From NCBI RefSeq assembly GCF_000620125.1, contig NZ_JHVL01000035.1, forward strand, positions 1 through 40,508: a stretch of 40,508 nt of DNA, in the 5' to 3' direction. Under the pieces are notes generated by a model. The model ran no database searches. It was not told the origin of the DNA and saw nothing but the letters and a program-made list of their open reading frames with translations. The translations under genes were made by a program, and so were the position numbers. Below, one piece after another: positions 1 through 40,508 of the stretch (the stretch's first letter is position 1; every line of letters starts with the position of its first letter). The stretch is from Clostridiisalibacter paucivorans DSM 22131. Its GTDB lineage: Bacteria; Bacillota; Clostridia; Tissierellales; Clostridiisalibacteraceae.

Positions 1-1
1 C

Positions 2-217
2 AAATATCTTAGATATTACTTAATTGAAGCAGCAAACAGTGTAAAAAATCTTGTTCCAGACTACAAAGAGTATTACTACAAAAAATTTAGTGAAGTTAAG
101 ACCCATCAACACAAAAGAGCACTCGCGCTAACATCTCGTAAATTAGTACGCCTGATTTTTAGCTTGCTGACTAAAAATCAAATCTACTCCAATGATAAAG
201 TTGGGGAGATTCAATAA
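2..217 (+). CDS. IS110-family transposase, C-terminal fragment
   Basis: The window opens inside an open frame that runs to a TAA at 215-217, giving the last 71 residues of a protein. The peptide has the basic HKRALALTSRKLVRLIF segment followed by a short KNQIY tail, which I recognise as the end of IS110-family (DEDD/Transposase_20) recombinases. These enzymes move a circular IS intermediate and, in characterised members, are guided by a structured bridge RNA from a non-coding end of the element. The N-terminal DEDD domain and catalytic serine region lie off the left edge, so I cannot tell whether the copy is intact. It faces the convergent glycyl radical enzyme operon that ends at 374. Confidence 0.8.
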   Translation, partial: KYLRYYLIEAANSVKNLVPDYKEYYYKKFSEVKTHQHKRALALTSRKLVRLIFSLLTKNQIYSNDKVGEIQ

Positions 218-320
218 AATATGCTCTTAAATTAAACCTGTTTTTTTTGCTAAAAAACCTAGGTTCTATTAAAGTTGCCCTTTTTTAATCACTTCTTTTA
301 TTTTCTTTTAAAAATTCTCC
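218..320. other. Right flank of the IS110 element, with a hairpin
   Basis: This non-coding stretch follows the transposase stop. AACCT at 235-239 pairs with AGGTT at 261-265, enclosing T-rich and A-rich arms (241-248 and 252-257) that can extend the stem. It could be the transposase terminator, the element's right end or, if this is an IS1111-type member, part of a bridge RNA. No element boundary can be fixed from one end. Confidence 0.35.
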
Positions 321-350
321 TTGACATATTACCAGGTTGCTTTTTATAAA
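321..350 (+). promoter_or_regulatory. Candidate outward sigma-A promoter beside the IS110 end
   Basis: TTGACA at 321-326 and TATAAA at 345-350 are separated by 18 bp on the plus strand. No plus-strand gene follows, so a transcript would run antisense into the activase and glycyl radical enzyme genes. It may belong to the insertion element. This is a sequence match only. Confidence 0.35.
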
Positions 351-373
351 ATTATATATATTAAAAAATATAC

Positions 374-1150
374 CTATACTACCAACACATCCACTCCGAA
401 CTCTTTTTGTAATTTTAATGCAATATCTCTTAGCCTTTCCTTTGATGGAGGCTTCAGACCCTTAAGCTCATATTTTCTATTTAATTTTTCATACTTTCCT
501 TCTCCTAAAGGATGATAAGGAAGGAATTCTATCTTCTTTATGCCCACATTTTTGCAAAACTTGCTTGTATTGGCCAGGTTATTCCAGTCATCATTATGAC
601 CCGGTATGATTGGAATTCTAACAATTATATTTTTGTTCATTTTTGCCATTTTTCTAGCATTTTGAATAATTAGTTCATTAGAAACTCCAACAAATTGTTT
701 ATGTAGTTTAGAATCCATAACTTTTATATCAAGTAAGATCAGGTCTACTTTTTCAATAACCTTCCATAGAACATTCCACCGTTGAAATGCTGTAGTTTCA
801 ATAGCTACATGAATATTCCTTTTTTTAGCTTCACATACAAGGGCTTGTGCAAAATCTGGTTGCATAAGTGCCTCTCCTCCAGACAGAGTAATTCCTCCAT
901 TGGAACCCTCATAAAATACCTTGTCCCTAGAAGCTATATCTAGAATTTCACCTACAGTAGCTATACGTCCTATTTCCTTAGATTTCATAGTTTCTATCTC
1001 CATTTTTTGAGATTCTGGATTCGAACACCATTTACAACGAAGGGGACATCCCTTTAAAAATATAATTGTTCTAATGCCTGGTCCATCATGAAGACTATAA
1101 CGTTGTATATTATAAATTAATCCCTGTACTTTACTAGTTGGTTCTGTCAT
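374..1150 (-). CDS. Glycyl radical enzyme activase (radical SAM)
   Basis: This radical SAM enzyme should use SAM and a [4Fe-4S] cluster to abstract hydrogen from the active glycine of the enzyme encoded just upstream. The cluster motif C-x3-C-x2-C is in GCPLRCKWC (Cys35, 39 and 42 from the chosen start), and the SAM-binding GG-E motif is in TLSGGEA. The gene follows the GRE gene by 72 bp, so the two form an operon. I start it at the ATG ending at 1150 because GAGGTG sits 8 bases upstream; an in-frame ATG at 1171 would add seven residues but has a weak site. At about 258 residues it resembles pyruvate formate-lyase activase. It lacks the extra Cys-rich ferredoxin-like insert that most other GRE activases carry after the SAM cluster. 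Confidence 0.88.
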   Translation of the reverse strand: MTEPTSKVQGLIYNIQRYSLHDGPGIRTIIFLKGCPLRCKWCSNPESQKMEIETMKSKEIGRIATVGEILDIASRDKVFYEGSNGGITLSGGEALMQPDFAQALVCEAKKRNIHVAIETTAFQRWNVLWKVIEKVDLILLDIKVMDSKLHKQFVGVSNELIIQNARKMAKMNKNIIVRIPIIPGHNDDWNNLANTSKFCKNVGIKKIEFLPYHPLGEGKYEKLNRKYELKGLKPPSKERLRDIALKLQKEFGVDVLVV

Positions 1151-1243
1151 TTTTAACACCTCATAGTCCATTCACTGCATCTAAACAATTTTTATATAGC
1201 CACAGTGAATTATTATGCTTTTTAATATCATTATTTTTCTATG

Positions 1244-3661
1244 CTATACATATTGATGTTCTTCCCTATCTATAATGTCATCTTGTAATTCCTTGGCGAG
1301 TTCTACAAATCGTGCACTATAACCCGCAATACGAATAATAAGGTCACTATATTTTTGTGGATTTTTCTGTGCATCTCTCAATATTCTCCCATCTACAACA
1401 TTTATCTGTACTTCTTGTCCCTTCAATTCATCAAAATATATACTGACTAAATCTACTAATTTTTTTAAAGACTCTCTTTCTCCCATTGCATTTCTATTAA
1501 ATTTGAGATTCAATACATTTCCTTCAAGAATACGACTTTGATCTATTTTGCTAGCTGACAAAAGTACAGCTGTGGGACCTTCGCTATTACCTATATTAGA
1601 TGGTGACATAGAATCAGAAACAGGTACTGTTGCATTTCGTCCATCGGCAGTAGCACCTGTTTTCCATCCATGTGGAACAGTTCCTCCAAGGGTAAGTACC
1701 ATAGATGTATAAGGACGTCCATCAATATCCCTATGTTTTTCAATCTCATCAAAGAAAATATTTGTCATTTCCTTCATAACTTTATCTGCATAATCGTTGT
1801 CATTTCCATATTTAGGTGATTCAATCAATAGCTTACGAATTTCTTCTCCTCTAGCACATGAAAAATCTGTATCTAGAGCCTGTTTTAATTCCTTCATTGT
1901 AATAATCTTTTCGTCAAAAACTACTTTCTTTACAGCTGTCAAAGAATTAGCTGCTGTAGCTTCTCCAACATGCAAAATAGGTGTTGCTCCCCAAAGGGAT
2001 CCACCCCAGGTCATATCTTTTCCACTTTCAATACAACCTTCTATCAAGCTTGAAAGAAATAGATGGGGTGTGTATTCCCTTTGTATCATATCTACTACTG
2101 CTGCATTAATGACTTGATGCTTCACAAAATATGACATTTGTGTACTCACAGCCTTTAATACATCATTAAAATCTTTTAAATCCTCTGGTTCACCTGTATT
2201 AGGCCCAAGCTGATTACATGTTAATCTATCTACACCATTATTTAAGGCTAAATCTACAACCCGAGCTACATTTAAAAAACCACCATTTACTCTACCCTGA
2301 AATCCCTTTGGAGCAAGCTCCACGCATCCTACAATATTATAATCTCTAACTCGTTCAATAGGCATCTCTGGAAATGCTCTCTGTATAGCAGCCATACAAC
2401 CTTCATCACCAAACATAGCTGGCATTCCTGTGCCTAGTTTTATAATTTCTGCAACTCTTAATTTAAAATCATTTGGGGTATTTTTATGAAAACGAACTGT
2501 AAATTGGGGATTGGTTAGACGAACATGCCTTTGGCTGTTTAGCATTAAATAACTCAATTCATTAGTAGCATCCCTCCCCTCTGAAGTTTGTCCTCCCACA
2601 GTCAAATTTGGAGTCATTGGAAAACCAGGATGGATATGGATAGACTCACTATCCTGTACTTTAACAATTTCATTGAATTTTAGCCAAAGACAATCTAAAA
2701 GATCTTGGATTTGATCTATTGTGTAATGACCCTCATCTATATCTTTTTTATAATAAGGATATAAATATTGATCTAGTCTTCCTGGTGAAACAGAATCTCC
2801 ATTGGTTTCAGTTTGGATAATAATTTGCATAAAAGCTACAACCTGAATAGCATCCCATATATCCCTTGCTGGATTTTCTGGAACCCATGCACAAACATCA
2901 GAAATTTTCTCAAGTTCTTTTTTCCTTATAGGATTTTTCTCTTTATTAGCTAATTCTAAAGCCTTTCTAGCATAACGTCTCGCATAATTAATAACTGCAT
3001 CACAGCAAATAATAAGCCCTTCATAAAAAAGCTTTTTCTTTAATCCTTCATTACTTGTTATATCAAGACTAACAAGTTTCTTCTGGATTTCATCCTTTAT
3101 CCCTACAAGACCAACTTTAAGTAATTTATCAACTTGATAGGCCGTATGACCATAGCCATTTCTTTCAAAAAGATCTCGCGTAAATATATAGGCATCTCTA
3201 GCCTTCTTAGTTTCATCAGGCAACATTCCTCGATATTTATTATAGATGGTCTTATTACGCCAATAAGGAAAAATGCTTTTAAGATCTTCTTTTACCTTTT
3301 TAGGCACTATAAATGTATCCTGTTCTCTAGTTTCTAACATCACATCCAATTCTTCTTCTAACCATTCTATAGCAAATTCAGGGAAAACAGGTGCTGATCT
3401 CCTTCCATTGCTACCATGACTTCCTACGATTAATTCTCCATCCCAAATATTTTGAGTCATATTATCAAGAATCTTTTCTAATGCAAGTGCTCTTCTTGTG
3501 ATATTAGGCATATCTTCTGTATTCTTATATAGTTCAGTAACAAGCAAAGCCCTCTCACTACATAGAATAGGTTTAGAAGATACTATTTCTTCTCTCATTC
3601 TCCTTATACGGGAAGAAATAGGCTTATTGAAATCTTGCTCATTATATTTTAGAATAGTCAT
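1244..3661 (-). CDS. Glycyl radical enzyme, lyase/dehydratase type, substrate unknown
   Basis: This 805-residue protein is a complete glycyl radical enzyme. The PFL-like barrel carries the thiyl radical Cys446 in GCVE, and the C-terminal glycyl radical domain carries RIAGYSARF with Gly780. The Cys-Val-Glu motif, with Glu448 as probable base, is typical of the eliminase and decarboxylase branch (glycerol dehydratase, CutC, HypD, isethionate and sulfopropanediol lyases), not of true pyruvate formate-lyase, which has Cys-Cys. At residues 287-290 it reads NGDS, where glycerol-dehydratase-like enzymes as I remember them read NGHS. The residue after GCVE is Leu where many relatives have Pro. The substrate therefore cannot be assigned. 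No microcompartment shell genes are next to it. The gene has a good SD (AGAGGTGAAGGG) and a sigma-54 promoter upstream. Confidence 0.9.
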   Translation of the reverse strand: MTILKYNEQDFNKPISSRIRRMREEIVSSKPILCSERALLVTELYKNTEDMPNITRRALALEKILDNMTQNIWDGELIVGSHGSNGRRSAPVFPEFAIEWLEEELDVMLETREQDTFIVPKKVKEDLKSIFPYWRNKTIYNKYRGMLPDETKKARDAYIFTRDLFERNGYGHTAYQVDKLLKVGLVGIKDEIQKKLVSLDITSNEGLKKKLFYEGLIICCDAVINYARRYARKALELANKEKNPIRKKELEKISDVCAWVPENPARDIWDAIQVVAFMQIIIQTETNGDSVSPGRLDQYLYPYYKKDIDEGHYTIDQIQDLLDCLWLKFNEIVKVQDSESIHIHPGFPMTPNLTVGGQTSEGRDATNELSYLMLNSQRHVRLTNPQFTVRFHKNTPNDFKLRVAEIIKLGTGMPAMFGDEGCMAAIQRAFPEMPIERVRDYNIVGCVELAPKGFQGRVNGGFLNVARVVDLALNNGVDRLTCNQLGPNTGEPEDLKDFNDVLKAVSTQMSYFVKHQVINAAVVDMIQREYTPHLFLSSLIEGCIESGKDMTWGGSLWGATPILHVGEATAANSLTAVKKVVFDEKIITMKELKQALDTDFSCARGEEIRKLLIESPKYGNDNDYADKVMKEMTNIFFDEIEKHRDIDGRPYTSMVLTLGGTVPHGWKTGATADGRNATVPVSDSMSPSNIGNSEGPTAVLLSASKIDQSRILEGNVLNLKFNRNAMGERESLKKLVDLVSIYFDELKGQEVQINVVDGRILRDAQKNPQKYSDLIIRIAGYSARFVELAKELQDDIIDREEHQYV

Positions 3662-3749
3662 TTTAAACCCTTCACCTCTCTCTATTTATAACCACATATA
3701 ATATGTTTTTTTATTTTACCTCCTTTGATCTTAATTACTTATTATTTAT

Positions 3750-3765
3750 TGCAACTACTGTACCA
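3750..3765 (-). promoter_or_regulatory. Sigma-54 promoter of the GRE operon
   Basis: On the minus strand the sequence is TGGTACAGTAGTTGCA. It matches the -24/-12 consensus TGGYACRNNNNTTGCW at every specified base, with the GG (3763-3764) and GC (3751-3752) ten bases apart. It lies 89 bases upstream of the GRE start codon, so transcription should start near 3739. Sigma-54 promoters need an AAA+ enhancer-binding activator. No such gene lies in the window, although the region left of the IS110 end is not visible. Confidence 0.8.
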
Positions 3766-3896
3766 ATTTGTTTTTGTTCTTTGTTTTTGATAAATTGCTA
3801 GTTTTAAGTATTTCATATTCCTTTTTTTACATATAATGTCTCAAAAATTCTAATTATTCTTAATATAATGTGCTTTTTTACAGTTGAATCTCTCTC

Positions 3897-3934
3897 TAAA
3901 TCATTAATTAATGATTTATCTCATTTTTGAGATA
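3897..3934. promoter_or_regulatory. Candidate enhancer-binding-protein sites upstream of the sigma-54 promoter
   Basis: Two abutting inverted repeats lie 132-185 bp upstream of the -24/-12 promoter. The first is a perfect 22-bp palindrome at 3897-3918 built on CATTAATTAATG. The second is TATCTCA-N4-TGAGATA at 3917-3934. A further half-site, TGTCTCA, lies at 3838-3844 closer to the promoter. The distance is right for upstream activating sequences of a sigma-54 activator. Confidence 0.5.
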
Positions 3935-4000
3935 GCTTTCTAATTTGCAAGACACTTTTATTACTAAAACTAGATTAATTTGTTTTTATTACAAAAAATA

Positions 4001-4030
4001 AAAGGATTGGGTTTTGCCCAATCCTTTTTT
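4001..4030 (-). terminator. Terminator of the amino acid ABC operon
   Basis: An 11-bp perfect stem, AAAGGATTGGG (4001-4011) with its complement at 4017-4027, closes a 5-base loop. On the minus strand it is followed by TTTTATTTTTTG, so it ends the operon that stops at 4108. The T-run on the plus strand means it could work in both directions. The rest of 3662-4107 holds the GRE promoter region and no gene. Confidence 0.85.
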
Positions 4031-4107
4031 CATTCAACATAATTAATTTTTAAATATATACTAACATAGATATAGGACATAGCAACGAAATACTATGCCC
4101 TATCTAT

Positions 4108-4833
4108 CTACACTAAAATTTTTCCTAAAAAGTTCTGAGTCCTTTCATTTTTAGGATTATTAAATATTTCTTGCGGTGTTCCTTCTTCTACTATAATCCC
4201 ATCATCCATAAATAATACTCTGTCTGCAACTTCTTTAGCAAATCCCATTTCATGACTTACTATAACCATGGTCATACCCTCAGCTGCAAGCTCTTTCATA
4301 ACATCTAACACTTCTCCTACCATTTCAGGATCTAACGCCGATGTAGGTTCATCAAATAGCATAACATCTGGAGACATAGCCAATGCTCTAGCTATGGCTA
4401 TTCTCTGCTTTTGTCCTCCTGAAAGTTGATTTGGATAAGTATATGCCTTATCTTTAAGTCCTACCCTGTCTAAAAGACTCATAGCTATATCTTCTGCTTC
4501 TTTTTTATTCATTTTTTTCACCTTTTTAGGTCCTATTGTTATATTATCTATAACAGACATATGGGGAAAAAGATTGAATTGCTGAAATACCATTCCCATC
4601 TTTTGTCTTTGTTTATCTACATTGTTTTCTTCACTAGTGATAGATACTCCTTCAAATACTATCTCTCCACTAGTAGGTTGCTCTAAAAGATTTAGACATC
4701 TCAAAAACGTACTTTTACCTGAACCACTGGGACCTATGACACAAACAACTTCTCCCTTTTCTATATGATTATTTATGCCCTTTAAAACATGAAGTTCTCC
4801 AAATTTTTTATTGAGATCATAGACCTTAATCAC
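4108..4833 (-). CDS. Polar amino acid ABC transporter, ATP-binding protein
   Basis: This 241-residue ATPase powers uptake of a polar amino acid with the permease and binding protein encoded upstream. It has Walker [10 protein letters not shown] (about 34-42), the Q-loop [10 protein letters not shown], the signature LSGGQKQR, Walker [14 protein letters not shown] and the switch His in VSHEMGFA. Length and motifs are those of the GlnQ/HisP family. The start is GTG at 4831-4833 and overlaps the last codons of the permease gene by 8 bp, with AAAGGAGG about 12 bases upstream. Translational coupling is likely. Substrate specificity cannot be read from the ATPase. Confidence 0.93.
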
Positions 4834-5467
4834 TGGCCTTCATCCTCCTTTCAACTATACCTAATCCCTTTGATAATGTGAACGTTAGTATAAAATATAG
4901 TATGGCTGCAACAACCAATGGAGCAAAAGGCTTAAATGTATTTCCCCTTATAGTATCTGCATTATACATAAGTTCTGGTACTCCGATAACTGATACTATA
5001 GCCGATTCCTTTATTACAGTTATAAATTCATTTCCCAATGCTGGTAATATATTTTTAAATGCCTGGGGGATAACTATATATCTCATTGTCATGCTCTGAC
5101 TCATTCCCAAAGATCTTGAAGCCTCTGTTTGCCCTTTATCTATAGCCTGTATTCCTGCCCTTATTATTTCTGCAACATATGCAGCACTATTGATACTAAG
5201 TGCCAATACCCCTGAAGGTATCTCGGGCAAGTTTAAAGGTAAACCATAATATATGATAAATACCTGAACCATTACAGGCGTTCCCCTTATAAATTCTATA
5301 TATGCAGTAGAAATCCCTTTTAATATTTTCTTATTTGATATTTTCATAAGGGCTAAAAATATTCCTAGAATAACTCCAAATAAAACCGATAAAAATGCAA
5401 TTAGTACTGTATTTTTTATACCCATTATATAAAACATATAGTATTTACTTAAAAACGACAAATCCAA
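4826..5467 (-). CDS. Polar amino acid ABC transporter, permease
   Basis: This 213-residue integral membrane protein of the HisM/GlnP type forms the channel, probably as a homodimer because only one permease gene is present. The N-terminal segment [19 protein letters not shown] is the usual first helix of the family. The EAA loop that contacts the ATPase is visible as [22 protein letters not shown]. The start is TTG at 5465-5467, with GAGGGGG about 10 bases upstream. The gene sits 37 bp after the binding-protein gene. Confidence 0.9.
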
Positions 5468-5504
5468 TATATTCGACCCCCTCTATTGCCATGTATATTA
5501 ATTA

Positions 5505-6350
5505 TTAATCATTTTCTGACATTTCTGTAGCTTCAACAACAAACTTATTTATTAAGTCTTCATTATTTAATCTCTCTATCGTCTTATTTATTGCCTCTAC
5601 AAAGTCAGGATTGTCTTTGTTTACAGCCACAGCTGAACCGCCCTCTTGGTCTTGTAATCTTAAATCCATCAAACTTAAATCTTCGTTTTTATTAATATAG
5701 GCCTGTGCCACTGCCTCTTCAACAATTACTGCCTCAGCCCTTTTATTTTTAAGCTGCAATATTAAATCTGAAACCTTGCCCAATGCCTTTATTTCTGCAT
5801 CCTTTATATTTTCTCTAGCCAAATCCTCCTGTATAGCAGCCTTTTGGGCCCCTATAGCCTTTCCTGTTAAATCTTCTAATGTCTTATAAGTATCCTGATC
5901 TTCTACTCTTATTATTACACCATGTAAAGCATTATAATATATATCTGAAAAATCTACTTCTTCTCTTCTCTCTGGCTTGGGAGTCATTCCTGCTAAAATC
6001 ATATCTATTTTTCCTGTCTTTAATGCAGGTAATAATCCTTTGAATTGCATATCTTTTATCTCAAGTTCAACACCTAAATCTTTGGCAATTTCCTTGCCTA
6101 TTGATATATCAAAACCTACTATGGTATCTTTACCATCAATTTCTTTATGGAATTCATAAGGTGGATAATCAGCACAAGTTCCCAATACTAATTTGCCTCT
6201 CTCTTTAATTAATTCTAATTGACTTTTAGTATCTTCAGCATTTGAACTATCTGAAGAGGTATCTTCACTTTCTTGACCACATCCTGATAAAACTACGGTA
6301 AACATTAAAACTATTAATAATAAAATACTCGTTATCCTCTTTTTATACAT
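5505..6350 (-). CDS. Polar amino acid ABC transporter, substrate-binding lipoprotein
   Basis: This 281-residue extracellular family-3 solute-binding protein is the first gene of the importer operon. A basic N-terminus and hydrophobic stretch lead to the lipobox LSGC, so Cys24 should be lipidated and anchor the protein outside the membrane. A Ser/Asp/Glu-rich linker follows. The binding domain has the family pattern GTCADYPPYEF, GFDISIGKEIAKDLG and ILAGMTPKPERREEVDFSDIYY, where the acidic, Tyr and Arg residues normally hold the amino acid. The ATG has GGAGGG upstream and a good sigma-A promoter 32-60 bases away. Confidence 0.93.
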   Translation of the reverse strand: MYKKRITSILLLIVLMFTVVLSGCGQESEDTSSDSSNAEDTKSQLELIKERGKLVLGTCADYPPYEFHKEIDGKDTIVGFDISIGKEIAKDLGVELEIKDMQFKGLLPALKTGKIDMILAGMTPKPERREEVDFSDIYYNALHGVIIRVEDQDTYKTLEDLTGKAIGAQKAAIQEDLARENIKDAEIKALGKVSDLILQLKNKRAEAVIVEEAVAQAYINKNEDLSLMDLRLQDQEGGSAVAVNKDNPDFVEAINKTIERLNNEDLINKFVVEATEMSEND

Positions 6351-6381
6351 CTATAACCCTCCATTTTTTATTTCTTTTATT

Positions 6382-6410
6382 ATTATACATATATTAGCAT
6401 ATTTTTGCAA
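6382..6410 (-). promoter_or_regulatory. Sigma-A promoter of the amino acid ABC operon
   Basis: On the minus strand TTGCAA (6405-6410), a 17-bp spacer and TATAAT (6382-6387) lie just upstream of the binding-protein gene, leaving a short leader of about 25 bases. Confidence 0.75.
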
Positions 6411-6496
6411 TACCTTTTTTGTTTTTATTTAAAACAATATTGCTAATTCTTACTATCTAGTTGCATATGTTCTGACAACTTAATATTATAAACAAA

Positions 6497-6524
6497 CAAT
6501 CAATGTATATATATACATTGATTG
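6497..6524. repeat. Perfect 28-bp palindrome upstream of the ABC operon promoter
   Basis: The palindrome runs from CAATCAATG through an alternating TA core to CATTGATTG, with no mismatch and no loop. It lies 87 bp upstream of the -35 box. It has no T-run after it on the minus strand, so it looks more like a protein-binding site than a terminator. Confidence 0.6.
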
Positions 6525-6620
6525 CGTTAAAATATCCCTTTCATACTGTATAAACTATTTATAAAAAATAATCTTTACATTATGGGCTAACAATAATAAT
6601 TTATAAATTTAAAATAAAAA

Positions 6621-6693
6621 TAAATATAGTTAGTAGTACAAAAACAATATTAGTAAAGTTTCTACTAGTTGTTCCTACCACTAACTATATTTA
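6621..6693 (-). terminator. Long hairpin after the GGDEF-EAL gene
   Basis: A 14-bp perfect inverted repeat (TAAATATAGTTAGT at 6621-6634 with 6680-6693) encloses 45 bases, inside which AACAA/TTGTT-type arms can pair further. It starts 55 bp after the stop of the trpS/GGDEF-EAL operon. The following minus-strand sequence is T-rich (TTTATTTTTATTTT). It may be a terminator or a small structured RNA. Confidence 0.45.
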
Positions 6694-6747
6694 TATCGTT
6701 GAATAGACCCTATAAATTTTTTATATTTAAAATATCATTACTATTAT

Positions 6748-8466
6748 CTATTTAATTTCTTCTTTAAACATTTCTTCTATTTCATCAGCTGTAACTGGCC
6801 TACTAAAATAATATCCCTGTACTTGATCACATCCTGTTTCATAAAGCATGTCCAATTGCTTCTTTGTCTCTACTCCTTCCGCTACAACTGTTTTATTTAA
6901 ACTATGGGCCATCTCGATTATTGCTTTAACTATGGTTTTACCGTTATTAGTCTTTTCCAACTCATCAATAAAACTTTTATCTATCTTTAATGTATCCATG
7001 GGGAATTTTATCAAATAACTAAGAGAAGAATATGCCTTCCCAAAATCATCCATAGATAGAGTTATTCCATTTTCTCTTAATTTATTCATAATCTCCATGG
7101 AATGATCCACTGCCTCCATAGCTATATTTTCTGTTATTTCAATATCTAAATATCTATTTTCAAGTCCAGTTTCATTAAGTGCTCCATGTATATTATACAA
7201 TAACTTTTCATCTCTAAATTGTATAGCAGACAAATTTACTGATATAGGTATCGGTCTATATCCTTCATCTTGCCATCTCTTGTTTTGTTTACAAGCCTCT
7301 TTTAATATCCAATTTCCCATTGGTATAATTATACCTGTCTCTTCAGCAATGGGAATGAATTTTCCAGGAGATACTAGTCCTTTAGTGGGATGTTGCCACC
7401 TTACCAATGCCTCTATACCTGCAATCATTCTAGTTTTCAAATCTATCTTAGGCTGATAATATAACAATAATTCTCCTCTATCTAACGCTTTATGGAGGTC
7501 ATTTTCTATAGATATTTTCTCAATAGCCATTTTATTCATAGCAGTAGTATATAATTGGTATCTACTACCACTATATTCTTTTGCTCTATACATAGCAGAG
7601 TGGGCATTACCTACAAGCACTCCCACATCTTCACCATCATAAGGATATATACATATTCCTATACTTAAATTTACAAAAATTTCATATCCTTTTATTGAAA
7701 ATGGTAATTCAAAGTTTTCCATTATATTTTTAGCAGCTTTTATAGCATCATTTTCTTTATCTATATATGGCAATAGAATTGTAAATTCGTCTCCGCTCAT
7801 CCTTGCCACTGTTTCATCTTCTTCTATACTTGCCTTTAACCTTTCTCCAACCCTCTTCAATAGTACATCTCCAATTATATGACTAAACCCCTCATTTATT
7901 CTCTTAAAATCGTCCATATCAATAAACATAACTGCCAATCCATTGCCATTTCTTTTTGCACTTAATATTGCCTTCCTCAACCTATCTGCATAAAGCTGTC
8001 TATTGGGCAAATCTGTCAATGCATCATGATAAGAATGATACTTTATAAATTCTTCACTCTCTTTAATTTTTGTTAAATCATTAAATACAGATACATATTT
8101 AATTGTTCTTCCCAATTTATCCTTTATAACTCCAATGCTAAGCTTTTCAGGATATGCCTCTCCACTTTTTCTACGATTCCATATTTCTCCTTCCCAGCTT
8201 CCACTGTTAATTAGACTTTCCCACATGGATTTATAAAAATCTCTATTATGTCTATCTGATTTCAATATGGAAGGATTCTTACCAACTACTTCACTAAATT
8301 CGTATCCTGTTATTTTGGTAAAAGCAGGGTTTATCCATTCTATTCTTGCATTATTATCTGTTATTACAATTCCTTCTACACATCTTTCAAATATTTCCTT
8401 TTGAATATTTTTTTGTATATAACTATCATAATTAGTTATTTCTTTTATGATACTCTGGGTATCCAT
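6748..8466 (-). CDS. PAS-GGDEF-EAL cyclic-di-GMP signalling protein
   Basis: This 572-residue cytoplasmic protein has no membrane segment. It has a PAS domain (about 25-140), a GGDEF domain (about 145-305) and an EAL domain (about 320-570). The diguanylate cyclase motif reads SGDEF (224-228), a tolerated variant of GGDEF. The phosphodiesterase motifs are EALVRW (352-357), VNLSAIQF, ITEN, AEGVE and DDFGKAYSSL (from 473). The metal-binding DD is present but the usual TG of the DFGTG loop is KA. The protein may make or degrade cyclic di-GMP in response to a signal read by PAS. It starts 16 bp after trpS, so the two are probably co-transcribed, an unusual partnership. Confidence 0.92.
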   Translation of the reverse strand: MDTQSIIKEITNYDSYIQKNIQKEIFERCVEGIVITDNNARIEWINPAFTKITGYEFSEVVGKNPSILKSDRHNRDFYKSMWESLINSGSWEGEIWNRRKSGEAYPEKLSIGVIKDKLGRTIKYVSVFNDLTKIKESEEFIKYHSYHDALTDLPNRQLYADRLRKAILSAKRNGNGLAVMFIDMDDFKRINEGFSHIIGDVLLKRVGERLKASIEEDETVARMSGDEFTILLPYIDKENDAIKAAKNIMENFELPFSIKGYEIFVNLSIGICIYPYDGEDVGVLVGNAHSAMYRAKEYSGSRYQLYTTAMNKMAIEKISIENDLHKALDRGELLLYYQPKIDLKTRMIAGIEALVRWQHPTKGLVSPGKFIPIAEETGIIIPMGNWILKEACKQNKRWQDEGYRPIPISVNLSAIQFRDEKLLYNIHGALNETGLENRYLDIEITENIAMEAVDHSMEIMNKLRENGITLSMDDFGKAYSSLSYLIKFPMDTLKIDKSFIDELEKTNNGKTIVKAIIEMAHSLNKTVVAEGVETKKQLDMLYETGCDQVQGYYFSRPVTADEIEEMFKEEIK

Positions 8467-8482
8467 ACTACACCACCTTTAG

Positions 8483-9487
8483 CTATCTATAGCTTCTAGG
8501 TATAAATCCTGTCTTTTTATATACTTTATTTAATGTCTTAAATGCCTTCTTCTCAGCCTTTTTAGCTCCCATACTATATATCTTTTCAAGATAATCCTTA
8601 TTTCTCATTAAATCTTCAAATTTTTCCCTGACAGGCCTTAGCCCTTCCACTACTACCTCTGATAAATCCTTCTTAAACTCACCATATCCTTTATTCTCAT
8701 ATCTTTTTTCTATAACATCTATCTCTTCACCTGATAACTTTGAATATATAGTTATAAGATTTTTAATACCTAATTGTTCATCACTAAATCTAACTTTATT
8801 AAAGGAATCTGTTACTGCTCTCTTTATCTTTCTTCTTATTGTATCTGGATCATCTTTCAACAAGATATATCCATTCTCATTCTTATCTGATTTAGACATC
8901 TTACTCAATGGGTCCTGAAGACTCATTATTTTTGCTCCAACTTTAGGTATAAATGGCTCTGGTATTTTAAATGTTGGACTATATCTATTATTAAATCTTT
9001 CAGCCATATCTCTGGAAAGCTCTAAATGTTGTTTTTGATCTTGTCCTACAGGAACTAAATCAGTTTGATATAATAATATGTCAGCAACCATCAATACTGG
9101 ATATGTAAACAGCCCTGCATTAACATTTCCTGCATTTTTCTTAGACTTTTCTTTAAACTGAGTCATTCTATTTAACTCACCCATATATGCCATACAATTT
9201 AAAACCCAAGAAAGCTGTGAATGTGCACTTACATGGGACTGAATAAATATAGTTACCTTCTCAGGATCTAATCCTGCTGCTAGATAAAGAGCCAACACTT
9301 CCAATGTTCTTCTTCTTAAATCTTTAGGCTCTTGAGGTAATGTGATGGCATGAAGGTCAACAATACAATAATAGCATTCATATTCATCTTGCAATAACAC
9401 CCAATTTTTTAGTGCCCCTAGATAATTGCCCAATGTCAAATCACCTGAGGGTTGTGTACCACTAAATATTACCTTTTTCTCTTCCAT
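8483..9487 (-). CDS. trpS: Tryptophanyl-tRNA synthetase
   Basis: This 334-residue class I synthetase charges tRNA-Trp. It has the HIGH-like motif in TLGNYLGA (18-25), the KMSKS loop intact (196-200), and the family segments GTQPSGDLTLG and PVGQDQKQHLELSRD. The length is normal for bacterial TrpRS. A GGAGG site lies about 10 bases before the ATG. The upstream 160 bases show no T-box motif, although many Clostridia control trpS that way. It is the first gene of a pair with the downstream GGDEF-EAL gene. Confidence 0.97.
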   Translation of the reverse strand: MEEKKVIFSGTQPSGDLTLGNYLGALKNWVLLQDEYECYYCIVDLHAITLPQEPKDLRRRTLEVLALYLAAGLDPEKVTIFIQSHVSAHSQLSWVLNCMAYMGELNRMTQFKEKSKKNAGNVNAGLFTYPVLMVADILLYQTDLVPVGQDQKQHLELSRDMAERFNNRYSPTFKIPEPFIPKVGAKIMSLQDPLSKMSKSDKNENGYILLKDDPDTIRRKIKRAVTDSFNKVRFSDEQLGIKNLITIYSKLSGEEIDVIEKRYENKGYGEFKKDLSEVVVEGLRPVREKFEDLMRNKDYLEKIYSMGAKKAEKKAFKTLNKVYKKTGFIPRSYR

Positions 9488-9650
9488 ATATAAATACCTC
9501 CACTCACTTTTTAAACTATAGTATATTGTAGGGAAACAAATGATTTATAAAACTATTAATCTCCCCTAAATAATATTGTTCTCTCTAATTATTAATTTTA
9601 TATTTAATTATTGCTTATGTAAAGAATTAATGGATAAATATTCTTTTTTT

Positions 9651-9694
9651 AATATATTTAAGGTAGATGTATATACATCTACCTTAAATATATT
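9651..9694. repeat. Perfect 44-bp palindrome overlapping the fabK stop
   Basis: The palindrome centres between 9672 and 9673, with a core GGTAGATGTATATACATCTACC-like arrangement flanked by AATATATTTAA and its complement, and no mismatch over 44 bp. The last five codons and the stop of fabK lie inside it. After it the minus strand reads A-rich (AAAAAAAGAATA), so it lacks the U-tract of a standard terminator on the side where fabK would need one. Confidence 0.7.
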
Positions 9695-10620
9695 TGTGCA
9701 TTTGTTATAGCCTTCCTTGCCTCTGTTATTATATCGTCTACTATTTCTGAACAAGGTTTTATATTTTTAATGGCTGTAAGACTTTGTCCCGCTTGGACCA
9801 TACCCCATTCTATATCTCCTTCCTGTGGAGCAGTGCGACTTGTGCCTACAACTAGTTTCAATAATTCATCCTCTTTCGCTCCAGCTTTTTCCATATCTAA
9901 ATATTTATCAGTCATTGCATTTCTTATGCCTCTAACACTATGCCCATGAAGAGCTCCAGTCACTACTGTATCTGTATCTTTAGCATTTACTATTTTTACC
10001 TTGGCATCTAAATGGGCAGTGCATTCTTGAGAGGCATAAAACCTAGTACCCATTTGTACCCCCGAAGCACCCATAACCAAAGCAGCAGCTAATCCTCTGC
10101 CATCAGCAAATCCTCCTGCTGCAATTACAGGTATATCTACCTCAGGTATAACTTGAGTCATAAGGGATAGACTAGAGATACTCCCTATATGTCCTCCTGC
10201 TTCACTTCCTTCTATCACTATAGCATCTGCACCTTTATCTGCCACTCTTTTAGCCAATTTGACATTGGGAACTACTGGCACAACCTTTATGCCTTCATTG
10301 TGAAGCCTTTCAAAATATGGCACAGGATTTCCTGCCCCCAAAGTAACATAGCTGACCTTTTCATTACATATTATATCTACTATTTCATCCTTATTTTCAG
10401 CCATCAACATTATATTTACACCAAAGGGTTTATCAGTAAGGGTCTTTGCCAATCTAATCTGTTCTTCAACCCAAGAAGATTCCCTACCTCCTGTAGCTAT
10501 AGTTCCAGCACCACCTGCTTCCGATACAGCTGCTGCCAATTTTGCATCAGATACCCATGCCATTGCACCTTGTATAATAGGATATTTAATATTTAAAAGT
10601 CTTGTAAGCTTAGTTTCCAT
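9679..10620 (-). CDS. fabK: FabK-type enoyl-ACP reductase II / nitronate monooxygenase-like flavoprotein
   Basis: This 313-residue FMN-dependent TIM-barrel reductase should carry out the last step of the fatty acid elongation cycle using NAD(P)H. The N-terminus YPIIQGAMAWVSDAKLA is the FMN-binding start of the family. GSEAGGHIG contains His144, at the same position as the catalytic His of pneumococcal FabK. GGFADGRGLAAALVMGASGVQMGTRF is the phosphate-binding region. The related 2-nitropropane dioxygenases share this fold, so a nitronate monooxygenase role is the alternative. It stands alone, without a fab cluster. AGGAGG lies about 10 bases before the ATG. Confidence 0.85.
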   Translation of the reverse strand: METKLTRLLNIKYPIIQGAMAWVSDAKLAAAVSEAGGAGTIATGGRESSWVEEQIRLAKTLTDKPFGVNIMLMAENKDEIVDIICNEKVSYVTLGAGNPVPYFERLHNEGIKVVPVVPNVKLAKRVADKGADAIVIEGSEAGGHIGSISSLSLMTQVIPEVDIPVIAAGGFADGRGLAAALVMGASGVQMGTRFYASQECTAHLDAKVKIVNAKDTDTVVTGALHGHSVRGIRNAMTDKYLDMEKAGAKEDELLKLVVGTSRTAPQEGDIEWGMVQAGQSLTAIKNIKPCSEIVDDIITEARKAITNAQIYLR

Positions 10621-10711
10621 ATATATATAACCTCCTAGATTTATTCTAATCTATTTGATATATTTTATACCCTATTATATTTATTTAAAAACCATTTTAA
10701 AATTAAATTGT

Positions 10712-10741
10712 ATAACATATTTTATTGTGTTAATATGTTAT
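10712..10741. promoter_or_regulatory. Inverted repeat between divergent fabK and the membrane-protein gene
   Basis: ATAACATAT (10712-10720) and ATATGTTAT (10733-10741) form a perfect 9-bp inverted repeat with a 12-bp spacer, in the 159-bp gap between two divergent genes. It could be an operator for either. Confidence 0.3.
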
Positions 10742-10779
10742 CATAGGTTATAACTTTATATTATAAAAGGAGATTACTT

Positions 10780-11298
10780 ATGCTTGTTACTTTAACTATA
10801 TTATTGATTATGATTAGTGACATATATTTATTTTTTTCTAAAAAAACCATTGGAAAAGATCAATACTCTGTTACAGGTAAACCAGCATTTATAGAAAATC
10901 CAAAATACATTGTAAAATCTCTACACTATATAGGAATAATCTTGGCACTTATTTTTTTTTCAAATACTCTTTATACATATCCTATTATATCAGTCATAAC
11001 TTTCGGAATCTTGAGTTTACTTTGGTTGTATGCATATTATTCTAAACGACTTATTGTATCTGCCAATGGATTGGCTTACATCGATATATTCAATACAATA
11101 ATAGACTTTAGAAGATGGACCGAAATAGAACATATCTACATAGAAAAAACTAAAATTATATTGCAATTAAATTCTGGCAAACAACACAAATATTCCATAT
11201 CTTTAAATAAAGATGAATTTGAATTGGTAAAAAATATAATACCTAAAAATATAAATCAATATGCTCATCATAAACAGATTAACATACCTAAATCTTAA
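10780..11298 (+). CDS. Small membrane protein with PH-like C-terminal domain, unknown function
   Basis: I do not recognise this 172-residue protein. It has a hydrophobic N-terminal segment (about 1-19), then two further membrane segments (about 47-63 and 67-87). The soluble C-terminal part alternates short strands ([27 protein letters not shown] and following), like a bacterial PH-like domain of the type found in DUF5673 and related membrane proteins. AAAAGGAG lies 8 bases before the ATG. It is convergent with the patatin gene and the two overlap by 11 bp. Confidence 0.75.
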
Positions 11299-12076
11299 TA
11301 TCTAATACCTTTGACAAATTATATCCTTCTTGGAATATATCTTTACAAAACTTATTTTCAAATCTCAATGTATCATTTGGACTAAATTCACTATTAGGTT
11401 TAATCACTAATATATTCTTTTCATCATATGTATTTAATATATAATCTGGAATTTTATAATCTTTTGTAAAGGTAATTATATATAACGAATCCAATTTATT
11501 TTTTAAAAATGGAGACAATGAATTGTTATTTACCAATCCCCCATCAAGATTGTATTTATCATATATACCAGTTTTTAAATCTTCATAAAAGTCTTCAATC
11601 ACTTTTTGAAAATCAAAATCTTTAAATATTTCTTCTAAAGTTTTGGGTTCATTTAATCTATAAGGCAACAACGAACTGTATTTGACAGCATTTATCCCTT
11701 CTTTTCTAGTTAACTTACTTATATCTACTTTCAATTCATTTATTTTTTCATTTTTAATTTTTATGTAATTTACATAAAATGATTTTATATTTCTATCTTT
11801 TCCCTCCAATGTATCTAATACATCAATTACACTTTTATTTTCTATCACTCTGTCTTCTACTAACATATCTTTATAATCAGAACCATCAAAATTATAGCTT
11901 GTCCATAATTTTTTCATTTCTTCTATATTTCCTGTATAAATAAAATACCCATTTATAGCACCAATAGAAGTTCCCGATAGTACATCGAATTTAATCCCTC
12001 TCTCATATAGTCCATATATAACTCCAGCTTGAAATGCTCCTTTAGCTCCTCCACCTTGTAAGTATAATCCCTTCAT
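11288..12076 (-). CDS. Patatin-like phospholipase
   Basis: This cytoplasmic serine lipase of the patatin/RssA type has a Ser-Asp dyad. From the chosen start, GGGAKG (8-13) is the oxyanion hole, GTSIG (35-39) places the nucleophile at Ser37, and NLDGG holds the catalytic Asp178. A TTG 15 bases further upstream (12089-12091) is in frame but overlaps the GGAGG Shine-Dalgarno at 12084-12089, so I choose the ATG at 12074-12076 (262 residues). The lipid substrate is unknown. No signal peptide is present. Its 3' end overlaps the convergent membrane-protein gene. Confidence 0.88.
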
Positions 12077-12123
12077 ATATATTACCTCCAATTATTAGCT
12101 TTAATATTTCAAATTATATCATA

Positions 12124-12157
12124 ATAATACCCTAAGGATTAATCCCTAGGGTATTAT
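12124..12157 (-). terminator. Hairpin after tpx
   Basis: A 17-bp inverted repeat (12124-12140 with 12141-12157) with one mismatch and core ATAATACCCTA begins immediately after the tpx stop. The U-tract that follows is weak. It lies 48 bp before the patatin start codon on the same strand. Confidence 0.55.
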
Positions 12158-12667
12158 CTATAACAATTTTTTTACTTCCTCCAATGCTCTATCAAAATCA
12201 GGATAATTTGTAACCTCTTTTACAAACTCCACATACTTTACTATATTATCTTTATCTACTATTACTACTCCTCTAGTCAGTAATCTGAACTCATCTATTA
12301 TGAATCCATATTTTTGTCCAAAATCTAAATCCTTATAATCTGATACCACATGTATATTCTTTATACCTTCTGCTCCACAAAAACGCTCTTGAGCAAAGGG
12401 CAAGTCAACACTTACAGTCACTATTACAACGTCATCAGATAATTTTGAAGCTTCGTCATTAAATCTTATAGTCTGCAAAGAACATACCTTAGTATCAACC
12501 GATGGCACTGCACTTATTATTTTAATTTTTCCCTCTGTTTCTTTATGAAAATCAAAAACCGATAAATCATTATTAACTGCATTAAAGTTAGGTGCTTTGT
12601 CACCTATCTTTATTTCTTTTCCTGTTATAGTGACTGGATTGCCTCCAAATTTTATGTCTTTTTGCAT
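12158..12667 (-). CDS. tpx: Thiol peroxidase
   Basis: This 169-residue peroxiredoxin reduces hydroperoxides with electrons from thioredoxin. The peroxidatic Cys62 lies in VPSVDTKVCSLQT, and the resolving Cys97 in RFCGAEGI. Both are diagnostic of the Tpx family. FGGNPVTITGKEIKIGD is the usual N-terminus. Length is normal. GGGGAGAG precedes the ATG. The gene fits oxidative defence in an anaerobe and has no obvious operon partner. Confidence 0.96.
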   Translation of the reverse strand: MQKDIKFGGNPVTITGKEIKIGDKAPNFNAVNNDLSVFDFHKETEGKIKIISAVPSVDTKVCSLQTIRFNDEASKLSDDVVIVTVSVDLPFAQERFCGAEGIKNIHVVSDYKDLDFGQKYGFIIDEFRLLTRGVVIVDKDNIVKYVEFVKEVTNYPDFDRALEEVKKLL

Positions 12668-12741
12668 ATTATCTTCTCTCCCCTCTAATTATCATTACAT
12701 ACTTATTTTACCCAATAACTGGAGAGAATTAACATAAAAAA

Positions 12742-13572
12742 TCAAAAAGCAATAACTATTCCTCCTTCATTGGCATATACAGTGCTAATACTCGATGTTT
12801 CTACTATTATTACATCTTTAAAATTATACCTTGCCAATACCTCTTCCTTAAATTTTTCTGCCCTATCTAGAGCATTACAATGGGCTATGCCTAAAACTTT
12901 CTCCTCTAGCCTTTCTCCTTGCTCTCCTATGATATCAACTAGTTTTCTCAATGCCCTTTTAGAGCCTCTTACTTTTTTTACCAAATCTATGCTTCCTTCA
13001 TCAGTACCACCCATAATGGGTTTTATAGACATAACGGATGCTATCTTCCCCTTAAGTTTATTTATTCTACCAGCCTTTATTAGATTCTCTAAAGATTCCA
13101 ATACAAAAAAGGTCTTCATCTCTTTCACATATTGGGTCACTTTTTCCACTATATCCATATTTTCAATATTTTCTTTAGCTAATTCAAAGATTTTAAGCCC
13201 CACTAGGGTCTCTCCCACAGATGCACTCTTTGAATCAAATACATGGATAAATTTATCTTTATATTTCTCCAATACAATATCCTTAGCCATTACAGCACTA
13301 TTATAGGTACCACTCAATTTAGAAGATAGGGTAACTACGAATATATCCTCGTCTTCTTCATATGCTTCTAAAAAACTCTGTGGAGAGGGACACGCAGTTT
13401 TCGGTATATTTTCATCTTCTTTCATCTCTGCCAATAATTTTGTCGTCTCTAAATTCTCATCGGTATTATATGTCTTTCCATTTACAGTTATCGTTAGAGG
13501 TACTCTCCTTAAATTTAACATGTTTAAAATCTTGTTGTTCAAATCAAAACTACTATCTACTACAATCTTCAT
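12742..13572 (-). CDS. DegV family fatty-acid-binding protein
   Basis: This 276-residue DegV protein belongs to a family that binds a fatty acid in a two-domain pocket; some members present fatty acids to the FakA kinase. VDSSFDLNN near the N-terminus, TACPSPQSF, LSSKLSGTYNSA and SLENLIKAGRINKLKGKI are the family segments with the conserved Ser/Thr residues. AAAGGAGA precedes the ATG. No fakA gene is visible in the window. It is divergent from a second DegV gene 370 bp away, and its upstream region has a candidate Spo0A box. Confidence 0.93.
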   Translation of the reverse strand: MKIVVDSSFDLNNKILNMLNLRRVPLTITVNGKTYNTDENLETTKLLAEMKEDENIPKTACPSPQSFLEAYEEDEDIFVVTLSSKLSGTYNSAVMAKDIVLEKYKDKFIHVFDSKSASVGETLVGLKIFELAKENIENMDIVEKVTQYVKEMKTFFVLESLENLIKAGRINKLKGKIASVMSIKPIMGGTDEGSIDLVKKVRGSKRALRKLVDIIGEQGERLEEKVLGIAHCNALDRAEKFKEEVLARYNFKDVIIVETSSISTVYANEGGIVIAF

Positions 13573-13659
13573 TAAGAATCTCCTTTCTGTTTAATATATT
13601 CAAATATTATATAACAATCATCTTTTTAAATTAAAATCATTATGTAAATTTATCATCCA

Positions 13660-13692
13660 ATTTTATGCTAAAAAAGAATGTTTTCGACAAAT
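13660..13692 (-). promoter_or_regulatory. Candidate Spo0A-type promoter of the first DegV gene
   Basis: On the minus strand TTTGTCGAAAA (13682-13692) matches the Spo0A box core TTTGTCGAAA. It covers the -35 position (TTGTCG at 13685-13690) of TAAAAT at 13660-13665, with a 19-bp spacer. This layout resembles Spo0A-activated sigma-A promoters. A single box is weak evidence. Confidence 0.4.
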
Positions 13693-13892
13693 TTCTAAGT
13701 ATTTCTCTACTATACTAATATATCATATTATTATAGCAAATACTAATTTACATTGGTTTTTTTCTATAAAGCTAAGTAGTTACTATATTACCACTTTATT
13801 ATTTTCCATATATCTAGTAATATATATATTAGATAAATTTATTAATATATATACTAATTTATTTAATATTATAATAATATAGATTTATTTTT

Positions 13893-13921
13893 TTGCCAAA
13901 TCTATTATTATCCTTTACATT
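13893..13921 (+). promoter_or_regulatory. Sigma-A promoter of the DegV-DUF362 pair
   Basis: TTGCCA (13893-13898) and TACATT (13916-13921) are separated by 17 bp and lie 21 bp before the DegV start codon. Confidence 0.5.
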
Positions 13922-13942
13922 ATTTTAAGGAGGCATTTATAC

Positions 13943-14785
13943 ATGAATAATATACATATATTTAGTGATAGCACTTGTGATCTCAATCAAGAAATTCTTG
14001 AAAAAAATAATATTTCAATAGTTCCCCTTTATGTGGTATTTGATAATAAGACCTTTAAAGATGGTTTTGATATAACACCTAAAGAACTTTATGAAAAAGT
14101 AGATAAACTAAACACATTGCCAAAAACTTCTGCTCCTTCACCAGCAGACTTTTACAATAGTTTTAAACCAGTTATAGATAATGGTGATACTATTATATAT
14201 ATAGGACTTTCTTCAAAATTATCTTCAACTATTCAAAATGCAAAATTGGCAGCTAGACAATTTGAAGAAGGTAAAGTTAAAGTTATAGATTCTTTAAATC
14301 TCTCTACGGGTATTGGTCTTTTAGTATTAAAGGCCGTAGATTATGTTAATCTAGGAATGTCCAGTGATGAAATAGTAAAGAAAATAGAAGCAATGGTGCC
14401 TAATGTAAGAAAATCCTTTGTTATAAATACCCTAGACTACCTATATAAAGGAGGTAGATGTAATTCAGTTCAGAACTTTATAGGTAGTGTATTTAAGATC
14501 AAACCCATAGTTAAAGTTATAAATGGCGGAATGATCTTGGGACAAAAACCTAGAGGCAAAAGAAAGAAGGCCATAGATATAATGCTCAACGACCTACTAA
14601 AAAATAATATAGATAACTCTAGAATTATTATTGCCCATTCTATGGATTTAGATAATGCTTTGTATATAAAAAATCAGATAGAAAAAGAAGTCAATGTAAA
14701 GGATATAGTTTTAACCACTGCCGGATGTGTTATATGTAGCCATTGTGGCCCAAAAACAGTGAGTATATGCTATTGTAATAAATAG
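13943..14785 (+). CDS. DegV family protein with a cysteine-rich C-terminus
   Basis: This 280-residue DegV protein has the family segments DSTCDLN, TSAPSPADFYNSF, LSSKLSSTIQNAK and NTLDYLYKGGRCN, so it should bind a fatty acid or a similar acyl ligand. The C-terminus is unusual. The last 21 residues hold five Cys, three in GCVICSHCG and two in ICYC, where many DegV proteins read G-x-H-x-GP without this density. AAGGAGG lies 9 bases before the ATG. It is followed after 20 bp by a DUF362/ferredoxin gene, with which it forms an operon. Confidence 0.92.
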   Translation: MNNIHIFSDSTCDLNQEILEKNNISIVPLYVVFDNKTFKDGFDITPKELYEKVDKLNTLPKTSAPSPADFYNSFKPVIDNGDTIIYIGLSSKLSSTIQNAKLAARQFEEGKVKVIDSLNLSTGIGLLVLKAVDYVNLGMSSDEIVKKIEAMVPNVRKSFVINTLDYLYKGGRCNSVQNFIGSVFKIKPIVKVINGGMILGQKPRGKRKKAIDIMLNDLLKNNIDNSRIIIAHSMDLDNALYIKNQIEKEVNVKDIVLTTAGCVICSHCGPKTVSICYCNK

Positions 14786-14805
14786 AAATAAATAGAGGTG
14801 ATTTT

Positions 14806-15948
14806 GTGGAAAAAGTAGGTATTATCAATGCCCATTCCTACGATAATAATCTTAAAAAAAATCTATTATCATTATTATCCCATATAGGAGGATTAGAAAA
14901 ATACATTTCTCCAGGGGACAGTGTTTTGCTTAAACCTAATTTTATAACGGCTCGTTCTCCTGAAGCAGCTGTCAATACCCATCCTAAATTGATAATAGCC
15001 CTTACAGAAATACTCATAGATTATGGTTGTAAAGTAACTATAGGAGATAGTCCTGGATTAGGCAGTGCCATAACAGTGGCAAAAAAATTAGGACTTATAG
15101 AAAAATTACAAAAATATGGGGTTACTTTTTTAGATTTTGGTTCACCAGTATTGGCAAGAAATAATAATATTGATCTGTCAAAGAAAAAATTTCATCAAAT
15201 ATATCTGTCAGAAGAAATATATAAATATGACAAGATAATAAATTTACCTAAATTAAAGTCTCATGCTCAAATGGGTATAACATTAGCTACAAAAAATCTA
15301 TTTGGATGTGTCGTGGGAAGACAAAAGGGACAATGGCATTTCATAGCAGGTAGAGATTTACAGTTGTTTGGTAGACTTATAGTTGAAATCGCTATGTCTG
15401 TAAATGCAGATCTTCATATATTAGACGGTATATGGGGAATGGAAGGCAATGGACCTACAAATGGAGAAAAAATAGAATCTAATGTATTACTGGCCAGCGA
15501 CAATCCCATAGCATTGGACAGAGTTGTATTAGAAATAATAAAAAAGCACCCTTCACAGTTTCCTATATTTAAGGCTTCTGAAGAATTAGACCTTATAGGT
15601 TCAGATATAAAAGACATCGAAATATTAGGATCTCCCATCTCTTCTTGTATAATAGAAGATTTCAAAATCCCATCATTTTCTTCATTGGAATTTGTAGAAA
15701 ACACATTATTAAGTGGGATTATTAAAAAGTTGATAAATCAAAAAATAAAAATAGACCATTCAACATGCATTCAATGTCAAAAATGTATAGACCAATGTCC
15801 TGCCAATGCCATGTCAATGAATGACTATATCAAAATAGACCATAAAAAATGTATTCGTTGTTGTTGCTGTCAAGAAATATGTCCCGTAGGTGCAATATCA
15901 GTAACCGAGCCTCTAACATTAAAATTATTAAAAAAGATTGGATTTTAA
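14806..15948 (+). CDS. DUF362 protein with two [4Fe-4S] ferredoxin motifs
   Basis: The first 300 residues of this 380-residue protein are a DUF362 domain, with SVLLKPNF, TIGDSPG, NLPKLKSHAQMGITLATKNLFGC and LHILDGIWGMEG-type segments. The C-terminus carries two ferredoxin motifs: Cys321, 324, 327 and 331 followed by Pro, and Cys349, 352, 355 and 359 followed by Pro, with two further Cys at 353 and 354. Such proteins are thought to be iron-sulfur electron carriers or oxidoreductases, but no reaction is established that I can name. The start is GTG at 14806 with AGAGGTGA upstream. It is probably co-transcribed with the preceding DegV gene. Confidence 0.9.
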   Translation: MEKVGIINAHSYDNNLKKNLLSLLSHIGGLEKYISPGDSVLLKPNFITARSPEAAVNTHPKLIIALTEILIDYGCKVTIGDSPGLGSAITVAKKLGLIEKLQKYGVTFLDFGSPVLARNNNIDLSKKKFHQIYLSEEIYKYDKIINLPKLKSHAQMGITLATKNLFGCVVGRQKGQWHFIAGRDLQLFGRLIVEIAMSVNADLHILDGIWGMEGNGPTNGEKIESNVLLASDNPIALDRVVLEIIKKHPSQFPIFKASEELDLIGSDIKDIEILGSPISSCIIEDFKIPSFSSLEFVENTLLSGIIKKLINQKIKIDHSTCIQCQKCIDQCPANAMSMNDYIKIDHKKCIRCCCCQEICPVGAISVTEPLTLKLLKKIGF

Positions 15949-15965
15949 AAGTCAAAAATATAAAA

Positions 15966-16066
15966 GCTAACAGTTAATGGTTAGTAGTTAGTAGCTTAAT
16001 GCTGAAATCCATATGCTTTCAACCATCAACTAATAACTACTATCTACTAACTAATAACTACTATCT
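15966..16066. repeat. Dispersed hairpin repeat, copy 1
   Basis: This imperfect hairpin of about 100 bp is made of TTAGTAGTTAG-like and CTACTAACTA-like arms around a loop with AAATCCATA. It lies between two convergent genes and shares its 5' arm (AGTTAATGGTTAGTAGTTA at 15972-15990) and loop with a second copy at 36415-36511. It may serve here as a two-way terminator. Confidence 0.75.
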
Positions 16067-16070
16067 ATGT

Positions 16071-17015
16071 TCAAATCTTTGTCTTTAATTTCTCTAGCAT
16101 ATCTTGGGTCATCTTAGCTAAATCATATTTAGGATTCCATCCCCATTCATCCCTAGCCATAGTATCATTTAAAGAATTTGGCCATGAATCAGCTATCTTT
16201 TGAAGATTTTCATCAACATCGTAATCCATCTGAAAATCAGGTATATGTCTTTTGATCTCATTATATATCTCATTAGGCTCAAAACTCATGGCTGTTACGT
16301 TAAAAGCATTTCTATGGGTTAATTTAGCACCATCTGCTTCCATGAGATTTATTATTGCATCTATTGCATCGGGCATATACATCATATCCATATATGTACC
16401 TCTTGCTATAGGTGATGTATATCTTTTATTCTTTAATGCCTCATAGTAAATATGTACTGCATAATCTGTAGTTCCACCACCGGGAAGGGTTTTATATGAT
16501 ATTAATCCTGGAAATCTTACTCCTCTAGTATCAACTCCATATTTTTTGAAATAATAATCACATAATAGTTCTCCAGCTACTTTAGTAACACCATACATAG
16601 TTTCAGGTCTTTGTAATGTATCTTGGGGAGTATTATCCTTAGGTGTTGATGGCCCAAATGCTGCAATAGAACTGGGAGTAAATACACCACATCCATTTTC
16701 TCTGGCTACTTCAAGTATATTGTAAAGACCATTCATATTTACATTCCAAGCTAGTTCTGGCTTTTTTTCTCCTGTAGCAGATAATATAGCTGCTAAATGG
16801 ACTATCCAATCTACATTATGTTTTTTCGCAGCCTCATATATCTCTTTAGCATTAGTTACATCTACTATTTCAAATGGTCCTGTCTCTGTTACCTCCGTTT
16901 TTCTTTTATTTATACCGCTTCCTATAATATTGTTGCTACCATACATATCCCTCAATTTCATAGTAAGCTCAGAGCCTATTTGTCCCAATGCACCGGTAAT
17001 TAATATTTTTTTCAT
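16071..17015 (-). CDS. SDR-type L-threonine 3-dehydrogenase
   Basis: This 314-residue extended short-chain dehydrogenase has the NAD-binding GALGQIG motif (8-14) and the catalytic Tyr141-x3-Lys145 in YGVTK, with Ser at 115-116. The segment RFPGLISYKTLPGGGTTDYAV matches the SDR-type threonine dehydrogenases known from Flavobacterium and Thermoplasma, as I remember them. The enzyme would oxidise threonine to 2-amino-3-oxobutyrate, which a CoA-dependent ligase (not seen here) splits to glycine and acetyl-CoA. AAAAGGGGAG precedes the ATG. It stands alone. A UDP-sugar epimerase is the less likely alternative. Confidence 0.85.
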   Translation of the reverse strand: MKKILITGALGQIGSELTMKLRDMYGSNNIIGSGINKRKTEVTETGPFEIVDVTNAKEIYEAAKKHNVDWIVHLAAILSATGEKKPELAWNVNMNGLYNILEVARENGCGVFTPSSIAAFGPSTPKDNTPQDTLQRPETMYGVTKVAGELLCDYYFKKYGVDTRGVRFPGLISYKTLPGGGTTDYAVHIYYEALKNKRYTSPIARGTYMDMMYMPDAIDAIINLMEADGAKLTHRNAFNVTAMSFEPNEIYNEIKRHIPDFQMDYDVDENLQKIADSWPNSLNDTMARDEWGWNPKYDLAKMTQDMLEKLKTKI

Positions 17016-17238
17016 ATTATTCTCTCCCCTTTTGAATCTATTTTTAAAATAAATTAATAATATCTTCTATTTATTATATTCCCCAAAATCAATACTCTAT
17101 TTATAGAAAGGATAAAAAGGTATTTTTTAAAGATTCAAAAAATTATTTCCCTTGTTTTTAGGATATAACATAATAGTTTATTAATCAAGAGTTTACATCA
17201 TTTCCAATTTTATCATTTTTTTAATATTTTATTTGACC

Positions 17239-17306
17239 ATATTAAAACCCCCTAAGTCCGTGTCCGGATTTAGGGGGTAACATCAAAACCCCGAGGGTTT
17301 TAATAT
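17239..17306 (-). terminator. Compound hairpin terminator of the opuA operon
   Basis: Two hairpins follow the binding-protein stop. The first is a 7-bp AAAACCC/GGGTTTT stem (17285-17301). The second is a 14-bp stem based on ACCCCCTAA (17247-17260 with 17265-17278, one G-T pair) followed by TTTTAATAT. A third pairing is possible between the outer 12-base arms ATATTAAAACCC (17239-17250) and 17295-17306. It would exclude the first hairpin and clash with the base of the second. Confidence 0.8.
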
Positions 17307-17309
17307 ATA

Positions 17310-18218
17310 TTATTTTTCTTCTGGTATCCAGCTATTTACAAGTTCTTCATTTTCATTCATCCACTCTCTAGCCACTTCTATAGGTTCTTTGTCGCTGTCA
17401 GCAATCATTCCCATAAGACTTCCCAACTGTTGTGAGTCAAGTTTGAAATTCTTAAAGAATTGAGCTAATTCTGGCCTATCTTCAGATAATCCCTTTCTAG
17501 TTATAGTGTGAAGATTTTCAGTTTCACCATATACTGTTTTTGGATCTTCTAAAAATTTAAGATCATATCTTGCAAATTTCCAGTGAGGTTGCCATCCTGT
17601 AACAATTATAGGTTCTTCTTTATTTATGGCATCAGCTAATGCAGCTGTCATAACTGGTCCACTTCCTGCCATCAATTCATAATCTAATCCATATTCTTCT
17701 ATTGCTCTTTCAGTAGCACTCATAATACCTGCTCCTGAATCTATACCTATTATTTTTCCATCAAATTGATCTTTAACTTCATTCATCTCTTCAATGCTAT
17801 TTATATCTACATACTCTGGTACAACTAATCCTATTCTTGCACCTTCAAAATTGTATCCCAAATCTTCTATTTTGTCGCCAAATTCCTCCATATAACTCTG
17901 GTGAGTTATAGGCAACCATCCATCTAGAAATGCATCATAATCTCCTTTAGCCAAAGATGTAAATATTAATCCTGCATCTGCATTTGTTACTGTGACATCA
18001 TATCCCATTTTATCTTCTAGTATAGCTTCAGCAAGATTAGTCATGGCTATACCTTCAGCCCAATTTACAACTCCTAATTTCACTTCTCCTTTGGCCTCTT
18101 CACCAGCACCATTATCTCCTTCATTGTCAGTGCCTTGACCACATCCAGTCAATACAACACTTAATGCCAATACAGCTACTAGTGTAAAAACACCTACCTT
18201 TTTAAATCTTTTAAACAT
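17310..18218 (-). CDS. opuAC: Glycine betaine ABC transporter, substrate-binding lipoprotein
   Basis: This 302-residue OpuAC-type protein captures glycine betaine or a related quaternary amine outside the cell. A signal peptide ends in LTGC, so Cys26 should be lipidated, followed by a Gly/Glu-rich linker. NWAEGIAMTNLAEAIL, DAFLDGWLPITHQSYM and VTGWQPHWKFARYDLKFL supply the Trp residues that form the aromatic cage of this family. Order and spacing with the permease and ATPase genes show a complete importer. AGGAGGG precedes the ATG. Choline or proline betaine are alternative ligands. Confidence 0.92.
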   Translation of the reverse strand: MFKRFKKVGVFTLVAVLALSVVLTGCGQGTDNEGDNGAGEEAKGEVKLGVVNWAEGIAMTNLAEAILEDKMGYDVTVTNADAGLIFTSLAKGDYDAFLDGWLPITHQSYMEEFGDKIEDLGYNFEGARIGLVVPEYVDINSIEEMNEVKDQFDGKIIGIDSGAGIMSATERAIEEYGLDYELMAGSGPVMTAALADAINKEEPIIVTGWQPHWKFARYDLKFLEDPKTVYGETENLHTITRKGLSEDRPELAQFFKNFKLDSQQLGSLMGMIADSDKEPIEVAREWMNENEELVNSWIPEEK

Positions 18219-18239
18219 ACAATAAACCCTCCTAATTTT

Positions 18240-19064
18240 CTATTTATTTATATTACCCAATGCTTGGGTAATTCTATCTAAAATCATGGCCAATATAACA
18301 ACTGCTACACCACTTTCAAATCCTAATCCAATTTTATACTGTTGTATACCGTTTAATACCTTTTCACCTAGTCCTCCAGCACCTATCATGGCTGCTATTA
18401 CAACCATGGACAATGCTAACATTATAGTCTGATTTATACCAGCCAAAATCGTAGGTAATGCTATAGGCAACTGCACCTTGATTAGCATCTGACCAGGTGT
18501 TGAACCAAATGATCTTCCTGCCTCTACAACATCAGTAGGTACTTGCCTGATGGCTAAATTAGTCAATCTTACCACTGGAGGCATAGAAAATATAACTGTA
18601 GCTACAGAAGCTGGAACTTTACCTAAACTAAAAAACAATACTGCTGGTATTAGATATACAAATGCAGGCATTGTCTGCATAAAATCCAATACAGGTCTCA
18701 ATAATCTATCAAACTTTTTACTTCTAGAAGCTATAATACCTAGTGGTATACCTATTATCAATGCTACGAAAGCAGAAGTTAAAACTAATGCCAAAGTCTG
18801 CATAGTTTCTGACCACAATTCCATTCCATCTATTAACACTAATCCTACTATAGAAAATATAGCCAGTCCCCTACCTGCAAGTCTCCATGCTAACACTGCT
18901 ATTATTGCTATAAATACTATACTAGGTATAAGTAATAGGCCTTTTTCTATACTCAATATACCAAATTCCATAAATGCCTTTATACCATCAAAAAACGGTT
19001 CAAAACTGCTACTTAACCATTCAACAAATGTTTTAAAATACGGTCCTATATGAAATACAAACAT
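18240..19064 (-). CDS. opuAB: Glycine betaine ABC transporter, permease
   Basis: This 274-residue integral membrane protein is the ProW/OpuAB channel subunit. It has several hydrophobic segments and the conserved EAA region VEAGRSFGSTPGQMLIKVQLPIALPTILAG, broken here only to name it. It starts 1 bp after the ATPase stop. Its Shine-Dalgarno GGAGG lies inside the last codons of the ATPase gene, so translation is coupled. The short soluble N-terminus KTFVEWLSSSFEPFFDGI is typical of the family. Confidence 0.92.
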   Translation of the reverse strand: MFVFHIGPYFKTFVEWLSSSFEPFFDGIKAFMEFGILSIEKGLLLIPSIVFIAIIAVLAWRLAGRGLAIFSIVGLVLIDGMELWSETMQTLALVLTSAFVALIIGIPLGIIASRSKKFDRLLRPVLDFMQTMPAFVYLIPAVLFFSLGKVPASVATVIFSMPPVVRLTNLAIRQVPTDVVEAGRSFGSTPGQMLIKVQLPIALPTILAGINQTIMLALSMVVIAAMIGAGGLGEKVLNGIQQYKIGLGFESGVAVVILAMILDRITQALGNINK

Positions 19065-19065
19065 C

Positions 19066-20250
19066 CTATTCCTCCTCTCCCATAATACCTGTAATCAATG
19101 AAACTCTAACTATTATTCCCTTTAATCTATTTTTTTCATCAACAACTGCCACAGGATACGCTGCTCCAGCAGACATAGGTAATATGTCAACTATTGGCGT
19201 ATCAGGAGATACTGTAGGAATATCTGTTATAATACGCTCTTCCAAGCTCCTTTTGCCTTCTTTAACTAATTTAAGAGCATCCTCAATGAGGATAACTCCT
19301 CTAAGTACTTTGTCCTTATCTGTTACATATATACTACTTATTTCGGCTTGTTTCATCTCTCTCACTGCCACTCTAGGACCATCCTTATAGTCAATAACTG
19401 TTATAGGCTTTTTCATTATTGATTCAGCTGTTATTACCTTTGTCCTGTCTACATCTTGTACAAATTCTCTAACATAATCATTTGCAGGGTCAGTAAGTAT
19501 TCCTTCTGGTGTGCCTATTTGTACAACCTTTCCATCTTTCATAACAGCAATTCTATCTCCCAGTTTCAATGCCTCATCTAAATCGTGGGTAATAAAAATA
19601 ATAGTCTTTTTCATTTCCGATTGTAAATCCAATAATTCGTCCTGCATCTCTTTTCTTATCAGAGGATCTAATGCACTAAATGCCTCATCCATTAATAATA
19701 TATCAGGGTCTGTAGCCAATGCTCTAGCTAATCCTACCCTTTGTTGCATTCCTCCACTTAACTCATCGGGCATACTCTCTTCATATCCCTTCAATCCAAC
19801 TAACCTTAATGCCTCATATGCCTTCTCCGTTCTAACTTCTGGCTCTACTCCTTGCACTTCTAATCCATATTCCACATTGCTGGCCACAGTCCTATGGGGA
19901 AATAGTGCAAAATTTTGGAATACCATCGCAATCTTTTTTCTTCTTACTTCTCTCAATTTTTCATCATTTGCCTTAGCTATATCTTCTCCGTCTATAAATA
20001 TTTGTCCCCTAGTAGGATTTATCAATCTATTTAAACATCTAATTAAAGTTGACTTACCACTACCAGAAAGCCCCATAACCACAAAAAATTCTCCATCTTC
20101 AACATTAAAACTCACATCATTAACTCCTACAGTGTTTCCAGTCTTCTTTAATATTTCATCTTTACTCAGACCTTTATCTATCAATGGAAAAACTTTTTTT
20201 GGATTGGAGCCAAATACTTTGTACACATTTTTGACTTCTATCTTACTCAT
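19066..20250 (-). CDS. opuAA: Glycine betaine ABC transporter, ATPase with CBS domains
   Basis: This 394-residue ATPase is the first gene of the operon. Walker A is GLSGSGKST, the signature is LSGGMQQRVGLARA and Walker B is ILLMDEAFSALDP. The last 120 residues form two CBS modules (ESIMKKPITVIDY and ERIITDIPTVSPDTPIVDI). In characterised OpuA systems these sense ionic strength or cyclic di-AMP. The N-terminal YKVFGSNPKKVFPLIDKGLSK extension is normal for OpuAA/ProV. GGAGG precedes the ATG, and a clear promoter lies about 180 bases upstream. Confidence 0.95.
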   Translation of the reverse strand: MSKIEVKNVYKVFGSNPKKVFPLIDKGLSKDEILKKTGNTVGVNDVSFNVEDGEFFVVMGLSGSGKSTLIRCLNRLINPTRGQIFIDGEDIAKANDEKLREVRRKKIAMVFQNFALFPHRTVASNVEYGLEVQGVEPEVRTEKAYEALRLVGLKGYEESMPDELSGGMQQRVGLARALATDPDILLMDEAFSALDPLIRKEMQDELLDLQSEMKKTIIFITHDLDEALKLGDRIAVMKDGKVVQIGTPEGILTDPANDYVREFVQDVDRTKVITAESIMKKPITVIDYKDGPRVAVREMKQAEISSIYVTDKDKVLRGVILIEDALKLVKEGKRSLEERIITDIPTVSPDTPIVDILPMSAGAAYPVAVVDEKNRLKGIIVRVSLITGIMGEEE

Positions 20251-20370
20251 ATTTAACCTCCTTTAATTTACCTTATTAAATTTTAAAAAATTCCCTTATA
20301 TAAATAATTATTCCTTAATCGATGGCTATTTAGACATAATTTCAGATAATTATTAAAAAAGCAAAAAAAT

Positions 20371-20392
20371 AGACACTATATCATCTGTGTCT
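20371..20392 (-). promoter_or_regulatory. Leader hairpin in the opuA 5' untranslated region
   Basis: AGACAC/GTGTCT form a 6-bp stem with a 10-base loop. On the minus strand ATTTTTTTGCTTTTTT follows directly. It lies about 30 bases after the predicted transcription start and 120 bases before the start codon. A weak attenuator is possible. Confidence 0.3.
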
Positions 20393-20426
20393 CATTTAGA
20401 ATAAACAAGTCATAACTATGTCTATG

Positions 20427-20455
20427 ATTTTATCACAAAATTTATATAGAGTCAA
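20427..20455 (-). promoter_or_regulatory. Sigma-A promoter of the opuA operon
   Basis: On the minus strand TTGACT (20450-20455), a 17-bp spacer and TAAAAT (20427-20432). The predicted leader is about 170 bases long, within the 306-bp gap 20251-20556, which otherwise contains the recQ terminator and no gene. Confidence 0.75.
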
Positions 20456-20484
20456 ATTTCATGCCAAAATCACCAATTTTTAAA

Positions 20485-20527
20485 AGAAAAACCATTTAAT
20501 TTTTTGTAAAAATTAAATGGTTTTTCT
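20485..20527 (-). terminator. Terminator of recQ
   Basis: A stem of about 20 bp (AGAAAAACCATTTAA and T-rich arm, 20485-20504 with 20508-20527) has a 3-base loop and is followed on the minus strand by TTTTAAAAATT. It lies 30 bp after the recQ stop and upstream of the opuA promoter. Confidence 0.85.
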
Positions 20528-20556
20528 TCTAATTTTTCTCTAATTATAGACATTAA

Positions 20557-22740
20557 TTACTGCAATTTGTTTTTATATATTACTAACCTGATATCATTAT
20601 ATGTTATATTTTCTGGTAATTTGTCTTTTATAGGTTTCAACTTTTCTAATCCTATCCTATCTATAATATCTAATATCTTTTTTTCTTTGCCTTCATCTTC
20701 AATAAATCTAGACCAATCTAAGTCATAACCTCTTTCTTCACACTTTTTTAAGTGGTTTATTATTGTAGGTTGTGAAAAATTTCTATTATTAGCTATCTCT
20801 TCTAAAGACATCCCTTTTAGATAACTTTGATAGGTTAGATCGTATCTATCTTCATTGAAGTCTTCTGTTTTGTTTGATAATTGGGTTTCCTTAATGTTTT
20901 CATTTCTAGCATCCTTTACATCTATGTCTTTTTCATTGGCATATGAATTTATTAGATTAATAAAAAGTTTTCCATAATTTTCATATTTTTTATTGCCTAC
21001 ACCATTTATGCTTAACATTTCTTCTTTGTTTTGAGGATAATATGCAGCCATTCCTTTTATAGTAGCATCATGAAATACCATAAAAGGAGGTATCTCCTTA
21101 TCTTTAGATATACTAGCCCTTAACTCTTTCAGCTTATTAAATAATTCCTTATCATAATCATATATATCTCTTCCTATAGAAACTTCTTCTTTCTTTGAAG
21201 TATCCCTTCTTTCTATGAGATGCCTCTTGTGATAAAGTCTAGTTTTCCCCTTTAATATTTCACCTGATTTATTTGTCAATTTTAATACAGGATATTTATC
21301 TGCAGTTATCCTAATATACCCCTTAGAAATCATAGACATTATTATTTCTTTTAATCCACTATTACTATAATCCTTCATTATCCCATAAGTAGACACCTTA
21401 TCAAGACCTGAACCCAATACTTTTTTATTTTTTGAACCCTTAAGTACCTGTATAACAGTAGTTATACCAAACCCTTCATTCAATCTATACATACAAGATA
21501 GAACCTTTTGACCTTCCACAGTTATATCTACCATTTCTGAATCATCTAAACAATTACCACAGTTTTCACACCTGTTATTGATAGATTTTTCACCGAAATA
21601 ATTTAATATATAATTTCTTAGACAGTAATTGGTATTACAATAATCTACTAAATATTGAAGATTCTTATATAGTATCTCTTGTCTTGTTTCAGACATAGTT
21701 TCATTCTCGATTATATATTTTTGTTTTACTATATCAGATGCAGAATACATTAATATACAATGACTTCTTTGTCCATCACGACCTGCTCTACCAGCTTCCT
21801 GATAATATGCCTCCATATTCTTAGGCATATTATAATGTATTACAAATCTCACATCTGGCTTGTCTATACCCATTCCAAATGCATTGGTAGCTATTATTAT
21901 TCTTTTTCTATCAAATATAAAATCTTCTTGATTTGTCTGCCTTATATTACTATTCATGCCACCATGATATCCTACGGTTGAAAATCCCTTTTCGTTCAAT
22001 TTGTCTACTAATGACTCCACCGTTTTTCTTGTAGCACAATATATTATGCCAGATTCCTCTGTATAGTTTTTACTTAAATAGTTTAAAAGATAATTGAATT
22101 TATTGCCTGTTTTTACTACTTCATAAAATAGATTAGGTCTGTCAAATCCGGTCATACACTGGACAGGATTTCTTAATTCCAATAATTCTTTTATTTCTTT
22201 TACTATCTCTTCAGTAGCAGTGGCAGTAAATGCTGCAACTGAAGGTCTAGGATTAATATCATTAATAAATTTGGGGATTTCCACATAACTTGGTCTAAAA
22301 TCATGCCCCCATTGACTTATACAATGTGCCTCATCTACAGCAACCAATGACACTTCAATATCTTTAATAAAATTTCTAAATAATACTGTATTTAATCTCT
22401 CAGGGGCTATATAAACAAGTTTATATCTTTCATTCTTAATATCTAACATTATCTTATTGATTTCATTATATTCTAAAGAACTATTTATATATGCTGCTGG
22501 AATTCCCATTTCCTCAAGCCCATCTACTTGATCCTTCATTAACGATATAAGTGGAGAAATTACCAAAGTAATGCCCTTCAAAAATACACTAGGTAATTGA
22601 TAACATAGGGATTTACCACCCCCAGTGGGCATTATACCCAATACATCCTTCCTCTCCAATATGCCATTAATCAGCTCTTCTTGACCAGCTTTAAATTCAC
22701 TATACCCAAAATATTTATTTAATCCACTATAAATATCCAT
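20557..22740 (-). CDS. recQ: ATP-dependent DNA helicase RecQ
   Basis: This 727-residue 3'-5' DNA helicase acts in recombination and repair. Walker A is MPTGGGKS (37-44), the DEAH box is at 136-139 in VDEAHCISQWGHDF, and the helicase-C segment reads GRAGRDG. The zinc-binding CLRNYILNYFG...CENCGNC region and a winged-helix RQC domain follow. Next is an HRDC domain (about 540-615, FMVFHDATIKGMAAYYPQ). The C-terminus carries an HTH_40-type module (SLEEIANNRNFSQPTIINHL), a common Firmicute addition. AGAGAGG precedes the ATG. It appears to be transcribed alone, after the ilvB terminator. Confidence 0.96.
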   Translation of the reverse strand: MDIYSGLNKYFGYSEFKAGQEELINGILERKDVLGIMPTGGGKSLCYQLPSVFLKGITLVISPLISLMKDQVDGLEEMGIPAAYINSSLEYNEINKIMLDIKNERYKLVYIAPERLNTVLFRNFIKDIEVSLVAVDEAHCISQWGHDFRPSYVEIPKFINDINPRPSVAAFTATATEEIVKEIKELLELRNPVQCMTGFDRPNLFYEVVKTGNKFNYLLNYLSKNYTEESGIIYCATRKTVESLVDKLNEKGFSTVGYHGGMNSNIRQTNQEDFIFDRKRIIIATNAFGMGIDKPDVRFVIHYNMPKNMEAYYQEAGRAGRDGQRSHCILMYSASDIVKQKYIIENETMSETRQEILYKNLQYLVDYCNTNYCLRNYILNYFGEKSINNRCENCGNCLDDSEMVDITVEGQKVLSCMYRLNEGFGITTVIQVLKGSKNKKVLGSGLDKVSTYGIMKDYSNSGLKEIIMSMISKGYIRITADKYPVLKLTNKSGEILKGKTRLYHKRHLIERRDTSKKEEVSIGRDIYDYDKELFNKLKELRASISKDKEIPPFMVFHDATIKGMAAYYPQNKEEMLSINGVGNKKYENYGKLFINLINSYANEKDIDVKDARNENIKETQLSNKTEDFNEDRYDLTYQSYLKGMSLEEIANNRNFSQPTIINHLKKCEERGYDLDWSRFIEDEGKEKKILDIIDRIGLEKLKPIKDKLPENITYNDIRLVIYKNKLQ

Positions 22741-22823
22741 ATTAAAACCTCTCTTTAAAACTATATTTTACTCTTCATTTTATATGTTAACATACATTGG
22801 CATTTTTAGTAGCATAAATAAAA

Positions 22824-22857
22824 AAGGAACTACTAAAAATGATTTTTAATAGTCCTT
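22824..22857 (-). terminator. Terminator of the ilv operon
   Basis: The arms AAGGAACTACTAAAAAT (22824-22840) and ATTTTTAATAGTCCTT (22842-22857) form a long imperfect stem. On the minus strand TTTTTTATTTATG follows. It lies 8 bp after the ilvB stop. Part of the arm (22830-22841) is also a perfect 12-base complement of 22801-22812, so an alternative fold exists. Confidence 0.75.
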
Positions 22858-22864
22858 AACATTA

Positions 22865-24526
22865 TTAATCTAGTATTAAATTGTCTATGGGTTTTCCTGG
22901 GGGAACTATAGGATATACCCCTTGATCTTTATCTATTACGCACTCTATTAATATAAATTCGTTGGCATCTTTCACTTCTTTTAATACTTCCTTCAATTCT
23001 AAAATATTCCTAACCTTATATCCCTTTAAACCATAAGCCTGAACTAATTTCACATAATCCACTTCATTACCAATATCTGTCTCTGAATACCTCTCATTTT
23101 GAAATAGTCTTTGCCATTGTCTTACCATACCTAAAGTGCTGTTATTAAATAGTATAGTAGTAATCGGTACATTATATTTTGATATTGTGGCCAACTCATT
23201 ACAGTTCATTCTAAAACTCCCATCTCCACTTATATGTACCACCGGCACATTGGGTTTTCCTATCTTGGCCCCTATGGCAGCACCTAATCCAAACCCCATA
23301 GTTCCCAAACCTCCAGAAGATATAAATGTCCTGGGCTTCTCAAAATTCCAATATTGAGCAGACCACATCTGATGCTGTCCCACATCCGTTATCACTAATG
23401 CATCTTCCCCTAGAACTTTCTTAGCTTGTCTAAGTATATTCTTAGGATGGAATGCTCTCTCTGTTATTTTATCATGCTCTTTCCAACTGTTTATTCTATC
23501 TATCCAATCAGTTCTATTTTTTTCCTCAACATGGGTTATAAGTCTATTTATAATTTCTTTGAGATCCCCTATAAGAGACACTTCCACATCTTTATTTTTA
23601 CCTACTTCAGTTACATCTATGTCTATGTGTATTATTTTTGCTCCTGGAGCAAATTTATCCACTTTACCCACTACTCTATCACTAAATCTAGCCCCTAATG
23701 CTATTATTAAATCACTATTGGTCACTGCTAAATTAGCCTCTTTAAATCCATGCATACCCACAAGGCCTAAAGATAGAGATTTGTTCCTATCAAATCCTCC
23801 CAGTCCCATAAGAGTATTGACCACAGGAATAGAACTTTTGTCTACTAATTTCGCTAAACATTCACTAGCCTCTGAAGTTATTATTCCTCCCCCTCCATAT
23901 ACAATTGGACGTTTAGATTGATTTATTATTTTAGCAGCCTTCTTTATTAATTTTTCCTCTTCATTGTTATGATTCAAATACCTTTCTTTTTTATTCAGTA
24001 TAACACTATGAAAATCCGTCCTTTTTAGAAATACATCCTTAGGTATATCTATAAGCACTGGTCCTGGTCTTCCCTCTCTAGCTATATAAAATGCTTCATT
24101 TACAACGCTTTGAAGCTCATTAATATCATTTACTAAAAAATTATGTTTAGTTATGGGAACTGTTATTCCTGTTATGTCTATTTCTTGAAATGAATCTCGT
24201 CCCAATATATTAGTCGGGACCTGGCCTGTGATAATTACTAAAGGTATGGAATCCATATATGCTGTAGCTATGCCAGTTACAGTATTAGTAGCCCCTGGAC
24301 CGGAAGTAGCAAAACATACCCCTACTTTACCAGTGGCTCTAGCATATCCATCAGCTCCATGAACTGCCCCTTGTTCATGGGCTGTTCTTATATGGGTAAA
24401 ATACTGTCCCTGATCATAAAGTGCATCATAAAGGGGAATTACTGCACCTCCTGGATAACCAAATATAGTATCTACTCCTTGATTTTTTAAACATTCTAAT
24501 ACTACTTGAGCCCCATTAAGTTCCAT
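22865..24526 (-). CDS. ilvB: Acetolactate synthase, large subunit
   Basis: This 553-residue thiamine-diphosphate enzyme condenses pyruvate to acetolactate, or pyruvate with 2-oxobutyrate, in branched-chain amino acid synthesis. FGYPGGAVIPLYDAL opens the pyrimidine-binding domain, with the catalytic Glu51 in AHEQGAVHGADGYARA. The diphosphate and magnesium motif is GDGSFRMNCNELATI...NN. The long form with IGARFSDRVVGKVDKFAP is anabolic IlvB, not catabolic AlsS, and the adjacent small-subunit gene supports that. It is the last gene of ilvN-ilvC-ilvB, 14 bp after ilvC, with TAGGAGG upstream. Confidence 0.95.
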   Translation of the reverse strand: MELNGAQVVLECLKNQGVDTIFGYPGGAVIPLYDALYDQGQYFTHIRTAHEQGAVHGADGYARATGKVGVCFATSGPGATNTVTGIATAYMDSIPLVIITGQVPTNILGRDSFQEIDITGITVPITKHNFLVNDINELQSVVNEAFYIAREGRPGPVLIDIPKDVFLKRTDFHSVILNKKERYLNHNNEEEKLIKKAAKIINQSKRPIVYGGGGIITSEASECLAKLVDKSSIPVVNTLMGLGGFDRNKSLSLGLVGMHGFKEANLAVTNSDLIIALGARFSDRVVGKVDKFAPGAKIIHIDIDVTEVGKNKDVEVSLIGDLKEIINRLITHVEEKNRTDWIDRINSWKEHDKITERAFHPKNILRQAKKVLGEDALVITDVGQHQMWSAQYWNFEKPRTFISSGGLGTMGFGLGAAIGAKIGKPNVPVVHISGDGSFRMNCNELATISKYNVPITTILFNNSTLGMVRQWQRLFQNERYSETDIGNEVDYVKLVQAYGLKGYKVRNILELKEVLKEVKDANEFILIECVIDKDQGVYPIVPPGKPIDNLILD

Positions 24527-24540
24527 CTTTTCACATCCTC

Positions 24541-25533
24541 CTATTTCTTAATCCACGACATCATCTTCCTTAATTCCTGCCCCACTTCAACTATTGGATG
24601 ATTTAATTCCCTATTTTTTATTGCATTAAATACGGGTCTATTCATTTCATTTTCCAATAACCACTCTTTAGCAAATCTTCCCTGCTGAATCTCTTTTAAT
24701 ACCTTTTTCATCTCTTCTCTAGTATCTTCAGTAACTATTCTATTACCTACCATATAGTCCCCATATTCAGCAGTATCACTTACACTATATCTCATATTTT
24801 CAAATCCACCTTCATACAACAAATCAACTATTAGCTTCATCTCATGGAGACATTCAAAATAGGCTATTTCCTTTTGATATCCTGCATCTACTAAGGTATC
24901 AAACCCTGCCTTTATTAACTCTGTTATACCTCCACATAAAACACATTGCTCACCAAAGAGGTCTGTTTCTGTCTCCTCTTTAAATGTAGTTTCAAGTACT
25001 CCTGCTCTAGTTGCTCCTATTCCCATGGCATATGCAAGGGCTAAATCCTTAGTATTTCCAGAATAATCCTGATGTACTGCCAGTAAAGCGGGTACACCAT
25101 TTCCCTGCTCATATACCCTCCTTACTAGATGCCCTGGACCCTTAGGTGCTATCATGAATACGTCCACATTTTTAGGAGGTATTATCTGATTAAAATGTAT
25201 ATTGAATCCATGGGCAAATGCCAATGCCTTTCCTTCAGTTAAATTTTCCTTCACATATTGGCTATAAACCTTTCTTTGGACTTCATCGGGTACAAGCATC
25301 ATAATTATATCTGATTCCTTAGTTGCTTGATCTACAGTCAATACTTTAAACCCCTTGTCCTCTGCCCTTTTCCATGATTTGCTTCCATTATACAATCCAA
25401 CAATCACATCTGCACCACTATCTTTTAGATTCAACGCATGGGCATGTCCTTGGCTACCAAACCCTATTACAGCTATTTTTTTATTTTTTAGTAGTTCAAA
25501 ATTACAGTCCCTATCGTAATATACTTTTGTCAT
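24541..25533 (-). CDS. ilvC: Ketol-acid reductoisomerase
   Basis: This enzyme converts acetolactate to 2,3-dihydroxy-isovalerate using NADPH and magnesium. [15 protein letters not shown] binds the cofactor, [16 protein letters not shown] is the family signature, and the C-terminal knotted domain carries [12 protein letters not shown] with its acidic metal ligands. I choose the ATG at 25531-25533 ([11 protein letters not shown], 330 residues). GGAG sits 10 bases before it and only one base before the in-frame ATG at 25542. It is the middle gene of the operon, 20-30 bp after ilvN. Confidence 0.96.
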
Positions 25534-25562
25534 TTTAATCATTCTCCTCTCATTTTTGATGT

Positions 25563-25796
25563 TTAAGCTTCCCTTGCATCATATACATTTACTAATTTTT
25601 TCATCTGATTTATACATTTTTCAGCAGTTAATTCCATATTCTCTTCAAGAATAATGGTTAAATTGGCAAAATTGGCATCTTCTAAATTCTCCATATTTAC
25701 ACCCTTTACTTGAAATCTCTTTCTCTTCAATACCCCTACAACCCTCATAAGTACGTCCAAACCATTATCTACCCTGACACACACCTTTTTATCCAT
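25563..25796 (-). CDS. ilvN: Acetolactate synthase, short regulatory subunit
   Basis: This 77-residue protein consists of a single ACT domain ([20 protein letters not shown], then [19 protein letters not shown]). It is far shorter than the usual IlvN/IlvH of about 160 residues and closer to the IlvM type. It should bind IlvB and confer feedback control, perhaps with altered valine sensitivity. It is the first gene of the operon, directly after the T-box leader, with AGGAGGT upstream. The ORF is complete with its own start and stop, so it is a short form and not a broken gene. Confidence 0.85.
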
Positions 25797-25822
25797 AGAT
25801 ACACCTCCTAAAAATTTAAATA

Positions 25823-26139
25823 AAAAAGCCCCTCGTTCCTAAGATATATAATCTATATATACCTTAGGGACGAGGGGCATTCTCGCGGTACCACCCTAAT
25901 TCTTAAGTATAATTTATACTTAAGCAACTTTTTTTCAGGTCGAAGGTTTACCTTGAACCCTATCCATATAACGGTAGATACCGAAATCATCTACTTGACC
26001 TAAAGGCCTTTTGAATCATCTGCTCGGGAATGATCATTATATCCTATTTAACACCAACTCTCACCAAATGTTGGCTCTCTGTAGTTAAAGGGAGGACATC
26101 ATTCTTTCCCTCACTGCATTTACTATTTTTAATATATTG
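25823..26139 (-). promoter_or_regulatory. T-box leader of the ilvNCB operon, probable isoleucine specifier
   Basis: The T-box sequence AGGGTGGTACCGCG is at 25884-25897. A 16-bp terminator stem (25828-25843 with 25863-25878, one G-T pair) is followed by GCTTTTTTATTT. Upstream, Stem I shows AGAGAG and GGTGAGAG, the AG bulge and distal loop elements. GGGAA/TTCCC can close the specifier loop, placing ATC (26032-26034) next to a purine at the specifier position, which is isoleucine. Uncharged tRNA-Ile would stabilise the antiterminator and switch the operon on. Confidence 0.9.
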
Positions 26140-26145
26140 TTTATT

Positions 26146-26175
26146 ATTATACTATCGTAATGATAATAAAGTCAA
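26146..26175 (-). promoter_or_regulatory. Sigma-A promoter of the T-box/ilv operon
   Basis: TTGACT (26170-26175) and TATAAT (26146-26151) are separated by 18 bp on the minus strand. Confidence 0.75.
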
Positions 26176-26203
26176 CATTATTTTTAAAATTTTCTTAACT
26201 TTT

Positions 26204-26911
26204 TTATTCAGCCTCTATTACTAATGGTAATTTTTTTATATCCCATGGATCTCTATTGAAACTACTAAAGATATCTATTTCCTCAAAACCAGCCTTTGTA
26301 AGTAAAGTTATAATCTCATCTTTTCTTATGGGCAATAGCATAATACTATTTTCTATTTCTCTATTTTCATATTTTATAATAAGATTAGTATTAAATTGTA
26401 TAAATCCATTGATTAGTTTATATTTCCTCACAAATTTTATTTTATCATTTTCTATTGTTGGTAATCCTTGTAGCTTCTCATTTAATACTTTGTCATAATT
26501 AATTATTTGAAACTTAAATTTTCCTTGCCTTTTCAGCAATGATTTTACCTTTTTAAAAAAATTTAATATTTCCTCTTTGCTATTTAAATGTACCAATGTA
26601 TTTCCAAAACATATAATCTGATTAAATTCAGTATCTGAAAATTTCTCATCTATATCCAACATATCTATGACATAATACGCTAGATTTTCAGTCTCATATC
26701 CCTTGGCAATATCTATCATATCTGCATCAATATCTATACCTACAGCCCAGTGTCCATACTCATTTAATCTTCTAGTTAACTCTCCAGTAGAGCATCCAAT
26801 ATCCAATATTATTTGATTTTTTTGTACTCTATCTAAAACAAAATTTACCTTGTCATTCTTTAATGGAAATATATAATCATAATACTTTGAAATACTAGTA
26901 TAAAAAGACAA
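26204..26911 (-). CDS. Class I SAM-dependent methyltransferase
   Basis: This protein of about 235 residues has the SAM-binding motif ILDIGCSTGELTRRL, the acidic motif VGIDIDADMIDIAK, and the later FNQIICFGNTLVHL strand. The target is unknown; small-molecule methyltransferases of the Methyltransf_11/25 type look similar. An upstream in-frame ATG (26938) would put the strong GGGGAGGAG Shine-Dalgarno inside the coding region. I therefore prefer the TTG at 26909-26911, 7-8 bases after GGAGG, giving SFYTSISKYYDYIFPLK as the N-terminus. It lies between the T-box promoter and ssrA and appears to stand alone. Confidence 0.8.
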   Translation of the reverse strand: MSFYTSISKYYDYIFPLKNDKVNFVLDRVQKNQIILDIGCSTGELTRRLNEYGHWAVGIDIDADMIDIAKGYETENLAYYVIDMLDIDEKFSDTEFNQIICFGNTLVHLNSKEEILNFFKKVKSLLKRQGKFKFQIINYDKVLNEKLQGLPTIENDKIKFVRKYKLINGFIQFNTNLIIKYENREIENSIMLLPIRKDEIITLLTKAGFEEIDIFSSFNRDPWDIKKLPLVIEAE

Positions 26912-27003
26912 AACATCTCCTCCCCACATTATAAACATGTTATTGTTGCATATTTATATTACCCTAAAGTGAAATTATTAATCTTCATTTTTAAAATCAA
27001 AAA

Positions 27004-27028
27004 ACTGACTGGGTCTATCCCAATCAGT
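27004..27028 (-). terminator. Terminator of ssrA
   Basis: ACTGACTGGG (27004-27013) pairs with 27019-27028 with one mismatch. On the minus strand TTTTTTGATTTT follows. It begins 25 bases after the tmRNA CCA end. Confidence 0.85.
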
Positions 27029-27052
27029 CATGTAAACTATCTATTTATTATT

Positions 27053-27410
27053 TGGTGGAGGCGGTGGGAGTTGAACCCACGTCCGAAGATACTTTGCAAA
27101 GAGCTTCTCCCAGAACAGTTGTTGTTTTTATATTCGCCGCAAAGAACGCTCAACAACAAGCTTTCTCATTGGCTATCTCCAATTGTTCCACCTAAGGTCG
27201 GAGCATCCCTTAAGCAGTTCCCCGCATATAATGGCCCTTACTTTAAAATAGGCGGGACTATTTTAAAGAGGGAGCTGCGTTATATTACGCAGCTAAAGCG
27301 TAATTTTCGTCTGCGTTTACATTTAGTGCTTAGCTTTTTTATGTGGTACCAAGCCAACCACATCTGGCTACTCCAAACTCCATATCCCCGTCGAAGCCTT
27401 ATTCGCCCCC
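27053..27410 (-). ncRNA. ssrA: Transfer-messenger RNA
   Basis: This 358-base tmRNA rescues stalled ribosomes with SmpB. The 5' end GGGGGCG pairs with CGCCTCC near the 3' end over 7 bp (one G-U), followed by A and an encoded CCA. The 5' segment GGCTTCGACGGGGAT and the 3' T-arm GGTTCAACTCC-like sequence form the tRNA-like domain. The tag reading frame (27285-27314) encodes ADENYALAA and then TAA, if the resume codon is GCA at 27312-27314. The Ala-Leu-Ala-Ala end marks products for proteolysis. It lies 10 bases after smpB. Confidence 0.97.
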
Positions 27411-27419
27411 GTATATATT

Positions 27420-27887
27420 TTAATTATATTTTAAACTCATATGCTTTTTCATCCTAAGTTCAGCATCCCTCTTAGCTATGGATTCCCTTTTATCATATAA
27501 TTTTTTACCCTTAGCTATAGAAAGGTCTATCTTAACTAACCCTCTTTTGTTTATATATATACTCAAAGGAATAAGCGAATATCCTTGTTGAGTTATATAC
27601 CCAATTAGTTTATTTATTTCTCTTTTATGAAGTAGTAGCTTTCTCTTTCTTAAAGGATCTTTATTATATATATTACCCTTTTCATAGGGACTTATATGCA
27701 TATTATATATGAATATTTCTCCCTTTTCTACCATTGCATAACTATCCTTTATATTTACTTTTCCTTGCCTTATGGACTTAACTTCAGTCCCTGCCAAAAC
27801 TACACCAGTTTCTATAGTGTCCTCTATAAAATAACTATGTCTAGCTTTTTTATTTCTAGCTACTATCTTTTTTTCCCCTTTACCCAT
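27420..27887 (-). CDS. smpB: SsrA-binding protein SmpB
   Basis: This small RNA-binding protein escorts tmRNA into the A site of stalled ribosomes. [45 protein letters not shown] and the basic tail [20 protein letters not shown] are diagnostic. I start it at the ATG ending at 27887 (MGKGEKK, 155 residues), the usual N-terminus, with GGTGA upstream. The frame is open for 11 more codons but those residues are not family-like. It directly precedes ssrA. RNase R, its normal upstream neighbour in Firmicutes, is 6 kb away. Confidence 0.96.
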
Positions 27888-27991
27888 ATATATCACCAAA
27901 TCCAGTATTTTTATGTGCAACGTTCATTATAGCAAATATATAGTATTATGTCAATATATATAGTATCACCAAATCAACATCAATTAAAGCA

Positions 27992-28021
27992 ATTGAGCTG
28001 AATTTTAAAATCCAGCTCAAT
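27992..28021 (-). terminator. Hairpin at the end of the TRAP operon
   Basis: ATTGAGCTG (27992-28000) pairs with 28013-28021, and the inner ATTTTAAAAT also pairs, giving a near-perfect palindrome of 30 bp. The U-tract after it on the minus strand is short (TGCTTTAATTG). It lies 13 bp after the dehydrogenase stop. Confidence 0.6.
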
Positions 28022-28034
28022 CATAAATCTATAT

Positions 28035-29009
28035 CTATTTATTCACTCTATTTTCTGGTTCTTTTCCTGATAAAACTCTTATTACTTCTTCACATGCCCT
28101 TCTTCGCAATTCTTCCATTGAATCACTTGTAAAAAATGCTGCGTGGGGCGTAATAATTAAGTTTTCCAATTGAAACAATTTATTATCGGGTTTAAGTGGC
28201 TCCGTTTCAGTCACATCTAATGCTGCCCCTGCTATTAATTTATTTTTTAATGCTTCATATAAATCATCTTCCTTAACCAAAGGTCCCCTTCCAGTATTTA
28301 CAATATATGCAGTAGATTTCATATTTTTAAATACATCAATATTGAATTGATGTTTAGTTTCAGGTGTTAGAGGGGTATTAATAGATATAATATCTGATTC
28401 TATTATGGCCGTATCAAAATCAACTAATTCTACCCCCATATCTTCAGCAATTTTAGGATCAATATATGGATCTGTTGCAATTATCCTAAATCCAAAGGGC
28501 CTTGCCTTTTGTGCAACTAGTCTTGCAATTTTCCCAAAACCAAATATGCCCAATGTCAATGCTGATAACCTTCTCATTTCGGGAAATTCACTAATCTTGT
28601 GTATACTTCGTATATCCCATTCTCCTCCCCTTGTATGCTTATCATAAGTATTTATATGTCTTAGCAAGTTGAGCATTAAAGTAATGGTAAAATCTGAAAC
28701 CTCCTCTATACAATAATCTGGAATATTACAAACTGCAATTCCTTTCTCTCTTGCCCTATCTGTATCTATAGTATCATATCCTATCCCTTGCCTCACTATG
28801 ACTTTACAATTATTCATAGAATCAATTATTTCCTTGGTTATTGGCTTATCTGCTGTTATGATAGCATCTGTATCAACTACCTCTTTTCGAAATGTCTCCT
28901 GATCGTCATTTGGTATAAATACTAAATCTAGACCTGCCTTTTCTATTAAACCTCTCTCATAGGTTGGATTGTTTATTAATACACTACTCAAAACAACTTT
29001 TTTTCCCAT
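28035..29009 (-). CDS. D-2-hydroxyacid dehydrogenase (SerA/CtBP-like)
   Basis: This 324-residue NAD-dependent dehydrogenase interconverts a 2-hydroxyacid and a 2-oxoacid. The Rossmann motif is GIFGFGKIARLVA (about 154-166), and Asp180 follows the second strand, which favours NAD. The catalytic residues of the family are visible: Arg241 in NTGRGPLV, Glu270 in DVTETEPL and His289 in TPHAAFFT. There is no ACT or other regulatory domain, unlike many SerA proteins. It is the last gene of the TRAP operon. Its partner aminotransferase suggests that it handles the 2-oxo or 2-hydroxy form of the transported compound. The exact substrate is unknown. Confidence 0.88.
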   Translation of the reverse strand: MGKKVVLSSVLINNPTYERGLIEKAGLDLVFIPNDDQETFRKEVVDTDAIITADKPITKEIIDSMNNCKVIVRQGIGYDTIDTDRAREKGIAVCNIPDYCIEEVSDFTITLMLNLLRHINTYDKHTRGGEWDIRSIHKISEFPEMRRLSALTLGIFGFGKIARLVAQKARPFGFRIIATDPYIDPKIAEDMGVELVDFDTAIIESDIISINTPLTPETKHQFNIDVFKNMKSTAYIVNTGRGPLVKEDDLYEALKNKLIAGAALDVTETEPLKPDNKLFQLENLIITPHAAFFTSDSMEELRRRACEEVIRVLSGKEPENRVNK

Positions 29010-29078
29010 ATATATTACCTCCTAATCATTTTTAAATATATTGAATAGTCCTTTATCTTATTTCATTTAAACTCTAAA

Positions 29079-30248
29079 CTATAGTTTTCCTAAAGCCTCT
29101 TTGATTTTATAGCAGGCTTCTACAATATCTTCATAAGAACGACAATATGCCAATCTTATATGACCTTTTCCATAATCTCCAAAGGCCGTTCCTGGGACTC
29201 CTACAACCCCTGCTTCATCCATTAAATAATTACAAAAATCCGTCTCAGTCATTCCAAATGCTGTGATATCAGGAAATGCATAAAATGCACCCTTGGGTTT
29301 TATCATTTTTAATCCATCTATTTTAGTGAAGGCATCATATAGATAATCTCCCCTTCTTTTAAATTCTTTTACCATATCATCAATAAAATTATCACCATGT
29401 TTAAACGCTTCTACAGCACCCCATTGAGCAAATGCTGTAACACAGGTAGAAAAATTTTGATGCACTTTATTTATATATTTGATTGCATTTAACGGTCCAA
29501 GTACATATCCCACTCTCCAACCTGTCATGGAAAATGATTTAGAAGTGGATTTTACTACTAAAGTTCTTTCCCTCATATCTTCTAATGTTGAAATAGAAAC
29601 ATGTTCTTGTCCATAAATAAATTCATCATAACATTCATCAGATACGACTATCAAATCCCTTTCTTTGGCTATGTTTGCAATCTTCTGTAAGTTTTCCTTA
29701 TCCAAGACATATCCTGCTGGATTATTAGGTGAATTAAGTAATATCATCTTTGTATTTTTAGTTATTCTCTTTTCTATTTCCTCTATTCTCAATTCCCAAT
29801 TATCAACCATAAGTACGGGTACTTCTACTAATTTAACTCCAGCTATAATGGCTTGTTCTCTATAAGCTGAAAAGAAAGGACTGGGACAAATAATTTCTTC
29901 TCCAGGGTTCAACATAGTCAACATAATTACACCTATAACCTCTGCTGCTCCACACATTACACTGATTTCTGTTTCATAATCATATTTAAGACCAAAACGT
30001 CTTTCTTCCTTTTCACAAATAGCTTTCCTTAAAGGTTTAATACCATTAATATCTGTATAATGAACTTGTCCTTTATCTAGAGCCTTTTTTACTCCTTCCT
30101 TAGCAAAATCTGGTGAATCATAGTCTGGCCTACCAATTTCCATATGTATAACCCTTTTTCCTTGTTCTTCTAATTTATTTGCTCTTCCAAATATCTCATA
30201 TAGTCCTCCAAAAGGCATTGCTTTCAATCTTTCATTACAATCTTTCAT
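29079..30248 (-). CDS. Class I/II PLP-dependent aminotransferase
   Basis: This 389-residue fold-type I aminotransferase of the aspartate/aromatic family has the PLP Lys237 in STSKSFSMTGWRVGY, NSPNNPAGYV with the conserved Asn, SDECYDEF with the pyridine-binding Asp and Tyr, and the substrate-carboxylate Arg in HIRLAYCRSYED. It swaps amino and oxo groups between an amino acid and a 2-oxoacid. Its position between dctM and the 2-hydroxyacid dehydrogenase implies a shared route. The amino acid cannot be named from sequence. AGGGGGAG precedes the ATG. Annotation as a generic AspC-like aminotransferase is safest. Confidence 0.9.
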   Translation of the reverse strand: MKDCNERLKAMPFGGLYEIFGRANKLEEQGKRVIHMEIGRPDYDSPDFAKEGVKKALDKGQVHYTDINGIKPLRKAICEKEERRFGLKYDYETEISVMCGAAEVIGVIMLTMLNPGEEIICPSPFFSAYREQAIIAGVKLVEVPVLMVDNWELRIEEIEKRITKNTKMILLNSPNNPAGYVLDKENLQKIANIAKERDLIVVSDECYDEFIYGQEHVSISTLEDMRERTLVVKSTSKSFSMTGWRVGYVLGPLNAIKYINKVHQNFSTCVTAFAQWGAVEAFKHGDNFIDDMVKEFKRRGDYLYDAFTKIDGLKMIKPKGAFYAFPDITAFGMTETDFCNYLMDEAGVVGVPGTAFGDYGKGHIRLAYCRSYEDIVEACYKIKEALGKL

Positions 30249-30275
30249 TTTATACTCCCCCTATTTTTAAAATTT

Positions 30276-31541
30276 TTATACTAATAACATGGACAATTGT
30301 GGAATAAAAGTTGTCAATAATAGTACAAATATAATAGTTCCAATAATTGGCCATATATATTTAATAATACCTTCCATAGGTATCTTTCCAACTGCTGACG
30401 CAATAAATAGATTTGCTCCATATGGAGGTGTAATAAAGCCAATAGCCAAATTCATAGTCATAATAATACCAAAATGAATTGGATCAATATCTAGAGCTAT
30501 TGCCACTGGCAAAAATATAGGTGCTAAAATAGTACAACTTGAAATATTATCAATAAACATTCCTACTATTAGTAAAAATATATTTATCAACAATAAAATA
30601 ACTAATTTACTGCTTGAAAAATTAATCAATGCATTTGCCACAGTTCCCGGTACCTGTTCCATAGTCAATAGAGTTCCAAATCCTGAAGATAATCCAATCA
30701 TAAATGATGTTGCACCTGCTATAACAACTGTATCTTTTAAACAATCAAATAGTTGTTTTTTCCTAATCTCTTTGTATACAAATGTTCCAATAATCCAAGT
30801 ATATACACATGAAATAGCTGCTGCCTCTGTGGGTGTAAAATATCCACTATATATACCACCCAATATAATTAGAGGACTTAATAATGCCCAAAATGCATCT
30901 TTTACTGCTACAAAAACAGATTTTAACGTAGGTCTATCACCTTTACCAGACCATCCATTTTTTTTGGCGATTCTATAATTTAAAAACATCAAAGCTACTC
31001 CCATCAATATACCAGGAATAATTCCTGCTAAAAAAAGACTTCCAATAGATGTGCCAGTTACTACACCATAAATTACAAATGGTATAGATGGTGGAATAAC
31101 TACACCAATAGTTCCAGCTGCAGCTGTTAGTGCTGCCGCATATCCTCCGTCATATCCTTCATCTTTCATAGCTGGCATCATAAAAGATCCCACTGCTGAT
31201 ACTGTAGCTGGTCCCGAACCAGAAATAGCAGCAAAAAACATACAAGTCAATGTTGTTACCATTCCAAGCCCACCAGTTATAAATCCTATTACATGATCAG
31301 CTAAATTTAATAATCTTTTGGAAACGCCACCATATCTCATGAAATTCCCTGCCAACATAAAAAATGGTATTGCCATCAATGTAAAAGAATCTAAAGCTGT
31401 AAAAGAATTTTGTGCAATCATAATTGGATCTATATTAGTTGCAAACAATACAGTAGTTAACGTTGCCAAGCCAAGTGATATACCAATTGGCAAGCTAATA
31501 CTTACAAATACAGCTAGCAATATAAATAATAAAATTATCAT
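30276..31541 (-). CDS. dctM: TRAP transporter, large permease subunit
   Basis: This 421-residue membrane protein is the cation-driven channel of a tripartite ATP-independent periplasmic (TRAP) transporter. The family segments MAIPFFMLAGNFMRYGG, AAISGSGPATVSAVG, GVVIPPSIPFVIYG and GFITPPYGANLF are present, and the length is normal. It uses a sodium or proton gradient, not ATP. It lies after dctQ with AGGAGGGGG as ribosome binding site. Confidence 0.95.
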   Translation of the reverse strand: MIILLFILLAVFVSISLPIGISLGLATLTTVLFATNIDPIMIAQNSFTALDSFTLMAIPFFMLAGNFMRYGGVSKRLLNLADHVIGFITGGLGMVTTLTCMFFAAISGSGPATVSAVGSFMMPAMKDEGYDGGYAAALTAAAGTIGVVIPPSIPFVIYGVVTGTSIGSLFLAGIIPGILMGVALMFLNYRIAKKNGWSGKGDRPTLKSVFVAVKDAFWALLSPLIILGGIYSGYFTPTEAAAISCVYTWIIGTFVYKEIRKKQLFDCLKDTVVIAGATSFMIGLSSGFGTLLTMEQVPGTVANALINFSSSKLVILLLINIFLLIVGMFIDNISSCTILAPIFLPVAIALDIDPIHFGIIMTMNLAIGFITPPYGANLFIASAVGKIPMEGIIKYIWPIIGTIIFVLLLTTFIPQLSMLLV

Positions 31542-31562
31542 TATTTACCCCCTCCTAAATTT

Positions 31563-32030
31563 CTAATTTTTGACCTCATGGTATAGTTTTTGTAGTAATC
31601 TAAATATCATCAGACCACAACCAACGGTAACGGAAGCATAAGCATATCCCATTGGTATTTGCATAGCGGGAGATACTTGTCCTCTATTAAACAATATCTT
31701 TACTAATTGACCCGATTTAATAGTCATAAATCCAGCAAATACTGTCCATAACACTATAATAAAAATTTCAAAATTCATTTTTCCTTTTTTAGAATATTTA
31801 TCTCTGAAAGTAGTGATCCTCAAATGTGCATCCTCTTTCACCGCTAGAGAAGCCCCTATCCAAATTTGATACAACATTACATACCGAGCAATTTCTTCAG
31901 CCCATGTAAATGAAAAATCAAAAAAAGTCCGTAAAAAAACTTGTAAAGAAATAATCACAACCATGAATACCAATGTTCCAATAAGAAAATATGTTTCTAA
32001 ATTTTCATCTAGCCATTTCAAAACTTTCAA
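31563..32030 (-). CDS. dctQ: TRAP transporter, small permease subunit
   Basis: This small four-helix membrane protein pairs with DctM. VFLRTFFDFSFTWAEEIARYVMLYQIWIGASLAVKEDAHL, quoted here only in part of its key residues FTWAEEIARY and GASLAVK, is typical of DctQ. An ATG at 32054 overlaps the end of dctP, but the AGGAGGG site lies downstream of it. I therefore prefer the TTG at 32028-32030 (155 residues), 8 bases after that site. The start remains uncertain by eight codons. Confidence 0.88.
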   Translation of the reverse strand: MKVLKWLDENLETYFLIGTLVFMVVIISLQVFLRTFFDFSFTWAEEIARYVMLYQIWIGASLAVKEDAHLRITTFRDKYSKKGKMNFEIFIIVLWTVFAGFMTIKSGQLVKILFNRGQVSPAMQIPMGYAYASVTVGCGLMIFRLLQKLYHEVKN

Positions 32031-32046
32031 TGTTTTCCCTCCTATT

Positions 32047-33069
32047 CTAATCATTATATTTTTTAGCTAATTCTATTAGCCTCTTTCCCAACATATCTTC
32101 ATACTCTTCATAAACAGATTGTGACATCTCAATAAATAAATCTTTTTGTTCTGGACTTACCTCATTTATATTCATCCCTGCCGCCTCTAGTTCTTGCAAA
32201 AATTCTTTTTCCATTTCTTGAGTAATCTTTCTTTCATATTCAATCATTTCCCTGGCACATTCTCTTAACATCGTGTTTAAATCCTGTGGAAGATTGTCAA
32301 GAAATTCTTTATTAAATAATAAACTTCCTGATGCAAAAAAATGTCCAGTTAAAGATAAATAATCTTGTACTTCATAAAATCTTGAAGAGCTTATTATTTG
32401 TAATGGGTTTTCCTGTGCATCAATGGTATTTTGCTGTAAAGCAGTAAACAATTCTGAAAAGCTAATTGGAGTAGGATTTGCTCCCCATGCTCTAAATGAT
32501 GCCATATGTATAGGGTTTTCCATGGTTCTAATAGAAATGCCAGCTAAATCATCTGGCGAGGAAATCGCTTTCACGCTGTTTGTTATATGTCTATAACCAG
32601 TTTCTCCATATCCTAAATTAACAAGATTATGTGGTTCAAGTAATTTATTTAGTTCATAACCTAGTTCATTATCAAATGCTTTATATGCTGCCTCACGTGT
32701 TTTAAAGATAAAAGGCAAGTCTCCAACCATAAATTTAGGTTCAAAACCAGCTAAAACTGCTGTTCCTGGAAAAGATGCAGTTATAGATCCAAGGCTTACT
32801 GCTTCCACTGCTTGTCTATCTCCACCCAATTGGCTATTGGGATATACTTGTACATCAAATTTACCTTGAGATCTTTCTTCTAAAATTTCCTCAAAATAGA
32901 CACAGGATAAGTGTATGGGAGATGTCTCATTTGCTACATGAGAAAGCCTAATGACAATGGGACCAGATGAAGTGGGATTTTTTTTATTATAATCTTCTTT
33001 ATAGAATATACCAGCTGTCAAAAGTACAATAACTAGTACCAATAACAGAAACACGTGCTTCTTCTTCAT
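32047..33069 (-). CDS. dctP: TRAP transporter, solute-binding protein
   Basis: This 340-residue DctP-family receptor captures the substrate outside the membrane. A hydrophobic segment (about 5-22) lacks a lipobox Cys, so it is secreted or membrane-anchored by an uncleaved helix. IRLSHVANETSPIH, VYPNSQLGGDRQAVEAV and GIRTMENP-like (here SIRTMENP) segments are family features. The conserved Arg of the last normally binds the carboxylate of the ligand, so a carboxylic acid is expected. It is the first gene of the operon, with AAGGAGG before the ATG and the promoter and operator about 100-150 bases upstream. Confidence 0.93.
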   Translation of the reverse strand: MKKKHVFLLLVLVIVLLTAGIFYKEDYNKKNPTSSGPIVIRLSHVANETSPIHLSCVYFEEILEERSQGKFDVQVYPNSQLGGDRQAVEAVSLGSITASFPGTAVLAGFEPKFMVGDLPFIFKTREAAYKAFDNELGYELNKLLEPHNLVNLGYGETGYRHITNSVKAISSPDDLAGISIRTMENPIHMASFRAWGANPTPISFSELFTALQQNTIDAQENPLQIISSSRFYEVQDYLSLTGHFFASGSLLFNKEFLDNLPQDLNTMLRECAREMIEYERKITQEMEKEFLQELEAAGMNINEVSPEQKDLFIEMSQSVYEEYEDMLGKRLIELAKKYND

Positions 33070-33158
33070 TTTTTAATCCTCCTTATTTTTTATACTTTAA
33101 AATAATTCCTTCAAATAAAAGACAAAATTGACAAAGTAGAAACTCTCCTCCTTTCTAT

Positions 33159-33178
33159 GTATACATGTACATGTATAC
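33159..33178. promoter_or_regulatory. Operator for the GntR/FCD regulator at the TRAP operon
   Basis: A perfect 20-bp palindrome, GTATACATGTACATGTATAC, begins 13 bp after the -10 box, so it covers the start of the transcript. FCD-type GntR regulators bind palindromes of TGTATACA character, and a gene for one lies just upstream. Binding here would block transcription. Confidence 0.7.
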
Positions 33179-33190
33179 TTGTATGTGTAT

Positions 33191-33219
33191 ATTATATTTA
33201 AAGTTTTCTAATTTGTCAA
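33191..33219 (-). promoter_or_regulatory. Consensus sigma-A promoter of the TRAP operon
   Basis: TTGACA (33214-33219), a 17-bp spacer and TATAAT (33191-33196) match both consensus hexamers exactly. Transcription should start near 33184. Such a strong promoter makes sense if the downstream palindrome is a repressor site. Confidence 0.85.
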
Positions 33220-33268
33220 TCAATTCTATAAATTCTTAATTGTTACTTTTTTAACTATTGACAAAATA

Positions 33269-33320
33269 AAAAGTGCCAATACTACGGAGTCTCATAAGAC
33301 TTCCTAGTATTGACACTTTT
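33269..33320 (-). terminator. Terminator of the gntR gene
   Basis: A 24-bp inverted repeat with three mismatches (33269-33292 and 33297-33320) has a CATA loop. On the minus strand TTTATTTTG follows. It separates gntR from the TRAP promoter. Confidence 0.85.
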
Positions 33321-33360
33321 AAAATTCACATTATTAATTTAAGCCAATTCTATGGACATA

Positions 33361-34035
33361 CTAATCCTTCTGAATATTTAAATTTTTGATCATACGCATT
33401 TTGATATTATGGATATGATTCTGCATATGTTCCTTTGCTTTTTCTGTGTTTTGATTTTCTATATATTTATACAATTCTTTATGTTCTCTTATCACTTCTA
33501 AAAAAAATGTATCTGCTGTGGTTGCATTTAAAAAACGTCTAGAATTCATAAGAATGCTTGATAACTGCTTCTGCAAGTATTCATTTTGACTGATTCCAGC
33601 TATATAATTGTGTAATTCTGAATCAATATCTAAAAAAACTTTCTTACTTTTAAATTCCCCTGTTAATGCCTCTTCCTGTCTATGTAATATATATCTCATA
33701 TTTTTCAGATCTTCTTCTGTTCTCAATGTAGCCGCCAATTCAATGGAAAGACCTTCTAATAGTTCTCTAACACTTAAAAGGTCTTCAACTTGCTTTTCGG
33801 TCAATTCTGCTACAAATGTACCTTTACCTGGAACAATTTTAAGAAGTCCTTCATATACTAGACGATTAAAAGCCGCCCTAATAGGGGTTCTAGATACACC
33901 TATTTGTTTGGATATCTCTTCTTCTTTTATCAATTCTCCTGGTTTTAATTCAAGATTTATAATGGCATCCTTTAAAATCTCGAATGTTCTTTCAGTCAAT
34001 GTTCCCTTTACTTTTATTTTAGGTAATTGTTTCAT
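33361..34035 (-). CDS. GntR-family transcriptional regulator, FCD subfamily
   Basis: This 224-residue regulator has an N-terminal winged helix (LKDAIINLELKPGELIKEEEIS, helix QIGVSRTPIRAAFNRL) and a C-terminal FCD ligand-binding domain of about 140 residues. FCD domains hold a metal through Asp and His residues. Candidate ligands here are the Asp and His of DSELHNYI, His in REHKELY and His in QNHIHNI. These regulators sense small carboxylic acids and usually repress. The gene lies upstream of the TRAP operon, in the same direction, and the palindrome in the TRAP promoter is the probable target. It has its own TTGACA promoter. Confidence 0.92.
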   Translation of the reverse strand: MKQLPKIKVKGTLTERTFEILKDAIINLELKPGELIKEEEISKQIGVSRTPIRAAFNRLVYEGLLKIVPGKGTFVAELTEKQVEDLLSVRELLEGLSIELAATLRTEEDLKNMRYILHRQEEALTGEFKSKKVFLDIDSELHNYIAGISQNEYLQKQLSSILMNSRRFLNATTADTFFLEVIREHKELYKYIENQNTEKAKEHMQNHIHNIKMRMIKNLNIQKD

Positions 34036-34071
34036 AGATTATTCCTTCCCCTTTAACATATCTTTGTTAAT

Positions 34072-34100
34072 ATAATATCCATTTTTTTCAATGCTGTCAA
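34072..34100 (-). promoter_or_regulatory. Sigma-A promoter of gntR
   Basis: TTGACA (34095-34100), a 17-bp spacer and TATTAT (34072-34077) on the minus strand, just after the rnr stop. Confidence 0.8.
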
Positions 34101-34124
34101 GAAAAGCTATTACCCCACTGGCTA

Positions 34125-36236
34125 CTAAACTAATATAAAGTCTATCTCTCTTTTATTTATATTAGTATTTGCTACTCGTATTTTTACTAAATCACCTATT
34201 CTATATGTCTTTTTAGTCATATCCCCTATAAGACTATAATTCTCTTCATCAAAGGTATAATAATCATCGGTCAATGTACTTATATGTACCAACCCTTCTA
34301 TAGTGTTATCTAATTCCACAAACATACCAAAGGATGTAACCCCTGATATTATACCCTCATATTCTTCTCCTAGTCTTTTACTCATATATTCTACCATCTT
34401 CAGCTCATCTGTTTCCCTCTCTGCTTCATCTGCTAGTCTCTCTCTCTGAGAACACTGATCAGCTACTTCAGGTAATATTTTTCTTAATTTCTCTATCTTC
34501 TTAGTAGACATTCTATTATTTATAAATTTCTTTATTATTCTGTGTATCTGTAGGTCTGGGTATCTTCTTATGGGAGAGGTGAAATGACAATAATTATCAG
34601 TTGCCAACCCAAAATGTCCTTCATTTTCCACACTATATCTAGCCTTTTTCAATGACCTGAGCATAATAGTATTTATAACTGTCTCTTCCTTTTTACCTTT
34701 TATTTTCTTTATCAGTATTTGTAAGTCTTTAGGATGCACATTTTGTAAACCCTTTATTGTATATCCAAAGTTATATATAAATTTATTAAACTCATTAATT
34801 TTTGCCTCATCTGGATCTTCATGTATCCTATATACAAAGGGTATTTGAGACCAGTACATATATTCTGCCACCGTTTCATTACAAGCCAGCATGAATTCTT
34901 CTATTATACCATTGGCTATTCTTCTCTCAGCCTTTTTTATATTTACAGGCTTTCCTTCTTCATCTAACACTATATATGCTTCATCAAAATCAAAATCTAT
35001 GCTTCCTCTATCTTCTCTTTTTTTCTTCAATATATTATAAAGTTCTGCCATGACTTCTATATCCTTCATTATATGAGCATATCTCTCTTTAAGATTCTCA
35101 TCATCCTTTTCTAATATATCAGATATATCTGTATATACCAGCCTTTCTTTACTTTCTATTACAGATTCTGCTACTCTATGGTCTATTATCTTACCTTTCT
35201 TATCTATTTCCATAAATACTGAAAGAGTCAATCTAGGAGTATTGGGATTTAAACTACATATGCCATTAGACAACCTCTTTGGCAACATGGGAATTACTCT
35301 ATCAACTAGATATACACTGGTACCTCTACTTAATGCCTCTTTGTCTAAAGGGCTGTTTTCTTTTACATAATTAGTTACATCGGCTATATGTACTCCTAAC
35401 ATATAATTGCCGTTATCCAATTTTTCTACAGATATAGCATCATCTAAATCTTTAGCATCTGCACCATCTATAGTAAATATGGTCTTATCTCTTAAATCAA
35501 GTCTTCCTATTAAATCTTCATCATTTACTTTCTCTGGTATGTTTTCAGCTTCATTTAGAACCTTCTCTGGAAATTCCTCTGATAAATTATATTTTCTAAC
35601 TATTGACAAAACATCTGTACCTGCTTCATCTATATATCCTAATACCTCTACTATTTTCCCCTCAGGATTCCTTCTTTTTTCTGGCCATCTTGTTATCTCT
35701 ACTACTACCTTTTGATTAGTTTTTGCACTATTTATCTCACTCTTTGGCACAAAAACATCCATACTTATTCTTTGATCATCGGGTATTACAAAGCCAAAGT
35801 TTTTGTTTTTCTCAAAGGTACCCACTATTTTTTCATTTGCCCGTTCTAAAATCCTTATTACTTCTCCCTCAGGCTTTCTATCTATATTACTTTTTTTATT
35901 TAATCTAACAATAACTTTATCACCATGCAATGCTCCATTTAAATCATTTGGAGAAATAAACACATCTGAACAATCTTTGTCCTCTGGCAATAAAAAACCG
36001 AATCCTTTAGGATTTCCTTGTAATTTTCCTACTATTAAATTCATCTTTTCAGGTATACCATAAGTATCCTCCCTAGTCTTTATAACTAGGCCCTCTTTTT
36101 CCATTTCATCTAGTATTTTATAAAAAGATTTTCGCTGTTCTTTATCTATATCAAATATTTCAGCCAATTCCTTATTAACTAAAGGTTTATAAGCCTTTTC
36201 CTCCATAAATGCCAATAACTTTTCCTTAGTACTCAT
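34125..36236 (-). CDS. rnr: Ribonuclease R
   Basis: This 3'-5' exoribonuclease of about 703 residues degrades structured RNA and works with SmpB and tmRNA on stalled messages. An N-terminal winged helix (STKEKLLAFMEEKAYKPLVNK region) is followed by two cold-shock domains (GNPKGFGFLLPE, KNFGFVIPDD) and the RNB catalytic domain with the metal-binding Asp cluster in TIDGADAKDLDDAIS. A C-terminal S1 domain (YEGIISGVTSFGMFVEL) follows. The long basic tail of E. coli RNase R is absent. I start it at the ATG ending at 36236 because GGAGG lies 6-7 bases before it; the frame is open 11 codons further. Confidence 0.95.
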   Translation of the reverse strand: MSTKEKLLAFMEEKAYKPLVNKELAEIFDIDKEQRKSFYKILDEMEKEGLVIKTREDTYGIPEKMNLIVGKLQGNPKGFGFLLPEDKDCSDVFISPNDLNGALHGDKVIVRLNKKSNIDRKPEGEVIRILERANEKIVGTFEKNKNFGFVIPDDQRISMDVFVPKSEINSAKTNQKVVVEITRWPEKRRNPEGKIVEVLGYIDEAGTDVLSIVRKYNLSEEFPEKVLNEAENIPEKVNDEDLIGRLDLRDKTIFTIDGADAKDLDDAISVEKLDNGNYMLGVHIADVTNYVKENSPLDKEALSRGTSVYLVDRVIPMLPKRLSNGICSLNPNTPRLTLSVFMEIDKKGKIIDHRVAESVIESKERLVYTDISDILEKDDENLKERYAHIMKDIEVMAELYNILKKKREDRGSIDFDFDEAYIVLDEEGKPVNIKKAERRIANGIIEEFMLACNETVAEYMYWSQIPFVYRIHEDPDEAKINEFNKFIYNFGYTIKGLQNVHPKDLQILIKKIKGKKEETVINTIMLRSLKKARYSVENEGHFGLATDNYCHFTSPIRRYPDLQIHRIIKKFINNRMSTKKIEKLRKILPEVADQCSQRERLADEAERETDELKMVEYMSKRLGEEYEGIISGVTSFGMFVELDNTIEGLVHISTLTDDYYTFDEENYSLIGDMTKKTYRIGDLVKIRVANTNINKREIDFILV

Positions 36237-36305
36237 AAAATTCCTCCAATCCCTTTTGTCCTTTTCCATCTATTTTTCCCTAATAATATATTTTATACCC
36301 TTATT

Positions 36306-36335
36306 TCAAAAAATAAAGCACACCTTTCTGTGTGC
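36306..36335 (-). terminator. Terminator after ddl
   Basis: GCACAC/GTGTGC (36318-36323 and 36330-36335) form a 6-bp stem with a 6-base loop. On the minus strand TTTATTTTTTG follows. It lies after the hairpin repeat and before rnr. Confidence 0.7.
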
Positions 36336-36414
36336 ACAGATTATTGTCAAACATATATTCATCATAAAAGTATAAAACAAAAGTACATTTAGTAAAATTT
36401 ATAACATATATAGA

Positions 36415-36511
36415 AATTAGTAGTTAATGGTTAGTAGTTATTAGTTTAATGATTAAATCCATAGGATTTTTTACATCAACTACGAACTACTAGCTACTAA
36501 CTACTAACTAT
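36415..36511. repeat. Dispersed hairpin repeat, copy 2
   Basis: This copy of the element at 15966-16066 shares AGTTAATGGTTAGTAGTTA exactly (36422-36440), then matches in most positions through the loop (TTAATG, AAATCCATA) and ends in CTACTAACTACTAACTA. The arms can pair imperfectly over about 30 bp. It lies between ddl and rnr, which read the same way, in a 339-bp gap with no gene. Confidence 0.75.
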
Positions 36512-36575
36512 TTTACAAAATTAGTAACTATTTTAATACCTTTGTTATTAAACTAAATATACCTTTTTGTATACC

Positions 36576-37739
36576 TTATTTCTTTACTCCTCCTATATTG
36601 GCCTTTTTATTAAATAGGTCTACATCATAGGAATACATATTATCATTCTTTTCTCCATGGGCGTCTTCAGCTATATCTATAAGTTCAGTTATCATATCCT
36701 TAAATGTTATGCCCATAGGTTCCCACAAATAAAATGCAACTGAACCAGGTAAGGTATTTATTTCATTTACAAAAATATTATCATTTTCATCTATTAAGAA
36801 ATCTATTCTGGCATTACCTCTACAGTCTAATGAATTAAATGCCCTTTTAGCAAAATTTTGTATATCCTCTGTCATCTTATCAGATAACTCTGCTGGTATA
36901 ACCCTCTTTTGACCCTTTCCACCTTTTACATCGCTATTGATATATTTATCTTCATATGAAAGTAAATCCTTCCAGCCCAAAGGTTCTTCACAGAAAGATG
37001 CCTTTAACTCATCATCCTTACCCATCACTGCACAATTTATTTCTCTGGGATTAACAACAGCATTTTCCACTAAAATCTTTCTATCATATCTTATAGCTAC
37101 CTCTATAGCATCTATAAGCTTATCTACATCTGTGGCTTTAGTTATGCCTACACTGGAACCTAAATTTGCGGGTTTTACAAATACAGGATATTCAAGTTTG
37201 TCTTCTACATCTTTAATAATTGTATCTCTATCTTTTATCCATTTCTTCCTATAAAACCAAATATGATCAACAATAGGTAGGGCTTCCGCTTTAAAAACTG
37301 ACTTCATAATAATTTTATCCATACCTACAGCCGATGACATAACTCCTGCCCCCACATATGGTACATTTATAAGTTCTAATATTCCCTGTATAGTTCCATC
37401 TTCTCCATTTGTTCCATGCATTGCAGGAAAAATCACATCAATACTATCCAATACCTTTTTAGAAAACATTCCTATTTTATTGGGATGATTATATAGATTT
37501 TTATCATCATGGGTAGCAGTTATTACTATTTCCTTTGTATTGCCAAATTCTTTATTTTTGAAAGTATCAAATTTCTTTAATTCTTCTCCAGTATACCACT
37601 TTCCTTTTTTATCTATATATATAGGCACAGGTTCATATTTAGTCTTATCCATATTTTCCATTACCTGGAGGCCAGTTATCACTGACACCTCATGCTCAAC
37701 AGTCCTACCTCCAAACAATACACCTACCCTTTTTTTCAT
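36576..37739 (-). CDS. ddl: D-alanine--D-alanine ligase
   Basis: This 387-residue ATP-grasp ligase makes the D-Ala-D-Ala dipeptide for peptidoglycan. LFGGRTVEHEVSVITG is the N-terminal D-Ala site, PAMHGTNGEDGTIQGILEL the next family motif, VKPANLGSSVGI the ATP-binding loop, and NEINTLPGS the magnesium site. The omega-loop reads SYEDKY with Tyr, as in D-Ala-D-Ala enzymes, not the VanA D-lactate type. It starts 14 bp after the MurF-like gene, whose product would use its dipeptide. AAGGAGG precedes the ATG. The length is at the long end for the family because of a longer C-terminal tail. Confidence 0.95.
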   Translation of the reverse strand: MKKRVGVLFGGRTVEHEVSVITGLQVMENMDKTKYEPVPIYIDKKGKWYTGEELKKFDTFKNKEFGNTKEIVITATHDDKNLYNHPNKIGMFSKKVLDSIDVIFPAMHGTNGEDGTIQGILELINVPYVGAGVMSSAVGMDKIIMKSVFKAEALPIVDHIWFYRKKWIKDRDTIIKDVEDKLEYPVFVKPANLGSSVGITKATDVDKLIDAIEVAIRYDRKILVENAVVNPREINCAVMGKDDELKASFCEEPLGWKDLLSYEDKYINSDVKGGKGQKRVIPAELSDKMTEDIQNFAKRAFNSLDCRGNARIDFLIDENDNIFVNEINTLPGSVAFYLWEPMGITFKDMITELIDIAEDAHGEKNDNMYSYDVDLFNKKANIGGVKK

Positions 37740-37753
37740 ACAAAAAATCCTCC

Positions 37754-39391
37754 TTATTCATTATAATTATCGGGTAAATCATTTTCAAATAATACTACAT
37801 CTTTCTCTTTTACTAAACTCTGAATAACTCCAGTGGATTCATCCAGTGTCTTTACAACAAATATATTGTCCTTATTAAACTTTTGTTCAACAAGACCTTG
37901 GTATATTGGCCTAGTTCTCTTTTCACCAACTAGTATTACGAAATCACAAACCTTACTTATATTCTTGCCAAATTCCTTATTTTCCTCTTCTTCTCTGTCT
38001 CCTAATTCCACCATACCTGGAGTAACTATAACCTTTCTTCCTTCTTTAAATTGATTTAAAACCTCTAACGCTGCCTTGGCACCCACAGGATTAGAATTAA
38101 AAGCATCATCTATAATAATCACACCTGTACCTGGATTGATTAATTGTAGTCTATGAGGAATAGGCTCTACCTTAGATATCCCCTTAGATATATCATCTAA
38201 ATTCATTCCCATTGCATTGGCCACTGCTACCCCTGCCAATATATTGGATATATTGTGCTTGCCTAACAATTTGCTACTACACTTTACACTATTACCTTCT
38301 TTATCTGACAATATAAAAGTAGAGCCGCCCTCATTAACTTCTATATCTTTAGCATATATATCTAAATATTCATGGTCTTTTATACCATATAATATCTTTT
38401 CTTTAAAAGTCTTATCTGCTAATTTCCTTACATATTTATTATCATAATTGAATATTGCTATACCATCAGCAGGTAGATTCTCTATCAGTTCATATTTAGT
38501 TTTCATTATGTTTTCTATGTTTTTAAATGTCTCTAGATGGGTAGGTCCTATGGAAGTAAGTACACCTATTTTAGGTCCTACAAGTTTAGCTAATTCATCT
38601 ATATCACCTATATTCCTAGCTCCCATCTCTACTACAAAGGCCTCATAACTATCATCAAGGGTATTATTTATAACTTTACTTATACCCATAGGGGTATTAT
38701 AGCTTTCTGGTGTGTTTAATACATTATATTTATGCCTTAATATTTCAGCAGTGATAAATTTGGTAGATGTCTTGCCAAAACTACCAGTAATACCAACTAT
38801 ATTCATATTTTCAAAGTTTCTTACTTTATTATATGCCATATCATAATAATATTTATTTATTCTTTTTTCTATGGGTAATACTAGTAAATTGGCTAATATT
38901 ATAGTCTGAGGAATACCATAAATTATAAGTAATGAACCTATTAATATAAGATCAAAGGGTCTATCACTAAAATTTATGACAACTAATCCATATATCAGCA
39001 TAATAATTAAATTTATTGCTATAATAGCTATAAATAATCTTTTAGCCCTTTTAGTAAATACTAAGTCCTTTTTAGCGTTTTTACTTTTAAAATCTTCCAC
39101 TAATAAAAAACAAAATAGTAAGAACAACAATATCATTGGTAATAAAAGTATCTTAGAATCTATTAGTATAACTATTATCTCTAATAAGAATAACGCAATG
39201 GCACTATTCCTTACCTTATTTGAAAATACATTTTTACCAGATTCCTTTAGCCACCTTTTATATTGATTATTTCTGTATCCCTCCAATTGCATCATATGTA
39301 ATGTATATCTTGATGTCCAATACATAGGTATTAACCATATAACAAATAATATAGCTCCTATAATCCCTAAATTATTTAAAATGATATCCAT
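37754..39391 (-). CDS. Membrane-anchored MurF-like Mur ligase
   Basis: The first 180 residues of this 545-residue protein are mostly hydrophobic, with about five membrane segments (near 8-22, 62-78, 80-98, 118-140 and 147-172). The Mur ligase ATP domain follows, with GITGSFGKTSTK (200-211), VEMGARNIGDIDEL and the Mur C-terminal domain (DDAFNSNPVGAKAAL, TPGMVELGDREEE). These motifs are those of MurF, which joins D-Ala-D-Ala to UDP-MurNAc-tripeptide. The normal MurF N-terminal substrate domain is missing and the membrane region takes its place. It lies between an alpha/beta hydrolase gene and ddl in one operon. It may be the main MurF or a specialised membrane form. Confidence 0.85.
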   Translation of the reverse strand: MDIILNNLGIIGAILFVIWLIPMYWTSRYTLHMMQLEGYRNNQYKRWLKESGKNVFSNKVRNSAIALFLLEIIVILIDSKILLLPMILLFLLFCFLLVEDFKSKNAKKDLVFTKRAKRLFIAIIAINLIIMLIYGLVVINFSDRPFDLILIGSLLIIYGIPQTIILANLLVLPIEKRINKYYYDMAYNKVRNFENMNIVGITGSFGKTSTKFITAEILRHKYNVLNTPESYNTPMGISKVINNTLDDSYEAFVVEMGARNIGDIDELAKLVGPKIGVLTSIGPTHLETFKNIENIMKTKYELIENLPADGIAIFNYDNKYVRKLADKTFKEKILYGIKDHEYLDIYAKDIEVNEGGSTFILSDKEGNSVKCSSKLLGKHNISNILAGVAVANAMGMNLDDISKGISKVEPIPHRLQLINPGTGVIIIDDAFNSNPVGAKAALEVLNQFKEGRKVIVTPGMVELGDREEEENKEFGKNISKVCDFVILVGEKRTRPIYQGLVEQKFNKDNIFVVKTLDESTGVIQSLVKEKDVVLFENDLPDNYNE

Positions 39392-39402
39392 TTTTCACTC
39401 TC

Positions 39403-40170
39403 CTAACTACTACTATCCAAAAAACTATCTATAACCCTATTAAATGTATACATCTGGTCTATATAAGAATAATGCCCTGCATTATCCAATACTACTAGAC
39501 CGCTACCCTCTATTTCATTTTCCATTATTTTTCCCATATAAAGTGGAGTAGCATCATCATCCCTTCCCCATACTAATAATGTTGGTACATTTATATTTTT
39601 TAAATATGGTCTTAAGTTTTCATTTATTACTTTAACCATTATTTTTCTCATAATTCCATCGGCCGCTCTATAATCCTGTGAGCCATATCTCTTATAAAAC
39701 TTCTCTAATCTCTTATCCTTTTCCTTCCAAAAAAATAATAGATTATATATTCCCTTCATTATTTTAAATGTATATACTTTAAGATAATATTTAGGTTTCC
39801 TCTTTGGAATTATACCTGCACTGTCTATAAGTACCATTTTGCTTAAAATATCTGGATATTTATTGGCTAACATTATAGATACCCTGCCCCCGTGGGAGTG
39901 ACCCATAAGTATTATATCCTTAATATTCAATTTATCTACAAATTTTTTTATAAAGTCAGCATATTCTTCAGAACCCCATACAGTTAGAGGTCTATCACTT
40001 TGACCAAATCCTGGTAAATCCAATGCCCATACCTTATACCTATCTTTAATATGATTATATATAGGTATAACTGTATCTATATTTGCCCCCCATCCATGAA
40101 GAATAAGGACATTTTCTCCTTCACCTTCACATATGTAATTAATCCTTAATCCATCTATATCTATATGCAT
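39403..40170 (-). CDS. Alpha/beta hydrolase
   Basis: This 255-residue alpha/beta-fold hydrolase has HGWG as the oxyanion region, the nucleophile Ser92 in GHSHGG, an acid near Asp204-206 in WGRDDDATP, and His233 in NAGHYSY. These make a full catalytic triad. No signal peptide is present, so it is cytoplasmic. The substrate is unknown. It is the first gene of an operon with the MurF-like ligase (12-bp gap) and ddl, which suggests a link with cell-wall precursor metabolism. GTGAGGATGG precedes the ATG. A promoter is not clear in the 200-bp AT-rich gap upstream. Confidence 0.85.
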   Translation of the reverse strand: MHIDIDGLRINYICEGEGENVLILHGWGANIDTVIPIYNHIKDRYKVWALDLPGFGQSDRPLTVWGSEEYADFIKKFVDKLNIKDIILMGHSHGGRVSIMLANKYPDILSKMVLIDSAGIIPKRKPKYYLKVYTFKIMKGIYNLLFFWKEKDKRLEKFYKRYGSQDYRAADGIMRKIMVKVINENLRPYLKNINVPTLLVWGRDDDATPLYMGKIMENEIEGSGLVVLDNAGHYSYIDQMYTFNRVIDSFLDSSS

Positions 40171-40368
40171 TTAACCATCCTCACTACTTAATTTAAATAA
40201 ATCTATACATATAATATTAATATTCAATAAAGTAAAGTAATTATACCTCATTATATTTTAATTATCTTATTTGATTATAACAAAACTTACTTTCAAATGC
40301 CATAAAATCATTATAAAATAGGAAAACTTACATTTTCATTGTTCCCTATTTATAAATAATTCATTAAA

Positions 40369-40395
40369 AAAGGACAATCCTGAGATTGTCCCTTT
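40369..40395 (-). terminator. Terminator of the pyrophosphatase gene
   Basis: AAAGGACAATC (40369-40379) pairs with GATTGTCC and a T-rich arm (40384-40395) around a short loop. On the minus strand CCTTTTTTAATG follows. It ends the gene that stops at 40407. Confidence 0.85.
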
Positions 40396-40406
40396 GATTA
40401 ATCTTA

Positions 40407-40508
40407 TTATAGTAATCCACCAAATTTTAAGAATAGAGGTGCAAATACCAATGCAACTATGGTCATAAGTTTAATAAGTATATTTATAGAAGGACCAGAA
40501 GTATCCTT
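40407..40508 (-). CDS. hppA: Membrane pyrophosphatase (proton/sodium pump), C-terminal end
   Basis: The last 33 residues of a protein run off the right edge. [15 protein letters not shown] followed by a hydrophobic helix and a short tail is the conserved C-terminus of membrane-bound, ion-pumping pyrophosphatases, where KDTSGPS is part of the last catalytic cluster. The enzyme couples pyrophosphate hydrolysis to proton or sodium export. Which ion is pumped cannot be told from this piece. Confidence 0.88.

Follow-up and report, generated by a model that had tools for sequence, protein, structure and literature searches.

Textbooks place the addition of D-Ala-D-Ala to the bacterial cell wall precursor in the cytosol and assign it to a soluble enzyme. 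To our knowledge, this enzyme, MurF, is regarded as universal, soluble and UDP-dependent, as catalysing an essential step, and as a drug target. In Clostridiisalibacter paucivorans DSM 22131, a gene adjoining ddl encodes a MurF-like ligase that carries membrane helices in place of its substrate-binding domain, which raises the questions of whether this protein (membrane MurF, TM-MurF) is the MurF of the cell and, if so, on which acceptor it works. Here, we discuss this gene on the basis of the window, i.e., the whole stretch of 40,508 nucleotides that was analysed (contig NZ_JHVL01000035.1), the genome, and related genomes from several phyla. The features of the locus are collected in Table 1.

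Table 1. Coordinates of the membrane MurF gene, its domains and motifs, and its two partner genes in the window.
Feature	Position	Strand	Characteristics
alpha/beta serine hydrolase	39403..40170	(-)	255 aa; first gene of the unit; triad S92 / D205 / H233
membrane MurF (TM-MurF)	37754..39391	(-)	545 aa; five-helix membrane domain, Mur ATP domain and Mur C-terminal domain
N-terminal membrane domain	38807..39391	(-)	residues 1-195; predicted N-out, C-in; two conserved loops and exit helix predicted cytosolic
motif 1	39251..39298	(-)	residues 32-47, H-M-x-Q-L-E-G-Y...W; Q35 and Y39 invariant in 92 sequences; H32 in 88/92
motif 2	39035..39073	(-)	residues 107-119, K-K-x-L-V-x-T-x-R-A-K-R-L; T113 and R118 invariant; K107 and R115 in 91/92
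motif 3	38825..38875	(-)	residues 173-189, P-x-E-x-x-I-N-x-x-Y-x-x-x-A-x-x-K; helix from membrane into ATP domain; E175 and A186 invariant
Mur ligase central (ATP) domain	38219..38791	(-)	residues 201-391; P-loop GITGSFGKTSTK, E255, H285, K299 (expected carbamylated lysine)
Mur ligase C-terminal domain	37787..38155	(-)	residues 413-535; MurF-like DDAFNSNP motif
ddl	36576..37739	(-)	distinct subtype: shortened second-alanine loop (PGSVAFYLWE), longer omega loop, C-terminal tail

The gene, which is preceded by a ribosome-binding site (AGGAG, 39404-39400) overlapping the stop codon of the upstream gene, encodes a member of the Mur ligase superfamily, given that Mur_ligase_M (PF08245; 160.9 bits, gathering cut-off 24) and Mur_ligase_C (PF02875; 56 bits, gathering cut-off 28.4) both score above their Pfam gathering thresholds. 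Ahead of Mur_ligase_M, no Pfam domain was found above threshold, and the UDP-binding N-domain family PF01225 was unmatched. The classical MurF subfamily (TIGR01143) is characterised by a full-length score and an N-terminal UDP-MurNAc-binding domain; membrane MurF has neither, scoring 256.9 bits against a cut-off of 288.6 and aligning only with model positions 63-403, so that pipelines relying on TIGR01143 would not call it MurF. Five hydrophobic helices are predicted in its first ~195 residues. An AlphaFold model built from 92 relatives, confident throughout (pLDDT 92.6, pTM 0.89), concurs with helices at residues 2-36, 58-76, 80-98, 114-141 and 145-191, i.e., a helical membrane domain located where the UDP-binding N-domain would stand. 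The initial annotation of this DNA had described a MurF-like ligase with intact ATP and C-terminal Mur domains, in which about five membrane helices replace the UDP domain; domain scores and model bear out this description, and the model contains no normal UDP-binding domain. The architecture recurs in 92 relatives, the alignment of which has 37 invariant columns (six within the membrane domain), and is well past chance.

The membrane domain is conserved in a peculiar manner. Its successive loops carry mean net charges of +1.8, 0, +5.2, 0 and +1.9 across the 92 relatives, which places both conserved loops, together with the Mur domains, on the cytosolic side. The residues Q35, Y39, T113, R118, E175 and A186 are invariant in these sequences from several phyla, and H32, L36, K107, R115 and P173 are nearly so; all are confined to the predicted cytosolic loops or the exit helix, while the helices themselves are variable. 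Helices 2-3 are even missing from 15 of the 92 relatives, the motif residues still being kept. Such conserved residues at the cytosolic face would be superfluous in a plain anchor, but would be required if a pyrophosphate-sugar head group were bound at the membrane surface. No consistent Pfam family emerged for the membrane domains of the 92 members (UbiA in three members, best E 0.016; otherwise scattered one-member matches), and there was no significant match in a PDB profile search (best E 0.65), with Foldseek (best E 1.6, dolichyl-phosphate-mannose synthase) or with VIA-align (Z at most 4.7). Thus, we claim no relative for this domain, although a weak relation may exist.

Whether the genome also holds a second, ordinary murF is a question raised already by the initial annotation, and the answer is that none was found in the assembly, which is 3.25 Mb in size, 99.2% complete and 0.09% contaminated. 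Its six Mur_ligase_M proteins are MurE, MurD, MurC, FolC, a MurE-like paralogue and membrane MurF, which leaves the latter as the only MurF of the cell, with no hidden classical copy among the Mur ligases of this assembly. A split UDP-binding domain encoded elsewhere was likewise rejected, PF01225 being confined to MurC, MurE and the MurE paralogue. According to gene names assigned by inspecting the translations, the dcw cluster reads mraW-ftsL-pbp-murE-mraY-murD-ftsW-murG-murA, with no murF between murE and mraY. The ddl adjoining membrane MurF is also the sole D-Ala-D-Ala ligase gene of the genome. The MurE-like paralogue (484 aa; contig C82, locus L015, 8195-9649) possesses an N-domain and has folC and a single-strand-binding-like gene in its vicinity; in a tree of the Mur domains, it groups with MurE.

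In this tree, membrane MurF forms one clade (support 100/99) that is sister to classical MurF, both joining at 100/98 apart from MurE, MurD and MurC. This position makes it a MurF-type enzyme outside the classical MurF subfamily and without the N-domain of that subfamily. The nearest solved structures, by sequence and fold, are likewise MurF enzymes (3zl8, 4cvk, 4qf5, 1gg4), with a VIA match to 3zl8 of Z 39.4 and rmsd 3.9 over 372 residues. With these enzymes, membrane MurF shares the central and C-terminal Mur domains, the catalytic motifs, the ddl linkage and, judged by exclusion, the genomic role; it differs in the membrane domain that stands in for the UDP-MurNAc-binding N-domain, in its separate clade, and in its linkage with a serine hydrolase and another Ddl subtype. 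From its sequence, it can thus be described as a MurF-type ATP-dependent ligase without a UDP-MurNAc-binding domain and as the sole MurF of the genome.

A second point of reference is MurT of the GatD/MurT lipid II amidase, a Mur ligase that equally lacks the UDP-binding N-domain and has lipid II as its substrate at the membrane (Noeldeke et al. 2018, PMC6113224). In that study, it was argued that a UDP domain in MurT would collide with the membrane and that the junction between the N- and central domains harbours the pyrophosphate; in membrane MurF, this junction is located at the membrane surface. MurT, however, is no integral membrane protein, contains a zinc ribbon and partners with GatD, whereas membrane MurF has Mur_ligase_C (PF02875), a Ddl partner and a greater closeness to MurF. 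Accordingly, membrane MurF reaches only 36.2 bits with the MurT model NF052464 (cut-off 800), its central domain (residues 201-391) contains a single cysteine, C371, and no four-cysteine zinc ribbon, and no GatD gene adjoins it, the neighbours being the alpha/beta hydrolase gene and ddl.

These neighbours form a three-gene unit with membrane MurF. The ddl linkage stated in the initial annotation is confirmed, ddl following after a gap of 14 bases with its ribosome-binding site overlapping the stop codon; the alpha/beta hydrolase gene of the same unit, located 11 bases upstream of membrane MurF, had gone unmentioned there. The order hydrolase–membrane MurF–ddl on a single strand is kept in 33 of 34 genomes of the order and, in a scan of named genomes, in 76 of the best 80 matching loci, one of the four exceptions being a contig end.

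The Ddl of the unit is distinct from those found beside classical MurF. Its short second-alanine loop (EINTxPGSxxFYLWE, with the core PGSxxFYLWE) is present in 92 of 105 partner Ddls and in none of 19 Ddls adjoining classical MurF, 16 of which carry PGFTxxSMxPxLW instead. Comparison of the 105 partner loci further revealed a longer omega loop and a C-terminal tail of ~25-40 residues with a YSY[DE]xNLF-like motif; the tail is absent in Ddls beside classical MurF and could serve as a tether or dock onto membrane MurF. An altered specificity of this Ddl is possible. Among NCBIfam models, it matches D-Ala-D-Ala ligases best and not Van types, and it retains the omega-loop tyrosine region as well as most Ddl motifs. 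The classical ddl-murF pair, including VanG-like pairs, resembles the unit in the adjacency of both genes and the same presumed chemistry, but has no hydrolase, a soluble MurF, the canonical Ddl loop and no Ddl tail; it replaces the membrane unit or coexists with it. A VanG-type resistance cluster was considered as an explanation of the unit and rejected, the unit Ddl fitting D-Ala-D-Ala ligase models and the VanG-like ligase pairing with the classical MurF of one relative. In genome G030 (locus L102, 4935-7362), the gene beside classical murF encodes a VanG-like D-Ala-D-Ser ligase, which scores 473 bits against a model cut-off of 495; genomes of this kind may use the membrane unit for housekeeping and classical MurF as part of a van-like cluster.

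The serine hydrolase with its intact triad is a nearly constant first gene of the unit across phyla, S92 being retained in 75, D205 in 74 and H233 in 73 of 75 sequences. Its nearest solved structures are generic esterases and lipases only, from which no specific role could be gained; housekeeping of a precursor or lipid belonging to the membrane MurF step would be our guess.

The membrane MurF clade is present in Bacillota, Poribacteria, Nitrospirota and Planctomycetota, and usually occurs where classical MurF does not. In a class-wide sample—an even draw of 243 genomes, each at least 95% complete, with classical MurF counted if above the cut-off—classical MurF was found in 203 and membrane MurF in 35 genomes, resulting in 202 classical-only and 34 membrane-only genomes and a single one with both. 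The Gracilibacillus family (Bacilli) comprises 56 classical-only and 4 membrane-only genomes and none with both. Among 35 named genomes carrying membrane MurF, 32 are devoid of classical MurF above the cut-off, including Peptoniphilus, Butyrivibrio proteoclasticus, Diplocloster agilis, Gracilibacillus, Poribacteria MAGs and Scalindua, the last with a partial classical match on a different contig; some genomes without classical MurF consist of a single contig. Essential genes with such a pattern of mutual exclusion can usually stand in for each other. The order-level sample of 41 genomes, as read from the match table, contains 22 membrane-only, 7 classical-only and 12 genomes with both forms; hence, membrane MurF need not be the sole route everywhere. 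In three Poribacteria loci (L130, L136, L142) and one Nitrospirota locus (L159), the unit sits between murE and mraY, i.e., in the canonical murF slot of the dcw cluster. Exclusion counts and murE-[unit]-mraY order together show that membrane MurF fills the place of MurF in genome and gene cluster. What the initial annotation had not foreseen is that membrane MurF replaces classical MurF widely, the two excluding each other, and does so as part of a three-gene unit.

Individual genomes illustrate this replacement in both directions. In the single-contig complete genome G006 (L084, 2263-6166), the classical pair is ruined, with ddl split over two frames and murF both frameshifted and disrupted by the insertion of an ORF, while the membrane unit is undamaged. 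Genome G008 (L083, 4968-6629) keeps classical MurF, and its membrane MurF, which is without hydrolase and ddl neighbours and has lost several conserved residues, is probably a decaying copy. In family f23 (L212, L213; genomes of 0.8-1.2 Mb), a shortened membrane MurF of ~470-490 aa is the only MurF.

Membrane MurF, hence, very probably does the job of MurF. In all likelihood, the neighbouring Ddl makes D-Ala-D-Ala, which membrane MurF would join to the stem tripeptide. Regarding the acceptor, we infer with moderate confidence a lipid-linked MurNAc-tripeptide, i.e., lipid I or lipid II. We prefer this acceptor because the whole clade is devoid of the UDP domain, because invariant residues are located at the cytosolic face of the membrane, and because MurT sets a precedent. 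It is the best-supported, if unproven, mechanism, based on that precedent and on the restriction of invariant polar residues of the membrane domain to this face. We therefore lean slightly towards the reading that membrane MurF is an integral membrane version of the cell's MurF, which adds D-Ala-D-Ala to lipid-linked MurNAc-tripeptide. MraY would transfer UDP-MurNAc-tripeptide to the lipid carrier; the Ddl of the unit would supply D-Ala-D-Ala; the invariant H/Q/Y, K/T/R/R and E residues would hold the undecaprenyl-pyrophosphate head on the cytosolic side of the membrane, in the place that UDP would take in classical MurF; and membrane MurF would add the dipeptide to the tripeptide of lipid I or lipid II, so that the pentapeptide would be finished at the membrane. 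We see an even chance that a large and patchily distributed set of bacteria proceeds in this manner, with a dedicated Ddl, the conserved tail of which may dock on membrane MurF, and a dedicated serine hydrolase, the cassette moving between phyla and displacing murF. The lipid-linked acceptor and the altered order of steps had been suggested in the initial annotation; loss of the UDP domain, membrane-face residues and MurT fit this suggestion, whereas MraY gives no sign either way. Between 27 membrane-form-only and 31 classical-only genomes, MraY shows no switch at a conserved site, and nine within-family contrasts differ at variable positions only. A MraY that takes the tripeptide might be expected to look different, which counts against the lipid-linked acceptor, as does the slot between murE and mraY, which also suits an enzyme working at the UDP level.

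These two points, the position in four dcw clusters and the unremarkable MraY, favour the main alternative, in which the cell's MurF still uses UDP-MurNAc-tripeptide, with conserved cytosolic loops binding UDP or MurNAc. The membrane domain would merely set the enzyme beside MraY to hand on its product, the Ddl tail would perhaps keep Ddl close, and the order of steps would be unchanged. Free swapping of classical and membrane forms would be easiest with an identical substrate. Nevertheless, an entire UDP-binding domain is missing clade-wide, Pfam and the PDB sequence and fold searches detected no nucleotide-binding-like fold in its place, and MurT, the one well-studied Mur-type ligase without a UDP domain, uses lipid II (PMC6113224). 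We consider this alternative the less probable of the two.

It appears very improbable that membrane MurF is no peptidoglycan MurF and instead attaches D-amino acids to a different polymer, lipid-linked or of the envelope, with the true MurF outside the assembly or represented by another Mur ligase. The MurE-like ligase on contig C82 offers a candidate for the latter, but it groups with MurE; the near-complete assembly, the recurrent absence of classical MurF in dozens of genomes, some single-contig, the murein-cluster position of the unit in relatives, and the closeness of membrane MurF to MurF by sequence, fold and tree all speak against this option. Since the second-alanine loop of the unit Ddl is remodelled, the dipeptide D-Ala-D-Ala is itself something we infer, and the loop contrast with Ddls beside classical MurF would suit a unit that installs another C-terminal dipeptide, with Ddl making and membrane MurF adding D-Ala-D-X. 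Against this equally far-fetched option stand the retained omega-loop tyrosine region and Ddl motifs, and the NCBIfam assignments. Peptoniphilus and other cultured carriers are susceptible to vancomycin, as would be expected of D-Ala-D-Ala termini.

In the open-access literature, to which our search was largely confined, subscription journals being mostly outside its coverage, we found no description of a membrane or transmembrane MurF, of genomes without murF, or of this gene unit, many matches concerning the muscle protein MuRF instead. A Mur ligase phylogeny study (PMC11915815) describes a three-domain scheme for Mur ligases, with no membrane MurF mentioned in its accessible parts. Given the genomes with a single form and the one with a broken classical copy, the question of the acceptor is directly testable. 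Many bacteria, including Peptoniphilus, Butyrivibrio and other anaerobes, depend on a membrane enzyme of another architecture, which the standard MurF model scores below its cut-off. If its acceptor is lipid-linked, the textbook order of cell wall assembly would not be universal, and inhibitors of the MurF UDP site would miss these species.
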